DNA from: a virus
Strand: one strand, 5' to 3'
IMG/VR virus record: IMGVR_UViG_3300023174_000101
Coordinates: 1-64,000 of that record
DNA length: 64,000 nt
The translations under genes and the position numbers were made by a program. The first letter of the stretch is position 1. Every line of letters starts with the position of its first letter. Of the stretch, positions 1-64,000 are shown piece after piece. The notes beneath the pieces are model-generated. The model saw only the letters and a list, made by a program, of their open reading frames with translations. It ran no database searches and was not told where the DNA came from.

Positions 1-4
1 TGTA

Positions 5-1735
5 ATGTCACAAAGGTACGAGTCAGTTTATGTCTCAAATATAAATGATGGCCGGTCGCTAGCAGAACAGCTTTTCGGTAATGCTGGCAACACTAGTGAT
101 CAAGATGCATTCGTCTATGATACGAATAAAATAGTAGAGTACATCGGGACACACCCTGATGAATATCTTGTAGATGGTGGACGCTTAATGATGCTAATAC
201 CGTCCGGAATTGGCACCGAAAATGACAATATTGTAGATAAGGGCATAATAGCCAGTCCATATCAGAAGACAGAATGGTCAACCGTTGGCCAGGTCATGTA
301 CGAAACTGTTGATAGAATACAGTTCGTCATGTACTGCACGCCACGTGGTGACATTGTAGTTGAGCCTCCAATGTTTGATGCAGATCCATCATTCTTTGGT
401 GAATTTTATAGAACGTTAGAAGACATGCGTAAGTCTCCTGATCTAGCTGTGGGCAACACTTTAGATTATATGGGCAAGGAAGATGCTGTAGTGAGACGCC
501 CATATTGTGACGACTACGTAGTATTTCAGTCTGATACTTTTGGTTGGGATAGTACATACACAGATGAAAAAGTGTATACGATAGCAGTTGCAGACCATGC
601 GATAGTTAAAAACTTTCCTGAGATAGGAAGGTCAGAGATGTATGGTGGTCTTCAAGTACAGAAGCTTGATAGTTTGATACCACTGTATGGACTAAGGGCA
701 GCAACTGTAACACAGCGTGGCTATATAAGTACACCACAAGCTGCGAAGTTGTTTGCTGCGATTACACTTGATAAATTAAACGCCGATGCGCGAACGGTTT
801 CAATACGTGCGCTTCCAAACATAAAGATGTGGTTGAATAGACCAATATATTTTGAACCTAGAAATTTAATTGGCACAACCAAAAATATTGGCCATAGCAT
901 AACGTGGGGGGCTAGTGGTGACATGTCTACCTCACTACAAATAAATACCGTAAGGTCTTGGGATGGGACTCTTGAGGACCAGTCTTTGTCAAGCATAAGG
1001 AGTGAGAAGTACGGACTGGAATCAACTGACGAAGTATTCTATCAGGACATTGAGAAACTACGCACAAGCATAGCCATATCCACATCAGAAGAAGAGTACA
1101 ATGAGCTGCAAGCAGCTTTGGCCCAGATGGAAGAGGCAGAAAAAGGCTCGAAGCAGGTCCAAGCCGAGCGACCTGACCCATTGCTTTTCAATCACATTGG
1201 AGGATCTGGCGGTAGACTATTAAATTACCAAGTTTTGTGGGGCAGTGCACCAGTACCGAAGCAGGCGCAAGATCAGTCTAATTCTGACGCGCAAAAGAAG
1301 GAGCAGGAGGAAAGGGAAAACCCTGTTCCTAAGAACAACAGGATATTCATACACCCACTAGATGATGTTAATATTCTATTAAAGGAGACAAATAGGGCTG
1401 GTTTCCCGGTTGGGACTCTGTATGAATATAAGTCTGATCCTGGTGTGAGTGTTTATGTATGCCCACCACGTGCGCAGGTGCTCGCAATAGAAAAACTAGA
1501 AAGTGGTTTGTACGCAATAGGAATAGGATACAAGTCGAGCAGCGGAAATGTGTGGATATTTACTTATTATGATCTAGCCAATGTGAGTTCTGACTTGAGC
1601 GTCGGTAGTGCAGTAAGTCAAGGTGATCCACTCGGTGCGACAGGAGTCAGACAATCAGATGGCGTAGGACATTTAGTCCTGCATGTAAAGCGTAATAATC
1701 AGCCAATTGAATTCACTGATTACATAAAAGGATAG
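5..1735 (+). CDS. Baseplate hub protein with degenerate M23-like C-terminal domain
   Basis: A 576-aa virion protein at the head of the visible late operon. Its upstream edge (TAATG) suggests a 1-nt overlap with a gene outside the window. Position before an OB-fold spike, a gp25-like wedge and a J protein fits a T4 gp27/gpD-type tail hub (inference from order). The middle (about residues 340-430) is Glu/Gln/Lys-rich and looks like a linker. Residues about 450-576 resemble an M23/LytM beta-barrel (a VGSAVSQGDPLGATG turn followed by GHLVLHV), but the HxH zinc motif of active M23 peptidases is not intact. It is therefore probably structural rather than a lysin. The hub call is moderate; the M23-like fold is a motif reading. 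Confidence 0.6.
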   Translation: MSQRYESVYVSNINDGRSLAEQLFGNAGNTSDQDAFVYDTNKIVEYIGTHPDEYLVDGGRLMMLIPSGIGTENDNIVDKGIIASPYQKTEWSTVGQVMYETVDRIQFVMYCTPRGDIVVEPPMFDADPSFFGEFYRTLEDMRKSPDLAVGNTLDYMGKEDAVVRRPYCDDYVVFQSDTFGWDSTYTDEKVYTIAVADHAIVKNFPEIGRSEMYGGLQVQKLDSLIPLYGLRAATVTQRGYISTPQAAKLFAAITLDKLNADARTVSIRALPNIKMWLNRPIYFEPRNLIGTTKNIGHSITWGASGDMSTSLQINTVRSWDGTLEDQSLSSIRSEKYGLESTDEVFYQDIEKLRTSIAISTSEEEYNELQAALAQMEEAEKGSKQVQAERPDPLLFNHIGGSGGRLLNYQVLWGSAPVPKQAQDQSNSDAQKKEQEERENPVPKNNRIFIHPLDDVNILLKETNRAGFPVGTLYEYKSDPGVSVYVCPPRAQVLAIEKLESGLYAIGIGYKSSSGNVWIFTYYDLANVSSDLSVGSAVSQGDPLGATGVRQSDGVGHLVLHVKRNNQPIEFTDYIKG

Positions 1736-1738
1736 AAA

Positions 1739-3193
1739 ATGAGTGGATACGATGACTTTGATGACGACAATGCTGATGACGACGTAGAGTATGAGTCAGG
1801 TGGTGGCGTATCTGTAGGTATAAAGTTATCTGGGAGATCGTTTAACTTAGGCGAAAAGAATCCATTAAAGATAATTGGTAACGATAGTATCCGTGATAGG
1901 CTACTATATGGAAGCATAGACGTAGTTGATGATAATAACGGTACTGTCGCTGGCCCACTTATTGGTGTTGGTGGCGGATTGATGTATGCTACCGTACCGC
2001 CACTGTGGTTCTCAATGTCTGGCGAGACCGCTGCATGGGGCAGATACATGCCACAGAAGGGCGATGTGGCTAAAATAGTATACGGACCGGACAATTCTCA
2101 ACACATAATAGGCTACGATCCAGGAAATGCTAAATCCGGCCAAAACTCTGCTGTGCCTGGATACGGATGGCCTGGTGTATACGAGCTTCATAAGAAGGCA
2201 CGCGCCGATCCGAGAGCAAGAATAGAAACGGAAGATGGTAGCGCATCAGTACCTCTATATAAGTATGCACAATTTGAAACGCTGAATCAGGGCGAATACG
2301 ACTTCATGTCGTCCGGTGGTGCATACATAAGAGGATTTAAGGATGGGAAGCTGTATCTGGCCGGTGGTGGTGGCACCACGGTATCCCTAAATAAAGTTGA
2401 CATGTCCATAATGTCTGCATCACAAGTGCTTGTGCATTCTGCCGATAAGAGCGAGTTTAGGTTTGGGCAGGTCAGACGTATGGGCCCTGATATGATAGAG
2501 AGCAAGTTACAGTCTGACTCTCTTGGTGTTAATAGAGAGTTTAGAGTAGTACTTAAAAATGCTACTGCACCCGGCGTTGCAGTTGACTGTGCTAGCTTAG
2601 AAGTTGGCAATGTTGCGACTGCAGAGGGCATCATGGACGTAAGTTTCTATGGCTCTCCGGTCAAGTATTCTTACAGAGCACATAATTCAACTGGCATGCA
2701 AACGCACAGAACAAGTGTTGATGAGTTGGGTAACTGGCGTGTTGAATCTGAATCTGTTGGGTCGGTCGCTGAAGTTACGTATCCGTCAGTTAAGCTGAAT
2801 GGATCTGTAGACTTCACTGTGACTAGTCCAAATATAACGCTTTCTGGTCCTGGATCTGGGTTGCCCACATATCCAACCATATTGTCCACTCCATACAGAG
2901 CTGCCGAGGACACGTTAGTTACAGAACTAGCTAGACAGATAGATTTTCTAAGTTCTCAGCTTGTGGCCTTATCAACCGGACTCGCAGCTTCGTCTGCAGC
3001 AATTACGAGTGGTTCAGCTGCGGCTGCAACGCCGGTGACCAATGGTACGTTGGCTGTATTTTTAGCTGGACTTGCGCCGTCTATCGCTGTCCAAGCCGCT
3101 GTTAGTCCGACTGTAGCTTCCGCTACTATTGCTGCAACAGGCTTCAAGTCGTATAGCTCCACGTACCTTTCTACAATAGTAAAGAATGGGTAA
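1739..3193 (+). CDS. Baseplate spike / OB-fold (gpV-gp5-like) protein
   Basis: A 484-aa protein with a very acidic first 20 residues. Residues about 60-125 (PLIGVGG, VPPLWFSM, PQKGDVAKIVYG) read like the OB-fold domain of phage spike proteins, which usually precedes a beta-helical needle. The centre (about 180-370) is rich in short beta-forming segments with Gly and Ser, as expected for a shaft. The C-terminal 90 residues are Ala/Ser/Thr-rich. It starts 3 nt after the hub gene and overlaps the next gene by 8 nt, so the three are probably co-translated. Spike identity rests on order and the OB-like stretch, not on a catalytic motif. Confidence 0.5.
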   Translation: MSGYDDFDDDNADDDVEYESGGGVSVGIKLSGRSFNLGEKNPLKIIGNDSIRDRLLYGSIDVVDDNNGTVAGPLIGVGGGLMYATVPPLWFSMSGETAAWGRYMPQKGDVAKIVYGPDNSQHIIGYDPGNAKSGQNSAVPGYGWPGVYELHKKARADPRARIETEDGSASVPLYKYAQFETLNQGEYDFMSSGGAYIRGFKDGKLYLAGGGGTTVSLNKVDMSIMSASQVLVHSADKSEFRFGQVRRMGPDMIESKLQSDSLGVNREFRVVLKNATAPGVAVDCASLEVGNVATAEGIMDVSFYGSPVKYSYRAHNSTGMQTHRTSVDELGNWRVESESVGSVAEVTYPSVKLNGSVDFTVTSPNITLSGPGSGLPTYPTILSTPYRAAEDTLVTELARQIDFLSSQLVALSTGLAASSAAITSGSAAAATPVTNGTLAVFLAGLAPSIAVQAAVSPTVASATIAATGFKSYSSTYLSTIVKNG

Positions 3194-3926
3194 TGTTATG
3201 TCGATAATACCTAAGAATGAAGCTGCAGCAGCTAGTGCAAATTACAAAAAGGACGTAGAAAAACTTACTAACACAGTTACTGAGGAGTATGTACTTAAAT
3301 ATTCTTCGCGTGGCATAGAATCGCTTGTATCTAAGGCAGAGAATACTAGACTAGGAAATGACATATCAAGTCTGTACGGTGCTGCCAAAAAGCATGTAGA
3401 CATTCCTAAAAAGTACCGCAATGCGATGCAGGTTGAAGACGTAAGATGTGCACGTGAGATATTAAAAGTATTAATAATGGCAGCTGGGCAGAATATACAG
3501 ATAGTGAAGCAGGCGTTGATATCACTTAAGGGTCTGATGAATTCCTTGATAGTAGCGCTTGACTCTCAAAAGGTCGTCTATGAGATCCAAGCAAAAGCCA
3601 TAGAGATCGCAAATTATGAATCAGAACTTAAGCGCATTGCGTTAGTTAAGGGTATAGATGTTGCACAGAACAGTCTCTCACTAATACCATACGTTGATCA
3701 GTTAAGGTCTGCCTCCGCTTCGTGTCCTGATGTGGCGTTCTTATTCACGTATGTGGACGAAACGCTGCAGATGCCTATTAAGGTAGCGAAGGGATTGCTG
3801 TTTGAAATCGACCAGAAGTTATCGCTTGCTGCCGAGATATACTTTGTCATAGAGAAGATAGAGTACATAAAGCAGTTTCTAAAAAGTTTTATACGTGACG
3901 TGGAGTATGTGCTGTCTATTGCATAA
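3186..3926 (+). CDS. Unknown helical virion-operon protein
   Basis: 246 aa, not recognised. The sequence is strongly alpha-helical with heptad-like Leu/Ile/Val spacing (about residues 90-246) and no Cys pairs or enzyme motif. It lies between spike and gp25-like wedge and overlaps the spike gene, so a baseplate assembly or accessory role is inferred from position only. A second in-frame ATG at 3198 is an alternative start. Confidence 0.5.
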   Translation: MGNVMSIIPKNEAAAASANYKKDVEKLTNTVTEEYVLKYSSRGIESLVSKAENTRLGNDISSLYGAAKKHVDIPKKYRNAMQVEDVRCAREILKVLIMAAGQNIQIVKQALISLKGLMNSLIVALDSQKVVYEIQAKAIEIANYESELKRIALVKGIDVAQNSLSLIPYVDQLRSASASCPDVAFLFTYVDETLQMPIKVAKGLLFEIDQKLSLAAEIYFVIEKIEYIKQFLKSFIRDVEYVLSIA

Positions 3927-3961
3927 TTTACTAATGTACATTACAATCTGATTATTGCATT

Positions 3962-4381
3962 ATGGCTACCACTTTAAAAATCAAGAATGGTGACATCTCA
4001 GTGTTTGGTCACAATGGTAGACCAGTACTTTTGTCAGGTGCAGACAAATTAGTGCAAGACATGGTCGAATTTTTTTCGGTTGATGTAACCAGGTATGGGT
4101 TTGGTGCTGGTCTAAATGAGTTAGTTGGTGCGATACCTGAATTTCAGGATATGGTAATTGGGCTTGCGACAAGAAGCATTAGAGATGGTATTAACAGGTA
4201 TATTAAGCTACAAAAGTCAGATCCGGCCACTCCATTGTCAGACGATGAACGTGTTGTTGGGATGGATAGTTTAAAAGTATATCAGGATCCAACCGATGAA
4301 ACCAGGTACTTTTTCACAGTAAACATAATCACAGCAAGTGGAAATTCAATACCATTGCCTAAGATAGGGTTTGGTGCATAA
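3962..4381 (+). CDS. Baseplate wedge protein, GpW/gp25-like
   Basis: 139 aa, the usual size of the gp25/GpW family. The N-terminus (DISVFG followed by GADKLVQDMVEFF) and the central LATRSIRDGINRYIKLQ helix match the layout of gp25-like wedge proteins: an early aspartate-containing segment, then helices, then a beta C-terminus ending in a YFFTVNIITASG strand. These proteins form the inner baseplate wedge of contractile tails. Its stop overlaps the start of the J gene (TAATG), a pairing seen in many myoviruses. Confidence 0.8.
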   Translation: MATTLKIKNGDISVFGHNGRPVLLSGADKLVQDMVEFFSVDVTRYGFGAGLNELVGAIPEFQDMVIGLATRSIRDGINRYIKLQKSDPATPLSDDERVVGMDSLKVYQDPTDETRYFFTVNIITASGNSIPLPKIGFGA

Positions 4382-5826
4382 TGGCAATCACACGTAAATC
4401 AGCTGTAGAGTTCGCCAGCATACTTAGTAATGCCATTAAACAACGTAACTCTTCATATGACACTGCTGTTGGCCCAATTAGGGATATATATATAGAGCCG
4501 ACTGCATCTGCTCTAGAAGTTCAGTCCAACTCAATATATCAGGTTCAACAGTTGTTAACGCTTGCGAATGGCGCTAGTTTTACAGCCGCTGACCTTGACG
4601 CGTTTGTATACAACGAGTCGATGGTGCGCAACAAGGGTGGACGCGCGAAGGTAGAGCTAACATTTCAGACGTCACAAATACCGCAGTCTGACGTCACCAT
4701 CAGGGCGGGGTTTGCAGTTGCGACGACGGAAGATGAAACCACTGGCATATCCGTTACATTCACGGTTGATTCAGACACTACATTATACGTAAGTGATGTA
4801 TACTCTCACCTGGTCACAGTTAATGGTGCGCAGTACGTTCAGTTAAAAGTACCGGCTACTGCTTCTGTCAGCGGAACAATTGGTAACGTTGGGCCATATA
4901 GGGTAGTTAGAGCCTTGCGGCCAATGCCAATCTTTAGTGCAGTGTTCAACGAGATGCCAGCATCTGGGGGTACGAATTTAGAGACTAATGCAGAGCTTAT
5001 ACGTAGGTATTTAACATCAATAGTTGGGTCGTCCCCCTCAGTCATCGGTGGTATAGAGAAAATTATCAGGTCACAGTTTAACAACGTCCAGGACATGAAC
5101 ATCGTATATGGCAATAGCGTATACAATTTAAGGTCTGCTAATGACGGTGGCGCAGTGGACGTGTATTTGATAGGTGAAACCCAAGCTACGGCCACAGATT
5201 ATGTAACATATACCGGACCTTCGCAAACACTTAAGTTATCAAAGCAGCCTGTAATATCCATAGATAGTGTAATGGATTCCGTTAGCGAGTATGTACAATA
5301 TCCTTCAGTCGGTGCAAGTTATAAATTAGAGAAGGATGCTGGCTCGTACGCTGGATCCAACAAAGCAAGCGATGGTGTGTATTTTATACCGTCTGCTGCA
5401 ACGCTGCCTGCGCTAGGGACAGTTCTAACTGTAGAGTACAAGTACAATTCACTCCCAGCCAGTATGCTAGCAGAATTCTCAAAACCAGACAGGGACGTGC
5501 CAGGTAGAAGCCTCTTATTTAAGGAGGCAATGCAGGTAGACTTGTCAATGTCCGCTTCTATTAAAGTACGAAGTGGATTTAATGTCATATCGACTAAGAA
5601 TTCAGTCAGGTCTGCAATACTGTCGTATGTAAATTCTTTAAAACTTGGCGAACCAGTGGAGGCGTCTGATATCCAGGCAGTTGTTAGAAGGTATACTGGT
5701 GTGGATAACTTCGTCATCAATAATTTGTCAAGACTAGGCTCAACTGGTGTGTCTGACGTCACCGCAAGTCCGTTCGAATACATGCGGATTGCGGATATAG
5801 ATTTGACGTTACAAGACCTATTGTAA
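4381..5826 (+). CDS. Baseplate J-like wedge protein
   Basis: 481 aa, in the usual range for gpJ/gp6-type baseplate proteins. Features seen: an N-terminal helical region, a beta-rich middle (KVELTFQTSQ, VTIRAGFAVAT), a PASGGTNLETNAELIRRYLTS segment typical of the J family, and a C-terminal domain beginning near residue 400 (VISTKNSVRSAILSYVNSLKLGEPV) that resembles the conserved C-terminal domain. It assembles with gp25-like protein into baseplate wedges. Family assignment is from these motifs and the adjacent gp25-like gene. Confidence 0.8.
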   Translation: MAITRKSAVEFASILSNAIKQRNSSYDTAVGPIRDIYIEPTASALEVQSNSIYQVQQLLTLANGASFTAADLDAFVYNESMVRNKGGRAKVELTFQTSQIPQSDVTIRAGFAVATTEDETTGISVTFTVDSDTTLYVSDVYSHLVTVNGAQYVQLKVPATASVSGTIGNVGPYRVVRALRPMPIFSAVFNEMPASGGTNLETNAELIRRYLTSIVGSSPSVIGGIEKIIRSQFNNVQDMNIVYGNSVYNLRSANDGGAVDVYLIGETQATATDYVTYTGPSQTLKLSKQPVISIDSVMDSVSEYVQYPSVGASYKLEKDAGSYAGSNKASDGVYFIPSAATLPALGTVLTVEYKYNSLPASMLAEFSKPDRDVPGRSLLFKEAMQVDLSMSASIKVRSGFNVISTKNSVRSAILSYVNSLKLGEPVEASDIQAVVRRYTGVDNFVINNLSRLGSTGVSDVTASPFEYMRIADIDLTLQDLL

Positions 5827-5836
5827 GGTGTGATAT

Positions 5837-8800
5837 ATGTCCTGTACAGCATACATTTTGATGAATGGCGTCCTCACTCCAAATGAGGGCTTGTCAATAG
5901 GTTCACAAGTAACTTTAACTAACCAGGACGACACAGGAGTAGTTACTTGGGCCTGGACCATTGTATCTAAGCCAACAGGGTCAACGACCACACTAACAGG
6001 CGCGTCGTCTGCTACTGCTTACTTTACTCCAGACGTTGAAGGTGCGTATCTAGTTCGCCTGATAGTAAATAAAGACTTGGCGACTGAGGAGCAGGGCACG
6101 TCTGTGGGTCGCGTGAAGACGCTACACAAGAATTTACTGCCGCACGCGAAGGACGAGACTTCAGAAGGCCATCCGGTAGAGGGGTGGGCAAAGGCATGGC
6201 GTGAGTCATACTTGAAAGTGGATAAAGCACTAGGCATCCCATCGGACCGCCGCACTGTAAAGTATTCGGACTCTGCAACCACCGGACCCGTGTTCCTTGC
6301 TGCAGATGGCACGATGTACACCATGGCAAACGGCGATGTGGTGCCATCGGTGCGTCTTGCCACTGCGGCTGACGACAAGCAGGCTATGTTCCTGTTTGAA
6401 TCTGGCGCTCTTGCCCCAGGTGTGGTTACGGTTCTTGCGCATGGCATGTCTGCTTCCGTGCCGCTCACAGGTGTGTCTGCTGGCGACAAGTTATACGCAT
6501 CCACCAATGGCTCAGTTGTAAACTCGTCCTTGTCGTATCTGCACAGGGCATTAGGCTACTGTATTTATGTGTCGAGTGGTGTCGCACGTGTGTGGTTCGC
6601 ACCAACCGACCACACACTGCTCAGCACGATTAACCACGAGCAGCTCCAGGGATTGCTCGGTGGCGCTGTTAGTGCGCACTACCACCTAAATCTGAATCAG
6701 CACAATGCAGTAAATGGTGCAAACTCACCAAGCTCTTCTAACGTATTCGCGACCATAAATGACTTATCTGGTCACGTGCCAGCTACACGCAAAGTAGAAG
6801 GCACAGATGGCCTTACTGGTGGTGGGGCTTTAACTACAGACCTGCAGATAAGTATGCCGAATGTTGGCAGTGCTGATACGTATGGCACTGCGTCTAAAGT
6901 ACCAAGATTAACAACGGATGCCAAGGGGCGTGTATCCGGCGTAGTCGAGACTGACATTTCAATCGCACAATCACAGGTCTCTGGACTAGTGGCTGATTTG
7001 GCGGCGAAAGCAAACAAGACCATAACTGTATCTGCCGGTGGTGCGTTGTCTGGTGGCGGAGACTTAACCACAAACCGCACAATATCGCTCAATACGATAC
7101 ACTCTGGGTTTAGTGCTACAGGTGGTTCAACCACGATACCTATTATCACAGTAGATTCTTACGGTAGGGTAACAAACCTTACTGGTCAATCAATAACGTA
7201 TGGTACCGGTACATTACAAAGTATAACGTTTGACGTATCAAACACTGGTTTAACTATTAACGGCAATGCTTCTAACGCCACTGTAAATGGGTCTAGCGGC
7301 ACGTTTACACTAGCCGGTGTCCTTCAAGCAGACAATGGTGGTACTGGTTTAAGCACGTACGCACAGGGCACGATGTTGTACGCTGGGTCTGTAAACCCAA
7401 CGGCTCTCACCCCGCTACCGCTAACGGCAAGCAAGGTGTTATTGTCTGGGGCAAGTGCACCAAGCTGGGGGTCATTACCGTTAAACAATAGTTCATACGT
7501 TACCGGCACACTGGCCGTGGGCAACGGAGGTACTGGTTTAACTAGCTATGCAATTGGTGACATAGTATACGCGAGTGCAGCTGGCACACTAGCTGGACTA
7601 CCTACTGGAACTGTTGGCCAGCTATTAATTGGTCAGGGTGCTGCAACGGCTCCAGCATGGAAGACTGTAACGTCGAGTGGCGACGTAACTGGTCTTACTG
7701 CAGCCGGTGCGTTCACTGTCGGCAAGATTAACGGCGCAACAGTACCAGCTGCTGGTTCCTTAACAACTGGCCACGTGCTACAAGTGAACGGGGCAAGTGC
7801 GCTCACGTATGGTGCTATAAATCTTGGCGGCGGCACTAATTATGTAACTGGAATACTACCGATTGCACGAGGTGGCACTGGAACTTCAACAGCCCCGACT
7901 GCAACGCAGGTACTGCTCGGTAAGTCTGACGGCACTTACGAGCTTAGGACGTTCGCGCCTGGCACAAATACTACTGTAGATACGACTACTCCGAACCAAA
8001 TTAAGATTAATGCATCATTCACAGCACCTGTAACGTCTGTGTCTGGCACTGCTAATCAGATAAATCCGTCCAGTGCTACGACCGGTGCTGTTGTACTATC
8101 ATTGGCAGACACAACAGTATCGCCAGGCACGTACGGTGACGGCGGCTATGTCCCACAGATACAGATAGATTCAAAGGGAAGGATAACTTCAGCGCAGAGC
8201 GTGGCCATAGACTTCCCTTCAATATCGCAAATCAACTATGGGGCGATGCGTAATTACGTAATCAATGGTGCCTTCGACTATTGGCAGAGGGGCACGTACC
8301 ATACAATCACGATGAGCAGCACGTCTCAGCCTAGATATACAGCGGATAGATGGTGTGCATATGTCAACACTGATGCCAGCGCAACATTTACAATCGATAA
8401 GTGGTATGGTCTAACTGACGACTCACAGACGGGCTGTTTAAGATACTATAGACTTAACAACGGCCTACAGAATGCAGCACAGATTAGAAGCATAGGCCAT
8501 AACGTAGAGCAGGAATTATTAAATCAGTTGCGTGGCAGGAAGCTAAGACTGTCGTTCTACTATAAGATGTCATCATCCTTCATATCATCAGTCTCGAAGG
8601 CGTCAACACTGACCGATAACATATTGGTCAGAATTGTGCACACGAATTCGCCCGCGAATAGGAACAGAGCATTTAAAGCGTACTACTCGTCACCTGCAAC
8701 TAATACCAATTTTATACTCAATAGATCGATCAAGCCAGCGTCAAGTGGCGTTACAGCGGACACGTGGGTAAGGTTTGACTATGTAAGTCAAGACGTACTG

Positions 8801-9415
8801 CCCGCAGACACGACTGCAGCTGCAGTCGTCGTGTCATTTGAACATGGTGACACCGCAAACGCTTCAGAGTTCTTCTACTTAACTAATTTCATGCTACTTG
8901 ACGCAGGCACGACCGGCAGTTATGGTAGTGTCGATATCCCATTTCTGTACTCGTCTGGTACGCTTGCGAACGAGCTTGTTGCATGCCAGAGGTACTACGA
9001 AAAGTCTTGGGAGATAGACGAAGCCCCAGGTACTGTAACTTTTGCTGGGATGGAAATCGGATATAACAATTCATCTGGAACACTGGTGGCAAATACGCCA
9101 TGGAGATTTACGCCGCATCCAAAGTTTAAAGTTAGGAAGCGTAGCGCACCTAGCAGTGTTACATTGTATGGATTCACAGATACGAACGCCGCTGGTGTGC
9201 AGCCTTCAATTTTGCAATCCGGATACTGGCAGGTTGGCGCGGGTGCAGACTCAGATGGAACATATGTGTACCCAACAAGTGGTGGCGCTGCACATAAGGC
9301 ATCATTCGCGACTTCAATAACAGATAGTGGATTTATGGTCGCGTCTGTGTCTGCTATTGGCTCTGGCACTGGATATTCGTTTGGTCATTGGACTGCAGAC
9401 GCTGAATACTACTAA
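5837..9415 (+). CDS. Tail fibre protein with Ig/PKD-like N-terminus and GGTG repeats
   Basis: A 1192-aa fibre. Residues about 5-85 look like a PKD/Ig-like domain (WTIVSKPTGS, FTPDVEGAYLVRL). From about residue 300 the protein carries the repeats common in long phage fibres: GLTGGGALTTD and GALSGGGDLTTNRTI, then NGGTGLSTYAQGTMLY, NGGTGLTSYAIGDIVY and RGGTGTSTAPTATQVLL. The C-terminal 390 residues start with YVINGAFDYWQRGTY, a motif seen at the start of phage receptor-binding or carbohydrate-binding tips. It sits just downstream of baseplate J. Likely receptor binding; the receptor is unknown. Confidence 0.75.
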   Translation: MSCTAYILMNGVLTPNEGLSIGSQVTLTNQDDTGVVTWAWTIVSKPTGSTTTLTGASSATAYFTPDVEGAYLVRLIVNKDLATEEQGTSVGRVKTLHKNLLPHAKDETSEGHPVEGWAKAWRESYLKVDKALGIPSDRRTVKYSDSATTGPVFLAADGTMYTMANGDVVPSVRLATAADDKQAMFLFESGALAPGVVTVLAHGMSASVPLTGVSAGDKLYASTNGSVVNSSLSYLHRALGYCIYVSSGVARVWFAPTDHTLLSTINHEQLQGLLGGAVSAHYHLNLNQHNAVNGANSPSSSNVFATINDLSGHVPATRKVEGTDGLTGGGALTTDLQISMPNVGSADTYGTASKVPRLTTDAKGRVSGVVETDISIAQSQVSGLVADLAAKANKTITVSAGGALSGGGDLTTNRTISLNTIHSGFSATGGSTTIPIITVDSYGRVTNLTGQSITYGTGTLQSITFDVSNTGLTINGNASNATVNGSSGTFTLAGVLQADNGGTGLSTYAQGTMLYAGSVNPTALTPLPLTASKVLLSGASAPSWGSLPLNNSSYVTGTLAVGNGGTGLTSYAIGDIVYASAAGTLAGLPTGTVGQLLIGQGAATAPAWKTVTSSGDVTGLTAAGAFTVGKINGATVPAAGSLTTGHVLQVNGASALTYGAINLGGGTNYVTGILPIARGGTGTSTAPTATQVLLGKSDGTYELRTFAPGTNTTVDTTTPNQIKINASFTAPVTSVSGTANQINPSSATTGAVVLSLADTTVSPGTYGDGGYVPQIQIDSKGRITSAQSVAIDFPSISQINYGAMRNYVINGAFDYWQRGTYHTITMSSTSQPRYTADRWCAYVNTDASATFTIDKWYGLTDDSQTGCLRYYRLNNGLQNAAQIRSIGHNVEQELLNQLRGRKLRLSFYYKMSSSFISSVSKASTLTDNILVRIVHTNSPANRNRAFKAYYSSPATNTNFILNRSIKPASSGVTADTWVRFDYVSQDVLPADTTAAAVVVSFEHGDTANASEFFYLTNFMLLDAGTTGSYGSVDIPFLYSSGTLANELVACQRYYEKSWEIDEAPGTVTFAGMEIGYNNSSGTLVANTPWRFTPHPKFKVRKRSAPSSVTLYGFTDTNAAGVQPSILQSGYWQVGAGADSDGTYVYPTSGGAAHKASFATSITDSGFMVASVSAIGSGTGYSFGHWTADAEYY

Positions 9416-10692
9416 TGCAATATCATAAGCCACAGGCAGTAGGGTCAATGGGTGTTGGACGCGGGCCAGTGGGTGGCGCTTCGTCCAATGACTTCACTGC
9501 GCCCATTATCCAGAACATAACACCTGTCGATGGCTCTGAGCAGCAAGACCATACAACGCCAATCACGTTTGATGTGTTCGACTACGGCGACAACATTTAC
9601 CGTGCGTCAATCACGGTGACAGTGAATGGTGAGCTTGTATTGTCTGGCGATACGTTTTACCTGGGCTGGACTGGCTCCGTAGCGAAGACAGACTTTGGGT
9701 ATCATGTACATCTGAATCCTAATTTCACAGGCCGTGGGCGCAAATCCGTTCATGTGGACGCACACGTAAAGGATGATACTGGCTTGATTACTTGTGCTGA
9801 ATGGACGTATATTACGTACGTTATACCTAATACACTCAAAGTAATTGGACTGTCTGGGCCTCTTGATGGTGGAACTGTAGTTACGATATTTGGCTCCGGT
9901 GTGTCAAATAAGAAGTACTTTGTCGACTTCAAGAGCGGTTTGACTAGCAGTTGGTTAGGAAGCGACACTGGTGCTTCTACTAGTGGAGTCACACTACCAA
10001 CAATGCAGGGTGTATTGCCATCAATAGAAAGTAATTATGACTCAAACGTATTTGACGTACATGTAAACTATAACACAACACTCAGGCCAAGTAGAAATTT
10101 CGTGGGTTTGTCTACCATCTGTGAGCTTCGTGCAAAAGTTTCATCGTCTACTTACTGTTCTATAGCTCACGTAAACGATAGCACAGGTCCAAAGTCTAAA
10201 GCTGTGGTATACGTTAATGGAACGAAAGTTATGGAGATAGTGCGCCCAGCGCTAAGTCCTGGCATGCTACAGATAAGGAGAAACAAAGGGCATGTGGAAA
10301 TGCTTATGGGCGGACTGCATATAGCAGAGTTTAATGGGTGGGTTGATGCGCCATCTAATTTCGTTATAAGTTCGTATACTTCTAACGTAGGGTTCACAAC
10401 GACACTCACAAGTTGGGATCCAAGAGTGGTTGTTCTATTCGATGACAAGATTGGCGATGCGTGTGTCGAATATACTGGTGGTGTTGTTAGGGTGCATTCG
10501 CCTAGGTATCAGATACCGAAAAGCGTCTCAATGCAGATGTTCTCGTTTGATGCGTCTAGGTCTATGCCCGATGGGTTTGAGTATATAGAACCACCAAGGC
10601 TTACAGTGTCCAATAATGACGCGTCTGTAAGAATAGAGAATGATAAAGCGCTCAGAGATGTGAGTTCTGAATTGAAGGGTCTGAGGATATAA
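9415..10692 (+). CDS. Virion protein with Ig-like domains
   Basis: 425 aa, with ATG overlapping the fibre stop (TAATG). Residues about 28-135 look like an Ig-like beta sandwich (APIIQNITPVDGSEQ, ASITVTVNGELV) followed by an IPT/TIG-like segment (GLSGPLDGGTVVTIFGSGVS). The C-terminal half is beta-rich and could be a lectin- or LamG-like module, but no diagnostic motif is visible. Probably a surface-exposed tail-tip or fibre-associated protein; the exact role is not recognised. Confidence 0.5.
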   Translation: MQYHKPQAVGSMGVGRGPVGGASSNDFTAPIIQNITPVDGSEQQDHTTPITFDVFDYGDNIYRASITVTVNGELVLSGDTFYLGWTGSVAKTDFGYHVHLNPNFTGRGRKSVHVDAHVKDDTGLITCAEWTYITYVIPNTLKVIGLSGPLDGGTVVTIFGSGVSNKKYFVDFKSGLTSSWLGSDTGASTSGVTLPTMQGVLPSIESNYDSNVFDVHVNYNTTLRPSRNFVGLSTICELRAKVSSSTYCSIAHVNDSTGPKSKAVVYVNGTKVMEIVRPALSPGMLQIRRNKGHVEMLMGGLHIAEFNGWVDAPSNFVISSYTSNVGFTTTLTSWDPRVVVLFDDKIGDACVEYTGGVVRVHSPRYQIPKSVSMQMFSFDASRSMPDGFEYIEPPRLTVSNNDASVRIENDKALRDVSSELKGLRI

Positions 10693-13619
10693 TGGCCATT
10701 AATCGTTATAGGGACATGTTAGACGTTGTGCCGAAGGGTGACTTTTACTCTTCTAATGGCCAAATCATACCATACCGTGGTCCAAATAATCCCTATAGTT
10801 TCTTCTTTAGGGTGGGCAAGGCGGCTACTGAGTATAGAGTTACAGTAAATGGCAGGGACAATGGCACCGTGGTGTCTGATGCAAATGGCGACGTTAGGTT
10901 TGGTGCGCCACCTTATAACGTTATCGCGTTAGACTTAGGCGAGAATGAAATAATCCTATACGAGGAGTTCAGCACCAATAAGGTTGTAGGATACATTACC
11001 ACCAGGAACAGTGCTACCCTAATGGCTTCCGTTGCACAGGCAATGGAAGGTAGCTATGTGTCTGATGGCACGCTTGATCAGCCTGGCATAGACAGTGATG
11101 TACGTATCGTAAGAGAAGGTTCAATATTAGAGACCGCCGACCTTGATTTTGCTGAGAACGTGTTCGGCAAAATGGTCCGCACCCCGCACATCGATAATTA
11201 CGGGCTGTCTGTGTATCGTGGTTTGGTGCGCGGGCTAAGAAGTGCTTACAGGCACTACGGTGGCACGTACGAAGGCATTAATCGCGTTGTGCGTGCTTAC
11301 ACGCATGTGTCCCCGCTTGTACTCGACTTTAGTTTCGCTAGGTCGTGGAAGCTAGGCAAAGATTTTATAGAAGAACGTAATCTATACGTATACCAGGACA
11401 GTTCTAATTCGTTACAAAACGGAGTGTCCATAGTAGACACAAATCTTGGTTGCAGTGATTCGCATGTCATTGAGTATGATAGTGCCACAAGCAAGTTTAG
11501 ACTATTTAATGCAAGTACATATGTATATGGTGATTGGGTAAGTGTTACACCTGGTCAATATATAAGTGTAACTTTGCATGACGGCATGTACTCAAGGCCA
11601 CTAATAGGTCAGGGTCCGTTCGACGTACAGGCTAGCAGCTCAATTGAAGTAGATTTTGGCAATGGGCCTGTGTTAATTCCTTTGACTGCCGGTAATGGGC
11701 GAACGGCATTGGACGTGTCGTCTGACATAAACGCAGCGTTGTCCGCTTCTACGAGCTACGGCCCATCTTACGGTTCGTGTGCATATGCTGGCACATCAAG
11801 TGGTGAGCCAAGTGCGTTAGGCACGTATCTGTGCATAAAGAATATAAGTGGAGATGCAGTGTATTATGGTAGCCAAACTATGAATATGCTATTTGGCGTG
11901 TCAGCTAATACACAATTCGTAATGCGTGCCGCTGGCGGTGACAAGTATCTAAGATTGCAAGTAGAAGATTCTTCTGCGCTTGGTGTGTCGCGTAGTGAAA
12001 CATTTAAAGTGTCCGGTTCAGGAGTGCCATTAGGTTGGACTTTGAGGAAGCATTCAGATGGAACGATATCGTCCGCAAGCCAGCCAAAGTATAGGCCATT
12101 CGACACGGACGCTTATCTAATCTCTGGCGGCATGGAGATTGTTGTGCCGATATCTGACAGCATATTGAAGTATAAAAACTTCATTGCGAAGGCATCTGTC
12201 TTTGGAGCGTCAATAGATAGTTCAGTTGAAGTGTCTAGCATGCAAGTGTCTTTTGACGGTGGCGCGACTTACAGTTCATTAGTGCCGGTATCTAGTGGTA
12301 TTGCTGTGTCGCATCAGTTCGCTGGTAAAAGGTATGACTGTACGTTTTTCATACCGGCTTCCGCAACTGGTGTGCTAGTGAAGGTGATAACTACCGGGGC
12401 GACTTCTGAGAAGTTTAGACTCGATAGAATAAATTTAGCCATACAAAACGTGTTTGGGCTGCATTTGGGTAGTGGAACAATACCTAGGAGCGACTCCAGG
12501 ATAAAGAACGGCCAAAACATATTCATATGGTCTCCTGAGGAGCTTACAAATCAAGAAAAGTCGCATCTTGGAATAAATGAATATAACGGCACGAACACTG
12601 GTCATGTGGCTTCTATTGTGCCAGCTAACACGTGGGCCGAGATATACGATGTTACGGAGTATGTGCCAAATACAAACGTACCAGCAGACCCAGAAAATCT
12701 ATCAAAGAACGTTGTTGGGGCGTATAACTACACTCACTTCCAGCTTGGTGAGAGCGAGAACCTTGCACTGAACGATTCGTCACTTATACCGGCCAGGTTC
12801 TCATACATGGAGCCGTTGGTTGTAAGTTCTTCAACTGAGAATGTGCTTTGGTCCGGTCTGACGGCTAGTGCAACTGCTGATCTGTCTTACAGCTACGATA
12901 TGGATGCCAGCAAATCCATATTGTACGAGGACGGTGTGCCGATGACATCAGACGAATGGTCGTTTGTAGATAGTCGCACAATACGTAAGACGTATGCCCC
13001 TATTGATGGTTCGGTATATACGCTGGAGGCGCAGCGTTTAACTAGGTTTACTACAGACATACTTGACTTGGGCGCAGAATTTTCTGACTATATATGGTTT
13101 GCTGATGCGCATGTATGGCTTAGACCAGATATTATGCCAAGGGACTCGCGCATGCAATCCCAACTAATATTTGACACGAATGGGAATGCGAAGCTACCAG
13201 TGCCGAGCAACGGCAACAAATTCGTTGCGACCATAACTGAGGACGGTGATACGGAGTCACGTACAGTGCCTGTGTCATCATGGTCATACACTTCAATTGA
13301 TACTGTAAATGTTTCCCTAGGAGAAATTAACAGACAGTATCTATATTCGATTGATTATGTATCGAGGATATCTGTTTCGGACACAAAGGCCAATTTTAAG
13401 CTTGAAATTAGATCTTCGGACACAGAAGATGTTGATACTCAGGTCTGGCGTGAGGTGTCAATTAATGAGGTTGTCGACAATACTAAGCGATATCACCAGA
13501 TGCGCGTAACTATATACAATATAGAAGACACAACTGATGCGCGCGTATATTCTGTACTGCTAAAGGGATTGAACATGTACGGCGCAGGTGTTACTGTACC
13601 TGTTCTAAGACCGTCCTAA
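10692..13619 (+). CDS. Large tail-tip structural protein
   Basis: 975 aa, overlapping the preceding gene by one base. The sequence is beta-rich, low in Cys and Lys, with many Ser/Gly/Tyr residues and no enzymatic motif. An N-terminal Ig-like strand pattern (YRVTVNGRDNGTVV) and a stretch around residues 150-215 with helices (RGLVRGLRSAYRHYGG) are visible. The place between fibre genes argues for a baseplate or fibre component. Function beyond virion structure is not recognised. Confidence 0.45.
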   Translation: MAINRYRDMLDVVPKGDFYSSNGQIIPYRGPNNPYSFFFRVGKAATEYRVTVNGRDNGTVVSDANGDVRFGAPPYNVIALDLGENEIILYEEFSTNKVVGYITTRNSATLMASVAQAMEGSYVSDGTLDQPGIDSDVRIVREGSILETADLDFAENVFGKMVRTPHIDNYGLSVYRGLVRGLRSAYRHYGGTYEGINRVVRAYTHVSPLVLDFSFARSWKLGKDFIEERNLYVYQDSSNSLQNGVSIVDTNLGCSDSHVIEYDSATSKFRLFNASTYVYGDWVSVTPGQYISVTLHDGMYSRPLIGQGPFDVQASSSIEVDFGNGPVLIPLTAGNGRTALDVSSDINAALSASTSYGPSYGSCAYAGTSSGEPSALGTYLCIKNISGDAVYYGSQTMNMLFGVSANTQFVMRAAGGDKYLRLQVEDSSALGVSRSETFKVSGSGVPLGWTLRKHSDGTISSASQPKYRPFDTDAYLISGGMEIVVPISDSILKYKNFIAKASVFGASIDSSVEVSSMQVSFDGGATYSSLVPVSSGIAVSHQFAGKRYDCTFFIPASATGVLVKVITTGATSEKFRLDRINLAIQNVFGLHLGSGTIPRSDSRIKNGQNIFIWSPEELTNQEKSHLGINEYNGTNTGHVASIVPANTWAEIYDVTEYVPNTNVPADPENLSKNVVGAYNYTHFQLGESENLALNDSSLIPARFSYMEPLVVSSSTENVLWSGLTASATADLSYSYDMDASKSILYEDGVPMTSDEWSFVDSRTIRKTYAPIDGSVYTLEAQRLTRFTTDILDLGAEFSDYIWFADAHVWLRPDIMPRDSRMQSQLIFDTNGNAKLPVPSNGNKFVATITEDGDTESRTVPVSSWSYTSIDTVNVSLGEINRQYLYSIDYVSRISVSDTKANFKLEIRSSDTEDVDTQVWREVSINEVVDNTKRYHQMRVTIYNIEDTTDARVYSVLLKGLNMYGAGVTVPVLRPS

Positions 13620-13631
13620 TACTAGTATAAT
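13603..13631 (+). promoter_or_regulatory. Possible sigma70-type promoter before the glycine-rich tail gene
   Basis: The 78-bp gap 13620-13697 is the longest in the structural operon. It contains a perfect TATAAT at 13626-13631. The hexamer 17 bp upstream (TTCTAA) matches the -35 consensus poorly. A GGAGAG ribosome-binding site lies at about 13685-13690, ahead of the ATG at 13698. An internal promoter is plausible but rests on the -10 box. Confidence 0.35.
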
Positions 13632-13697
13632 AGTATAAGTAATTATTAACCGTTTACCCTGTACGGACTATGCATGGTTCGTTAGGAGAGTAATAAA

Positions 13698-16600
13698 ATG
13701 GCTAACCGTTCGCTATGGCCTGAGGGCTGTGAAGTTCACCAGGAGCACCTTGAGTACGATACGACTGAGCGTATAAAGTCAATTAAACTGCGCACAGGTC
13801 ACTCCGCAAAGTATGGCGTTGTAAGTGGCTTGGTTCTATCAGTTGACACTACCAACAACAGTATCAACATGACTGCCGGTGGTGGATATACTCCATCTGG
13901 CGAGTATGTAGAGTATGCCACAAACGCTAACTTCATAGTTGACCAGACGAACAACGAGAAGACTTATGTATACTTAGTGTATACTGAGAGCCTAGAGGAC
14001 TTGGAGGCACACGAGTCTGACGGCACGGTTAAGCCTACCAGAGCAGTTGGTGCTTCAATGTTGAGAGTCGTGAAATCCGCAGACTACGCAGCCTGGCTAG
14101 AGACCTCTGCGAATATGGCTGTAAATGCCAAGGATCGTGCACTACTAGTCGGCATTGTAACTGGCATGGGGTCTGGTAGCACACCACAAATTACAGCGCC
14201 AACAGTATTTGGTGAAGCAAAGTATGTATCGCCACAGCCTTCTAATATCACAGGTATAACTGTAATTAGTGTAAGTGGCAATACGCCAACTGGAACCGGC
14301 ACTCTTTACTTTACTGCAGCTAAGGCTATTTCGTGGCAGGCCCCAGGCGACACATCTGCTGGACAGCCAGTAACTATCACGAACAGTGACTCTGTAACAC
14401 TACAGTCAAGCACGAGTGCGTATACCATACTTATTGATGTGGCATATACAAGGCTGCCAATAGACGCACAGCAAGATAGTTTAACAGTTTCTAACCTATA
14501 CTCCCAAGAAGTAAGTCGATTTACCGCTGTTGATGCCCACCATCGTTCACTTGTGGGCGGTGGTCAGCCAACCTCAAACAACCCGCACGGTATGACGATG
14601 GATGACCTTGCGCCTGGTGTTGCTGGCTCTCTTGAGCAGCACCAAGACATAATGCATTCAAACGGCATAGGCGCTGGCTCAAGCAGCATGCTATTGTCGT
14701 GTGAGGTCCAGCTGAACTCGACACTTGCTGACACATTACTTGTTCAAGATTTTACAGAGGGTGACTCTGTATACATCAACGGGCGTAGGATTGAGAGATT
14801 AGCGTCCGATGCAACAAATATAGTTAATTTTGATGACGCTGGGACCGACAATGTCCCATACTTGTTTGGCGTATATGTATCTCAGGATGGATATCTATTT
14901 AAGCAGGTGCGCGCCAAGCTGTCTGGCAATGATTTAATAGACAGACTATTCTTAATTAACGCAAGTGATAACATCACCAGCGGAACATACGTCATAAGTC
15001 TGAATACATCTGGTGTCGTAACGTTTGATGACGGCCCTGGCGCTACTGTATTTGCGAATGATACATCTGGTAAGGAACAAATAGTAAGGCTTTACAGCAA
15101 AGACGGCATTCGTTATGTGGATGTCTTCGTTAAGCATCTATCACCGCCAACCTCTACTAAGTCTATAAGCGTAGAATTCTTTGCGGAGCCTGACGTATCA
15201 CAGTGCCTACAGGTGTCCTACGTCCACTTTTTAGGTGGCAATTACGGAAACGCTGGATATGGATTTGGTGGAAGTAACCTAACCGCACCAAACAGAACAT
15301 TTGATAGGCGTACATATGGTACGCTCATGCCAGAGAATATCAATACGAATGCCGGATATGAGTCCCTACGTGGATTCATGTCGGATAACTTTCCAGGCGA
15401 CAGCTTCTTGGCCCTGCCAGTGCGCAAGAAGATATCCTCTGCATGGAAGTCAGAAGGCGCGGCTGACATTACACCAGTGCTTACGGATGAGTATTCAATT
15501 GTAAAGGACGATTATTGGTTCTCAGTCAAGAGCCAGAGCGGCTTGAACTTTACAGTTGCTGGTGGCGTCGCGTACATTAATGGCCTTCGCAAGACCGTAT
15601 CAACTGCTACGCTAACAATACAGCAGACTGATGGATATACATACATATATGTGACCAAGAGCGGAGTCATATCGCAAACTGGAGCACCAGACGCGTCAAG
15701 CTTCAAGTCTGCATTGTATAACTTGTCGTTTACTGGCGATCCTGAGATTGGTCTTTACTTGGTTAGGACCGCTGGCAGTGCGGTGTCTAGCACCATCGAC
15801 CTCAGGGAGTACTCGTACAGGCGCATTGGTAATGATGTGCAATTTGGCCAGGTTGGATTAGATAAGTACAATAGGGCAATAATCAAGGGCACCAACGCAG
15901 GATTGTCAGGGAGTGCGCTAACCGTGGTGGGCGCAGGCACAAGTCCCGCATTACTGGTAGAGCCTGCATCGACTAGCTTTACCAGTTATGTTACAGAAGT
16001 GAAGACACTGCATGCAGTGTCTTCTGGTGGCGTGCCTGCAATCCCTTATAATCAGGGTGGCATACGTGCTGAGGGCTCCGGCGACAAGGCCGCTGTTACT
16101 GCAGTTGCGTTCGATTCTGGCCCAGGCGTTTTTGCTGCGTCTGGTACCGGTGCTGGTGTATATGCACAAGGTGGTGAGGCCGCACATACAGCAAGCGATC
16201 CGCTTACTTACGGTAAGGGCGCTGGTGTATATGGAGTTGGCGGTGCAAGTACAGCGTTCGGTGTAGTTGGTATTGGTGGCATTGGTGACGAGCAGTTATT
16301 GTCTGGTCTTGGTGGCATTGGGCCTGCGTCGATTGGTGTAATGGGAGTCGGTTCCGCTGGTGGTGAGGGCGTGTTTGGTCTGGCCGGTGGAACTGCAGGT
16401 GCTGGTGTGCATGGGTATGGCGGTACGTCGCCAAACGCAGATGGAGTGTATGCACGCGGGTCTACAGTCGCAGCAACATGGGGTGTAAGGGCCACAGGTG
16501 GTAACGGTGGTCTTAGCGGCGGCGGAATAATCGGCATAGGCGGGACTGGTTCTCTAGGCTCAGGCTCTGATGGTGTGCGCGGAATTGGCGGCGGAACGGC

Positions 16601-17285
16601 TGGTTCTGGTGGATATTTCTCCACTGATGGTGGCCATGCGAATGGAGCTTATGCTATTAAGGCACACTCTCAGTATGGTCAAGTGATCAAGCTGGACGAC
16701 TCTAAGGGTGCGCTTACGACGTATCCGAACTTCTCCCCAAGCGCTAGTGACCCGAGTAAGCAAAAGCCAGACCCACTTGATTTAAACGTATATCCATGGC
16801 TATCCGCTGGCAACTCGATTTCGTCCGCCAACATAGTCAACAATTGGGTGGTGTTTGAATATGGATGGGTTTCAGACCCAAACAATTTGAATAATGTGCT
16901 ATTCAACACACTTGGTGTAAAGTGTGCAAGGAATTTTTCTCATTTTGAGATAGCGAACGAAAACGCTGGAAATGCCAACATTCGTCTATGGTGGACTAAA
17001 AAGCTAGTAAATCCATTCCAGCCTGTGTTTGTGTCTTGTTATGTATACAAGGAGAAGAACCAGCCAAATAATTGGATGGCGTTTGGTGGTGATGGACTGT
17101 GGCATGCTTGGCAGTATCGTGTAGACGAAACCGATGATGGGTCTTATACAAGAATACAAATAGCTGCAAACGAAGGCGGACATGAGGCCCTGGAGAGAAT
17201 ACTGACAGACGGTGGGAGTGGCAAGGCCACGAATGGATTTGCGCTGATCGTGTCTGTGATGGTTGTTGGCCCAGTCCAAGATTAG
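13698..17285 (+). CDS. Tail fibre/adhesin with glycine-rich distal region
   Basis: 1195 aa. The N-terminal 150 residues (beginning MANRSLWPEG, with SIKLRTGHSAKYGVVSGL) look like a baseplate-attachment domain. The middle is beta-rich. Roughly residues 775-990 (DNA about 16020-16665) form a glycine-rich region with repeated GVYGVGG, GIGGIG, GVMGVGS and GVHGYGG units, reminiscent of polyglycine-II adhesin tips such as T-even gp38 (family knowledge; homology not shown). A C-terminal globular domain of about 150 residues with several Trp follows. It has its own RBS and perhaps its own promoter, so it may be made in excess. Confidence 0.6.
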   Translation: MANRSLWPEGCEVHQEHLEYDTTERIKSIKLRTGHSAKYGVVSGLVLSVDTTNNSINMTAGGGYTPSGEYVEYATNANFIVDQTNNEKTYVYLVYTESLEDLEAHESDGTVKPTRAVGASMLRVVKSADYAAWLETSANMAVNAKDRALLVGIVTGMGSGSTPQITAPTVFGEAKYVSPQPSNITGITVISVSGNTPTGTGTLYFTAAKAISWQAPGDTSAGQPVTITNSDSVTLQSSTSAYTILIDVAYTRLPIDAQQDSLTVSNLYSQEVSRFTAVDAHHRSLVGGGQPTSNNPHGMTMDDLAPGVAGSLEQHQDIMHSNGIGAGSSSMLLSCEVQLNSTLADTLLVQDFTEGDSVYINGRRIERLASDATNIVNFDDAGTDNVPYLFGVYVSQDGYLFKQVRAKLSGNDLIDRLFLINASDNITSGTYVISLNTSGVVTFDDGPGATVFANDTSGKEQIVRLYSKDGIRYVDVFVKHLSPPTSTKSISVEFFAEPDVSQCLQVSYVHFLGGNYGNAGYGFGGSNLTAPNRTFDRRTYGTLMPENINTNAGYESLRGFMSDNFPGDSFLALPVRKKISSAWKSEGAADITPVLTDEYSIVKDDYWFSVKSQSGLNFTVAGGVAYINGLRKTVSTATLTIQQTDGYTYIYVTKSGVISQTGAPDASSFKSALYNLSFTGDPEIGLYLVRTAGSAVSSTIDLREYSYRRIGNDVQFGQVGLDKYNRAIIKGTNAGLSGSALTVVGAGTSPALLVEPASTSFTSYVTEVKTLHAVSSGGVPAIPYNQGGIRAEGSGDKAAVTAVAFDSGPGVFAASGTGAGVYAQGGEAAHTASDPLTYGKGAGVYGVGGASTAFGVVGIGGIGDEQLLSGLGGIGPASIGVMGVGSAGGEGVFGLAGGTAGAGVHGYGGTSPNADGVYARGSTVAATWGVRATGGNGGLSGGGIIGIGGTGSLGSGSDGVRGIGGGTAGSGGYFSTDGGHANGAYAIKAHSQYGQVIKLDDSKGALTTYPNFSPSASDPSKQKPDPLDLNVYPWLSAGNSISSANIVNNWVVFEYGWVSDPNNLNNVLFNTLGVKCARNFSHFEIANENAGNANIRLWWTKKLVNPFQPVFVSCYVYKEKNQPNNWMAFGGDGLWHAWQYRVDETDDGSYTRIQIAANEGGHEALERILTDGGSGKATNGFALIVSVMVVGPVQD

Positions 17286-17302
17286 TCGATAGGACACACC
17301 TA

Positions 17303-18592
17303 ATGCATAGCGAACCAAGTATAAACTTACAGGACGTAGTAGACGACATAGAACGAATAATGGAGGAGACTGGGCTTACCCCGGACGAGATTACTGTGGA
17401 TAAGTATTCTCGTGCTGGCGGTAAGTTCGATGGGCGCAGACTAAAGCGTCTAGGCGGATTTCAGGCCATTGTCAGGTCTGAGTTCCTAGGAGACGTGCAA
17501 CGCGACACCTACACCAATGCGCGTCTGAAGCGTAATTTGTCTTATGTACGCAAGCTTGAGCGTAAGATTGGGGATTGGGAGTTTCTGCGCGAGCAGGTAT
17601 ATGAGAGCTTCAAGCGCGCTTTCGACGAGTCCGCGCCCATATCAGTGTCTCCGAACAAAAAGACGGCCAAAAGAAAGCCATCCGATAAGGCACGCGCCAA
17701 TTGTGTGCTAATATCGGACATCCACCTTGGCCTTCGAATCGACCCAAATGAACTTATGAACAATGGGTACGATTGGAACATCGCCGCCCGTCGTCTGGGT
17801 AAGCTTGCGTACCAAGTAGCTACCTACAAGCAGGACCACCGCGATGAGTGCGTAGAACTGAATGTTTGCCTTGGTGGCGACTTGGGCCAGGGTGTTATCC
17901 ATTGGCAGACCGATGCTGGTACGGACCTTATTACATACCAGGTAATCGGCATTGTGTCGTACCTTACCCAGATGATCGACTATTGGAGGCAATCATATGC
18001 TAAAATCAATGTATATTGTACTCCAGATAATCATATGCGACTTGTTCATAAGGGTGCTGGTCGCGCTACTGCGCAAAAGTTTGATAGCTTCGCAACTATG
18101 GTCCACCATGCGCTCCAGATGGCATTCCGAGAGGCGGACGATGTAAATATCGTAATCCCCAAGACTGCCATCACAACTTTTGACGTGCTTGGTCATAAGT
18201 ATGGTCTCACGCACGGAGATGGCCATATCACCACGGGCAACGTCGGACATCAGGTTAACGTAAAGAGCATTACAGACAAGGTGCTTCGCTTAAACGCTTC
18301 TGTAGCTGACGGCAAGAAGTATTCTGCTATCTTGCTCGGTCATGTACACGTCGCTATGAACATGACTCTTAATGAGACTGGCACCGAACTTATCGTGAAT
18401 GGCACAGGTTCGGGCACAGACGGATACGCAGAGAGCATTGGATTCTTTAGCACCATCCCTATGCAGGTCATGTGGGAAGCAACACGCGACTATGCGGTGG
18501 GCGACGTCCGCAAAGTCAGATTAGATGATGCGGACGAGGATGCCTCCTATGAGAAGATAATCAGTCCGTATAAGTACACACTGACTATATAA
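17303..18592 (+). CDS. Calcineurin-like metallophosphoesterase with N-terminal HTH-like region
   Basis: 429 aa. Metal-binding motifs appear in family order: ISDIHLG (D-x-H, about residue 138), GGDLGQG (GD), CTPDNH (in place of the common GNHD/E), THGDGH and LGHVHVA (G-H-x-H). These indicate a two-metal phosphoesterase, probably acting on DNA, RNA or nucleotides. The first 60 residues (TGLTPDEIT, KFDGRRLKRLGGFQAIV) look like a small DNA-binding helical module. It is the last gene of the + operon, before the terminator, so it is probably a late product. The substrate is unknown. Confidence 0.7.
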   Translation: MHSEPSINLQDVVDDIERIMEETGLTPDEITVDKYSRAGGKFDGRRLKRLGGFQAIVRSEFLGDVQRDTYTNARLKRNLSYVRKLERKIGDWEFLREQVYESFKRAFDESAPISVSPNKKTAKRKPSDKARANCVLISDIHLGLRIDPNELMNNGYDWNIAARRLGKLAYQVATYKQDHRDECVELNVCLGGDLGQGVIHWQTDAGTDLITYQVIGIVSYLTQMIDYWRQSYAKINVYCTPDNHMRLVHKGAGRATAQKFDSFATMVHHALQMAFREADDVNIVIPKTAITTFDVLGHKYGLTHGDGHITTGNVGHQVNVKSITDKVLRLNASVADGKKYSAILLGHVHVAMNMTLNETGTELIVNGTGSGTDGYAESIGFFSTIPMQVMWEATRDYAVGDVRKVRLDDADEDASYEKIISPYKYTLTI

Positions 18593-18610
18593 AATCCCAA
18601 GCAAGTGCAA

Positions 18611-18638
18611 GGCCCCACACGCAGTACGGTGTGGGGCC
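18611..18638. terminator. Hairpin terminator between convergent operons
   Basis: A perfect 10-bp GC-rich stem (GGCCCCACAC / GTGTGGGGCC) with an 8-nt loop lies 19 bp after the metallophosphoesterase stop. It is followed on the + strand by a T-rich stretch (GATTTGTATATACGTTTT), as for an intrinsic terminator. Confidence 0.75.
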
Positions 18639-18655
18639 GATTTGTATATACGTTT

Positions 18656-18687
18656 TGGGCCGGGGTGGTTTCCCATCTCCCGGCCCA
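18656..18687. terminator. Second hairpin between the convergent operons
   Basis: A 9-bp perfect stem (TGGGCCGGG / CCCGGCCCA), 17 bp beyond the first hairpin and 17 bp from the end of the - strand operon. On the - strand it is the first hairpin met after the last gene. With its neighbour it probably gives two-way termination. The U-tract is weak on the - strand side. Confidence 0.55.
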
Positions 18688-18703
18688 ATCCGTTTGAGGT
18701 TAT

Positions 18704-18946
18704 TTAGTTGTAGAGTCTGCTGTATTCAACCGCCGCGATTAGGAGCTCCACTTCCGTGTCTAGGAACTTCGACGTAAGCTTCGAATTCCTCTTGGACATT
18801 AGCTCATCGCGGAGCAGGTCGTATCTACGTGCCAGCTGGATTAGGTCTAAGTGAGACTTTACCAGTTTTACAGCTTCTTCTACGCCTATAGTCTCCAGTG
18901 TTTCCAGCTTGTCGACGTTGTCCTTGTTGCGGTCACCTGCCTTTTT
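18704..18946 (-). CDS. Helical protein in the -1 frame after FmdB; start unclear
   Basis: An open frame ends at 18704 and codes for a charged amphipathic helix (VEEAVKLVKSHLDLIQ, ARRYDLLRDELMSKRN). The only ATG well upstream (19048) lies deep inside the FmdB-type gene in another frame, and nothing before about 18920 in this frame looks like protein. No ATG, GTG or TTG suits the plausible region. The frame is -1 relative to FmdB, and a GCAAAAAGG run at about 18940-18948 could allow slippage, giving an FmdB-helix fusion. Translation by frameshift is a hypothesis; the helical part itself looks real. Confidence 0.4.
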   Translation of the reverse strand, partial: KKAGDRNKDNVDKLETLETIGVEEAVKLVKSHLDLIQLARRYDLLRDELMSKRNSKLTSKFLDTEVELLIAAVEYSRLYN

Positions 18947-19068
18947 GCCTCCTCGCCGCACTTTGGACACTGAACCTTTTTCCCCGCGTCCAGTTCGTCC
19001 ATCGACATTCTTTCCTCGAACTTTTCGTCGCATTTCTCGCTCGTGCACTTGTAGTCGTATAATGGCAT
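18886..19068 (-). CDS. FmdB-type zinc ribbon protein
   Basis: 60 aa beginning MPLYDYKC, the typical FmdB-family start, with two Cys pairs (C-x5-C and CPKC) and the basic AKRQV after the second pair. It is probably a small zinc-binding regulatory or nucleic-acid-binding protein; the family's function is poorly known. A good AAGGAG site lies between the trigger-factor stop and this ATG. The C-terminus (WKHWRL) overlaps the start of the next open frame, see the neighbouring entry. Confidence 0.75.
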   Translation of the reverse strand: MPLYDYKCTSEKCDEKFEERMSMDELDAGKKVQCPKCGEEAKRQVTATRTTSTSWKHWRL

Positions 19069-19070
19069 GG

Positions 19071-20339
19071 CTACTCCTTCTTTGGCTCCACTTCCTCTAC
19101 CACTACAGACTTGAGTAGGTAGTCGCGCACAGTGTCGGTGTAGGACTCGAGCTGTGACAAGCGGGAGTCGCCCTCTACGCCCTTCAGCTTGCCCCAGCTA
19201 CGTAGCACAAGGTCTGAAACTAGCTCGTTTGCCGCGCTTTCCCCAAAGAACCAAAGTAATGAATTACGGTCCGTAACGGGAGTGCCGTCCTTAAGCTTTG
19301 CCTTCGAAAACGCCGTGATTAGCTCCTCCTCGGTCTTGAAGTTCTCGCGCTGCCATGCGTACACCTGACGAGCCTTTTGGACGATCCACACCACCGGAAT
19401 TGGCTCAACGTCAACCACGTCTGTGTTTACAATCTGTGAGGTAATACGCGCCATAATCGCCTCATTACGCTCCTCCTCAACCATTGCGGCATATTTAGCA
19501 GTTAACGTTGACGACCACTTCTCAAGCGACTCAAGGCCATTTGAAATCGCAAACTGGTCGTTTAGATCTGGAACAACACGCTTAAAGACCTTTAGTACTG
19601 ACACAGTTACTTCTGCCTGCTTGCCGCCAACAACCTGTACATCTGCAGGATAGGTTACAGTAAACGCCTTAGTGTCGCCAGCCTTAAGGCCGACTAGCTG
19701 CTCTGCGATTCCCTGGACCCGGAATACAGATGGGTCAACGGCCCAACGGTTGTTCTTGAACGTGCCAGCTTCCCACACTTCATTGTCTACCTTGGTTGTA
19801 CAGTCAAGGGTAATAATGCTGCCCATTTGTGCGGCTGTATCTGCGGACTCCTCTACGAGTGTAGCAGCAGCCTGGCGCGAACGCTCAAGGTCGTCCGTAA
19901 CAAGCTTCTGCACGAAGTTCTCAGGTAGCTTGTCGAGTCGCACCACAATCTGAGAATCAACGCCTGGCTTTTGCTTCCAGGCGATAGTGGGCTCAAGGTA
20001 TACATTGGCCTTAATCGTGCCGGTGCTGCTATCTTCGCTTAGCACGATATCATTGTAGGAGATGGCCTGCTTCTCCTGCTTATCCAAGTAGCTGGACACG
20101 TAGTCAATAAGGATAGGACGATAGAACTCAGACTTGCCACCTGCTGCACGCTCCACGCGCTCGCGCTTGAGGGAGCGGTATCCACCCTTCTTAGCCTTAG
20201 TTACGATATCTGGACTAAGACGGTCCTTGACCTGGCTCCAGAACTGCTCAAACTGCTTTACAAGCTCGTCCTTTGGAACGTTAATGGTGACGCTGAAGCT
20301 GGTTGCATTGGGAAGTACTGAATTAGTAGTGGTTTCCAT
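19071..20339 (-). CDS. tig: Trigger factor-like ribosome-associated chaperone
   Basis: 422 aa, the length of bacterial trigger factors (about 430). Residues about 14-130 match the ribosome-binding domain layout (FSVTINVPKDELVKQFEQFW; KKGGYRSLKRERVE where bacteria have a GFRKG-type loop). Residues about 175-275 match the FKBP-like PPIase domain (GSIITLDCTTKVDNEVWEAG, GIAEQLVGLKAGDTKAF, VTYPADVQ, KRVVPDLNDQFA). The rest is the helical chaperone domain. It would bind nascent chains at the ribosome tunnel. The signature loop is changed, so ribosome binding may be altered. A strong AGGAGG precedes the ATG. Confidence 0.8.
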   Translation of the reverse strand: METTTNSVLPNATSFSVTINVPKDELVKQFEQFWSQVKDRLSPDIVTKAKKGGYRSLKRERVERAAGGKSEFYRPILIDYVSSYLDKQEKQAISYNDIVLSEDSSTGTIKANVYLEPTIAWKQKPGVDSQIVVRLDKLPENFVQKLVTDDLERSRQAAATLVEESADTAAQMGSIITLDCTTKVDNEVWEAGTFKNNRWAVDPSVFRVQGIAEQLVGLKAGDTKAFTVTYPADVQVVGGKQAEVTVSVLKVFKRVVPDLNDQFAISNGLESLEKWSSTLTAKYAAMVEEERNEAIMARITSQIVNTDVVDVEPIPVVWIVQKARQVYAWQRENFKTEEELITAFSKAKLKDGTPVTDRNSLLWFFGESAANELVSDLVLRSWGKLKGVEGDSRLSQLESYTDTVRDYLLKSVVVEEVEPKKE

Positions 20340-20374
20340 TGTGGTACGGCCTCCTGAGACTAGATATATAGGGA

Positions 20375-22474
20375 CTACGCGTCAGTGATTAACTGACTTG
20401 TGTGGTTCTTCTTCTCGACTGTCCATTTGCTGTCAAAGTTCAGCTGATTCTTGATGTTCTTGTCATGTGTGATAACTATTATAGTGGACTTGCCTCCGGA
20501 CTTCATATGGTCTAAGTAATTGAATACACCCACGGCATTGAGTTCGTCTAGCGGCCCAAATATTTCGTCCAAGCATAGGATGTTTACACCGGACCCATGC
20601 ATTGTGGCCACCTTCCAAAACGCGCCGATAAATGCAAGTATGATCTGCTGCTTCTCGCCGCCACTGTATAAGTCGAATGGAACGTTTCGCTTCTCTCCCT
20701 CGGACACAATAATCGACATGTCCGTGGATGTGGTCCCGTCCACCTTCTCGCGGAAAGGTGTGACCCACACCTTAACCGAGTTGTCGGTTAGCACGTCTGC
20801 AAACTCTTGGGCTGTCTTGTTAAGCATGTCCAGCACGGACGCTAATTTGTGTGCCTTTATGCCCTTATCGCCAAATGTGCGTTCTACGATGCGGAGATAC
20901 TTAAGGTCCGATTCGAGGCTCTCTATATCTGCTTTTGCTTTGTCTATAGACTCTTGATACTTATTCCACTGCTTAATTCTACGATCAAGTTCTACAAGCC
21001 TCGACACTTCGCTGTTCTTAGTCATGAGGAAGCCCATACGCTCACGCTCAATCCCGGCGATTGTAACTTTTGGGTCCTGGCCCAAGCTGCTCTTCCTTGT
21101 GCGTAAGTCTGCAATACGGCTGTCGATGGATGCCACGTTGGCATTTATCATTTGGATCGCAGACTCTACATCCAATTTGTCCATCTTGTACTTTACTTCT
21201 ACATCGTTGAGCTTTTGTACGACCAACTGCTCCCACTCTTTGTTCTTAGCATCAAGTCCCAACTGCAGCTTGGTTGCAGATTCTTCTATTTCGCGGATAT
21301 CGTTCTCAAGCTGCTTCTTTTGATCAAGTAGGTGATCAATTGTTACGATTGTTCTACAGCGTGTGCACCTACCTTCTCCGCTCATAATCTGCTCAAGGTC
21401 AAACCTACGCAGTTGTGCGGCGGACTTTAAGCTGCGGACGTCTTCTTCTAACTGATAGTACTCAGGCCCTTTGGATAGTTCACGTACTTGGGCGCAGTCT
21501 TTAATGTAGGCAGCAGCGAGTGAGGACAGATTCGCTTCTAGTTCATTCTTGCTGCCCACAATCGTGCGCATCTGCTTGCCTAGGTCTGTAATTTCGCTAT
21601 CAATGATAGCAATGCTATCAACCCAGGTAGAGCTGTCGTTCGTGGCTTCCAGAATGCGGCGTTCACAGTCTTTTATCTTGTCTTCTGCAAGCTGCACAGA
21701 GTCTTGGATGACAGGCCGCTGAGACTCGTCTGGCCTAGACATTATGGCACCTGCGCCGGATGCACCGGCCAGTGTTGCTCGTGCCTTGTCTGTCCGCGCC
21801 TCATACTCCTTCATTCGCTCCTTGGCCTTTGCTGCGCGCCTGTCCCATGCCGATATGTCGGACAGTTCAGACAGCACCTCAAGCTTTTCCTTGTGTGTGC
21901 CGTTTACGAACTTGAGGCTCTGCTGCTGTGCCAGGTAGGCCACGTTCATGAACTGTTGGTATGACATTCCCACGACTGTTTGCAGCTTTTTGCGTGTGGA
22001 TTTAGGGTCTAGTCTATGTTCCCCTGCTGCATTGGTCGCCCGTTCGTCCTTCCAGAGGCTCCCATCCCATCGCTCCAGGTATACGTCCGTACCGGCGTAT
22101 TTTTCCTTATTATTATGCCATTCGGACGGTTCAGATGCTACAGCATTGCAAGGATACTTATCCGTCTTCTTCCACTTTCTGGTGATAATTACCCGCCACT
22201 TATCCCCATTATGGTCGAGGAATGTGACCTTTCCGAAAGAACGACCAAGTGTCTCATTGACGATGGACTCACCCACATATCCGGTTGGGTTCTTGTCGAA
22301 CAGGATGGACGTAAGTGTATTTAGTATCGAAGTCTTACCCGCGCCGTTCGCAGACCCGTTCCGGTCGTGGTTCAGGCCCTCAAGCAGGACAGTGCCCATG
22401 CCGTCCAAATGGACGGTTGGGTGCATGCCGAAGCTGAAATACCCAGTCGGGTTTACATCAAGAACGGTCAGCAT
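20375..22474 (-). CDS. SbcC/Rad50/gp46-like recombination ATPase
   Basis: 699 aa SMC-like ATPase. Walker A (GSANGAGKTS) is at about residues 40-49. Long coiled coils flank a zinc hook CTRC (Cys370 and Cys373). The ABC signature (YSGGEKQQ) and Walker B (ILCLDEIFGPLD) lie near the C-terminus, followed by an ITHD switch. It partners the SbcD-like nuclease encoded just upstream (17-nt overlap) to process DNA ends during recombination and recombination-dependent replication, as T4 gp46/gp47 do. Confidence 0.9.
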   Translation of the reverse strand: MLTVLDVNPTGYFSFGMHPTVHLDGMGTVLLEGLNHDRNGSANGAGKTSILNTLTSILFDKNPTGYVGESIVNETLGRSFGKVTFLDHNGDKWRVIITRKWKKTDKYPCNAVASEPSEWHNNKEKYAGTDVYLERWDGSLWKDERATNAAGEHRLDPKSTRKKLQTVVGMSYQQFMNVAYLAQQQSLKFVNGTHKEKLEVLSELSDISAWDRRAAKAKERMKEYEARTDKARATLAGASGAGAIMSRPDESQRPVIQDSVQLAEDKIKDCERRILEATNDSSTWVDSIAIIDSEITDLGKQMRTIVGSKNELEANLSSLAAAYIKDCAQVRELSKGPEYYQLEEDVRSLKSAAQLRRFDLEQIMSGEGRCTRCRTIVTIDHLLDQKKQLENDIREIEESATKLQLGLDAKNKEWEQLVVQKLNDVEVKYKMDKLDVESAIQMINANVASIDSRIADLRTRKSSLGQDPKVTIAGIERERMGFLMTKNSEVSRLVELDRRIKQWNKYQESIDKAKADIESLESDLKYLRIVERTFGDKGIKAHKLASVLDMLNKTAQEFADVLTDNSVKVWVTPFREKVDGTTSTDMSIIVSEGEKRNVPFDLYSGGEKQQIILAFIGAFWKVATMHGSGVNILCLDEIFGPLDELNAVGVFNYLDHMKSGGKSTIIVITHDKNIKNQLNFDSKWTVEKKNHTSQLITDA

Positions 22475-23570
22475 CCAGGATTATCTCCATGCCAATGGCT
22501 TCAAGTTTTGTGCGGTTAATGTCCGTAAACTCTTCGGACTTCGAACGGACGTAATCTAACCATTCATCTTGGGGCGTGCCAGTCTTCTTGATTGCAGTAA
22601 GTAGTGGTACTTGGACGATGTGTTCAAGGTTAATTTTGATGGACCGCGCACCACTCTTAGCTTTGAGCTTGTCGTGTAGTTTCGACGCCTGGAATCCATT
22701 AAAGACGTCTGCGCGGCCAGTAAATGTACATTTGACGACATTATCCCTCCATTTGTCACCGATGTTCTTAATGAAATTCTGTATGTCGTCATCCGAGTTT
22801 ACGACCACATCTTCTTTGACGAATACAGGATACTTAAGTGGAATACGCTCTACGTTTACATTCTCGTCAGTAAGAGTTGCGTACACACACCCACGTTCTG
22901 AGCCATAGTCGCCCCAATTGTGCTGTAGTGGCGCACCTATGTACAGGCCCAGTGTATTAGAGAAGTCTAGGTCCTGCGGCTGGTGATTATCGCCACCGAG
23001 TACTAGGTCGTAAATCTCTCGGTCTAGTAAGGCCGGGCTCACGCCTTCCGGCGCAACCATGCCATTGGTGTATTTAGACCCACGGATAATATCATGGAAT
23101 AAGGCTATGCGGAAGTCCGCATCGCCGTCCACTGGCAGTTCTTGCCCTCCGAGCTTATGTCCCGCTGGAACTGCGTGAAATTCTACCTTAACGCCGCTCT
23201 TCGTACGTACAGTTGTGGACCCAAGCTTGTCGAGAACAGTTACGTTCGGCATTTCGTTCCTGAACAATGGAACTATACCGAACGAATGTTCACTGTATGG
23301 GGACTTAGTGGCACGGTCGTGGTTGCCTACTAAGATTATGACCTCTATGCCTAGATTCGCTACATGCCATAGGGACTTCATGGCAGTGAGCATAGTCTCA
23401 GTAGTGGGATTGCGGCTAAGGTATCTATCTCCACAGAATACTATAAAGTCTGGGTCTCTTTCTTTCGCGATCTGGATTACTTGGTTTTCTACTTCTACTA
23501 CATCTTGGATTGTGACGCCGTTTGCGTACTGGTGGAAGTGAATATCACTATATGCCAGGATACTGATCAT
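22458..23570 (-). CDS. SbcD/Mre11/gp47-like nuclease
   Basis: 370 aa metallophosphoesterase nuclease. Motifs in order: SDIHFH (about residue 8), CGDRY, VGNHD (about residue 82), LFHD and GGDNHQ. Length fits T4 gp47. It overlaps the SbcC-like gene and the ThyX gene by a few bases, so the trio is co-translated. It should form the nuclease half of the end-resection complex with the gp46-like ATPase. Confidence 0.88.
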   Translation of the reverse strand: MISILAYSDIHFHQYANGVTIQDVVEVENQVIQIAKERDPDFIVFCGDRYLSRNPTTETMLTAMKSLWHVANLGIEVIILVGNHDRATKSPYSEHSFGIVPLFRNEMPNVTVLDKLGSTTVRTKSGVKVEFHAVPAGHKLGGQELPVDGDADFRIALFHDIIRGSKYTNGMVAPEGVSPALLDREIYDLVLGGDNHQPQDLDFSNTLGLYIGAPLQHNWGDYGSERGCVYATLTDENVNVERIPLKYPVFVKEDVVVNSDDDIQNFIKNIGDKWRDNVVKCTFTGRADVFNGFQASKLHDKLKAKSGARSIKINLEHIVQVPLLTAIKKTGTPQDEWLDYVRSKSEEFTDINRTKLEAIGMEIILDADRS

Positions 23571-24397
23571 TTAGCCTCAAGATCAAAGATAGGGCGGTTC
23601 TCGTTGTTAATGGACTTACGATACTGGTGCCAGCCACGGAAATTGCCCGACTTATCGTTTGGGTCTAGCATTGGTGTGGCCTGATGCTCGAATGGCGATG
23701 CGTGTGGCTGCTCAATTAGCTTTTCCAGCAGCTTCAAGTCCTTCTCTGGATTTGGAGTAGACCCGTCGTGGTTCAGGTATGACACACGTGCACAGCGGGC
23801 TACCGACATGTTCTTGCACTTCTCAACGCCGTATTTCTCTACTTCCTCGTTTGTGATGAACGGCATATGCCAGCGCCCATAGTCCAAATGCTTAGGCGTA
23901 CTCGCACGTTGTGCCTCAATCATCTTGTTGGCTAGCTCCCTAAATTCCGGCTGTGCATCCTTGTGCGCACGCAGGTTGTACAGATTGCCCCACTCGGTAC
24001 CCGTACACACGACCTCAATATAGAACCAAGGCTCAAGAATACGGTTCGCAATTTGCTTGTGCAGGCCAATCCACTCGAACATCTTGGCTACGCCGCACAT
24101 GGCCAGGCCAGACAACACCCATAGAGCCTTTGCAGCCTTGAGCCTCCAGCCAACAAGTTCATCGCCCGCCTGCATTCCAGGCTTATTCGCACCCCAATAC
24201 ACGGGCATTGCGGGGTCCGTCATTACGCTCTTGATGAACTTGTTGACTGGAATCGCCCTGGAGCTTGCCGCATTGCGGCTGAGCATCCGGTGAGTCATGA
24301 ACTCCGCATGGATGAACCTTGGGTATCTAAGTACGAAGGTGGTTAGCCTTCTGCCCGACATAGACACGCTGTCTGCGACTATCCGTGCGGAGATCAT
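23567..24397 (-). CDS. thyX: Flavin-dependent thymidylate synthase ThyX
   Basis: 276 aa. The ThyX signature R-H-R-x7-S-x-R is present as a variant, THRMLSRNAASSRAIP, at about residues 36-51; the first Arg is Thr here. A second conserved region (RCARVSYLNHDG, PHASPFEHQATP) is near residues 185-250. It makes dTMP from dUMP with methylene-THF and FAD/NADPH. It works beside the phage dUTPase and ribonucleotide reductase in the thymidine supply. ATGA overlap with the SbcD-like gene. Confidence 0.9.
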   Translation of the reverse strand: MISARIVADSVSMSGRRLTTFVLRYPRFIHAEFMTHRMLSRNAASSRAIPVNKFIKSVMTDPAMPVYWGANKPGMQAGDELVGWRLKAAKALWVLSGLAMCGVAKMFEWIGLHKQIANRILEPWFYIEVVCTGTEWGNLYNLRAHKDAQPEFRELANKMIEAQRASTPKHLDYGRWHMPFITNEEVEKYGVEKCKNMSVARCARVSYLNHDGSTPNPEKDLKLLEKLIEQPHASPFEHQATPMLDPNDKSGNFRGWHQYRKSINNENRPIFDLEAK

Positions 24398-24398
24398 T

Positions 24399-24632
24399 TT
24401 ACTCTAGCCTCTTGGTCGAAGCAGTCTTCACCGTAATGCATGTATCGCAGGCTGGGCACTCAATAACTGAATCGTAGCCGCCATTCAGGATGGCCTTTAC
24501 GAACATGTTGCGGTCATTAACGCTGCACGTTGTGCACTCGGTCGTGGTCTGGTAGTGGTATCGCTTACCTTGCACCACAACGTTGCGGCTGTCTGGTGGT
24601 GCTGCACGGTCGTCAATCTCATACTTCGCCAT
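24399..24632 (-). CDS. Small zinc-ribbon protein, unknown
   Basis: 77 aa, unrecognised. Two Cys motifs (CTTC at about residue 36 and CPACDTC at about residue 60) suggest one zinc site. It overlaps the next gene upstream by 14 nt and is followed closely by thyX. No function can be assigned. Confidence 0.6.
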   Translation of the reverse strand: MAKYEIDDRAAPPDSRNVVVQGKRYHYQTTTECTTCSVNDRNMFVKAILNGGYDSVIECPACDTCITVKTASTKRLE

Positions 24633-24903
24633 TGTCTTCCTCCTCGGAGCTTTGCTCCTGCTGCATGTTAAACTTCTTCACCATGTCCCTGTATGCGCGG
24701 CTGGACTCAATCGTGCGCAGAAGCATAGAGACCCTGGAATTTACACCTGGGATATCAAGAAGAAGAGACTTGGCCTCCTTTTTGATCTGCTCGTCGTCCA
24801 TTTCCTGCACAAGGTTCAATGTGTTGTGCACATTGTCCATCGTTGCCATGTATGACCGCATGCGGCGTACTACATCCAGTAAGTCTGAATCTGTGATTGC
24901 CAT
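24619..24903 (-). CDS. Small helical protein, unknown
   Basis: 94 aa, almost wholly alpha-helical and acidic at the C-terminus (EEEDNGEV). No Cys or catalytic motif. Its start overlaps the sigma-factor stop by one base, so it is translated together with it. An accessory role to the sigma factor is possible but only positional. Confidence 0.5.
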   Translation of the reverse strand: MAITDSDLLDVVRRMRSYMATMDNVHNTLNLVQEMDDEQIKKEAKSLLLDIPGVNSRVSMLLRTIESSRAYRDMVKKFNMQQEQSSEEEDNGEV

Positions 24904-25739
24904 TATACTCTCTCAACCTCCCCAATCTGGTTCTGTACGTCGTACTTGATTAGATCTAAGTAGTGCCTTAAGCGCATCTGCACAGCCTGCCTCGTGACTT
25001 TGTACTTCCTAGATAATTCTGCGAAAGTCTCTTCTTCTTCCGCTAAGTATCGGCCTTCTAGAATTCCCATGTCCTTGGCTGGCACATGCTTCTTCATAGC
25101 CTTAATAGCTAGGTCGTACACCTTATTCATGTCCATTTTATACTGGATTTCTGACTCTATGTCAGTTCCCGACTTGAGCATATTGCCCAGGGCACGCTCG
25201 TAATTGTCGGCTTCATTTGGATCGCCAAGGATTTCAGAAGTAGACTTTTCGCCAGCTATCTGCTGCAGCACACGCTCCACCTGATCGTCGGTCACTTCAA
25301 GAAAGTCCTTAACTTCGCCTACGAGTTCGCTCCACCCAAGCTTCCCGCAGTGCTTAGATTGCACGTATGCGCATGCCTTCGAGAACGTGTGCGACAGTGC
25401 GTACGAGCCCTCTGTGCTGATATACTTCACGTTGCGCGTCTTAAATGTGTAGTACTTGTATATTAAGTTCTTGATGTGCCAGCGGGCAAAGGTATTCAGG
25501 TTAACGCCACGGCTTGTGTCGAACGACTTCACCCCGGCCATGAACCCGATGCACCCCTCTTGGAACAGGTCCTCGCGCAGGTCATTGTCGTGTTCATTAG
25601 CCTTAACGATGTCGCCAATGATTGCGTAAATGAGGCCGTAATTTTCCTTAAGAAGCTTCTCACCTGCCCACTCGTCGCCATTCTGATAGCGCGTGACGAG
25701 TTCGTATTCCTGCTCTCGATTAAGTGCGTACTTACCCAT
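24903..25739 (-). CDS. Sigma-70-family RNA polymerase sigma factor
   Basis: 278 aa. Region 2 is clear (LREDLFQEGCIGFMAGVKSFD, NLNTFARWHIKNLIYKYY, about residues 53-98): core binding, -10 recognition and melting. Region 4 is the C-terminal HTH (TFAELSRKYKVTRQAVQMRLRH, residues about 235-260), for -35 recognition. Region 1.1 is missing, as in phage and group 3 sigma factors. It overlaps dnaE by 8 nt. It would redirect host RNA polymerase to phage promoters. It is one of three sigma-like proteins in the window and the most canonical. Confidence 0.85.
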   Translation of the reverse strand: MGKYALNREQEYELVTRYQNGDEWAGEKLLKENYGLIYAIIGDIVKANEHDNDLREDLFQEGCIGFMAGVKSFDTSRGVNLNTFARWHIKNLIYKYYTFKTRNVKYISTEGSYALSHTFSKACAYVQSKHCGKLGWSELVGEVKDFLEVTDDQVERVLQQIAGEKSTSEILGDPNEADNYERALGNMLKSGTDIESEIQYKMDMNKVYDLAIKAMKKHVPAKDMGILEGRYLAEEEETFAELSRKYKVTRQAVQMRLRHYLDLIKYDVQNQIGEVERV

Positions 25740-28700
25740 TGATTTGATACCGTGCCCGTAGCGTTGCTAGTCCTGCGAAGTCGTTTGGTCGGATGAACGC
25801 GATGTTCTTGAGCATGACTACATGCCCCATATTCATGATTTGGTCAGACAGAGTGGCGATTTCTCCGCCAATCTGTAGTGCGACTGTGTTGGCAGTCGGC
25901 ACATCTGCGGCGTAATAACTATTGATTGGGATGCCATTGCTTATAGGAGTCACGCCATTCACGTAAATCGTGTTCTCGCCCAATCGGAACTTATCCTCCT
26001 GGATGGTGCCAGTAATCAGCGCCATGCTGTTGTCTGGCACGCGGTTGAACACCTGGGTCGCCAGCGGACTCCATACCATAACCTCGATGTTGCCCATCTG
26101 GTCACCCACCCGCATGCGTAGGAAGGGATCGCCTTTCTTCGTGGTCTTCATTTCGCGGGCTTCGACTACACCAGCCACCACCACGCGGCTCCCCACCTGC
26201 TGCTCCTGCAGCTGGCTCGGCGTAATCATATTCAAGTCTGGGAAGAGATTGAATAGTGGCTGGTACTGCATGACTGGGTGGGACGAAATGTAGAAGTTAA
26301 GCACCGCCCGCTCAAACGCGAGTGCCTCCTGCTGGTCCCAGTCCTTGTCGTCGATTACGATTTTGCTCAGCACTTGGTCGCGGATAAGGTCATCACTCAC
26401 CTTGCCTTCGAACTTCTTGATGATCTTTTGGATAAGCTCTACGTTCTCGAACTTGTTCTTGTCCGTGATGCTTGAGTCCCAATTGAACGCCCCTGCCTTA
26501 ATCAGGTTCTCCTTCACCGTCTTGTTGCAGCGGGTGTACGGGGACATCCGCATGCAGAAGTCTACGAAGTCCTTGAATGGACCCTTTTGGTCACGTTCGT
26601 TAAGAATAGCCTCCACAGCCGTGTCACCAGCCATACGAACGGAGAACAGACCCATGTAAATAGCGTTCCCATCCGTGTAGAATTCGGACCGGGAATTGTT
26701 GATATGTGGCGGCAGGACCTTAATACCCTTCTGGATAATGGATGATAGCAGGATTTTGAGTTGGTCATTGTCGTCCAAGTTCACGTTGAGGAGTACCGTG
26801 TAGTACTCGTACGGGAAGTGGGTCTCCAAATAGGCGGTTACGTACGAAATGTAAGAGTACGCGATGGAGTTGTGGACTACGAACCCATTTGCAATGAAGT
26901 TCGGGTCCTGCTCCATTTCCAGGTCCCATACATGGGCTGGTTCGTCCAATTCAATGTTACTAGTTACGTTCCAGCTATAAATTATCTTTTCATGATCAAT
27001 AATGTGTGTATTAGGTGCGGTGTCGAGTTCAGTAGCGACCCCAATGTCGTTGTAGCTAACTGCCAGACTTGTCTTAGCAGAAGCGACACGAAGCGCATTG
27101 CTTGTATTGAGTGTGGAGTCGATACTGTCGTTGGCAAGTGGTCTCACTCTAGAAGATGTAGGCCCTGTCAGGCCAGAACCGACCCGTATGAGGTCAGCAA
27201 GGAACTCATACTCAGTCTGCACGCCAAGGGTTTCCCATCTAAACAGATTCGCATCATGCTTCCCTTTAAGGCGTCCAGCGCCAGCCTCTCTAGAAAGCTT
27301 AAGCAGTGGGGAGTCGGAGGCAACAGGGTTGGAGTTATTACGCCCGAAGTCATCGCCATGATAGACGACATAATCGCCAATGATGGCGTCACTAGCCAAC
27401 TCGCCATCGCCAAGCGACTTGCAGCCAATGGAATATTCGTTAACCCCAAATCCATTTATAAATTTATTAGGCGCAGAAAGACCGTTGGCAGAAGCTATAG
27501 GAAGAAAATTAAGCTCTCTATCACTGACACTGTTCTTGAGAGGGACGGAGGCGCTTGTGTGATTTGTAAATCCACGAGTAGGCTCCAGGTCCATCACATA
27601 ATTCCGTACAGTATTGTTCAGTCTGACCCCATATGGGATCTGGTCACCGTTTGCGTTAGGTGTCACACTGACGTCGAAATTAGTTACAGGAACCCCCTTA
27701 TTAAGCATTTCAACGCTGTCCCCAGGGAGAAGCTGGTCGGCGTTTTTATACGCCTTTTTGGAGGACAGGATAGGGTGGTTGCCTGTACAGGTGATAGACC
27801 TGCCGTTAGCAGTGATGGTCCTGACGGGCTTGATACCATTGTCGATAACATCAACGACGCGATTTCTAAAGAGATCGCCAGTATCGTGTCTGACACTCCA
27901 TAGCTCTTCGCCAACCTTCACGTCCTGAATGTCAACCCACCCACGCTCGCAGGTGAGCACATTCGTGCCTTCCTTGAGGCAGTGGCCCTTATTCCAGTTA
28001 TACCGTGCAGAACCCGCAAGCTTGGCCGTAATATCGTCCATGAACTCCTTGGTGTGGCCGTTCTTCATGCCGAATTCACGGAGCTTCTGCTGCACGGCTT
28101 CGAACTTTACCTTGTCCTTCTTGCCGATTGCAGACCGGTACTCATCGGCCTCTGTCTCATTGAACCCGCCGATAATGCGGGCGATGGACATAACCTGCTC
28201 TTGGAAGATACACACACCCAGGGTCGGGTCGAACACTTCCTTGAGCGACGGGTGCCACACTTCAATCGGCTCTCGCCCGTGTCTGCGCTCAAAGTAGTGC
28301 TCCATGATTGACAGTTCCTTGCCAATCTTGAGCATGGGGCCAGGGCGGTATAGGGCGTTGAGTGCCACTAGGTGGTTAAACTCAGTAGGATACAGCTGCC
28401 TAGCTGCCGTACGGATGCCTGACGAGTCGTACTGGAAGACCGACACGTACTTACCGTTTGCAACGTTATGAAAGGTCGCGGCATCGTCTAGTGGGAAGCC
28501 CTGGTAGTCAAGCTTAATCCCGTGCCTGCGCTCGATGAGTTCAAGCGTGTACTGAATCAGGTCCATCGTCTTAAGACCCAACATGTCCAGCTTGAGCAGG
28601 CCGAGTTCTGCGATGTCCTTCATGTCGTACTGCGTGACACGGTAGCCTTCTGCAGAGTCCCGGATTAGGGGCACATGCTCCTCAATCGGGTCGTTCGAAA

Positions 28701-30321
28701 TCACAATGCCTGCGGCGTGTGCGCCCAGGTTCTTATTGTTGCCCTCGAGCTTCTCCGAAATGTCGATCCAGTTCGGGGTCTGCTCCATGATTTGCTTTGC
28801 CCGACCCACCGACTCTACAAGCTCGCGTACGTGGTCGTCCTTGGTCACATCGTCGCCAAGTAGCTTGGACACCTGACGGCGCACAGCAGAGGGGACACCC
28901 AGGGCTCGGCCCACGTTGTCGATTGCGGCCTTCGCCGCCATAGACTGGAACGTTACGATTTGCGCCACCCGCTCCTTGCCGTAGCGGGCCACGATGTAAT
29001 CGATAACCTCTTTGCGGTGCTCCTGCGAAATATCGGTATCGATATCTGGCAGGTCCTTGCGGCCCTCGTTGATGAAGCGTTCGAAAGGAACGTCATGCGT
29101 CACGGGATCCATGCCGATGATATACAGGCAGTAGCAGACGAGCGAGCCCATGGACGAGCCACGTCCGATGGGCGGGAGGATTCCACGCTTACGCATTGCC
29201 CCATCGATAATGTCTGCGATGATGAGGAAGTAAGACGAGAAGTTCTTGCGCTTAATCATGTCCAGTTCGAACATGAGGCGCTCTTGGTGGACCTTACTAT
29301 CCGCCAGCCCACGTTCGGCCAGACCCTGCCATGCCTTAAGCTCGAGGAGCTGCACACAAGCCTCTTCGGACAGGGCATCGCCATTGTCGATGCGGAACAG
29401 GGGAATCTGGGCCGGGTGCTTATTCGACGTCAGCTTAAACCCGTAGTCCTCCACCATCGAATTAATAAGTTCGGTATTGGTCAGCGCGGACTCCGGAATG
29501 TCTGCAAGCTTGGCCATTCCGTCCATCTCCTCCGCCGTCTTGAACCAGTATCCTTCGCCGTTGAAGCGCCAGTGGGACGGGTCCGCTAGGGTCTTGTTCG
29601 TGCCCACGCAGAGTGCGACCTCGTGCGCGGTCTCGTCACCCTTGCTGGTGAAGTGCGAGTCGTTGGTCAGTACGAGCGGCACACCGTGGCGATTGGAGAT
29701 GTCAATCAGCGCCTCGTTGACCACATCCTCCTCTTCCCCAATGCCGTGGTACATAAGTTCCAGGAAGAAGTTCTCACCGTGAATGGCCCGCATCCGGTCG
29801 ATGACTTCTATAGCCTTGTCCTTTTGTCCTGCCACGATGTAGCGGGATGTAATGGACGCCAGACAACCGGACATCACAATCAGGCCATCTTTATACTGAG
29901 ACAGCACGTCGAGGTCGATACGGGGCTTCTTGTAAAAGCCTTCGCGGTACGAAATCGTGGACAGCCTCTTGAGATTCTCGTATCCCTGGCGGTTGCGAGC
30001 GAGGACCGTAAGGTGGTATGCGTGGTACGAAATATCGCCGTTCTCGGCGTCCTCAGACGCCTTCGCCTTGGTGGAGTACGTGCGCCCAAACCGGCTGTCC
30101 GGTGCGACGTAGAACTCAGTCCCGATGATGGGCTTGATGTTCACATCCTTGCACGTCTTGTAGAATGAAATGGCATTGAACACGTTGCCGTGGTCCGTAA
30201 TGGCCAGCGCCGTCTGGCCGTACTCCTTCGCCTTGCGGGCCAGGTCCTCGCGGCGGGAAATACCATCTAGGATGGAGTAGGTGGTGTGTACGTGCAGGTG
30301 TGTGAAATTCTTAATCGTCAT
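25732..30321 (-). CDS. dnaE: DNA polymerase III alpha subunit (DnaE type) interrupted by an intein
   Basis: 1529 aa including a 371-aa intein (residues 781-1151), so the spliced polymerase is about 1158 aa, normal for DnaE. An N-terminal PHP domain (THLHVHTTYSILDG, ALAITDHGN) is followed by the palm with catalytic aspartates (GRGSSMGS, LPDIDTDIS), the tau-binding/HhH region and a C-terminal OB domain (VVVAGVVEAREMKT). The intein splits WNKGH from SIAYSYISY. It is probably the replicative polymerase, next to the phage primase-helicase, SSB and UvsW-like genes. No separate epsilon or beta clamp is seen here. Confidence 0.93.
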   Translation of the reverse strand: MTIKNFTHLHVHTTYSILDGISRREDLARKAKEYGQTALAITDHGNVFNAISFYKTCKDVNIKPIIGTEFYVAPDSRFGRTYSTKAKASEDAENGDISYHAYHLTVLARNRQGYENLKRLSTISYREGFYKKPRIDLDVLSQYKDGLIVMSGCLASITSRYIVAGQKDKAIEVIDRMRAIHGENFFLELMYHGIGEEEDVVNEALIDISNRHGVPLVLTNDSHFTSKGDETAHEVALCVGTNKTLADPSHWRFNGEGYWFKTAEEMDGMAKLADIPESALTNTELINSMVEDYGFKLTSNKHPAQIPLFRIDNGDALSEEACVQLLELKAWQGLAERGLADSKVHQERLMFELDMIKRKNFSSYFLIIADIIDGAMRKRGILPPIGRGSSMGSLVCYCLYIIGMDPVTHDVPFERFINEGRKDLPDIDTDISQEHRKEVIDYIVARYGKERVAQIVTFQSMAAKAAIDNVGRALGVPSAVRRQVSKLLGDDVTKDDHVRELVESVGRAKQIMEQTPNWIDISEKLEGNNKNLGAHAAGIVISNDPIEEHVPLIRDSAEGYRVTQYDMKDIAELGLLKLDMLGLKTMDLIQYTLELIERRHGIKLDYQGFPLDDAATFHNVANGKYVSVFQYDSSGIRTAARQLYPTEFNHLVALNALYRPGPMLKIGKELSIMEHYFERRHGREPIEVWHPSLKEVFDPTLGVCIFQEQVMSIARIIGGFNETEADEYRSAIGKKDKVKFEAVQQKLREFGMKNGHTKEFMDDITAKLAGSARYNWNKGHCLKEGTNVLTCERGWVDIQDVKVGEELWSVRHDTGDLFRNRVVDVIDNGIKPVRTITANGRSITCTGNHPILSSKKAYKNADQLLPGDSVEMLNKGVPVTNFDVSVTPNANGDQIPYGVRLNNTVRNYVMDLEPTRGFTNHTSASVPLKNSVSDRELNFLPIASANGLSAPNKFINGFGVNEYSIGCKSLGDGELASDAIIGDYVVYHGDDFGRNNSNPVASDSPLLKLSREAGAGRLKGKHDANLFRWETLGVQTEYEFLADLIRVGSGLTGPTSSRVRPLANDSIDSTLNTSNALRVASAKTSLAVSYNDIGVATELDTAPNTHIIDHEKIIYSWNVTSNIELDEPAHVWDLEMEQDPNFIANGFVVHNSIAYSYISYVTAYLETHFPYEYYTVLLNVNLDDNDQLKILLSSIIQKGIKVLPPHINNSRSEFYTDGNAIYMGLFSVRMAGDTAVEAILNERDQKGPFKDFVDFCMRMSPYTRCNKTVKENLIKAGAFNWDSSITDKNKFENVELIQKIIKKFEGKVSDDLIRDQVLSKIVIDDKDWDQQEALAFERAVLNFYISSHPVMQYQPLFNLFPDLNMITPSQLQEQQVGSRVVVAGVVEAREMKTTKKGDPFLRMRVGDQMGNIEVMVWSPLATQVFNRVPDNSMALITGTIQEDKFRLGENTIYVNGVTPISNGIPINSYYAADVPTANTVALQIGGEIATLSDQIMNMGHVVMLKNIAFIRPNDFAGLATLRARYQING
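26869..27981 (-). mobile_element. In-frame intein in DnaE, with an antisense HNH gene inside
   Basis: A 371-aa intein. Cys1 is codon 27979-27981 (CLKEGTNVLTCERGW, block A), with block B (TGNHPIL) about 70 residues later. Block F (HVWDLEMEQDPNFIANG) and block G (FVVHN, Asn codon 26869-26871) are intact, and the +1 residue is Ser. The splice chemistry therefore looks complete. The centre, where a LAGLIDADG or HNH domain would be expected in this frame, holds low-complexity residues. Instead the complementary strand codes for an HNH endonuclease in the same codon register. Confidence 0.85.
26992..27903 (+). CDS. HNH homing endonuclease encoded antisense within the DnaE intein
   Basis: 303 aa from the ATG at 26992; the open frame extends further upstream but only as the mirror of DnaE. 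Domains: two zinc-ribbon-like pairs (CIRC/CQTC and CIEC/CRPC, residues about 6-59), an HTH-like region (TSQLAIAKRLAANG, PKSIYKFIRRR), then a clear HNH motif (RDGGACVICKSTSRLQVHH, CVRCHTDVE). It is the only + strand gene right of 18.6 kb. No good Shine-Dalgarno is visible; a CTATAAATTAT stretch just upstream could be a -10 element. It probably cuts intein-free dnaE to drive intein homing (inference). Confidence 0.8.
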   Translation: MINNVCIRCGVEFSSDPNVVVANCQTCLSRSDTKRIACIECGVDTVVGKWSHSRRCRPCQARTDPYEVSKELILSLHAKGFPSKQIRIMLPFKASSASLSRKLKQWGVGGNRVGVITPEVIAMIDDIIANDGVTSQLAIAKRLAANGIFVNPKSIYKFIRRRKTVGRSYRKKIKLSITDTVLERDGGACVICKSTSRLQVHHIIPYSIVQSDPIWDLVTVCVRCHTDVEISYRNPLIKHFNAVPREKLVGVFIRLFGGQDRVVACTGDRPAVSSDGPDGLDTIVDNINDAISKEIASIVSDTP

Positions 30322-30661
30322 TTAGTTTGCCCAGATACTGGTTGGTCAGCTTGCAACTCTCTTCGAATTCCTCTTCCAATCCCGTGTGCGAGAGAAATTC
30401 TGCAAATGTCATGCCACCAAATCCTACCTCTTGGGGGCTAGGCTGTATATAGTCAATTGTTGGGCTCATCTTGTAATCTGGGCGCCAAAGGCGGATTATC
30501 TTGAGTTGTGCTCTTAGGCTTTGGTATAGTGGATCCACGATTTTATCCAGGCTGCTTGGTTTTGCCTCTCTGCCGAGCATCTTTCCTCTGAGCCGAGCGT
30601 AAATTGCGACTCTAGCTAACGCCCTCTCGTCAATCGATCCATTGGCATCAAATAGAGGCAT
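30311..30661 (-). CDS. Unknown protein upstream of dnaE
   Basis: 116 aa from the ATG at 30661; the open frame extends further but that part mirrors the upstream gene in another frame. Contains a helical N-terminus (DERALARVAIYARLRGK) and a C-terminal Glu-rich stretch. It overlaps dnaE by 11 nt and the upstream zinc-ribbon gene by 46 nt. No known family recognised. The start is uncertain because the AAGGAG upstream is 17 nt away. Confidence 0.5.
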   Translation of the reverse strand: MPLFDANGSIDERALARVAIYARLRGKMLGREAKPSSLDKIVDPLYQSLRAQLKIIRLWRPDYKMSPTIDYIQPSPQEVGFGGMTFAEFLSHTGLEEEFEESCKLTNQYLGKLNDD

Positions 30662-30909
30662 TTCAGTGCTTCTATGTACTCCTTGTACTTGATCTTGTTC
30701 GCCCTGTACTGTTGGAGTAGCATCGGCACTATCATCTGGTATTCTTCCCACGTAGTATACTCCAGATGTAGCTCGAATTGCTCGCCTTCCATCCACGAGC
30801 ACTCGAGGCATACATACTCATCAAGCCCGCCCGAGAAATGCATCTGGGACAGGCAATTGGGACATCCCTCTGTGCAGCGAACCAGGCTAGTCGTTAGAGT
30901 ATCCAACAC
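30616..30909 (-). CDS. Small zinc-ribbon protein, unknown
   Basis: 97 aa. Two Cys pairs (CTEGCPNC at residues about 12-19 and CLEC at about 34-37) form a likely zinc ribbon, followed by a Tyr/Leu-rich helical tail. It overlaps the next gene upstream by 23 nt. Possibly a nucleic-acid-binding accessory; no family recognised. Confidence 0.55.
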   Translation of the reverse strand: MLDTLTTSLVRCTEGCPNCLSQMHFSGGLDEYVCLECSWMEGEQFELHLEYTTWEEYQMIVPMLLQQYRANKIKYKEYIEALKCLYLMPMDRLTRGR

Positions 30910-31336
30910 ACTTTAGGCACCGGAACTTGGTTCCAAACTGCAAGTATGAATTGACTTCGTTGCCACAGTCCGAACAAGGCACGACTACGATGAAGCTTTC
31001 GGTCTGCGGTTTCTTCTCTAGGAATCCTACAGTCTCGATGATGCGTGATACATCACCCGTACAGTCGCGGGGTACTGCATTTGGAGACTCAAGCGTACCG
31101 TTAGTGATAGACACGAACTTCATGGTGTTGATGTTAAAGCCTACGAGGCGGTAGTCCACGTTCATGGACGTGCCACGGTCGAACACGGGGGTAAGGCGCA
31201 TGATGGACCCGTCCATTAGGGCGTAGTCCTTGTAGTACGTGTTGTCGCCATTGAGGATAAAACCAAGCTCGCCCATCACGTTCTGAATGGCCATTAAGCT
31301 CTGCATGGCCATGTCCATCTGATTGTTGTATTCCAT
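30887..31336 (-). CDS. Unknown protein with C-terminal zinc ribbon
   Basis: 149 aa. Met-rich helical N-terminus, a beta-rich middle and a C-terminal pair of Cys knuckles (CSDC and CLKC, residues about 121-143). It overlaps the sigma-like gene upstream by one base (TAATG type), so the two are coupled. Function unknown. Confidence 0.55.
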   Translation of the reverse strand: MEYNNQMDMAMQSLMAIQNVMGELGFILNGDNTYYKDYALMDGSIMRLTPVFDRGTSMNVDYRLVGFNINTMKFVSITNGTLESPNAVPRDCTGDVSRIIETVGFLEKKPQTESFIVVVPCSDCGNEVNSYLQFGTKFRCLKCVGYSND

Positions 31337-32157
31337 TATACTTCCTCTTTGGTCTCGTTGAACCTGCGAATCATCTTATCCCTGGCCCGCTTGTACAGAC
31401 GCGTAATTCTTGGGCGTGATACCCCCATTAGTCTTGCCAGATAAATGTGCAGGCCGTCGATATGACGTGTGGCGTTGCTTTCGTTGCCGTTCGCCATGCA
31501 GAACTTCATGACGCGGTATTCGTTGCTGTTCAGTGTGTAACCATCTTCAATGATGCCCATGACTGTGTTCATCATTGAAGACTCTTCATTCTCGGGCGCA
31601 TACGGGTCGTATCTTAACGAACTCGTGCCTTCGATGATTGAGTTCCAGCTGGATGTACCCTCTCCGCCCTGTATCTGGAACTGCACGTCGCCCGAATCAT
31701 CGTGGCCTTCATCATCGGTGGAGCCGCTGTGCAGTTCGTGGTGGGAATAGAATCTGCGGCTCTTGCCGACCACCCACTTTACCCACTTGGTGAGGAACCC
31801 CTGGTGTGGGTCGAATAGGTAAGGTGTTGCACGTCCACGATCACCAATCTTGTAATCGTATAGGAGGTACTCTATCGCTGTAGACTGCATGTCGGCTAGG
31901 AGTTGCTCCATATCTAGCCCAGGTGTATTGCCCTGCTGCCGGGTATGAGTGATGAGCCGAATCATACCCGGCCTAAATATGTCCAGTAGGTTTTGCGCGG
32001 ACTTGTCCCGGTCAATGCCTAACTGTAGTCTGCATATAAGAATGTTGATTATAATGTTCTGAGTTGATACAGGCTTGCCTGTATTCGTGGCTAGTGCCCA
32101 GCACTTTGCACTATGCATGCACGTACTGCAAGACTGCTTTTGGGTAGTTATGGACAT
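31336..32157 (-). CDS. Divergent sigma-70-like protein with N-terminal Cys cluster
   Basis: 273 aa. An N-terminal CSTCMHSAKC cluster may bind zinc. Residues about 55-130 resemble sigma region 2 (LLADMQSTAIEYLLYDYK, a FDPHQGFLTKWVKWVVGKSRR stretch like the FDPxxG...F..W motif). The C-terminus (LARLMGVSRPRITRLYKRARDKMIRRF) resembles region 4. The 57-bp gap upstream holds a TATGAT and could carry a promoter. The sigma call is by pattern and is less certain than for the factor at 24903. Confidence 0.5.
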   Translation of the reverse strand: MSITTQKQSCSTCMHSAKCWALATNTGKPVSTQNIIINILICRLQLGIDRDKSAQNLLDIFRPGMIRLITHTRQQGNTPGLDMEQLLADMQSTAIEYLLYDYKIGDRGRATPYLFDPHQGFLTKWVKWVVGKSRRFYSHHELHSGSTDDEGHDDSGDVQFQIQGGEGTSSWNSIIEGTSSLRYDPYAPENEESSMMNTVMGIIEDGYTLNSNEYRVMKFCMANGNESNATRHIDGLHIYLARLMGVSRPRITRLYKRARDKMIRRFNETKEEV

Positions 32158-32214
32158 TATTCACCTAACACTGTATGAGCATATCATAGAGTGTAGGTTA
32201 CATTGTATAATTAT

Positions 32215-32940
32215 TTAGGCACCAGTGCTACCGAACCCGTTGTCGTTCCGGTCCGATGGCTTAAGCTTCGACACTGGATTGATGTGCAGATGCGGCACAC
32301 GGTACATAAATAGCATCTGCGACACACTGTTCCCCGCCTTAATGGCTACCGGCTCGTCAGACAGATTGTGTACCATGGTGAAAATCTGTCCACGGTATCC
32401 GGGGTCAATTACGCCGGGGAGTACGATGAGCCTGCGCTTGGACGTGCTGGACCGCGCCTGCACCACCCCGTACAGGTGATTAGGCATCTCGAGGAACACG
32501 TTGGACGGAATGTCCAGGAATCCACGCGGCGGACAGACCACATCCTGGTCGCATACCAAGTTCCAGCCAGCGTCACCCTGCAGTTTGGGTGATAGTATCT
32601 GGATTGGGGCTCCGTCGCGGTCGAGCAGGTAGATCTCATTCGCGGACTCGACCAGCTTGTGTCTAGCTTCATCTACGTCATCCGGGAGTACCAAGTATCG
32701 GTAGTTATTCTGCTCAAGCAGGACACTCTTCGACTCGCTGTAGAGGTCTTCCGCCTTGTCGAAGTCAATGGCGAGCCGGTACTCCGGGATGTGTACATCA
32801 AACGTGAGCTTCTGCCCACGGATGTACACGGACTTGTCCCACCAAAGCACATGACTGTGGGGGAACATGCTCCACAGCATTGGGGACATGCGGGCCTTCA
32901 ACTCTGCGTCACGCTCTACGATTTGGATTAGGTCAGTCAT
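32215..32940 (-). CDS. dut: dUTPase fused to a PD-(D/E)XK-like N-terminal domain
   Basis: 241 aa, against about 140-150 for a plain trimeric dUTPase. The C-terminal part (residues about 115-241) has dUTPase motifs: DAGWNL, QARSSTSKR, GVIDPGYRG, GNSVSQM and GFGSTGA. It hydrolyses dUTP to dUMP for ThyX. The extra N-terminus (about 1-105) contains FDVHIPEYRLAIDFD and NNYRYLVLPDDV, the hydrophobic strand pattern of Vsr/DUF559-type nucleases (Asp48, Asp59, Asp61). Whether it is active cannot be told. Confidence 0.85.
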   Translation of the reverse strand: MTDLIQIVERDAELKARMSPMLWSMFPHSHVLWWDKSVYIRGQKLTFDVHIPEYRLAIDFDKAEDLYSESKSVLLEQNNYRYLVLPDDVDEARHKLVESANEIYLLDRDGAPIQILSPKLQGDAGWNLVCDQDVVCPPRGFLDIPSNVFLEMPNHLYGVVQARSSTSKRRLIVLPGVIDPGYRGQIFTMVHNLSDEPVAIKAGNSVSQMLFMYRVPHLHINPVSKLKPSDRNDNGFGSTGA

Positions 32941-33415
32941 TTCCTAGGGTCATCAGCTTGATGTCGTTAACAATTGACTGTAGGCACATGTCCACAGCCG
33001 CTTCGTCCTTAAGGTCTACATGAAACCACCGGTTTGCATCCACGCGATTGTTCAAGTACACGGACTTGCCGCGCTCGATGTTGGTGAACATCATCACAGT
33101 CTTTCCACGCTGACATGCCATATCGATTTCAATAGGCGTGCCAACTGTGGTTACACCCAGGGGCATGGCCACCACTACAATGTCGGCACTGTCCAGGGCC
33201 TCGCGGTTCACGTGCTCGATGTAGATGTCGCGGCGCTCAACCGGCGTGCCCATGAGCGTAGGGCGATAGGCGGTGGATGGGTCGAACACGACCGCGCCCA
33301 CGCCCGACTCCTGTAGCTTCTTCGTGAACTTCTCGCGCCAGTTGGGGAAGTCTACGCCTAGGTCGATGGGTCCTGCGGTGTAGATTAGTGCGCCATTCTT
33401 CAAGTTATTTACCAT
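32933..33415 (-). CDS. Nucleoside 2-deoxyribosyltransferase-like protein
   Basis: 160 aa. Motifs YTAGPID..FPNWREKF, then NREALDSADIVVVAMP and VGTPIEIDMACQRGK, match the nucleoside deoxyribosyltransferase / DUF4406-type fold, with the Asp and Glu of the active site visible. Members transfer deoxyribose or cleave nucleotide N-glycosidic bonds. It sits between the kinase-like and dUTPase genes, overlapping both by 8-11 nt, so it belongs to the nucleotide-pool cluster. The exact substrate is not known. Confidence 0.65.
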   Translation of the reverse strand: MVNNLKNGALIYTAGPIDLGVDFPNWREKFTKKLQESGVGAVVFDPSTAYRPTLMGTPVERRDIYIEHVNREALDSADIVVVAMPLGVTTVGTPIEIDMACQRGKTVMMFTNIERGKSVYLNNRVDANRWFHVDLKDEAAVDMCLQSIVNDIKLMTLGND

Positions 33416-33968
33416 GACTGTATGCCCTCTTCTGAATGAATTTGAATTGCGAAACTATCTGCTCGTCTGCGCCGCTCATGATTGTATAGTACGGCACTGT
33501 GCGGCGATTCAGTACGTCAAACACCCCGGCCATGTTCTTCTGTGCACGGGCGAGCCTCTCCAAGAACTCCTGCGTATTGTCCCTGCCGTCGCGAGACCTG
33601 AACCTGGCACGGTTAACCAGTGTTACGGGATCGCCCACGTTCACTTCAATCACGACCGGATTGTAAATCCAGAACTGGTCGATCATGTAGTTCACTTGGT
33701 CGTCGAACCTTGGAAAACCGTCCACGATGATGTTGTCTTCCGTGGAATTGTCTATGGTCTTGCAAAGCTCCAGGCGAAGTGCCTCCTCGCCGGGGAACAG
33801 GTCGGTTTTGGCCATTTCACGACCTGACTGTTCATCGATAAGCTTACGTGCGATATCCCCAGTGGATACACGCAGCGATTGATTGTTGAACACTTTGGAT
33901 GCCACCACGTTCGCGGTGTACGTCTTTCCGGAGCATGGGAGTCCGATAAAGAAGTATACGTTCTTCAC
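33405..33968 (-). CDS. Adenylate-kinase-like nucleoside monophosphate kinase
   Basis: 187 aa. P-loop GLPCSGKT at residues about 9-16, the STGDIARKL motif near 35 and DGFPRFDDQ near 83, as in adenylate/NMP kinases. The LID zone (ARFRSRDGRDNT) is short. It probably phosphorylates a (deoxy)NMP. With a PurZ-like enzyme in the same genome, a purine dNMP is a natural guess, but the base cannot be read from the motif. ATGA overlap with the next gene. Confidence 0.75.
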   Translation of the reverse strand: MKNVYFFIGLPCSGKTYTANVVASKVFNNQSLRVSTGDIARKLIDEQSGREMAKTDLFPGEEALRLELCKTIDNSTEDNIIVDGFPRFDDQVNYMIDQFWIYNPVVIEVNVGDPVTLVNRARFRSRDGRDNTQEFLERLARAQKNMAGVFDVLNRRTVPYYTIMSGADEQIVSQFKFIQKRAYSHGK

Positions 33969-34255
33969 TCGTCCTCCTTATGCTCCCCAAGCTCATTAAT
34001 ATCGTCCTGGTAGATACCGCCAATGATGTCGTCTATGTGCTTGCACTCCGAAAGATATGGCATGTCGTGCTCTCCCTCGACACAGATGGACGTGCCGTCA
34101 GTAAGCTCAATCCACTCCAGTTTGAAGACGGGAGCGCCAAATTCACCAGTTATGCTTCCGTGTATGTCCTTGATGCCAACGTTATGCGGGAGCATCTTCT
34201 CCATTGAAATGCACCAATCGTGCTTGTCCGACTGCACGTCTTTACGAGTCTTCAC
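33965..34255 (-). CDS. Unknown small protein, GTG start
   Basis: 96 aa from a GTG at 34255 that overlaps the TAG of the upstream gene; AGAGGAG lies 7 nt before it. The longer ATG-started frame would run through the neighbour in a different frame and is rejected. Beta-rich middle (FKLEWIELTDGTSICVEGEHD) and acidic C-terminus. Not recognised. Confidence 0.5.
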   Translation of the reverse strand: MKTRKDVQSDKHDWCISMEKMLPHNVGIKDIHGSITGEFGAPVFKLEWIELTDGTSICVEGEHDMPYLSECKHIDDIIGGIYQDDINELGEHKEDE

Positions 34256-34485
34256 TAGCGTTCTCCTCTTGCCTTGCGAATGGCGGCACGGGCAGCGTCC
34301 GCACGGTCGGGTGTGATGGTAATGCGGTATGCCGCACGCCCGCAAGATTCGACGACTTCGTGGACGGCATCGGCATAGCCGAGCAGCGCATTGAGCAGGT
34401 CCGGGGCGGCTTCCAGCAAGCGAGCATGATCCCGCAGTGCGCGCTCACCTACGGCTTGATCCTCGTTCCATTGTGCGTTGCTCAT
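34255..34485 (-). CDS. Small helical phage protein of the AAPxLLxAL type
   Basis: 76 aa. Contains LLEAAPDLLNALLGYAD and a closing AARAAIRKARGER, the two-part motif of a widespread family of small phage proteins of unknown function. The next two genes upstream carry the same motif, so this is a short tandem family. Confidence 0.55.
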   Translation of the reverse strand: MSNAQWNEDQAVGERALRDHARLLEAAPDLLNALLGYADAVHEVVESCGRAAYRITITPDRADAARAAIRKARGER

Positions 34486-34724
34486 ATCGCCGTCGCCTTA
34501 TCTAGGGCCTTCTCTGCCCTTGCCTTGTCGTCATTAAAAGTGTGGCCACCGCAGCAGCCGCAACCGCTAGAGTTCAACAGCGCCTCTAGCGCTGCCAGTA
34601 GTTCCGGTGCAGTCTCAAGCAGCGCGGCCTGCTTGTGGCTAGTGACTTGGATTGTATAAGGCCGAAACCCATCCCTAGCCTTGGTCTTATCGGCACAGTT
34701 CGGGCATGTACAAAGGTTAGTCAT
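34482..34724 (-). CDS. Small Cys-rich AAPxLLxAL-type protein
   Basis: 80 aa from the ATG at 34724, which follows a strong AAGAGGAGAT site. N-terminal CTCPNC pair, then LLETAPELLAALEALL, a CGCC cluster and ARAEKALDKAT. It overlaps both neighbours. Related in plan to the genes on each side. Function unknown. Confidence 0.55.
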   Translation of the reverse strand: MTNLCTCPNCADKTKARDGFRPYTIQVTSHKQAALLETAPELLAALEALLNSSGCGCCGGHTFNDDKARAEKALDKATAI

Positions 34725-34959
34725 GCTTATCTCCTCTTGCTTTCTTAATTGCGTGCCATGCGTTGCACTCTGAACACGAGTCACAGTCGCAGAATCTCTC
34801 GCCACTACCGACAATGTTATCAAGCGCTTCTAAGAGTAGTGGTGCAGCTGCAATCAGAGCTGCGTCTTCGTCTTTAACTACGTCAGCGACAATTACGTTG
34901 TTCACGGTCTTGACCGTGTTGCCCCATTCAACATGCCACGGGCCAGGAGTGTGGTTCAT
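34717..34959 (-). CDS. Small AAPxLLxAL-type protein with Cys cluster
   Basis: 80 aa starting MNHTPGPWHVEW, a start shared by many small phage proteins. Then come DEDAALIAAAPLLLEALDNIV, a CDCDSCSEC cluster and AIKKARGD. It is the third member of the tandem set. Function unknown. Confidence 0.6.
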   Translation of the reverse strand: MNHTPGPWHVEWGNTVKTVNNVIVADVVKDEDAALIAAAPLLLEALDNIVGSGERFCDCDSCSECNAWHAIKKARGDKHD

Positions 34960-35279
34960 GATCTATCCCTAATTGCCTTTATAGCAGCTTCTTTGGCTTC
35001 TTCAATGGAGCTTGCCTTGCCCTCTTTGTAATATGCAGTCTGAGGGAATGCTTGCCACGTTATGCCGATTGGCGTGTTGCCAACCACTATGTAATATCCA
35101 TCTGCAATGGCGGTGTGGTTCTTAGTGGTGCGACCATTTGGTACAGTCCACTTAATCTCAGGTTCTGCAAGTGCCGCATCAATACGGTCAACGAGACCAG
35201 GCACGCTTCTGTCATAATCCTCGCTTATGACGCCTCGAGCTTCCTTGAGCAGTGCGCGCAGCTTTTCATTCTCAGTCAT
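34956..35279 (-). CDS. Unknown protein, paralogue of the gene at 36240
   Basis: 107 aa. Begins with a helix (NEKLRALLKEARGVI), a DRIDAALAE turn, then a beta domain (HTAIADGYYIVVGN, WQAFPQ) and a final EEAKEAAIKAIRD helix. The same elements occur in order in the protein at 36240-36590, so the two are duplicates within this array. ATGA overlaps on both sides. Function unknown. Confidence 0.6.
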   Translation of the reverse strand: MTENEKLRALLKEARGVISEDYDRSVPGLVDRIDAALAEPEIKWTVPNGRTTKNHTAIADGYYIVVGNTPIGITWQAFPQTAYYKEGKASSIEEAKEAAIKAIRDRS

Positions 35280-35533
35280 GGTGCGTACTCTTCAATCCTA
35301 TGTATAAAGTCACGGATGAGCTTTGTGTGGCCATGCCCACGGCATTCGCAGTGTGTGTCCTCACATGGGGACCAGTGTTCGTAATCATACTTGCGCCACA
35401 CTACTCTGAACGACCTGCCTCCCGGTGGTGCTGGCCATTCACGCACAATATCACCGTCCTTTGGGAGAACTCCTGGATCACTACTGTGTGCGGTCTTGTC
35501 GTCACAATGTGGGCAGGCCAGACTAGAATCCAT
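35276..35533 (-). CDS. Small CxxC protein, unknown
   Basis: 85 aa from the ATG at 35533 (IMDSSLACPHC region); earlier in-frame codons mirror the upstream gene. CPHC near residue 8 and a second Cys/His cluster (CEDTHCECRGHGH) near 60 suggest a zinc site. Not recognised. Confidence 0.5.
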   Translation of the reverse strand: MDSSLACPHCDDKTAHSSDPGVLPKDGDIVREWPAPPGGRSFRVVWRKYDYEHWSPCEDTHCECRGHGHTKLIRDFIHRIEEYAP

Positions 35534-35750
35534 AATCTGGGTCCGGAATGTTGTTTTTATCCTCGAACAGGACTTCTGCGGCGATACGCCCAACTTTCTT
35601 GGCCGTCCTGCAGTAGTTACGGAGCCTCTCGTCTGCGTCTTTTTCAAATTCATACAACGCATAGGCGCCTAGGGCGTGGCGGTTCATGATTTCTGCATAA
35701 ATGGTCTGCGCGTACGCTTGGACCATTTTCTTTCTTTCTTCGTCGCTCAT
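35523..35750 (-). CDS. Small helical protein, unknown
   Basis: 75 aa, helical and rich in Ala, Glu and Tyr (YALYEFEKDADERLRNYCRT). Overlaps the small membrane gene upstream by 4 nt. No family recognised. Confidence 0.5.
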   Translation of the reverse strand: MSDEERKKMVQAYAQTIYAEIMNRHALGAYALYEFEKDADERLRNYCRTAKKVGRIAAEVLFEDKNNIPDPDYGF

Positions 35751-35917
35751 GAGCGCTCCTCAACGAACAGTATAATGCACAGTGCGGTCATCATTGCAAG
35801 TCCTGATGCCCAAGCTTTTGCCTCGTCGTCCCATCGTATGTCTAGTATCGCACAGAAGACTCGGACATATAAACCCGCAGCCATAGGAGCAACCACACCA
35901 AGAATCCATCGCTTCAC
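35747..35917 (-). CDS. Small membrane protein with two TM segments, GTG start
   Basis: 56 aa. A GTG at 35917 overlaps the TGA of the upstream gene (GTGA), with GGAGGG 5 nt before it. Two hydrophobic stretches (about residues 5-25 and 37-52) separated by a short charged loop (DIRWDDEAK) give a hairpin topology. A holin-like role is possible but nothing proves it. The longer ATG frame reads through the neighbour and is rejected. Confidence 0.5.
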   Translation of the reverse strand: MKRWILGVVAPMAAGLYVRVFCAILDIRWDDEAKAWASGLAMMTALCIILFVEERS

Positions 35918-36243
35918 GGCGTCCCTCCACCCACGGCGCAGGCGCACTCCACGCGCACAGGGGAGTTCGCGAACGGGTAGCGACTTGGCCGACAGGCAGT
36001 TACCGCGAGCGGTGTGCAGGACGCGACACACTTGGCGCACGTCTCATCTGGAGTGTGGTCAGACATCACCCAGTTCACCCCATGGGCGAGTGCGACGGAG
36101 CCAACAAGCAGAGCAACAGCGATTAGCGGCGGAATGACAACATCCTTCACGCCCCCGGTTGTGACATCTTTCACCTTTCGGGTTACGGCTTGTCCTTTGG
36201 ACCGGAAAAGTTGAATGACATTATCCTTCACGTCCCAGTTCAT
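35914..36243 (-). CDS. Single-TM protein with Cys-rich C-terminus
   Basis: 109 aa from the ATG at 36243, after GGAGGAA. Residues about 35-55 form one membrane segment (PPLIAVALLVGSVALAHG). The part after it has six cysteines (CAKCVASC, TAC, CAC), suggesting disulfides outside the cytoplasm or a metal site. Translationally coupled to the two-TM protein that follows. Role unknown. Confidence 0.5.
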   Translation of the reverse strand: MNWDVKDNVIQLFRSKGQAVTRKVKDVTTGGVKDVVIPPLIAVALLVGSVALAHGVNWVMSDHTPDETCAKCVASCTPLAVTACRPSRYPFANSPVRVECACAVGGGTP

Positions 36244-36590
36244 GGCTTCCTCCATCCAACTGCAGTGAGTGCTGCTTCCTTGGCTTCTTCCAGCGTCTTC
36301 TTGGACAAGAACTCCCCCTTGTGCGACTGGTGCTGCGGGTACGCCGCCCACGATACGCCCGTCGTCGAAGGCTCGACGACGATGTAGTAGCCGTTGACCA
36401 TCGCCGTGTGCTTCTTGCTGCCGGTGAACTCCGGGGCGTCCCACCGCACGTCGGACTCCGCGAGCGCCTCCTCGATGCGGTCGATGAGGTCGCCTACGTT
36501 CTGGCTCGCCATGTCGTTCGGCACGCTGTACGGAAACAACACCTCTCGCGCCTCTGTGAGCAGTTCTCGCAGCTTTTCGATTTCACTCAT
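36240..36590 (-). CDS. Unknown protein, paralogue of the gene at 34956
   Basis: 116 aa with the same plan as the protein at 34956: EKLRELLTEAREVL helix, DRIEEALAE, then HTAMVNGYYIVVEPS, WAAYPQ and a final EEAKEAALTAV helix. Its DNA is noticeably richer in GC and CpG than its paralogue, so one copy may have come from elsewhere. Function unknown. Confidence 0.6.
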   Translation of the reverse strand: MSEIEKLRELLTEAREVLFPYSVPNDMASQNVGDLIDRIEEALAESDVRWDAPEFTGSKKHTAMVNGYYIVVEPSTTGVSWAAYPQHQSHKGEFLSKKTLEEAKEAALTAVGWRKP

Positions 36591-36766
36591 TTATCCTCCT
36601 TGAATAGACCATCGCCAAGCTTGTGTCCGAGTTGGTGGGCTCGGTAGCCACGCATGTATCCGTACGCATGGGCGCTTATAGCCTTCCTCTCGTAGTAGTC
36701 ATAAGTCCAAATTAGGCTACACGCCACACCCAGCAGCCACCCACCGATGAAGACTAAGTATATCAT
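36587..36766 (-). CDS. 59-aa single-TM protein
   Basis: A short gene filling the gap between its neighbours with ATGA overlaps at both ends (start ATG at 36766, TGA at 36587-36589). The N-terminus is a membrane segment (IYLVFIGGWLLGVACSLIW) followed by a basic/aromatic tail (YDYYERK, GYMRGYRAHQLGHKLG). The exact overlaps and clean frame support it as real. Function unknown. Confidence 0.6.
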   Translation of the reverse strand: MIYLVFIGGWLLGVACSLIWTYDYYERKAISAHAYGYMRGYRAHQLGHKLGDGLFKEDK

Positions 36767-37746
36767 TCATTGTCCGTAACTAGTGGGGCCTGGAGCATTT
36801 CGTCTGCACCTACCCATGTGGCAGTTGCCTTCTTCTCTTGGAGCTTTTTGTGCAAAAATCGTGCCGATTCTTCCCGCTGACGAGTCGCAATGTTCACCAG
36901 GGACTCGCGGTGTGTAGCCCATGTTGGGCCCTCAGCATAAGCTTGAACACGTCTAAGCTCTCGCTGTGCCTCATCCCGTTCACGTACCAGCTGTTGCCAC
37001 ATACCGTCTAGTCGTGCGAATTCTGTTTCCACGGGTCGCTCTTTCATGGCCTTGAGTGCTGCTTCTGCCTCATCAGCACGTTTGACCATTCGGTCCGCAT
37101 GCTGCACTTCGGCCTCCCACATCTGTGCAGCCTTGGCACGCTCCGCGCGCTCGTGGTCTAGCATCCACTTCAACGAGCTTATTTCACTCTTAAGTATGTC
37201 AACTTCTATTAAGTGGCCAGCCCGCATGTTCTCTTTTAGGAAATCTGCACCAGTCTGTTCGGACACCATGTTGCTTGCTGTACCCTCGATTTGTTCCTTG
37301 AGAAGCCGCTGGGCAGCATCCCGCTGCCACCGCGCATCGTCCCGCTCTTTCACCATACGGTCACGTAGCACCCATGCCTGTGCGGTTTCGCCAGCAAGCT
37401 TATTACATTCCGCTTGCAGGCGATCCGCCCTTGCACGGGCTTCGTCAGTACGCTCCCAGGCCCTGGAAAGGTGGTCGCGCAACGTCTCACGCTGTTCTTT
37501 CAGTACCTCGATGGTGTCCTTCGCTTGGTCTGCTACCGCCCGCGCCTCGTTGCGCTCGCGCAGGGCTTCGTTGCGCTCATGGATGCATTGGGCGTCGGTG
37601 ACGATGAACAGGGGCTCCGCATCTACTTGCGACCAATCATGCCCACACGCCGCACAGCCGTAGATGGGGGTCAGCGGATTCGTCATGAGACTGCCGATAC
37701 GCTGCGCTTTGGACTTATTACACTTCGGACAGGGGATGTTGCTCAT
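36763..37746 (-). CDS. Zinc-ribbon protein with long coiled coil
   Basis: 327 aa from the ATG at 37746 (AAGGAG site 9 nt upstream). An N-terminal zinc ribbon (CPKC near residue 6, CAAC near 30) is followed by about 250 residues of Glu/Arg/Ala-rich coiled coil (ERNEALRERNEARAVADQAK, RERDEAQRELRRVQ). Likely a structural or scaffolding protein of the infected cell. The earlier in-frame ATG encodes only two QGSST repeats and is less likely. Function unknown. Confidence 0.6.
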   Translation of the reverse strand: MSNIPCPKCNKSKAQRIGSLMTNPLTPIYGCAACGHDWSQVDAEPLFIVTDAQCIHERNEALRERNEARAVADQAKDTIEVLKEQRETLRDHLSRAWERTDEARARADRLQAECNKLAGETAQAWVLRDRMVKERDDARWQRDAAQRLLKEQIEGTASNMVSEQTGADFLKENMRAGHLIEVDILKSEISSLKWMLDHERAERAKAAQMWEAEVQHADRMVKRADEAEAALKAMKERPVETEFARLDGMWQQLVRERDEAQRELRRVQAYAEGPTWATHRESLVNIATRQREESARFLHKKLQEKKATATWVGADEMLQAPLVTDNE

Positions 37747-37756
37747 CACTTGTTCT

Positions 37757-37791
37757 CCTTGGGTTGAACTTCCTTGGGTTGAACTTCCTTG
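37757..37791 (-). repeat. Tandem 15-bp repeat containing SD-like motifs
   Basis: Two perfect 15-bp copies (37757-37771 and 37772-37786; CCTTGGGTTGAACTT on the + strand) and a 5-bp start of a third. On the coding strand each copy gives an AAGG element, so the repeat multiplies Shine-Dalgarno-like sites ahead of the coiled-coil gene. Confidence 0.85.
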
Positions 37792-37812
37792 CAAGTACGA
37801 CCTTGGGTGGCG

Positions 37813-38055
37813 TCACGCCAACACCCTCGCCCAGTGGCGCAGCAGCGCTTGTGCCTGCTTCACCACTTCACTGCGCGTCTTGCCGCGCACCAGCGGAAAC
37901 AGCCCCGGCACCGGCTCCCAGCGTGCCCCAGAGAGATACGCACGGTATTGCTCAAGGTGCGCCTCGTACTCGGAGGCGGGTTCGCTTGCCGCGCCGTCGA
38001 AAGCGACGGGCTGCACTTCGTGGACTTGAACGCGCAACCACCGTTCCGTGCTCAC
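37813..38055 (-). CDS. Unknown small protein, GTG start
   Basis: 80 aa from a GTG at 38055 overlapping the upstream TGA (GTGA), with GGAGAGGGA 3 nt before. Beta N-terminus (RWLRVQVHEVQPVAF), then helices. The DNA is GC-rich compared with the surrounding genes. Not recognised. Confidence 0.5.
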   Translation of the reverse strand: MSTERWLRVQVHEVQPVAFDGAASEPASEYEAHLEQYRAYLSGARWEPVPGLFPLVRGKTRSEVVKQAQALLRHWARVLA

Positions 38056-38582
38056 TTGTCCCTCTCCGTCACCAGCGGCGTGGCGCGGACGGTATCCGCG
38101 TAAGTGCTTGGAGCGTGCCGGTACATATGCGCCGCGCACGCCTCACGCTGTTTCTCCGCCGCGTCCTTGGCCATTGCCCGCCCATATCCTTCACGCAAGC
38201 ACTTTTGGCATGTAGCCTGGGGCACGCATCGCTTTGGAGCGCGGGAGCAATCATATCCCCAATCGATGATGCTCTGCCATGCCTTCAATAGCTCATTCTC
38301 CTCCTTGAGCTTCTTGTTCTCTTCCTCAAGCAGCCTGTGTAGCTCGAACTTGGCAACACGTTCCTCGTACCGCTTGTTCTCCTGCTCAAATACGGCCTGA
38401 GCCCGTGCCTCCATAATTTCCTTAGGTGGGCGTTCCGGCACGGGCTCGTCATTCAGCTTATGGTACATACATAGGCTACTATCCGAGCATCCGCATTCAT
38501 CTGTCCAAGGCGTAGTATGAACACTTGGAAAGAACGGTGCACGCCTGGTCATGCCGCATACTGGACATTCAGCGCTTTTCAT
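38052..38582 (-). CDS. Coiled-coil protein with Cys clusters
   Basis: 176 aa from the ATG at 38582 (GGAGACAAGA before it). CPVC near residue 6, CGCSDSSLC near 30, a Glu/Lys coiled coil at about 70-105 (LLEEENKKLKEENELLK), then CVPQATCQKC near 125. Probably zinc-binding. Function unknown. Confidence 0.55.
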   Translation of the reverse strand: MKSAECPVCGMTRRAPFFPSVHTTPWTDECGCSDSSLCMYHKLNDEPVPERPPKEIMEARAQAVFEQENKRYEERVAKFELHRLLEEENKKLKEENELLKAWQSIIDWGYDCSRAPKRCVPQATCQKCLREGYGRAMAKDAAEKQREACAAHMYRHAPSTYADTVRATPLVTERDK

Positions 38583-38883
38583 TCTTGTCTCCAGGCTCTG
38601 CGAACACCTTAGGGATGTCGTATACGTGCTTGCCACCGGAGAAGCTAGCTTTCCAGCACAGGCCGTGTAGCACCAAATTCTTCTCTATAGCCGCAATTAC
38701 GTCCTCGTTGCCGCTCCAGCCGCCAGTGATGAAGGTATACTTGCGCCCGTATCTGCGTGCCATACCTGGGTATAACCACAAACTGCGTGCATACTCAAGT
38801 GCGCCACGAAGGTCTGAACTGTTCCAAGTTGCAAGCTTACGGAGTTCTGCCCTGGAGGGATATTGGCTTAGTGTCACGTTCAT
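38569..38883 (-). CDS. Conserved phage protein with FxTGGWSGNE motif
   Basis: 104 aa. The segment YTFITGGWSGNEDVIAAIEK followed by a LCWKASFSGGKHVYDI strand pair is familiar from small phage proteins of unknown function in many tailed phages. No catalytic residue stands out. Confidence 0.6.
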   Translation of the reverse strand: MNVTLSQYPSRAELRKLATWNSSDLRGALEYARSLWLYPGMARRYGRKYTFITGGWSGNEDVIAAIEKNLVLHGLCWKASFSGGKHVYDIPKVFAEPGDKNEKR

Positions 38884-39314
38884 TTCTTCTTCCCTGTCAT
38901 GGTGTCTACAATTTCAACTAGACGCTCAAATGTACTACCAGATGCAGCACTTTCCCTGTGGCTTTGGATGAATTCAACTAGGATTTCTAGTTTATCCGCG
39001 TCTGATTGCATCCACGCCATTTCTTGTGCAAAATTCATGCCCATGCCGCCTGTGTCTTCATGCGGGTTAATGCCGCGCTCGCACAGTGAGCGATCCCACG
39101 AATTCCGCATCTGCTCAGGCTTTGCCCCAAGTATAATGGCTAGGTTCCGGTAGTAGCAGACTGCATCCACCCGCATCTGGTCGAGGTCTAGTCTGGACTC
39201 GAGCCGTTTGAATTCGTCCCTGAGTCTCTGATTCTCTACACGCAACTCCTTGCACCTGAGGCGTAGCCCGTGCTCACTAAGCTCGTCGTCGTCGTACGGG
39301 GCAATCTCACTCAT
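38880..39314 (-). CDS. Coiled-coil protein, unknown
   Basis: 144 aa. N-terminal coiled coil (LRCKELRVENQRLRDEFKR, ESRLDLDQMR), then a helical middle with Met/Gly (HEDTGGMGMNFAQEMAWM). Four-base overlaps with both neighbours. Function unknown. Confidence 0.55.
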   Translation of the reverse strand: MSEIAPYDDDELSEHGLRLRCKELRVENQRLRDEFKRLESRLDLDQMRVDAVCYYRNLAIILGAKPEQMRNSWDRSLCERGINPHEDTGGMGMNFAQEMAWMQSDADKLEILVEFIQSHRESAASGSTFERLVEIVDTMTGKKK

Positions 39315-39658
39315 TCTTCACCCTTCTTAATGGCGGCATCGATACGGCGCAGGAGCAGAATAAGTCCATCGGTCTCGGAGTCTACATTTGGATGGAGCGT
39401 TAGTGCGTCCAATGTGGACAGCTCTGTGTGCGCCTCCTTAAGTAGGACACGGAGCTGTTTTATCTCCGACCCAAGACCGCCAACCCTCTCCTGCTCCTTG
39501 TAGATTTTCTTCACTGTGCGTCGGAGGTCATTACGTACGCGGCAGCACACACACCTTTGCCACTCAGGTGGACAATCGCAGTCGCTATCTTCAATCAGTG
39601 TCTCGATTGCGCCCTCAATGTCGGCCTCAATCTCCTGGAGCGGCGTCTTGTCACTCAT
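39311..39658 (-). CDS. Helical protein with Cys cluster, unknown
   Basis: 115 aa from the ATG at 39658, overlapping the upstream gene by 8 nt. A CDCPPEWQRCVCC cluster near residues 23-35 is followed by a helix with KQLRVLLKEAHTEL and a closing LLLRRIDAAIKKGEE. The latter resembles the N-terminal half of the paralogues at 34956 and 36240. Function unknown. Confidence 0.55.
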   Translation of the reverse strand: MSDKTPLQEIEADIEGAIETLIEDSDCDCPPEWQRCVCCRVRNDLRRTVKKIYKEQERVGGLGSEIKQLRVLLKEAHTELSTLDALTLHPNVDSETDGLILLLRRIDAAIKKGEE

Positions 39659-39887
39659 CGTCGGAGCTCTCGTATTGGCTGACTTCGACCTCATTCAACG
39701 GCGCATGGAGTACGTTGCCCTCCGTTAGCGCATCGAAGAATTCCCACTCAACGTCACCCGCATCAGGGCCGTCGTCATTTATACGCTCCCATGCAAGGTG
39801 GCGAGCCTCACTTTCAGACTTTGCCTTGACTTGGATGTGGATCGCACCGGCAATTGGAACAGACACTACGTACGTGTGCTTTTTCAT
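39651..39887 (-). CDS. Small beta-alpha protein, unknown
   Basis: 78 aa. Beta N-terminus (YVVSVPIAGAIHIQVKA) followed by a helix with SESEARHLAWERI, a pattern common in small phage proteins whose strand domain precedes an EARHLA-type helix. Acidic C-terminus. Function unknown. Confidence 0.55.
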   Translation of the reverse strand: MKKHTYVVSVPIAGAIHIQVKAKSESEARHLAWERINDDGPDAGDVEWEFFDALTEGNVLHAPLNEVEVSQYESSDDE

Positions 39888-39896
39888 GGCCTATCC

Positions 39897-40100
39897 TTAT
39901 TTGGTCGGCGTACAATAACAACGCTTGCATCCATGACCAGCGGAGAAGAACGCTGCATTTGGTATCCACACGCGGTTTTTAGTCCTAGCAGGATTCGACG
40001 TAAACTTTAGTCCGCAAATCGTACGGCGCGTTATAGGGTTTAATAAATGATTCGTAGTAAACCCAGTATTTACGCAGGTAAGGAGCGATTTTATGTTCAT
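39897..40100 (-). CDS. Small basic protein, unknown
   Basis: 67 aa from the ATG at 40100, in ATGA overlap with the upstream gene. Basic, with cysteines near both ends (LLTCVN, GHGCKRCYC). The longer frame reads through the neighbour. Function unknown. Confidence 0.45.
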   Translation of the reverse strand: MNIKSLLTCVNTGFTTNHLLNPITRRTICGLKFTSNPARTKNRVWIPNAAFFSAGHGCKRCYCTPTK

Positions 40101-40588
40101 GGCTGGTCCTTGTCCTCTTCGTATCTCTCTAGGCAATCGGTGAACTTCATGTCCTGATGCTGCGGACAGTGGGAGTCATCCTCATATGGGGGTGTGTGCA
40201 GGAATGCGCTGATACGCTTACGCAGCGCATCTACAGCATCGATTACGTAGAACCCACCACGGGTGGGAGGAGGATACCAAGCCTTTAGCGCCCCAACATG
40301 GTCGGTCTCGTCGCGTATGGTGTCAAGCATCCGGTACGATTCGTTCAGTAGTGTTGTTGCCTGGCGCACTTGGGCCTTTGCGTGGAGGAAGTCTGCATAG
40401 TCTAGGCCGTCAAGCAGGCCGTCCTCAGAGTACGCCTTAATGTTCTGGAGCGCGGCCTGCGTGGCCTCAAGCTGGGACTTTAGTGCACGGTTCTCCTTCT
40501 GCACGTCCTCAAGCTTGTCCTGCAGGCGGCGGCGCTCTTCCTGCGAATACATCAGTGCATCTCGACTACCTTTCTCTTCGGTCGTCAT
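40097..40588 (-). CDS. Coiled-coil protein, unknown
   Basis: 163 aa. N-terminal coiled coil (EERRRLQDKLEDVQKENRAL), then a helical domain and a His/Cys-containing tail (DDSHCPQHQD). Part of the small-protein array downstream of the primase-helicase. Function unknown. Confidence 0.55.
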   Translation of the reverse strand: MTTEEKGSRDALMYSQEERRRLQDKLEDVQKENRALKSQLEATQAALQNIKAYSEDGLLDGLDYADFLHAKAQVRQATTLLNESYRMLDTIRDETDHVGALKAWYPPPTRGGFYVIDAVDALRKRISAFLHTPPYEDDSHCPQHQDMKFTDCLERYEEDKDQP

Positions 40589-40770
40589 GCGCCCTCCTCT
40601 GGGGCCTCGACCACCTTCTGCAGGAACACGATCTGCCGCACACAGTCAGCCACCGCCATGACCATGGCGACCATGCCTTCCTGCGTCTTGTCCGATGGGT
40701 TGAATTCGAACGTGATGGTTACGCGCTCGCTCGTGTCTGTCTTACGGTCACTCTCAAGTAGAACTCTCAT
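40585..40770 (-). CDS. Small protein coupled to primase-helicase
   Basis: 61 aa from the ATG at 40770, in ATGA overlap with the primase-helicase stop. Beta hairpin (RVTITFEFNPSD) then an amphipathic helix (MVAMVMAVADCVRQIVFLQK). Tight coupling suggests a replication-linked role, but none is recognised. Confidence 0.5.
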   Translation of the reverse strand: MRVLLESDRKTDTSERVTITFEFNPSDKTQEGMVAMVMAVADCVRQIVFLQKVVEAPEEGA

Positions 40771-43475
40771 ACCTTTAACCCCTTTGCAAGGCCCATTAAC
40801 TGCTCTGGTGTGATGCACTCCGTCCAACGTAGGCTGGTCGTACGGCTGGTGTCCAGGTCCAAGTCGAACTTAATATCGGACGTACCGCCACGGCGCTTAT
40901 CCAGGAATGCGATACGGTTGCCCTTGTCCTTGGCCTCGGCCATCTGGTCGGGCGTCTTCTCTTGGAGCAATAGTACATCGTCTGCGTCCTGTGCAATCTG
41001 GTACGAGCCGCCGATGTTCTCAATCTTGCCGGTCTCGCCCGCCACGTAGTTAGACCGGTTCTGCTGGGCGATACACACGGAGCATATGCCCATGCCCTCT
41101 GCGATCTGGTTCTTCATCACCTTGGATGCGCGGCCAATTACCTGCTCACGTGAAGCGCCTTTATCCTCAGGTCCCGGTGATACCAACTGGATATAGTCCA
41201 CAAATACGGCCTGAATCCCGTACTTGAAGTGGTATTCGTCTACGATTGCGAAGATTTCGTCAATGGAGCCAATCTTCGGCTTCTTGATGTAGAACTGCGA
41301 CGATGCGATGCGTTCCATCGCGAGCTTTACCTTCAAGTACTGCTCGTCGTTGAGTAGACCTGCCTGTAGCTTCGTGTTGTCGATGCCCGACAGCATCGAA
41401 ATCTGGCGGAACGAGGTCTCAATCTCGTTCATTTCGAGGGGAATCCAGAGCGTGGGAATCTGGTCCTGGGGCTGTGGGGAGATAGAAATCGCCGTCGCCA
41501 TTTGCAGTGCTAGCAGGGACTTACCTACGCCTGAATACGCGGAGATTACGACTTGGTGCCCCTTCTGCAGTCCGGACAGGCCCAGGGTTAGTCCAGTCAG
41601 ACACACATTCATCTGGCCGTCCACGTCCCGGAGGGTGGAGAAGTCGAACCCCACGACCGCGCTCTTGCGGGCCATACGCTCCTCAAGGTCCACGCGTACG
41701 CAGTCCATGAGGGAGATTGGATTGCTCTTGTCGTCGCGGCGTATCTCCATGCTGGAGACCATTTCACGCCGATACTTGGACAGGATGTCGTTCGTGGGCT
41801 TCTTGAGGTCGCCAAGTGTGGCCTGCAGTACACGGGACTGGTCAATGCCCATGCGCCGCCTGTAGAGGTCTACGATGCGGTGCAGTGCGTCTTGGAACTG
41901 ATACTTGGCCTCCGCCACAAGCAGCATGTCGATGTACTTGTGGAGGTCTGGGAACTGAGGGTATGCAATCTTTAGCTGGTCGCGTACCACCTGTACGGTG
42001 ACCGAATCAGCTAGCCCGTCTTCGCGTGCCCTGCGGTGCACATGCTCAATCGCATTATATACGTACTGATGCCCACCTACCGTGAACACTTTATTGTCGG
42101 TGATGGACTGCCGAATGGTAGACCAGGACTTTTGGTTCAGCAGTGCGTGCTGGAGTACTACCTGCTCCGCGTCCCGGTTCATCAGGCCCGTGTCGCCAAG
42201 TTTAGTCTCCACCACGTACGACTTGATGCTGAGTGGCTCTACCCCGATTGCGCGGGACAAGTACTCGGCAGTCAGGTCCAGCTGTACGTCCGGGAGCCGA
42301 ATTAGGTGCTCCTTGAGGTCCTTGACCAGGGAGAACTTATTCTCCGTAGTAAGATTGCCGTGCGCGTCCCGGCGCATGTCCACATAGAACTGGACTGGGA
42401 GTACAGCCGTGGCAAAGATGGTGTCTAGTGCCTCCTTGCCGAACTCGCGCACGATACCATCGGGCTGCTTTCCCTCGGGCATCTTTGTGATGAGCACATT
42501 GATGTCATGGAACTCATTGATGTAATCCATGAGTCGCACGGAGGCTGCGCGGCCAGCATTGTCGCCGTCGAATGCGACACGCACTTCCTTGACACCGTAC
42601 TCACGCAGGAGCTGAATCTGCTCCTCGTGAATCTGCGTACCCATGACCGCCACGCCGCCAGAGGCAATCGCCGCCTTCTGGCCTTCGCAGATACGCATAA
42701 CGTACCCGTTCTTACGGAGGTCCTTGCGGGCAACGTTGAATCCGAACAGGAGCTTGTGGCTGAACAGTGGGTGGCGGTTGCTCGTGCCCACATACTTGCC
42801 GCCGAAATCGGGTGGTGGATTCAGCGGCTTATTGTAGAAGCGTGCCACCCGTCCGTTCTGGTCACGGATTGGGTAGACTAGGGCGTCGCTCCACGCGAGC
42901 CGGTTGGTAAACTCGAGCTTGTCGATATCATCCTGGCTGATGCCGGGGAACTTGGCATGCAGGTGCTGGATTATCTGGTCCGTGGAGATGCAGTACCCAA
43001 CATCGTACGTCACAATCTGGTCAATGTCGAATCCAGTATCCTGGATGTACCACTCGAGCATCTGCTTGTTCGCGAACAGGGCGTTGGTGCAGTACTTCGC
43101 CGCCTCTTCGCAGATGTCTTGATATCTGGCCCGCTCAATCTCCTCCGCTGTTGGCGGGCGGTGATATGCACTGATATCGATGTGATACGTGGCCGCGAGG
43201 CGATTAATAGCCTCGGTTACGGTGATACTATGGAAGTTCTGTGCCCAAGCTACTACATCGCCACCCGCCTGGCACCCGAAGCACTTGTAGAACTGTAACT
43301 GGGTGTGAACACCGAATGACGCGCCCTTAGACTCCGAGTGAAACGGGCAGAACCAGAACTTGTCGTTTCCCGTTTCCTTAGCCGGTGCACCAAGGTCATC
43401 CGATACGACTTGGATAATATTCAGCCTTTTACGTAGCTCTGTCCGTGCTGACTTTACGTCAGTGATATACATCAT
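40767..43475 (-). CDS. Fused primase-helicase (DnaG-like + DnaB-like)
   Basis: 902 aa. N-terminal zinc-binding domain (Cys43, His46, Cys65, Cys68), then a primase core with a TOPRIM fold (ICEGQKAAIASGG, VRVAFDGDNAGRAA). The C-terminal RecA-like helicase has Walker A (SAYSGVGKSLLALQ, Lys652), QAVFVDYIQLVSPG (Walker B region) and a DKRRGG arginine-finger zone. Single-chain primase-helicases such as T7 gp4 unwind DNA and prime lagging strands. It probably works with the DnaE-type polymerase. DNA at 43476-43517 before it holds a TATAAC and may carry a promoter. Confidence 0.9.
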   Translation of the reverse strand: MMYITDVKSARTELRKRLNIIQVVSDDLGAPAKETGNDKFWFCPFHSESKGASFGVHTQLQFYKCFGCQAGGDVVAWAQNFHSITVTEAINRLAATYHIDISAYHRPPTAEEIERARYQDICEEAAKYCTNALFANKQMLEWYIQDTGFDIDQIVTYDVGYCISTDQIIQHLHAKFPGISQDDIDKLEFTNRLAWSDALVYPIRDQNGRVARFYNKPLNPPPDFGGKYVGTSNRHPLFSHKLLFGFNVARKDLRKNGYVMRICEGQKAAIASGGVAVMGTQIHEEQIQLLREYGVKEVRVAFDGDNAGRAASVRLMDYINEFHDINVLITKMPEGKQPDGIVREFGKEALDTIFATAVLPVQFYVDMRRDAHGNLTTENKFSLVKDLKEHLIRLPDVQLDLTAEYLSRAIGVEPLSIKSYVVETKLGDTGLMNRDAEQVVLQHALLNQKSWSTIRQSITDNKVFTVGGHQYVYNAIEHVHRRAREDGLADSVTVQVVRDQLKIAYPQFPDLHKYIDMLLVAEAKYQFQDALHRIVDLYRRRMGIDQSRVLQATLGDLKKPTNDILSKYRREMVSSMEIRRDDKSNPISLMDCVRVDLEERMARKSAVVGFDFSTLRDVDGQMNVCLTGLTLGLSGLQKGHQVVISAYSGVGKSLLALQMATAISISPQPQDQIPTLWIPLEMNEIETSFRQISMLSGIDNTKLQAGLLNDEQYLKVKLAMERIASSQFYIKKPKIGSIDEIFAIVDEYHFKYGIQAVFVDYIQLVSPGPEDKGASREQVIGRASKVMKNQIAEGMGICSVCIAQQNRSNYVAGETGKIENIGGSYQIAQDADDVLLLQEKTPDQMAEAKDKGNRIAFLDKRRGGTSDIKFDLDLDTSRTTSLRWTECITPEQLMGLAKGLKV

Positions 43476-43517
43476 TTGGTGTTATATCCTTTCGGATACT
43501 TGTTATAGTGTTGGCGT

Positions 43518-44309
43518 TTATTCGATTGAGAACTCGCGGCTAAGCTGTGCAAACTGCCGCTCGCGTTCCCACTTCTCTTTGGTGTCCGCATCGAACTGAT
43601 GAGGCTTCTTTTCCACGGACTCTGCAGCAAGTGCTCCTAGGGTGGCGAGCTTGTCCACATTCAGTCTGTCCGTGATTGAATTCCTATACTGCATGATTTC
43701 GTCCCTCGAAGCTACACTGCGGACGATTGCGTACAGGTACGGGACGCTACGCTTTTCCGGGTCTAGTACTTGAGCGGCCTCACGCCTGATCGCATCGTGT
43801 TTGGCGGACCTGCCCATTTCAGCGATTTTATTTAGGTCGTAAATCGAAAAGTCATTAGACAGGTAATTATCTACGAGCCAGTTATATACATCCTGCACTT
43901 GCAAGATGTCGGCATTGCGGTTACGCCTAGGTATTGGATTTTCATGGACCCACTGGCCATCGAGCAGCCTGTCCATCCACATAATGGACAGGACTTCGTG
44001 CTTAGTCTTTGGCTTGAGCCCTGGCTTACCCTTTACCCCTGGGACACCGCATACGATTTTCATGAACTCCACAGTGTCGTATGCCTGCTCCGCAGCCTCG
44101 TACTTTACTTGCGTGAATCCGGCAGTGAACTCTGTCATCAGCTGCTTCGGGCTCGTGCCGAACAGCGGCGTAAACTTCGTGGACCACTCGAGCATGCGCG
44201 ACAGCGTGTCACGTGCGCCGTTTGACATGGGGCGCTTGAACGTGCCCTGGTCTGGCGCAGACATGACCATGGTTAGTGCTTGGCCAGAAAATAATTTGGT
44301 TTGGTTCAC
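43518..44309 (-). CDS. Unknown replication-operon protein, GTG start
   Basis: 263 aa from a GTG at 44309 in GTGA overlap with the upstream gene; an internal ATG about 39 nt later is the alternative. Helical throughout. A helicase-loader role could be guessed from its place just before the primase-helicase, but no AAA or loader motif is visible. Confidence 0.5.
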   Translation of the reverse strand: MNQTKLFSGQALTMVMSAPDQGTFKRPMSNGARDTLSRMLEWSTKFTPLFGTSPKQLMTEFTAGFTQVKYEAAEQAYDTVEFMKIVCGVPGVKGKPGLKPKTKHEVLSIMWMDRLLDGQWVHENPIPRRNRNADILQVQDVYNWLVDNYLSNDFSIYDLNKIAEMGRSAKHDAIRREAAQVLDPEKRSVPYLYAIVRSVASRDEIMQYRNSITDRLNVDKLATLGALAAESVEKKPHQFDADTKEKWERERQFAQLSREFSIE

Positions 44310-44845
44310 TTTATCTCTACGTCGTAGCTTGGGTAGTAAGGTTCGTCTAGTACCCTGACCTTCTGTATCTTTCGAAGATCGAATGAATTGACTCGTCCGC
44401 AGATTGAGCATTTGCCGTAAAACATTTCCTTCATGCCTAGGACAACACGTCTCTTGCCATCCATAGTAAAATCTTCCATCATTTTGTAACTGTATGCGTC
44501 TACTTTTCTAGGAATGCCATTATACTGTAGTTCCAACCTAAGTAAATTGCGGGCCGCATATCCTATTACTTGTTTCTTCTTCTCATTATTTTGAGAGTCT
44601 GACGTCTCCCTAAGTGGGCCGTCCGTGTCTTGCTGCTCTTGCTCTCTCGGTTCTGCGTCCTGCCTCTGCATTAGTGTCGGCTGGTCCGACACTGGAGCCT
44701 GAGTCGTTGGGGATGGAGGTAGGAATGGCTGTTGCTGTACGGTTGGGACTGTACGCTCCATGTTCTGAAGTTGTTGGCGTATGCGCTTATTCTCCTGTGC
44801 TGGAGCGTATACGTTCCTCATTATGTCCCAGAAATTCTTAGGCAT
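44306..44845 (-). CDS. WYL-like domain protein with CxxC
   Basis: 179 aa from the ATG at 44845 (GGGGAG site). A Pro/Gln-rich linker lies between an N-terminal coil and a C-terminal domain (about residues 90-179). That domain resembles WYL folds (ARNLLRLELQYNG, RKVDAYSYK, VNSFDLRKIQKVRVLDEPYYP), with a CSIC knuckle inside. WYL domains often sense ligands or bind nucleic acids. It lies between the UvsW-like helicase side and the primase-helicase. The assignment is by pattern. Confidence 0.45.
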   Translation of the reverse strand: MPKNFWDIMRNVYAPAQENKRIRQQLQNMERTVPTVQQQPFLPPSPTTQAPVSDQPTLMQRQDAEPREQEQQDTDGPLRETSDSQNNEKKKQVIGYAARNLLRLELQYNGIPRKVDAYSYKMMEDFTMDGKRRVVLGMKEMFYGKCSICGRVNSFDLRKIQKVRVLDEPYYPSYDVEIK

Positions 44846-44863
44846 CGCAACTCCCCACAATAC

Positions 44864-44906
44864 GCCGCCGCCAGTGGTGCAATACGCATGCCACACTGGC
44901 GGCGGT
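44864..44906. other. 12-bp inverted repeat hairpin
   Basis: CCGCCGCCAGTG (44865-44876) and CACTGGCGGCGG (44894-44905) are perfect complements around a 17-nt loop. It lies in the 75-bp gap after the gene at 44921 and just ahead of the RBS of the WYL-like gene. There is no T-tract, so it is better seen as an attenuator, RNA-processing site or mRNA stabiliser than as a simple terminator. Confidence 0.7.
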
Positions 44907-44920
44907 ACACTGCTTAAATA

Positions 44921-45202
44921 CTAAATACTGGCTACGCTCTTGGCAGCATTGCGAAGGTACTCGTTGCCAGCAAGTTCAATGGCGTCGTCATGCGCCTGAC
45001 GCTCTGCCGTCTTGACGGCCTCAAGTGCGGCGAGCATCTTCTTCTTATTCTCCTTGATAACCTCGTTGGTTGAGGCCACATACTCCTTCTTCTGGTCATC
45101 CAGGTCTACGTTCTGCTTCACAATGTCCACGATGACCTTGCGGAGCTGCTCCTGGGTTAGCTTTCCGAATCCATACGGGTCTTGGTTTGCAGGGTTATTC
45201 AT
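44921..45202 (-). CDS. Small charged helical protein, unknown
   Basis: 93 aa, highly charged and helical (KKEYVASTNEVIKENKKKML, AVKTAERQAHDDAI). It lies 8 nt after the UvsW-like helicase and before a strong hairpin. No family recognised. Confidence 0.55.
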   Translation of the reverse strand: MNNPANQDPYGFGKLTQEQLRKVIVDIVKQNVDLDDQKKEYVASTNEVIKENKKKMLAALEAVKTAERQAHDDAIELAGNEYLRNAAKSVASI

Positions 45203-45210
45203 ATTGTCTC

Positions 45211-46680
45211 CTATCCTAATACTAAGTGTCCGTCGTTGTCGTACTGGCTTTTACGTGAATCGAAGTGCTTAGATAAAAATTGGGTGTTGGTGTGAAAATC
45301 GATCAATAGTCCGTACTCCTTGGTCGCATTTGGGGATTTATCTGCACGCTCTACCCGTCCTTTGAGCTGCCGGATATCCTGCAAGTCTGATGCCAACATG
45401 ATTGCATTTAGGGATGGTATATCCAGCCCAGTGCCACCTACATCGCTCACCAGTACTAGTAGATCCTTCCTCCGCATCGCATCGTAGATTTCTCTTCGTC
45501 GGAGGCGAGGAGTCTTACCATTAACCAGCATTGAACCTGGAATGCGCTGCTGAATGGATTCACCGAATTCAATAGAGTGAGCAGCGTGAATGAACACAGA
45601 ATTACCTGTTGATGCCATTTTAGATGCGTAAGCAGCAACTTCCTCATGATACTGGTCATTCTTGAGGATTTCATTCTCTAAGCACTCTCTGTAATTGGCC
45701 GTATAATCGGGCTCAGTCTTGCCACCCTTGAAGCGGTTCTTCTTGAAGTGGATGTTATAATCCTTCTTAACCGGCGCGCGATTCTGGACCTGGACGTAAA
45801 TGGGCACTTTAAGGCCAAGCTCTACGAAGTTATTCTTCCGCGTGTCGAATACGACCGTACCAAAGTGCTGCTCAAGCTCCAGGTTCTCACGCTTCTCACG
45901 GTCCCCATCCCATCCGTACGGGGTGGCAGAGAAGCCTATGAACCTATCCGCGTTAGGGAATAGGTCCATAATGTTGAGGATGGAAGCCGTGTCGCTCAGG
46001 TGGACTTCATCCGAGATTACGGCACCCACCTTGTTTGTGAATGCAATCAGGTCCTTGCGCTTGTCTGCAGCCGCAATTGACTTTGCTTTCTTGATTGTGT
46101 TGAGTGACTGGACGGTTGATACGGTGATGTTTTGTATGTCGAATTCCCCGTCCCCTATTATCCCGATGGGTTGATTATATGCGCGTTGTAAAGACTGCTG
46201 CATCTGGTCAAGCAGTACCACGTCCGTAACGAGAACGATGGTGTACCGCTTGAGATTATTCAGCAACATCGCAATCTGCACGCTCTTACCGGTGCCCGTG
46301 GGGGACACAATAATCCCACTGGACGTCTCAGTTGCGGCCTCCACCGCCTTGCTCTGGAACTCGTACGGGCGGAAGATGTCCTTATGTATGTAGTGGTCCA
46401 CACGGGGTGGCTCGCGCCCTGTGTATTTGGTGGTTACGTTATGACCAGCGTCTTTAAGAGCAGCGACCACACGGCTCAGAAGGCCACGCCTGAACGTGTT
46501 GTCCTTTATGTTGAATAGGTAATTATATCCATCCCACGTGCCGCTCTTGAAGCTGTACACATGCCTGTATCCATCCGGCCTATAGCGCAGGATGGAACAC
46601 AGATACCTAAGTATGTCGTCAGGAAGGACAGAGGGCTCAATACGTGCAACTAGATTGTCGTACTCTATGCTTAGGTTCAT
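45211..46680 (-). CDS. UvsW-like superfamily II helicase
   Basis: 489 aa from the ATG at 46680 (ATGA overlap); the longer frame upstream mirrors the neighbour. Motif I SPTGTGKSVQ, motif II SDEVHLS (DEVH box), motif III GFSATP, then motifs IV-VI (VLVSDVGGTGLDIPSL, QLKGRVERADKS). An N-terminal domain precedes the helicase core, as in T4 UvsW. It probably remodels forks and Holliday junctions with the RecA-like and RuvC-like proteins encoded just upstream. Confidence 0.85.
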   Translation of the reverse strand: MNLSIEYDNLVARIEPSVLPDDILRYLCSILRYRPDGYRHVYSFKSGTWDGYNYLFNIKDNTFRRGLLSRVVAALKDAGHNVTTKYTGREPPRVDHYIHKDIFRPYEFQSKAVEAATETSSGIIVSPTGTGKSVQIAMLLNNLKRYTIVLVTDVVLLDQMQQSLQRAYNQPIGIIGDGEFDIQNITVSTVQSLNTIKKAKSIAAADKRKDLIAFTNKVGAVISDEVHLSDTASILNIMDLFPNADRFIGFSATPYGWDGDREKRENLELEQHFGTVVFDTRKNNFVELGLKVPIYVQVQNRAPVKKDYNIHFKKNRFKGGKTEPDYTANYRECLENEILKNDQYHEEVAAYASKMASTGNSVFIHAAHSIEFGESIQQRIPGSMLVNGKTPRLRRREIYDAMRRKDLLVLVSDVGGTGLDIPSLNAIMLASDLQDIRQLKGRVERADKSPNATKEYGLLIDFHTNTQFLSKHFDSRKSQYDNDGHLVLG

Positions 46681-47126
46681 GTGCCGTAGCGGTACATCTT
46701 GTCCAAGCTGTTCGCGCCAGTGATTAGGCGGCTTGCCGACTCGCGCTGAGACTCTAGGGTCTGAATTGCACGATACAGGCAGTCCATATGCGAATTCAGC
46801 ACCGCAAGTGCGTCCTCCGCTGCCTCCTTGGTATCCGGGTTCTTCTTCGCCTTTGTCCACCCAGGCTTGGCCCCGGCGCACTGAACATACAGCTCCGTGG
46901 CAAAGGAGATGCGGTTGGCGATTGCGGGCAGAATAGGCAGGATTTCGCCCTGCAGATTGAGCGTGTGGTTCGGCCCTGGGATTGGGAGACGCAGATTGAG
47001 CAGGCGTGTGGCTACCCACTTTGCCAGGTCTGCGGGGTCAGTCGCGAGGATGTTGGTGATGTTTACGTCGGGTATGCTTGCACCGTAGCTTGGCTGGTGA
47101 ATACCACTTACTGTATCAATGTCCAT
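46677..47126 (-). CDS. Unknown recombination-operon protein
   Basis: 149 aa from the ATG at 47126. Helical, with a Pro/Leu-rich middle (LLNLRLPIPGPNHTLNLQG). It lies between RuvC-like and UvsW-like genes, so a recombination or repair role is inferred from context. No motif recognised. Confidence 0.5.
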   Translation of the reverse strand: MDIDTVSGIHQPSYGASIPDVNITNILATDPADLAKWVATRLLNLRLPIPGPNHTLNLQGEILPILPAIANRISFATELYVQCAGAKPGWTKAKKNPDTKEAAEDALAVLNSHMDCLYRAIQTLESQRESASRLITGANSLDKMYRYGT

Positions 47127-47721
47127 CGCAGATTGCCACTCCTCTGGTGTATGCGAGCGCCATGCAGATTGCGTCTGCGATGTCGTCGTCTTTGGGTCTG
47201 AGTTCAAGGTTGAATTCTGCATTTGCCACCCTTATCGCTACGTGTTTCTTCGTGATTTTGCCGCGAATCCCAAGTTCCTTCTTGTCCAACGCTACGCCAT
47301 TCTTCTTGGCCTTAGTCTTCGCCTTCGACAACAGGGTGTTCTGCTTCTTCTCGTCCACATTCAGTTGTGCACCTACCATCCTGCGCCAGTCGGATGTATT
47401 TACATACTTCACACGGTCCATGTACTTATCCTGCGCCAGTAAGGTTAGGATAGACAGATGCATGAACTCCAGGGCCTTCTGTGTGTATCTATTCTTGCCC
47501 TTGTTCGTCTCCTCAATTACAACTACATCCGGGTCTGTCGCCAGTACCTTTTTATACATGGCCTGTGCCATGTATTCCGCCATCTTGGTGTAGCTGTACG
47601 GATACGTGCCGTATTCGTCTATCTTCTTCTTGGATTTAATCGTACCGGCACAAACGAGTACGCCGTCACGAAGGACGGCGTACCCTGCGCTAGTAGAGAT
47701 ATCAAGCGCTAGAACGACCAC
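47116..47721 (-). CDS. RuvC-like Holliday junction resolvase
   Basis: 201 aa RNase H-fold nuclease. Acidic residues are visible in LALDISTSAGYAV (first Asp, residue 6), VVVIEETNKG (Glu, about 70) and DDDIADAICMALAY (Asp pair, about 182). This arrangement is that of RuvC/phage resolvases. Likely resolves branched DNA before packaging or during recombination. It neighbours the UvsW-like and RecA-like genes. Confidence 0.75.
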   Translation of the reverse strand: MVVLALDISTSAGYAVLRDGVLVCAGTIKSKKKIDEYGTYPYSYTKMAEYMAQAMYKKVLATDPDVVVIEETNKGKNRYTQKALEFMHLSILTLLAQDKYMDRVKYVNTSDWRRMVGAQLNVDEKKQNTLLSKAKTKAKKNGVALDKKELGIRGKITKKHVAIRVANAEFNLELRPKDDDIADAICMALAYTRGVAICDGH

Positions 47722-48315
47722 TTACGGCCACCGGTTGTCCGAATGCTGCATCATCCAGGTGCCGCCACGAGTCTCCCCGTGAGGCACAGGCTTGTTGCAC
47801 ACATCCTTAAACACTGGCTGGTCGGTCTGCCACGTAGAATCTACGCCCACATAGATGGAATTATCTGCGGGGTCTTGAACTACGCAGTACAGCTTGGAAA
47901 CGGAAACATGGCGATAGCCCTCGTGTCCGTCCACGGTGGTACGCCAACTCCAGGTGCCACGCTGGGACTCGTGCAGGTATGGGCGTGAGCTTACTTTTAC
48001 GTAAACTACGTCCTTAATATTGCCCTTGTACGCAGCGCCCTGCTCGATTACGTTCCACTTAGCCGGGGCCTCTACCCTCTGCTCTGGCTCCTCGTCGGTG
48101 GAACGCACACGGCGCTCGGCTTCTCGCACCATGTCATTCGCCAAATCAAGTAGTCGCTTCCCTGCCTTGATGTATTCCGCCTTCTGCTCCTCGTTTAGCC
48201 TCTGCTTGCCCTTCACCATCACGAGGGTGTCCATCATGTCCGTGGTCGCGTAATTCATCACGGCACGGACCTTCTGCTCAAGTACGAACTTCGCCTGCTC
48301 TTTGCCGCTATCCAT
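47722..48315 (-). CDS. Unknown protein
   Basis: 197 aa with AAAGGAG before the ATG. Helical N-terminus to about residue 75 (EYIKAGKRLLDLANDMVREAE), then a beta-rich Trp-containing domain (GTWSWRTTVDGHEGYRHVSV, GGTWMMQHSDNRW). Ends against the RuvC-like gene. No family recognised. Confidence 0.55.
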   Translation of the reverse strand: MDSGKEQAKFVLEQKVRAVMNYATTDMMDTLVMVKGKQRLNEEQKAEYIKAGKRLLDLANDMVREAERRVRSTDEEPEQRVEAPAKWNVIEQGAAYKGNIKDVVYVKVSSRPYLHESQRGTWSWRTTVDGHEGYRHVSVSKLYCVVQDPADNSIYVGVDSTWQTDQPVFKDVCNKPVPHGETRGGTWMMQHSDNRWP

Positions 48316-48359
48316 TTGTGCTACTCCTTTGTGGTTAGTGTACTACTTGGGTACTGCAT

Positions 48360-48409
48360 TGGCGCCTAGGGAGTCGAACCCTAGCTAACGGTACAAATAC
48401 AGCCCGCCA
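48360..48409 (-). other. tRNA T-arm-like mini-structure
   Basis: In the 106-bp gap after the RecA-like gene, the - strand has CTAGGG-TTCGACT-CCCTAG (6-bp stem and a TTCRANY-type T-loop). It is followed by CGCCA, which pairs with TGGCG 20 nt before the T-arm. The D and anticodon arms are absent, so this is not a working tRNA. It may be a tRNA remnant or a small structured element. Confidence 0.35.
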
Positions 48410-48421
48410 CGCCCACCTACT

Positions 48422-49546
48422 TTACTGCTGAGCCTTGCCCTTCAATACTTCGTCACGAATCTTCTGTAGGATTGCCTTGTCTGCAGCACGCAGGGCTGCA
48501 ATGAAGGCATCCTCACCGTTCGCCTTGATGGTGTCGTACGTATACCAGGATGAAGACTTGCCAATGACGCCAAGCGCCAGGGCGGTCTGCACTACGTCCT
48601 TATACACGTCTACGCCAGCATAGTAGACCTGGCCAGAGTCGTCCGTCACGTTCTCGAAGTAGATATCGTACTGGATTGGCGTTACAGGGATGGCTGCAGT
48701 CTTATTCTTGTGCAGCTTCGCCTCTACCGTTACGCCGATACGACGCTCTTCGAACTGGCCGGTGATGCTGGGCACCTTCTTGATAATGTCGCCCCGCTTC
48801 TTAACCTCTATGGAGTAAGTCTCATAGAACTTAAGTGCATTACCGCCAGTGTGTTCCTCGGGGCTGCCGAACATAACCATGGGCTTTGCACGCTTCTGGT
48901 TAATCATCCACACAACCGACCGCTTGAACCCGTTGAGTAGTGCGGTAAGCTGTTGCAGACCCTCGGACATCATCACCGATGAAGTCGCCTTCTGTCCCTG
49001 GCCAATCGTAGCTGTCATACGAGAGGAGGGGATAAGCGCGGGGATTGAGTCCACGATGATGAATTCGATACCGTTCTGTACGAGAATCTTCATGATATCG
49101 AAGTAGTCCTCGCCAGACAGAATCTTCTCCGGTGAACTCTGGAACAGGAGGAGCTTGTCCGTGTCGATGCCTACGGACTTGGCCATTGCGGGTGAATACG
49201 TACCCTCTGCGTCGAGGAACGCCACCCGACCCTCTCCATCCGTGTTGCCCACGCATGGGGTGAACTTTGAGCGCTGGATGTTCGCGGCCACCGTCAGTGC
49301 GGTGAGTGTCTTACCAGTGCCCTCCCATCCCCATGCGTTTACTACGCGACCACCAAGGAGACCACCCACACCCAAGTACCTATCCATGGACAGAATCCCG
49401 GATGGATACAGGTATGTAATGTCCTGTGTCTCTGAAAGGGACGAAGCCACGGAGGCTACATCTGCTTTCAGATGCTTGTTAATCGCCGTAGCAAGGGCAA
49501 CTAAGTCCTTGCCTTTTGGCGTATCCTTAAAACGATCGTCAGCCAT
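48422..49546 (-). CDS. RecA/UvsX-like recombinase
   Basis: 374 aa. Walker A GWEGTGKT (residues about 73-80; a variant of GPESSGKT), FLDAEGTY, Walker B region IEFIIVDSIPAL, NQKRAKP (L2 zone) and GGNALKFY. These mark a RecA-family strand-exchange protein. It is next to the gp32-like SSB and the RuvC-like and UvsW-like genes, giving a full recombination set. Confidence 0.9.
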   Translation of the reverse strand: MADDRFKDTPKGKDLVALATAINKHLKADVASVASSLSETQDITYLYPSGILSMDRYLGVGGLLGGRVVNAWGWEGTGKTLTALTVAANIQRSKFTPCVGNTDGEGRVAFLDAEGTYSPAMAKSVGIDTDKLLLFQSSPEKILSGEDYFDIMKILVQNGIEFIIVDSIPALIPSSRMTATIGQGQKATSSVMMSEGLQQLTALLNGFKRSVVWMINQKRAKPMVMFGSPEEHTGGNALKFYETYSIEVKKRGDIIKKVPSITGQFEERRIGVTVEAKLHKNKTAAIPVTPIQYDIYFENVTDDSGQVYYAGVDVYKDVVQTALALGVIGKSSSWYTYDTIKANGEDAFIAALRAADKAILQKIRDEVLKGKAQQ

Positions 49547-49549
49547 GGG

Positions 49550-50653
49550 TTAGCCCCGTGCGCCGCGCATTTCACCGAGCTTAGACTCAAGAGCCATGCG
49601 GAGGGTCTCAAGCTGATGCTCGGACAGCTTGTAGTACTCCGCGTGACCTACCTCCTTCTTGAGGATAGGGAGCAGAGTCTGAATCATTCCCATGCCCTGG
49701 AACTCGGGCTGAGAGTTCAGCCATGAGCTGAACGCATCGACCACGTTCTTGGACGCCTGGTCGCCATTTACGGCCTTAACCTCAACGTTCGGGGTGGCCG
49801 CGTTGACGATCGGCAGCTTAGGAGCAGCCACCGGGGTGGGGGCAGCTGCAGCTACCGGTGCAGTCATGGGGGCTCCAGCCACCGCGTTAGCGATGACGTT
49901 GGCGATGCCAGCTGCGCCGTTCATAAAGACTGCAGGATTGTTGGATTGTCGCAGCTGGAACTGGGCCTGTCCAGCAGGGAGCCCGTACTGTGCCTGTGTG
50001 TTGCCCTCTGGCAGTGCGGTGGAGCCATCGCCGCCACGGATTGCAGCCACGAGCTTGGGCGTGTCCGTGGGCGCACGGTCCCGCATTGCGACCGTCAGCA
50101 CGGACTTTGCCTGGTCCTCAAGCTCTGGCGTCACGTCGAACGCAGAGGCATCGAGGCGCAGGGAGTTATAGCGCGTCATCTTGCGCTCGCCAGTCTTCCA
50201 CACACGCCAGTCACAGCGGCGGAGGTCCTGCCCGCGAGTGTCCTGTGTGTCGAACCACTTGTCCATTTCCTGGAAGATCTGGTTACCGCCCTTGAGCACC
50301 TCCACCTGCGTGGTGCTGTGGTTGTACACAGGCAGCATGTGGATGGGGGTCTTGGGGAAGTCAACCCGCTTGCCCTGCCGGTTCGTCTGCTCCTCGCCTG
50401 AGAGCATTGACCAGAGGGGGTCGGGAGTGCTGCACAGATAGCAACCTGCGCCGGAACGGTTAGTCGCAGTGCAGGTCTCGTAAGCGAACTTACGCACCGT
50501 CTGCGGCTGGCCGTTAGGCCCAGCAGTCTTTACCTCCTGAATCTTGTGGACCCAGACGGTCTGCGGCTTTGCGGACAGGGGGCGAAGGGTAACAGGCTCG
50601 CCCTTGACTTCAACATAAACGGACTGCTTCGTAGAATCAGCTAGAAAACCCAT
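49550..50653 (-). CDS. gp32-like single-stranded DNA-binding protein
   Basis: 367 aa. Residues about 60-135 hold Cys/Trp-rich and TPIHMLPVYNHSTTQVEVL, GGNQIFQEMDKWFD stretches resembling the core of T4 gp32-type SSBs, including Cys at 61, 71 and 74 that may bind zinc. An Ala/Pro linker (about 265-300) joins a C-terminal helical domain. It lies immediately upstream of the RecA-like gene. It should coat single-stranded DNA at forks and in recombination. The family call is by pattern. Confidence 0.6.
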   Translation of the reverse strand: MGFLADSTKQSVYVEVKGEPVTLRPLSAKPQTVWVHKIQEVKTAGPNGQPQTVRKFAYETCTATNRSGAGCYLCSTPDPLWSMLSGEEQTNRQGKRVDFPKTPIHMLPVYNHSTTQVEVLKGGNQIFQEMDKWFDTQDTRGQDLRRCDWRVWKTGERKMTRYNSLRLDASAFDVTPELEDQAKSVLTVAMRDRAPTDTPKLVAAIRGGDGSTALPEGNTQAQYGLPAGQAQFQLRQSNNPAVFMNGAAGIANVIANAVAGAPMTAPVAAAAPTPVAAPKLPIVNAATPNVEVKAVNGDQASKNVVDAFSSWLNSQPEFQGMGMIQTLLPILKKEVGHAEYYKLSEHQLETLRMALESKLGEMRGARG

Positions 50654-50669
50654 GGTAGTGTATATCCTT

Positions 50670-50819
50670 TTACTTAGAGAAATGAATTGTGAGAATGTCG
50701 CCGTCTTTAACTTCGATTGATTTGTCCAGCTCTAGGTTAAACTTTGTACCGTCCATACAGACGATCAAAGCCTTTCCTTTAGCTGCTTTAATGACTTGTA
50801 CTTTATCGCCGTTTTTCAT
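50670..50819 (-). CDS. 49-aa beta-rich protein
   Basis: A short gene whose ATG (50819) overlaps the TAA of the PurZ-like gene. It encodes a small beta barrel-like chain (MKNGDKVQVIKAAKGKALI, FNLELDKSIEVKDGDIL). The exact stop/start overlap and clean beta pattern support it. Perhaps an OB- or SH3-like accessory to the SSB that follows; function unknown. Confidence 0.55.
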   Translation of the reverse strand: MKNGDKVQVIKAAKGKALIVCMDGTKFNLELDKSIEVKDGDILTIHFSK

Positions 50820-51997
50820 TAATTGACTGTATCACTGTGATTATCTGGATTATAGTATCTGCCTTCTGAATCAAATGGTAGCGCCATTTGGCCCCCAGCC
50901 GCACGAATGGTTTCACCGTTACGAGTAACGATTTCACCGTTCTTTGCGCCCGTTCCGACTAGCGTTACCGGTACACCTCCCACTTCTTCTACCCTACGAA
51001 TGAAGTTCTTGCTCTTCTCTGTCAGCGTGGAAAAATCACCCTTCTTGCAATTGTCGTGCCAGTCGATATACTGGATGAAATTCACTGCAATTTGTGTAGG
51101 ACCACACACGTTCACGAAGTTACGGAATAGAGCATCCGACCACGTAAACACACGACGCACTCGCTTAGTCACAGTAGTCCTCTCGTACAACTCCATTGGA
51201 CCACCACACTCTGACATTACGTCTGCCCAGGTGACCTCCTTGGCGTCAAAGGGCACTGGACCTGACCACCCTACAGTACCGTCTTCGGCTACGAAGTTAC
51301 CCACCCGGATGGGCCAGGTGCGTACGATACCGATTACCTCGCCCACCGCCTTGGGAGGCACACCCATACCGCCTAAGAAGGAACTGGTGTTGGTACCGCC
51401 AGACGTGCAGTATGGGAAGTCGATGCCGTGGGAGATATCCAGGCCGAACCCCTGGTGGCCCTCATGCAGGAAGGTCTCGCCTGCAATAAGTCTGCTGTGA
51501 ATTAGGTGGGTGGTGTTGCAGGTGAATGGCTTGAGCCACTCAATGTCCTTGGAGAGGCGTACACCCTCCTCGCGACGAATACGACGGGCCTTAGCAGCGC
51601 CCACACCCTGCATTGTACCACCGATGCGGCCTAGGTGCTGCTTCTCCCACAGGACGTCCTCTTCCTCTACAACCACTGCACGGTCGGATACGAACAGACG
51701 CTCTGGGGTGAGCTTAAACTGCTCAATCTCCTTCTTGAGGATGTCGAGCGAGAGCGTGGACTCTGGCCCGATGATGAGCTTGGTTGATGGATTTAGGACA
51801 CCGGTCGGAATCTGCTTGACGAGAATCTCCGTGCCGTCGTCTAGTACAGTAACGTGGCCCGCGTTCGCACTGAACGAACAGGTGGCCCACTCAGGCTTGT
51901 CCTCTAGTACGATGTACGCAAGCATCTTGCCCTTGCCGCAGGAGCCCACGCCAGCATCTAAACCAATATTGAACTTGCCCTTCTGTAAGTATCGCAC
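50819..51997 (-). CDS. purZ: PurZ-like adenylosuccinate synthetase homologue
   Basis: 392 aa, shorter than PurA (about 430). The P-loop-like motif is GVGSCGKGK (residues 16-24), where PurA has GDEGKGK, so Ser19 replaces the catalytic Asp; this change marks PurZ, which makes N6-succino-2-amino-dAMP from dGMP. Other family motifs remain: ANAGHVTV (catalytic His), IGGTMQGVGAAKARR and EGHQGFGLDISHGIDFPYCTSG. It is beside the SSB and ribonucleotide reductase. It would feed 2-aminoadenine into phage DNA. No DatZ or MazZ is seen in the window. Confidence 0.8.
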   Translation of the reverse strand: MRYLQKGKFNIGLDAGVGSCGKGKMLAYIVLEDKPEWATCSFSANAGHVTVLDDGTEILVKQIPTGVLNPSTKLIIGPESTLSLDILKKEIEQFKLTPERLFVSDRAVVVEEEDVLWEKQHLGRIGGTMQGVGAAKARRIRREEGVRLSKDIEWLKPFTCNTTHLIHSRLIAGETFLHEGHQGFGLDISHGIDFPYCTSGGTNTSSFLGGMGVPPKAVGEVIGIVRTWPIRVGNFVAEDGTVGWSGPVPFDAKEVTWADVMSECGGPMELYERTTVTKRVRRVFTWSDALFRNFVNVCGPTQIAVNFIQYIDWHDNCKKGDFSTLTEKSKNFIRRVEEVGGVPVTLVGTGAKNGEIVTRNGETIRAAGGQMALPFDSEGRYYNPDNHSDTVN

Positions 51998-52018
51998 TTG
52001 TATTGCCTTTCGGTTAGA

Positions 52019-52303
52019 CTACTTTATAAAGGACGACATGGCGTTCTGCAGTATCTCTACCATGTCGTCATTCTTTGGTGGATTTACTATTCTGCCTACT
52101 ACTTTGCTGCCAGACAGTATTAGGAAAGTCGGCACAGGCAATACTCTGTGCTTAGCCACGACAGCCAGATCGTCCAGGTCTTGAGTATAAAAGTCAATCA
52201 TTCTGCCGTCTGGTACTAGCTTTAGCAGATCTTCGAACTCTTTGTTGCGTGGACAATCTGGTGTCGTTATGCAGACAACTTCAATCGTGCTTTTTCTTGC
52301 CAT
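52019..52303 (-). CDS. Thioredoxin-like protein with a single active-site Cys
   Basis: 94 aa. Thioredoxin-type beta1 strand, then TTPDCPRN (the second Cys of CxxC is Asn) and the cis-Pro motif LPVPTFLIL. Its ATG overlaps the ribonucleotide reductase stop. It may reduce or dock to the reductase. Without the resolving Cys it would act as a monothiol glutaredoxin-like protein or a binding module. Confidence 0.6.
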   Translation of the reverse strand: MARKSTIEVVCITTPDCPRNKEFEDLLKLVPDGRMIDFYTQDLDDLAVVAKHRVLPVPTFLILSGSKVVGRIVNPPKNDDMVEILQNAMSSFIK

Positions 52304-55300
52304 TAAGATATGTGGCAGACGCTAAACCCACATGACTTGCAGGACTCACAGCCGCCACCCATTTCTAGAGTGTTTTGATTGCACTCTGGGCATAGCTGTC
52401 CTCCTGCATCAGAATAATTAGCCACGATATTCTCTTCCACAGGCGCAACCTCTGCAGCGGCGGGCACTTCATTGGTCTGCGGCTGTGTGTCGGCTTTCTT
52501 CTGGGTGGATAGAGCCTGGTGGGACCTGCACCCGTCACGATACACAGTGATTCCCTTACAACCGTTCTGCCAGGCAAGTATGTATGCGTGGCGCACGTCG
52601 TCCTCGGTCGCGGAGTTCGGGAGGTTGATGGTCTTCGAGATTGAGTTATCGATGTGCTTCTGCCATACAGCCTGCATCAGGACGTGGTCCTTGTGCTGGA
52701 CATCATTAGCCTGCGCAAATAAGAGCTGAATATCCTCAGGGACATCCAGGCAACCCATAAGGCTATTGTGAGCAAAATAATACTCATATACGCTGTTTCT
52801 CTTAGACTCAGAGAGACTGTTGAGCCAGCTTTCGAAGAGCGGATGAGACTCATACATAATCATGCCAGCCTGCTCACGGCGTAGCAACAAGCCGAATACG
52901 GGCTCAATGCTTGTAGAGCAACCTGCAATCATCGCAGTCGTACCAGTAGGAGCGACTGTTGTACGGCAAGCGTTACGCATTGCGGACCATCCCTCCTTCT
53001 GTACCTCTGAGCCCTCAAAGGACCCGAATGAGCCACGCTCCTTGCCGAGCTTGAACGAGGCCAAGTCTGCATGCTTACGGTGGAATGATGCGATCTTCTC
53101 AGCAGCAACGCGTGCCTTCTCTGATGCATACGGAATGCCAAGCATGATTAGCATGTCAGCAAAGCCCATGACGCCAAGGCCAATCTTACGATTGGTGTCG
53201 CGGTGCATCTTCTCAATCTCTGCAGTTGCGTAATGATTGAGTTCGATCACGTTATCTAGGAAGCGCACACCCCAGTAAATGTCCTCCTCGTACTGCCTCC
53301 AGTCAAAGCGATCTTCCCAATTGGGGGACACAACATCGGTCTTCACGTACATGGCCAGGTTGTGATGACCAAGAGTACATGCCTCATTTGGGAGTAGCCA
53401 CTGCTCGCCGCAGTTGGAGATAGTGATACCATTGGCGCACATACGGTGTGTGGGCTCAATGGTGAGGCAGAATGTCTCCTCCTCACCGTCGAAGTCGATG
53501 GACACAATTTCGTCTAGGCGGCTAGTCTCACGGAGTTTGTGGTTTATTAGAATATTATTCAGCTTCTCAGTCTTGTAATCCTGGGTGAATCCGATTTCGC
53601 TAGCGAAATATCCGACTGCAGACCCAGTTATGCTAAGCTCATAACACCTGCCGTCAGAGCCATACTTCTGCACTGAACCATCAGGCAGTGTGTGCTTGAA
53701 TAACTCCTCACGCGGCTCACGTGACCGGTCATACTTGGTGCAGTAGATACCGAACCTAGACAGTAGCACCTGTGCGCCACTGATAAGAGCTTCACTCTTG
53801 GATGTTAGACGTACACCGTAGTTACCCTTATGAGAGTCGTAGACTACATGGCCGTCCGCAGAGAATAGACCACGTAGGAATCCTGCCGCCACATCCATGC
53901 TGGCATTGTTCACGCATGCGGGCACTTCCTTCTCACCCGCCTTGTGTGGGATGATACCTAGATCCTTCACAGCCCACGTCCAGATGCGTGACGATAGCAG
54001 CTGCGTGGTGTTGAACTGCTCACGCACGTGGGCTGTAGCTGGGACTCCAACGTGCTTTGCAATTAAGCCGTTAATATGCTCTACGTACGCAAAGTCAGGA
54101 CCGCCAACTACAATGCCTGCCATCCTAGACTTGGACTCCATGTGGCTAAGGTAGCCGTCGCCAATGAGCCAACCGACTAACTCGCCAAAGCTGAAATTAT
54201 CCTGATTGACAGGCTCTCTGTGCATCTTTGGCTGTAGCGTAACTACATCGCCAATGACTAAGTCACGGGTCTCCTTAACTCCAGCCTCAGTTGGCCACCT
54301 GTGATTGTCTGTGGCGCGGACTGAATACCCTCTACGAGTGGTAACCTTATATACCTTCTTTACCCCGGAGTCAATGTACTGGGTGATATCCTCAAGCTCG
54401 CCAGATGGGGATAGCGCCTTCTTTGCAGCATTCTTGCGAACGATATCCACAATTGGCTGTAGACCATTCTCCGTGGCGATTAAAGTCTCACCCGTCACGC
54501 ATGGGTTAGTTGCACTTAGGTGGCCCACGTGTGGTGTCGGGTTTGCGCGGTTTGCGGCGTCGATAAACAGTAGTCCTGGGTCGCCCGTGCTCCAGGCACT
54601 CTTCACCAGATGGTTAAATAACTGACGGGCCTTAATGGTCTTTACGGTCTTGCCATCTGCGCGTGACTTTAGATTCCAATCTAAGTCATTCAGTACTGCA
54701 TTCATGAACTTGTCAGTTGCGGCTACGGACACGTTGAACGATGCGCATGAACCGTCCTGGTGCTTGAACGTGATGAACTCCTCGATGTCTGGATGATCGT
54801 CCGGTAGAACGCCCATGTTTGCACCATTGCGGATGCCACCTTGGGTGATGAACTCGGACATCATGTAGTTCATCAACTTAATGATTGGGATTGGACCCGC
54901 TGCGTTATGTCCGGTGGACTTGACGAGAGCGCCGCGTTCGCGGATGTTGCCGAAGTTAAATCCAGTGCCGCCGCCTGACTTCTGAACTAATGCCTGATTC
55001 TTAAGGGCATCCATGATGCCCTCCATAGAGTCCTGAATCGGCAACACGTAGCAGGCTGCAAGCTGCCCACGGTCACGACCCGAATTTGCAAGCGTAGGAG
55101 TGTTGGGCATCCAACGCAGGGAGCGCATCATTTCATACGCTCGGTCATGCATCTCCTGTGACTTCTCGTGCGTGCCGAATTTGAACTCAGCACGCGAGTT
55201 AAATATGGCCACACGCTCGAACAGCTCTTCTGGTGTTGACTCTATAAACGAGCCATCTGGATTCTTCCAGTAGTACCGCTTCTGTAGGACCTTCTTTGCG

Positions 55301-55332
55301 TTTGTGTTGATCTCAGGAAACTTTGAAGACAT
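52303..55332 (-). CDS. nrdJ: Class II (adenosylcobalamin-type) ribonucleotide reductase with intein
   Basis: 1009 aa, of which residues 278-640 are an intein, leaving about 646 aa. Family motifs: MPNTPTLANSG, SGGGTGFNFG, the split NP/CGEQWLLPNEAC active-site loop and TVAPTGTTAMIAGCS. The C-terminal zinc-finger tail (CPEC...CESCKSCGFSVC) is that of NrdJ reductases. It converts ribonucleotides to deoxyribonucleotides with B12. Transcribed from a likely promoter at about 55490. The short leader ORF upstream is described separately. Confidence 0.9.
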   Translation of the reverse strand: MSSKFPEINTNAKKVLQKRYYWKNPDGSFIESTPEELFERVAIFNSRAEFKFGTHEKSQEMHDRAYEMMRSLRWMPNTPTLANSGRDRGQLAACYVLPIQDSMEGIMDALKNQALVQKSGGGTGFNFGNIRERGALVKSTGHNAAGPIPIIKLMNYMMSEFITQGGIRNGANMGVLPDDHPDIEEFITFKHQDGSCASFNVSVAATDKFMNAVLNDLDWNLKSRADGKTVKTIKARQLFNHLVKSAWSTGDPGLLFIDAANRANPTPHVGHLSATNPCVTGETLIATENGLQPIVDIVRKNAAKKALSPSGELEDITQYIDSGVKKVYKVTTRRGYSVRATDNHRWPTEAGVKETRDLVIGDVVTLQPKMHREPVNQDNFSFGELVGWLIGDGYLSHMESKSRMAGIVVGGPDFAYVEHINGLIAKHVGVPATAHVREQFNTTQLLSSRIWTWAVKDLGIIPHKAGEKEVPACVNNASMDVAAGFLRGLFSADGHVVYDSHKGNYGVRLTSKSEALISGAQVLLSRFGIYCTKYDRSREPREELFKHTLPDGSVQKYGSDGRCYELSITGSAVGYFASEIGFTQDYKTEKLNNILINHKLRETSRLDEIVSIDFDGEEETFCLTIEPTHRMCANGITISNCGEQWLLPNEACTLGHHNLAMYVKTDVVSPNWEDRFDWRQYEEDIYWGVRFLDNVIELNHYATAEIEKMHRDTNRKIGLGVMGFADMLIMLGIPYASEKARVAAEKIASFHRKHADLASFKLGKERGSFGSFEGSEVQKEGWSAMRNACRTTVAPTGTTAMIAGCSTSIEPVFGLLLRREQAGMIMYESHPLFESWLNSLSESKRNSVYEYYFAHNSLMGCLDVPEDIQLLFAQANDVQHKDHVLMQAVWQKHIDNSISKTINLPNSATEDDVRHAYILAWQNGCKGITVYRDGCRSHQALSTQKKADTQPQTNEVPAAAEVAPVEENIVANYSDAGGQLCPECNQNTLEMGGGCESCKSCGFSVCHIS
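53413..54501 (-). mobile_element. LAGLIDADG intein in the ribonucleotide reductase
   Basis: A 363-aa intein from Cys (codon 54499-54501; CVTGETLIATENG) to Asn (codon 53413-53415), +1 Cys, inserted at NP^CGEQ. Block B is ATDNHRWPT. Two LAGLIDADG motifs (LVGWLIGDGYL and LRGLFSADG) show a same-strand homing endonuclease. The C-terminal residues are ITISN, so the usual penultimate His is Ser. Splicing may still work, as in other inteins lacking that His. Confidence 0.9.
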
Positions 55333-55390
55333 GACGGTTGCGTTCTCCGGAAGAGGTAATATACTACTTAAGCATGCTGTCTGGATTGTT

Positions 55391-55459
55391 CTACTGTTTG
55401 TCTGTCGAACTTATGGCAGGAGGATTGAGGTGTTTGTATGTTTCACAAAGAGGTCTCAT
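55391..55459 (-). CDS. 22-aa leader peptide before the ribonucleotide reductase gene
   Basis: ATG at 55459 follows a strong AGGAGAG site; the stop is TAG at 55391-55393, 59 nt before the reductase ATG. It lies in the leader of the reductase transcript, downstream of the TATAAT at 55490. The peptide (starting MRPLCETYK) has no known match. It may be a regulatory upstream ORF or a small gene. Confidence 0.35.
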   Translation of the reverse strand: MRPLCETYKHLNPPAISSTDKQ

Positions 55460-55489
55460 GTTTCTCTCCTGACTCAAGTCGCAAGGACA

Positions 55490-55518
55490 ATTATAGGATG
55501 ACCCGTTCCTTCCAGAAA
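55490..55518 (-). promoter_or_regulatory. Putative sigma70-type promoter for the reductase operon
   Basis: On the - strand a perfect TATAAT (55490-55495) stands about 30 nt before the leader ORF. The -35 region 16-17 bp upstream reads TTCTGG, a weak match. The 230-bp gap 55333-55562 is otherwise almost gene-free apart from the leader ORF. A B12 riboswitch was looked for here and not recognised. Confidence 0.45.
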
Positions 55519-55562
55519 CCCATTCGCGTGTGTGTGCACTGATATATTGCCAGAAACATTAC

Positions 55563-55793
55563 TTATGTGCTTTCCTGGCGCGTCCTTCGTGCTCTCTTTG
55601 CTCTTGACTGCAGGCGGGCTTCACGCGCATGAACTTTACAGTGACGCACTTGAGTGCGATCCTGTGGCTTAATGTAGCGTATCTGTGTGCACGACACGTG
55701 CTCGCACACAATCTTAAGCGAGTAGATGTTAGTATCGACCCTTTCATTCTCGCCGCGTTCGTTCACTTGTGTTGCGAGCTTTGGTTCCGTCAT
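55563..55793 (-). CDS. Small zinc-knuckle protein, unknown
   Basis: 76 aa from the ATG at 55793, overlapping the upstream TGA. Residues about 30-60 hold CEHVSC, YIKPQD and RHCKVHAREARLQSRAKR, a pattern like small phage zinc proteins with Cys/His ligands and a basic tail. Function unknown. Confidence 0.5.
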   Translation of the reverse strand: MTEPKLATQVNERGENERVDTNIYSLKIVCEHVSCTQIRYIKPQDRTQVRHCKVHAREARLQSRAKRARRTRQEST

Positions 55794-57028
55794 ACATTCA
55801 TTTTCTTTAACAGCGCGGCGGCTGCGGCGCAATCTTCTTCTTCTGAATGTTCTTCTATGTAGCGTTTCACGTATTCACGTACTTTCTTAACCCTACGTGC
55901 AGCGAGCGATGCGCTACAATTGTGGTGCTCGCCAATCTTCTTAGAGAAGTTCACACATTTGCCAATTAAGAAATGATCAGCACCGCACGTATCTGCAGGG
56001 TCAAGTGTTTTCTCGTGGCCACACTTGCCCTGGGTCTTAAATAACTTGCACCGCTCTGTGCAGATGGTGCTTGCGGATGCCACGCACTTCTTGCACATTT
56101 CAGCAGATGCTTCTGACTTTACAAGGATATCAAACACTTCCTTGGTCTTAGACACAGCTGTAGGATCACGCGGGTCGAGCGGCAAGTAGTTGTACAGTTT
56201 AGTTATGAGCCCGTCTATGAGTAGATCTTCCTCAAGTTCGGATAATGTAGTTTCCGTGTCCGCGCCGCTCGAAGTCTGTGCTAGCAGATCATCACCGCCA
56301 TGAGCGCGTGCGTCTATGCGCACATTCTGCGATTCACAGTGAATACACTTACGGTTAAACTGACGCTGCCAGGTATGGCCGCACGTTTTACACATGCGGA
56401 ATTTCTTAGACCTATACGACGAATTGCCCGTTGGCCAATACTTGCACGTATCGGTGGAATTGCATTTTGCACACGCGGACGAGTCCTCCTTGGTAGAGAC
56501 ACTAGACCCACCGCCACAGTCATCACACACCATCATGATGTTGCGCCTGTATGCTTTATTTAGCATATTGCGCACACCCATTATCCCCATATTCCTCAAG
56601 TAGTGAACTGGGTTGCAGTTGGTGTTGCGGTGCGCAAATGTGAGACCGCTCGTAGACTTCTCGTCGTCAGGGTCGTCCGTGTGTTGACCGTCAACCACGC
56701 GAACAGACACGATTTCGCCAGTCATGCTTGCCCTTGGGAGATACTTAAATACCGCCTCCCAAAAGGTAGACACAACATCTGACATGTCGGTGCCGAAGCT
56801 GGCCGAATTGCCAGCCTTACCACCGTTGTGCTTATAGCGTTCGTGTTCGAACGTCTTACGAATGATGCCTTGCCTGTTTACGTCCCAAATATTATATCCT
56901 TCAACTCCGGATATAAGATCCATAGTCGTCTGTAAGGCGTCTTTGTCTACTTCATTCGTGGCGACTGAGTGTTGCAACTTGGCTACGACTTGATTCGCAG
57001 TCTCGTTTTGTACCCACTTTGTACTCAT
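55790..57028 (-). CDS. Sigma-like protein with zinc-ribbon insert
   Basis: 412 aa. Residues about 75-160 look like sigma region 2 (SDVVSTFWEAVFKYLPRAS, NPVHYLRNMGIMGVRNMLNKAYRRN). Next come two zinc ribbons (CDDC/CAKC and CKTC/CIHC), a further Cys-rich block (CKKC, CTERC, CGHE) and a C-terminal HTH with region 4 character (KIGEHHNCSASLAARRVKKVREYVKRYIEE). The layout is a sigma factor split by metal-binding modules. Homology is pattern-based. Confidence 0.5.
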   Translation of the reverse strand: MSTKWVQNETANQVVAKLQHSVATNEVDKDALQTTMDLISGVEGYNIWDVNRQGIIRKTFEHERYKHNGGKAGNSASFGTDMSDVVSTFWEAVFKYLPRASMTGEIVSVRVVDGQHTDDPDDEKSTSGLTFAHRNTNCNPVHYLRNMGIMGVRNMLNKAYRRNIMMVCDDCGGGSSVSTKEDSSACAKCNSTDTCKYWPTGNSSYRSKKFRMCKTCGHTWQRQFNRKCIHCESQNVRIDARAHGGDDLLAQTSSGADTETTLSELEEDLLIDGLITKLYNYLPLDPRDPTAVSKTKEVFDILVKSEASAEMCKKCVASASTICTERCKLFKTQGKCGHEKTLDPADTCGADHFLIGKCVNFSKKIGEHHNCSASLAARRVKKVREYVKRYIEEHSEEEDCAAAAALLKKMNV

Positions 57029-57034
57029 GCGCTC

Positions 57035-57706
57035 CTACTTGCTTAGTCTACAGACACTGCATAGCTTGACTTGAAAGCAGTCAGCCAGATGGATCGTCCT
57101 AGTGCTCAAGCAACCTGGGCCTGACTTTTGACATTTAATATCAAGAATGGTGCCGCCTGGCTTGTCCGGGTCTGCACGGAACGTGCCAGCGATTGCCCAT
57201 GAGTACTTTTTTACCACAGCGTCCTGCGACTGTGAATCACTGTATACTGGCACCTTTTGTTTCTTGGGCTGGCCCGCATGCTTAGGTGGCTGTCCTGACG
57301 CCATGCGGGCGACTTCGTTCTTCGTCTTCTCGCGCTCGCGCTTGGCCTTGTTAATCTCCTTAAGCTTTTCCTTTACGTCTTCTGGCATTGGCGGAGCGTC
57401 ACTGTCTAGAGGCTTAATTTTGCCTTTAGCCCACGAGCCCAAGTAGTGCTGCTCGAACTTCTGCCGCGCCTTCTCTAAATACTCTGCTTTCTTTTCTGCG
57501 TTGGCCTCAAGTGACGCCAGAAATAAATGCTTCATAGCATAATCTGGAATTTCAAGCTTGTATGGCTCCAAATACTCAGAATACAACCGTTTCATTTCCT
57601 GCACTACATCGTCAGGCATCTCTACATCTACATACGGTGTAAGATCAGTGGTTGGCAGGACGTGTGGCACGCTTGCGCTTTGTGTCTTTTTTATGTGCTT
57701 TTTCAT
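57035..57706 (-). CDS. Unknown protein with C-terminal Cys cluster
   Basis: 223 aa from the ATG at 57706; the earlier in-frame ATGs read across the upstream gene. N-terminal helical half, then a Lys/Glu coil (PEDVKEKLKEINKAKREREK) and a C-terminal beta domain with five Cys (CQKSGPGC, CFQVKLCSVC). The cluster suggests zinc. Close to the sigma-like gene, 7 nt apart. Function unknown. Confidence 0.5.
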   Translation of the reverse strand: MKKHIKKTQSASVPHVLPTTDLTPYVDVEMPDDVVQEMKRLYSEYLEPYKLEIPDYAMKHLFLASLEANAEKKAEYLEKARQKFEQHYLGSWAKGKIKPLDSDAPPMPEDVKEKLKEINKAKREREKTKNEVARMASGQPPKHAGQPKKQKVPVYSDSQSQDAVVKKYSWAIAGTFRADPDKPGGTILDIKCQKSGPGCLSTRTIHLADCFQVKLCSVCRLSK

Positions 57707-57986
57707 CTTCTTGACTCTCAAATGCATATGCTGGTGAGTTTGGATCTTCGTAAACGCCGCCAGTGCCAGCCAGCACGGACAGTGGTGTGCATCCGAATAT
57801 GCTATACACGTGTGGCGAGCATATAATACCCCACGCGAGCGCAACTACAGTTAGCCATTTTGTGAAGTGTAAGGCACCTATAAACAACTTAAACGCAGAT
57901 TTGATTATGAATATCCAACCCCTTGCTGGTAGGGTCAAATAGACTATCATTCCACCAAGGATCAGAATAGTCCATGGGTATCTCAT
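57645..57986 (-). CDS. Small membrane protein, unknown
   Basis: 113 aa with two or three hydrophobic segments (residues about 3-22, 25-42 and 43-60) and a basic/acidic C-terminal tail (EKAHKKDTKRKRATR). It overlaps the next gene by 62 nt. Probably inner-membrane. Function unknown. Confidence 0.5.
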   Translation of the reverse strand: MRYPWTILILGGMIVYLTLPARGWIFIIKSAFKLFIGALHFTKWLTVVALAWGIICSPHVYSIFGCTPLSVLAGTGGVYEDPNSPAYAFESQEDEKAHKKDTKRKRATRPANH

Positions 57987-57990
57987 ATGT

Positions 57991-59439
57991 TTAGATACAA
58001 GCCATAATCGCGTCGTGGTCTTCGTGCATCATGTGTGCCACTTCTGCGGCAATTTCAAGCGTGAGGTCAGTTGCATTTGTCTTGTCTCCCTTGCAGACTT
58101 TGTATGCTACCAGGGCCTGGATTAGAGCGCGGAGGAACGTACTGGACGTTGGAGCTACTCCATCGAACGCTGCCGAGTTTAGAACAACTACACCACCATC
58201 AAGGATCGAAATATGATCACGCTTGAAGACTAGCGTCGGCTTGTACTTGCGGAACTCAACCCTTGGCTCGAATCCGGCCAGCCTATTCACAGCAAACGTC
58301 AGGAAAGCTGTGATCTGCGCGTTTGGGTCTGCGTTATGCCATTCTATCTCTTCGCCAGCATCGGAACGTTCGACTTCCTTGGCAATGGTCTCTGCGTCCG
58401 ATACCACGCTCTTCACCGCGTCCACTACGGACCTGGCCATATTGTCGGTGTCAATTACCGTATAGCCGTTGGCAGACAGGGAAGCGTTCGCATCCCGGTT
58501 CGTGCTCTTTACTGCGGCCTTGCTTACATCACCGAACATGACCTCTACGTACTTCTTCCGGCACGAGTGGCTCGCATAGATGAGCGCCTCCTCTACCCAC
58601 TTGTCCTTGAGGTCCTTCTTGGACCACGTGTTCACGGCCTCCTCAAGGCAGAGTGCGAGCAGGCAGCGGGTGTAATACCCAGACACGGAGGTACGGTCGT
58701 CGGACAGCGGAATGCGCTGCTCTACATTGATGTGGAATGGCGTGTCGATGTTCGTGACCGGCACTCCCATTTCATACAGGAATGCAGTCTCGTTGGGCTT
58801 TGTGTAGTACAACTCCACGTCAGCTGTACGATACTCAGTCGTCTGCACGCCATCCTTAATAACCACAGTTTCAAGGTGGGCCCTAGTAGTCATGTTCGGC
58901 TTACGGCTACGCACGCGCTTGCCGCTAACCACCAGCGCCTTGCCGTGCTCTACTATAAAACCATTGAGATGCTGCTCAATGTCTATGATGTCACGCTCTG
59001 TCCAGCCGTCCACTTCGGCGGTCAGCCGCGTGCCCTTTTTGCGGTTGTTCCTCACGACCGTGCGGCCTTCCTCAAACTGGACCGTGAACCCAATGGTCTC
59101 AATCGAAGCCACGCGGGCAGCTGCAATAAGCTCCTTTACGCCACGACCCTTGCGGCCACGGGACGTGGGGCTGTCCTCCTTACTGGTCATGAACACCGTG
59201 GTCACATGTTCAGGACTCTGCACGCCCGTTGGCGAGTTGTCCTCGACCTGCACCCGAACACCAGTGTCTGTGCGTTCGAGCTTCACGTTGATTACGTTCG
59301 CATCGGCTTGGTCTAGTGCATTGGAGATAGCCTCGCGGACCAAGTGCTTTGGGCCACGACCGGCGTTCATCCTGCGCCAGCCTTCATTGGAGAGTTCGAA
59401 GCGATTGGAGCTGGTGGACAGTACTAGTTCGTTTGACAT
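57991..59439 (-). CDS. GHKL-type ATPase (rIIA/HSP90-like fold)
   Basis: 482 aa. Bergerat-fold motifs: N box LVREAISNALDQAD (Glu36, Asn40), D box VEDNSPTG (Asp67) and G box RGRKGRG (about 94-100). This places it with GHKL ATPases, which in phages include rIIA-like membrane-lysis regulators and Hsp90/topoisomerase-like proteins. The C-terminal helix ends in a His-rich AHMMHEDHD that could bind metal. It is alone in its overlap pattern, starting 86 bp after the previous gene. Exact role unknown. Confidence 0.7.
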   Translation of the reverse strand: MSNELVLSTSSNRFELSNEGWRRMNAGRGPKHLVREAISNALDQADANVINVKLERTDTGVRVQVEDNSPTGVQSPEHVTTVFMTSKEDSPTSRGRKGRGVKELIAAARVASIETIGFTVQFEEGRTVVRNNRKKGTRLTAEVDGWTERDIIDIEQHLNGFIVEHGKALVVSGKRVRSRKPNMTTRAHLETVVIKDGVQTTEYRTADVELYYTKPNETAFLYEMGVPVTNIDTPFHINVEQRIPLSDDRTSVSGYYTRCLLALCLEEAVNTWSKKDLKDKWVEEALIYASHSCRKKYVEVMFGDVSKAAVKSTNRDANASLSANGYTVIDTDNMARSVVDAVKSVVSDAETIAKEVERSDAGEEIEWHNADPNAQITAFLTFAVNRLAGFEPRVEFRKYKPTLVFKRDHISILDGGVVVLNSAAFDGVAPTSSTFLRALIQALVAYKVCKGDKTNATDLTLEIAAEVAHMMHEDHDAIMACI

Positions 59440-59525
59440 AGTGGTTTAGTGTTCCGCCTTTGGGGTCCCGCGCCGCGCCGCGCGCACACGAATATCTGCA
59501 ATGGCCGTGCCAGGCCGGGCTCAAC

Positions 59526-59747
59526 TTACAGTACTACGTTATGACCGGAAATCCACTCAGACACCACACCGGACACGCTCGCCAGGTCTGCAGCCTCATC
59601 CTTTGTGATGTCCGTCTTTACACCAGTTTTGTGGTCTACTATCTGGAACGAACCTACTTGCGTAACAATAAGTGAAAACCGGCCAATTGTACATATTAAC
59701 CAGCCGGTCTCACCTAAATTACCTACATTGAAATTACGCTTTTCCAT
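59526..59747 (-). CDS. Small beta-rich protein, unknown
   Basis: 73 aa from the ATG at 59747, overlapping the upstream gene by 14 nt. Strands (WLICTIGRFSLIVTQVGSFQI) and a helix with a C-terminal Trp. The 86-bp gap after it is GC-rich and holds nothing I recognise. Function unknown. Confidence 0.5.
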   Translation of the reverse strand: MEKRNFNVGNLGETGWLICTIGRFSLIVTQVGSFQIVDHKTGVKTDITKDEAADLASVSGVVSEWISGHNVVL

Positions 59748-60189
59748 CGTCGTAATTAATTGGTGGGTTGAACTTGATGTAGTCTCTGATGTTGCGAGTT
59801 GCAGCTCTTGTGAGACGTGCATCCTCCATCTCCTGTTCAACCTTTGGATTCGGCACGATTCCGAATCCTTCTTTGTTAAAATGACCAACTAGTATCTTAC
59901 AAGGAAACGCGCAAATCTTGTATCCGTCTATATCAGTAAATGGAGTAGCGTACACATTGCTTGTTCCATTCTCTATCTCTTCTTCGTATTCTACTTCATC
60001 TGATATTATGGTAACGGATGGAGAGTAGAAGCGAGCCATCAGCAGAGAACTCGCATTAGAAGGATTGTACTCCACCAACAGATCCGAATAAATGTTACGT
60101 ACGTACAATACCGCATCGAGTAGCTTCTGTTTGTCTTTTACGTCAACTGTTAAATACGCTATTGCAGCGTCAGCTTTTAGTATCCCCAT
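59734..60189 (-). CDS. Unknown protein
   Basis: 151 aa. Mixed alpha/beta, with an acidic centre (SDEVEYEEEIENG), a hydrophobic YKICAFPCKILVGHF strand pair and a helical C-terminus. Upstream gap 60190-60263 contains a TATGAT that may be a -10 box. Function unknown. Confidence 0.5.
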   Translation of the reverse strand: MGILKADAAIAYLTVDVKDKQKLLDAVLYVRNIYSDLLVEYNPSNASSLLMARFYSPSVTIISDEVEYEEEIENGTSNVYATPFTDIDGYKICAFPCKILVGHFNKEGFGIVPNPKVEQEMEDARLTRAATRNIRDYIKFNPPINYDDGKA

Positions 60190-60263
60190 ACCTTAGCCTT
60201 ATGAAATTGGCCACACAAAAGTGACATCAAAATCATAGGATCATGAGGCATGGTGGAACTAAC

Positions 60264-60674
60264 TTATGAATTTTTACTCTGCTTTATGGAGTCGATTTCG
60301 GCACGCAGATCTGCATTCTCGGCCTCAAGTTCGAGTGTCCTGGCCTTAAAATGCATGCTTACGTTCGCGTGCAGAGCAACTTGGTCATTGGCCTGTCGTA
60401 CAATTTTCGACATGTGTTGACACCACTGGCACATATCGTTGTGCCTGTGTATGTCCCAAGCGGTTTGTATGTTAGTCCAGAATTCCTGTGTCGTGCCCAA
60501 CACAACAGCCAATTTAGATGCTATCTCATCTGTGACTGGCTGAACACCACACATTATTCTATGCACTGTGTCTATAGACAAGCCCGCTAGCCTAGCTAGC
60601 TTAGACGCATTCATGTCCATGTTCATGAACTTATGAACTAGTATCGAGCCTGGAGACTGTGTATCTCTACTCAT
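60264..60674 (-). CDS. HigA/XRE-like HTH protein with coiled-coil tail
   Basis: 136 aa. Residues about 8-75 match the HigA-type HTH (PGSILVHKFMNMDMNASKLA, GLSIDTVHRIMCG, PVTDEIASKLAVVLGTTQEFW). The tail carries CQWC and a coiled coil (ARTLELEAENADLRAEIDSI). No HigB toxin gene is adjacent, so it is probably a regulator rather than half of a toxin-antitoxin pair. Possibly represses a phage or host promoter. Confidence 0.65.
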   Translation of the reverse strand: MSRDTQSPGSILVHKFMNMDMNASKLARLAGLSIDTVHRIMCGVQPVTDEIASKLAVVLGTTQEFWTNIQTAWDIHRHNDMCQWCQHMSKIVRQANDQVALHANVSMHFKARTLELEAENADLRAEIDSIKQSKNS

Positions 60675-61047
60675 ACTTGGCGTCTTCTGCTTTGCACTTC
60701 GCTATGTGCTTCTTGCCGCATGGTTGACATAATGTAATATACCAATTGGCATACCATGCGCGGTTGTTGCCTTCAGCACCGCATTCTTCGCACGTGCGTG
60801 CAGAAGCGCCTTCTGCCTTACGTATGAGTTCATACATCTCATCAGATGCGGATCCAACGTAGAACCTCAGAGTGCCATACTTTTCTTTTACTTGCTCTAA
60901 CTGCTTATCCCATCCGGCAGCAATGAGGTCTTCGATTAGTTTTTCTACGATGTGCGTCCATCCAGGACCGAACCATGCTCCGCACCTTGGATAATGTATA
61001 CCGTATTTAGCTAGAAGTGCTTCTGCATTGTCATTGCGGTCTGGCAT
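60667..61047 (-). CDS. Conserved small phage protein, zinc-binding
   Basis: 126 aa. GPGW near residue 27, QVKEKYGTLRFY near 53, IRKAEGASARTCEECG near 75 and LCQPCGKKH near 107 form a pattern common in small phage proteins with one zinc site. Function unknown. 8-nt overlap with the HTH gene. Confidence 0.65.
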   Translation of the reverse strand: MPDRNDNAEALLAKYGIHYPRCGAWFGPGWTHIVEKLIEDLIAAGWDKQLEQVKEKYGTLRFYVGSASDEMYELIRKAEGASARTCEECGAEGNNRAWYANWYITLCQPCGKKHIAKCKAEDAKYE

Positions 61048-61049
61048 GT

Positions 61050-61385
61050 CTACACGTCCTTAACTGTGTCGCGCTCGTATTTTTCCACAGCAAGCCCAAT
61101 CGCGTCCATAATCTTATCAGAGAACGAACCGCTACGATCCCACAGTTCGTCTATTAAGTTCATAGCTACATCGTATTCGTCCTGGGACCCGATATCTGGT
61201 ATGACGATTGGTTTAGATGTATGCACATCGGACACGCTTTTAATGCGCCACTTATATCTGGACCTGTTTGCCTCGTACGGAAAGAACTCCGCCTGTGACT
61301 TTAAATCGCTTACGCAGATAGACATGGACGCGTCGTCTTCCACATCTACTTCGTATATTAGTGTCACGTAAACATTAGTCTTCAT
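61050..61385 (-). CDS. Unknown protein
   Basis: 111 aa. Beta-rich N-terminus (VYVTLIYEVDVEDD) and a helical C-terminus (DKIMDAIGLAVEKYERD). Not recognised. Confidence 0.5.
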   Translation of the reverse strand: MKTNVYVTLIYEVDVEDDASMSICVSDLKSQAEFFPYEANRSRYKWRIKSVSDVHTSKPIVIPDIGSQDEYDVAMNLIDELWDRSGSFSDKIMDAIGLAVEKYERDTVKDV

Positions 61386-61650
61386 TGGTTAGCGCCTTGC
61401 GTGCAATGTCAGAACAAACCACAGTTCCAGGTGCCCCGCAATGGGATGCTATACGCATGAGAGCCGCACGCAGACGTGTATTTTCTGCCTGCAGCTCGAG
61501 CATTGTCTCAGTGACCCTGCTGTTTGCATTTGCTTGAATTGCTAGTCTGCGAATTTCAGATCTGCTGTTAACGGGCATGTTCAGTCCTTCCACATCACAA
61601 AAGCAGTCAGCCCTATCCCAGCTATAGCACTTCAAGCATAAATTGTACAT
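61375..61650 (-). CDS. Small coiled-coil Cys protein, unknown
   Basis: 91 aa. Two N-terminal Cys pairs (CLKC, CFC), then a coiled coil (RRLAIQANANSRVTETMLE). Overlaps its neighbours. Function unknown. Confidence 0.5.
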   Translation of the reverse strand: MYNLCLKCYSWDRADCFCDVEGLNMPVNSRSEIRRLAIQANANSRVTETMLELQAENTRLRAALMRIASHCGAPGTVVCSDIARKALTNED

Positions 61651-62186
61651 TACTTCGCCCAGAGTTTCTCTAGCTGGTAGTTGATACTGTGCATCTCAGT
61701 GGCGACCTCATGCAGCATGTCGGAGAAATCAAGCATCGCAGTGGCCAAACTCTCAATGCTGTCTGCGTCTTCAATGTCAGTAAGCGAACAGTCAGCCTCA
61801 GCTGTGCCTGTGATGATTGATACCTTGGCGGCAAGTTCGTCTAGTCGCTTCTCTAGCTTGGCAGTGATTTGCTTCTTGTTAGGCTTGGGTACCTTCTTTG
61901 CTGTCTTAGTGTTTGGCTTCTTCTCTACCTTCTTAGTCTTCTTGCTCATTTTATCCTCCAGTTTGTATTCGTACTCGTATCCATGCTGTTCAAACGCACG
62001 ATTCAGTGCATCTAAAGTCAGCTGATTGAACGCTTCGTCCGTCCACTCATCCCATCCCAATGCAGCAACAAGCTTATCCTTGAAGTCGTCAGGCACATCA
62101 AAAATAATGGTGCACGTGCCGTCTTCGTTGTCTTTAACTTCTACGACCTTAATGCTGCCTATGTCTTTGATGTCGCCAGATGACAT
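61650..62186 (-). CDS. Unknown protein with Lys/Pro linker
   Basis: 178 aa. N-terminal beta domain (IKVVEVKDNEDGTCTIIFD), a Lys/Pro-rich linker (KKTKKVEKKPNTKTAKK) near residues 80-105, then a helical acidic C-terminus. The basic linker could bind nucleic acid. Not recognised. Confidence 0.5.
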   Translation of the reverse strand: MSSGDIKDIGSIKVVEVKDNEDGTCTIIFDVPDDFKDKLVAALGWDEWTDEAFNQLTLDALNRAFEQHGYEYEYKLEDKMSKKTKKVEKKPNTKTAKKVPKPNKKQITAKLEKRLDELAAKVSIITGTAEADCSLTDIEDADSIESLATAMLDFSDMLHEVATEMHSINYQLEKLWAK

Positions 62187-62396
62187 TTACTTTACCCTCA
62201 TGAGTCTTACTACTGCATGAACCCTGGATTTCGCATCTTCTAGGCTTGAAGCAGGACCACGAGCAATTACCGCACCTGCAGCCCTACTAACCTGCCAATA
62301 ATAGTACACAGGTCCACTCGGTGAATCAGTCTCCCTGATTGACCATGAGTACCTACCATCAAGGCCCCAATGTCTACCGTCAACTATGGTCTTCAT
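62187..62396 (-). CDS. Small beta-rich protein, unknown
   Basis: 69 aa, ending one base before the gene at 61650. Strand-forming Trp/Tyr segments (YSWSIRETD, VYYYWQVSRAAG) and a final EDAKSRVHAVVRL helix, a plan similar to other small proteins in the phage. Function unknown. Confidence 0.5.
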   Translation of the reverse strand: MKTIVDGRHWGLDGRYSWSIRETDSPSGPVYYYWQVSRAAGAVIARGPASSLEDAKSRVHAVVRLMRVK

Positions 62397-62563
62397 TTCG
62401 GCTCCGGGGTTGGGATTGAACGTACACGTTGCGCATATTCTGCGCCAACAGTAGTCTTAGCATTGTACGTGGGTGAAATTTCTACAGTTTGTGCGGCAAG
62501 CTCGCGCATAAGCTCCGCCCCACGCTTGAACGCCTCAATCTGTGCCTTGCTCATTTTGCGCAT
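62393..62563 (-). CDS. 56-aa helical protein, unknown
   Basis: A short gene with ATG at 62563, in ATGA overlap with the next gene. Helical (KMSKAQIEAFKRGAELMREL) with a Pro-rich end. Exact coupling and clean frame support it. Confidence 0.5.
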   Translation of the reverse strand: MRKMSKAQIEAFKRGAELMRELAAQTVEISPTYNAKTTVGAEYAQRVRSIPTPEPK

Positions 62564-62566
62564 AAT

Positions 62567-62701
62567 TTACCTATACTCATCACATTCACACTTGGTGCAT
62601 CCGGTAAGCGGCAGGTGGTATACGATAGAGTGTGTGCAACGGTCACAGTCACCGAATGCGTTAGTGCACACGTGCGCAGGCTTCTTGTCGTTCTCTTTCA
62701 T
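62567..62701 (-). CDS. 44-aa Cys-rich protein, unknown
   Basis: A short gene with ATG at 62701 in ATGA overlap with the upstream stop. Six Cys in three groups (VCTNAFGDCDRC, TGCTKCEC) suggest a zinc knuckle. Function unknown. Confidence 0.5.
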   Translation of the reverse strand: MKENDKKPAHVCTNAFGDCDRCTHSIVYHLPLTGCTKCECDEYR

Positions 62702-62928
62702 GTCTGATCTCCTGGATCTTTGGGCTGGTCGTTTAGTACAATTGCTGCATATGTCTTAAGCTCTGACGAATCCGGTAGATGCTTAATTGCCTCGGCAAGT
62801 AAACTTGCGAGTAACTTGTTACGCACGTTTAACTGGTCAATCTTGTCGTTACACTTCTTGGCGAGATCGCACATCAGGCACGGCTTCTTGCCTGGAGAAT
62901 CATCCTTACACTTTACGCAGTCGCCCAT
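62698..62928 (-). CDS. Small Cys-rich helical protein, unknown
   Basis: 76 aa. CVKC near residue 4 and CLMCDLAKKC near 17 give a zinc site, then a Leu-rich helix (NVRNKLLASLLAEAIKHL). TAATG-type overlap with the DUF3310-like gene. Function unknown. Confidence 0.55.
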   Translation of the reverse strand: MGDCVKCKDDSPGKKPCLMCDLAKKCNDKIDQLNVRNKLLASLLAEAIKHLPDSSELKTYAAIVLNDQPKDPGDQT

Positions 62929-63488
62929 TATTTAGACTTCGCCTCCGGTGGATAACCGCCAAGGATACGGTCAATATACCACTTCGCCTTCTGCAGGTCC
63001 TCAGTCCCGCCCTTCCGCTTCCAGCGCCACAGGTACTTGATAGCATTGCCCGTACAGAAAGCCTCGATGCCGTCCAGGCTCTCGGTCGCGGCCTCAATGG
63101 CGTCAATACACTCAATCTTTCCGCCGTAATGTGCCGGATGGTCCACATTCTCAAATAGTTCACGAATTTCTTCAGACGTATACTCATTAGCAGGTTCAGA
63201 TTTTAGCTTGTTATATGCAGCCATAGCCTCCTCCCTTGCAGCTTCAAGTCCACGCACAGTGCTGCCAGTAGCATGCAACAATTGGCCTTCAACGGTGACC
63301 CATGCGTTCCAGATTATCGGATCTAGTTCATTCCCGTATGTGTCAATATCTACATCTACAGTAAGACTGCTAGCATCATCCGGTGTCATGATCCATCGGG
63401 AGTGATTTGCATCAAAATCTACATGCTCTTCCCACTTCGGTCCATCGCTTGTCTTCTTACGCTTCGCAGGTGCATTCTTGGTCTTCAT
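62928..63488 (-). CDS. DUF3310-like protein with N-terminal extension
   Basis: 186 aa from the ATG at 63488; the longer frame reads through the neighbour. The C-terminal 80 residues (VDHPAHYGGKIECIDAIEA, FCTGNAIKYLWRWKRKGG, DLQKAKWYIDRIL) match the DUF3310 family of phage proteins, sometimes called nucleotide kinase-like but of unproven function. The N-terminal 100 residues are unfamiliar. Likely a nucleotide-pool or host-interaction protein. Confidence 0.75.
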   Translation of the reverse strand: MKTKNAPAKRKKTSDGPKWEEHVDFDANHSRWIMTPDDASSLTVDVDIDTYGNELDPIIWNAWVTVEGQLLHATGSTVRGLEAAREEAMAAYNKLKSEPANEYTSEEIRELFENVDHPAHYGGKIECIDAIEAATESLDGIEAFCTGNAIKYLWRWKRKGGTEDLQKAKWYIDRILGGYPPEAKSK

Positions 63489-64000
63489 ATCCGCCCTCGC
63501 ATTTTGCGCAGTTATACCACTTAGTGCTGTTAAGTGCTTCGCGTAGCTGCTGCCTAACATTAGGGTTCTTGTTGAGTGCACGTACAAGCTGGGCAAGCAG
63601 TTGCTCGTCTGCCCAATCCTCTACATTCTCTGCATCATTCAGATTAAGTTCACTCTGCTTCTTGAACTTTGCACTGCCCTTCGGCATAAACCATGATGCC
63701 CCACATGGCTCACACTTTACACCAACTTGGTCTGCAAGCCTAGGATTAAACTGGTAAAACTGTACAACACCACCGTATGCACGGCAGTGTGGACATGTCA
63801 TATCTACAAATTCAGGCTCAGGTGCGTATATGTGCAGCTTATCATTACTAATGGTCATGCCTTGCAAGGTTATACTGTCATTATTCGCCAGCATCGTATT
63901 GTCAGATACGGTAATGTTGTACTGATGCGATACTGCGCCAGGTGCACCTGCAGGTGTAATATGCACAGGCGAATTGCAGAAGCATACCGACGAGTACGGC
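63457..64000 (-). CDS. Partial unknown protein with zinc ribbons, running off the window
   Basis: The frame stays open to the right edge, so the true start lies outside; the GTG at 63966 has no Shine-Dalgarno and is probably internal. At least 180 aa. A beta-rich N-terminal part (ITVSDNTMLANNDSITLQG) is followed by a zinc ribbon (CPHC/CEPC), a helical stretch and a C-terminal Cys pair group (CAKC, CTC). Function unknown. Confidence 0.5.
   Translation of the reverse strand, partial: PYSSVCFCNSPVHITPAGAPGAVSHQYNITVSDNTMLANNDSITLQGMTISNDKLHIYAPEPEFVDMTCPHCRAYGGVVQFYQFNPRLADQVGVKCEPCGASWFMPKGSAKFKKQSELNLNDAENVEDWADEQLLAQLVRALNKNPNVRQQLREALNSTKWYNCAKCEGGYEDQECTCEA

Follow-up and report, generated by a model that had tools for sequence, protein, structure and literature searches.

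A probable mobile intein in phage DnaE with an HNH endonuclease gene encoded antisense and in codon register

The dnaE gene of a phage known from metagenomic sequence contains an intein, and the opposite strand of this intein carries a gene for an HNH endonuclease that uses the same codon boundaries. Inteins that carry an endonuclease are usually presented as a single fusion protein, with splicing and cutting in one frame. We consider it very probable that the element described here is a mobile intein in which one DNA strand serves splicing and its complement encodes the nuclease. The stretch analysed (the window) comprises positions 1 to 64,000 of IMG/VR record IMGVR_UViG_3300023174_000101, which has 98,360 bases in all. 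A previous sequence-only reading of the window had placed an HNH gene antisense and in register inside the DnaE intein. This is supported by our analysis, since the layout is kept by two deeply diverged relatives. Two refinements are that the HNH gene also overprints part of the splicing domain (intein residues 28-97) and that the window copy carries Asp216 in its HNH motif.

Results

The dnaE gene (30321-25732, minus strand) is a single unbroken frame of 1529 codons encoding 1529 aa, intein included. Its N-extein (residues 1-780; 27982-30321, minus strand) has the Pfam PHP, DNA_pol3_alpha and finger domains, and its C-extein, which starts at Ser1152 (25732-26868, minus strand, including the stop codon), has the HHH_6 and tRNA_anti-codon domains. 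The 371 aa intein between them (26869-27981, minus strand) runs from Cys1 to Asn371 with Ser as the +1 residue, and is preceded by NWNKGH and followed by SIAYSYISY. It matched PF14890 (5.5e-15) and, above cut-off, TIGR01443; the match to TIGR01445 (8.7e-5) reached 23.4 bits, just under the cut-off of 24.5.

The N-terminal splicing region (residues 1-97; 27691-27981, minus strand), with Cys1 and the block B motif TGNHPIL, could be aligned to mini-inteins (e.g. 4o1r) and to DnaE inteins. The C-terminal splicing region (residues 331-371; 26869-26991, minus strand) contains blocks F and G (DLEMEQDPNFIANGFVVHN), is covered by TIGR01443 and does not overlap the HNH gene. Thus the splicing blocks that had been read as complete (Cys1, TGNHPIL, the His-Asn end and the +1 Ser) are present. 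We infer from these sequence features that the insert in DnaE is a Hint-type intein with protein splicing activity. Family-model searches of the intein translation gave no endonuclease match in the dnaE frame, as had been claimed for the centre of the intein. The mini-intein structure 4o1r aligns to positions 4-89 and 340-377 of the intein profile. As it aligns only to both ends, the extra stretch occupies the position of the endonuclease domain in ordinary inteins. AlphaFold2 modelled the intein centre with a pLDDT of ~20 from a shallow alignment, equal to that used for the HNH protein, and this value neither confirms nor refutes the view that the centre is filler. The RNR gene of the same phage (window 52303-55332, minus strand) contains a second, ordinary intein (Cys1 at ~54501) with LAGLIDADG-like motifs in frame (LVGWLIGDGYL and LRGLFSADGHV), a conventional contrast within one genome.

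The antisense gene (26992-27903, plus strand) encodes 303 aa plus a stop codon on the codon boundaries of dnaE, so that HNH codon positions 1/2/3 pair with intein positions 3/2/1. Searched separately from the intein, which matched intein families, its translation matched HNH families: PF01844 at 4.3e-7, above the curated cut-off, phrog_1271 at 1.1e-11, and IscB, in its HNH part, at 5e-10. An absence of any HNH match, which would have counted against the antisense gene, was therefore not what we found. The parts that had been described for this 303-aa protein could be recovered. Two zinc-ribbon-like units (27004-27168, plus strand) are formed by the Cys-X2-Cys pairs C6/C9, C24/C27, C38/C41 and C56/C59; they gave weak Zn-ribbon Pfam matches and belong to the confident part of the AlphaFold2 model. 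A helix-turn-helix-like region (residues 118-160; 27343-27471, plus strand) gave weak matches to Arg_repressor and HTH_38, with helices at pLDDT 64-78. The HNH catalytic region (residues 184-229; 27541-27678, plus strand) contains HHIIP, CVRCH and Asp216 and was delimited by the Pfam match and an alignment of three copies. Residues 1-160 were mostly modelled at pLDDT 64-86, again from a shallow alignment; this agrees with coding on the HNH strand but is weak evidence. Foldseek with the HNH model was uninformative.

Residues 1-233 of the HNH protein, i.e. the zinc ribbons, the HTH-like region and the HNH domain, lie opposite intein residues 98-330, and the last 70 residues face intein residues 28-97, in the splicing domain. 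The stop codon TAG (27901-27903, plus strand) is the antisense of the intein Leu27 codon CTA.

Relatives of the window were found in IMG/VR after the DnaE motif DLPDIDTDIS had been turned by hand into a degenerate DNA pattern, which retrieved four contigs (L017, L018, L019 and L020). When IMG/VR was scanned with default patterns made from the HNH, intein or DnaE N-extein sequence, no relatives were detected, nor did a scan with a DnaE alignment detect any; the HNH alignment, the intein C-terminus and the insertion-site motif, used as further queries, led back to the same contigs and to nothing else. Searches of GenBank phages, plasmids and ~690 genomes from a single bacterial phylum, sampled in two overlapping draws, matched only the HNH core or at most HTH plus HNH. 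A full-length relative of the HNH protein outside these inteins was not found in these searches, nor was a second intein/HNH copy in these records.

In L017 and L018, the same position of DnaE (in L017 one codon on) is occupied by a homologous intein, and a homologous HNH gene runs antisense to it, in a register relative to the intein frame that is identical in all three phages. The paired layout is known from only three copies, all in metagenome assemblies. Loss of the HNH frame in relatives that keep the intein frame had been named as a finding that would refute the antisense gene; the opposite was seen, with both relatives retaining the HNH frame. Each of their HNH proteins is 45% identical to that of the window. 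PF01844 matched all three (best 6.4e-8), and the eight cysteines of the zinc-ribbon-like units, HHIIP and CxxCH are invariant. The stop codon in L017 and L018 is the antisense of the intein Ser29 codon TCA. Identity among the inteins is 32-34%; their ends are near-invariant, the final 19 residues varying hardly at all. The N-terminal nucleophile, the TxxH of block B, block F, the His-Asn end and a +1 residue (Ser in the window, Cys in L017, Ser in L018) are present in all three. The boundary of the L017 intein (8213-9364, minus strand) has slid one codon downstream (GHA|C...N|CGYS versus GH|C...N|S), and both boundary readings restore a DnaE of unchanged length.

The codons TTA, CTA and TCA each make a stop codon in the opposite, in-register frame. 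The earlier coordinates and counts hold: the window HNH gene is in exact register and encodes 17 Leu and 27 Ser with zero TTA, CTA or TCA. From the codon usage of each phage, we expected 8.6 such codons in the HNH gene of the window (P0 7e-5), 14.1 in that of L017 (P0 3e-8) and 17.6 in that of L018 (P0 2e-10), together ~40, and found none. No other gene of at least 200 codons lacks them (0 of 45 in the window, 0 of 15 in L017 and 0 of 18 in L018). Their absence is more striking in L018, which is A+T-rich (GC 0.37). We conclude that the intein frame is actively kept open.

To separate selection on the two strands, we applied two resampling nulls to the codon alignment, in which one protein was kept, its synonymous codons were redrawn and the identity of the other frame was scored. 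With only the intein under selection, an HNH identity of 19-20% was expected, whereas 42-45% was observed, and none of 2000 resamplings reached the observed value in any pair. The HNH strand was above the null from end to end, most bins having z values of 5-8, with lower values at the linker (residues 169-188) and the C-terminus. With only the HNH protein kept, the intein identity over the overlap was 23-29% versus 20-22% expected. In intein residues 77-330, every 22-codon bin was at the null (z -1.0 to 1.8); residues 55-76 (z 4.5) and 34-54 (z 7.4) were above it. The same test on the DnaE exteins, where an antisense gene is not expected, gave z values of -0.3 to 1.2.

Codon-position rates gave the same picture. 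In intein residues 77-330, first positions changed fastest (0.64-0.70) and third positions less (0.43-0.47), a mirror image of the normal pattern seen in the exteins and in the non-overlapping intein ends. The substitution analysis that had been suggested for finding the selected strand in relatives thus resolved two zones. Over intein residues 77-330 the HNH strand alone is conserved and the intein reading is merely kept open. Intein residues 28-76, opposite HNH residues 255-303 (27754-27900), are truly dual-coding, with both frames above the resampling null and both proteins constrained.

These data bear on the possibility that the antisense ORF is a chance by-product of an intein with few stop-making Leu and Ser codons and that its likeness to HNH proteins is meaningless. 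Where TTA, CTA and TCA are rare, long in-register antisense ORFs can indeed arise by chance, and the DnaE gene of Saccharomonospora phage PIS 136 has an annotated antisense ORF of 3147 nt. However, a Pfam match above cut-off, antisense HNH homologues in three phages at 45% identity, the 0 of 2000 resamplings and the lack of any effect in the extein control leave this explanation a negligible probability, and conservation of the HNH frame refutes it. The PIS 136 ORF (JX006077.1, 2005-5151, minus strand), annotated as a Na+/proline symporter, is probably a spurious annotation that arises from a G+C-rich antisense frame.

Selection might also act on the HNH gene only, the intein being a decaying, non-splicing remnant in a DnaE that is dead or replaced. 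The lack of conservation in intein residues 77-330 beyond what the HNH protein forces would agree with this. Yet the frame is open in three diverged phages against ~40 expected stop-making codons, the splicing blocks are near-invariant, intein residues 28-76 and 331-371 are conserved, and the exteins are 41-48% identical with a normal codon-position pattern. We rejected this reading on the open frame and the conserved splicing blocks and exteins, and regard it as very unlikely.

Conversely, the central segment could be a new functional domain in the dnaE frame, such as an endonuclease, with the antisense HNH gene secondary to it. Intein identity is slightly over the null across the entire overlap, but the excess is confined to residues 28-76 of the splicing domain. 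All 22-codon bins of residues 77-330 are at the null, and this segment has no family match and evolves fastest at first codon positions. In view of the null-level conservation and the mirror-image codon rates we rejected a hidden domain, which we hold to be extremely improbable.

L019 and L020 have a dnaE without an intein at the same site. In a tree of DnaE exteins, the intein-bearing L018 is sister to the intein-free L019 (98/99), the intein-free L020 lies outside this pair, and the remaining carriers, the window and L017, fall elsewhere in the group. The carriers are therefore not monophyletic, which implies a patchy distribution by transfer or repeated loss. Intein-free alleles and patchy carriers fit the expectation for a mobile element. 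Between the window and L018, the HNH proteins (45% identical) are not less similar than the polymerase exteins (41%). The insertion site, GGNCAY, lies within a highly conserved polymerase motif. A contig of 4870 bases binned as an Actinomycetes MAG (JANXME010000354.1) has kinase, dUTPase-like, sigma-like and DnaE genes in the order of the window, its DnaE being 59% identical, and stops short of the intein site; it is a phage contig and possibly a hint at an Actinomycetes host.

The large neighbours of dnaE are all on the minus strand, so the HNH gene on the plus strand needs its own transcript. We infer that it is transcribed, and expression is the weakest link of our account. A TATAAA hexamer (26976-26981, plus strand), 10 nt upstream of the HNH ATG, is a weak candidate for the -10 element of an internal promoter; a sigma-70 scan did not report it and gave no convincing promoter for the HNH gene. 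A Shine-Dalgarno sequence precedes the ATG in L018 (GAGGT), and none does in the window or L017, which have A+T-rich -10-like hexamers 6-10 bases upstream of the ATG (TATAAA and TATTAT, respectively). This combination is compatible with leaderless transcripts. A T4-type late promoter was considered and rejected, as TATAAATA is absent from the record. In each of the three phages, GTTCCA occurs 10-18 bases 5' of the HNH ATG (window 26967-26991, L017 8335-8359, L018 3514-3490). It is out of frame with the Trp-Asn codons in L018 and derives from those codons in the other two; it could be due to chance or be a regulatory element.

Discussion

Our findings make it probable that the pair is a conserved two-strand mobile element, in which a splicing element and its own homing endonuclease are kept in codon register and the splicing domain is partly dual-coded with the nuclease. 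Its proteins have diverged to ~45% (HNH) and ~33% (intein) identity while the layout was kept. On the minus strand, read with dnaE, a Hint-type intein would excise itself from the polymerase, and intein residues ~98-335 would be filler with no detectable sequence constraint beyond the lack of stops. On the plus strand, a separate HNH endonuclease would be made from its own antisense transcript and would cut or nick intein-free dnaE at the conserved site GGNCAY. Repair would then copy the whole block into the intein-free gene, and protein splicing would hide the insertion from the polymerase. As a plausible origin, the HNH gene may have been inserted backwards at the usual endonuclease site, and its C-terminus may later have been extended over the splicing domain. 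The sequence-only reading had called the nested antisense gene a homing gene; the gene itself is observed, while homing by the HNH protein, like its target site, is putative.

Both genes could be real and the HNH protein nevertheless no longer engaged in homing of this intein, being either inactive or domesticated, for example for exclusion of competitor phages or antisense regulation of dnaE. The Asn of the HNH motif is structurally important in HNH enzymes, and with Asp216 in its place (WDLVTVC) the window copy may be weak, much like a copy that decays in the course of a homing cycle. HNH proteins of phages may also serve other roles. But L017 and L018 have the Asn (WNLV), the entire reading frame is kept, and the patchy distribution with intein-free alleles at the same site fits mobility. 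We therefore consider loss of the homing role unlikely, although less so than the readings rejected above.

The paired element resembles large inteins with in-frame LAGLIDADG or HNH endonucleases (PI-MtuI in RecA; DnaB, DnaX and DnaE inteins) in its Hint blocks, the usual endonuclease position, a host gene for DNA replication and insertion in a conserved motif. It differs in that the endonuclease stands apart from the intein protein and has its own gene, in register, on the other strand. In 'fractured genes', where an endonuclease gene of its own interrupts a split intein, the endonuclease is likewise an unfused protein, but both host gene and intein come in two pieces, whereas the intein here is continuous. 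Free-standing phage HNH proteins (phrog_1271, phrog_7370) share the HNH domain and the Zn-ribbon/HTH arrangement, and IscB has a similar HNH domain. Antisense homing endonuclease genes have precedents in mobile group I introns, such as Dsq.L2066 in Didymium (PMC9548176). There, too, the endonuclease gene lies opposite a self-splicing element, but the host element is an RNA intron that need not be translatable. In the DnaE intein, by contrast, the same DNA must also remain translatable without a stop, and one part of it is dual-coding in the true sense.

In the openly licensed literature we found no antisense endonuclease gene within an intein, which agrees with the novelty claimed earlier for the arrangement but does not prove that none has been described. 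Inteins with homing genes are of a known kind; this one stands apart in having its homing endonuclease gene on the other strand and partly dual-coded.

Uncoupled from the polymerase, the nuclease can be made without DnaE and at another time. The Hint domain tolerates as junk ~250 residues that are the meaningless reverse of another gene. The element is, moreover, one of the rare overlaps that come with an internal gauge of strand-specific selection, combining a zone that is coding on one strand and open on the other with a doubly selected zone. Antisense ORFs within inteins, which gene callers drop, deserve searches for nucleases.
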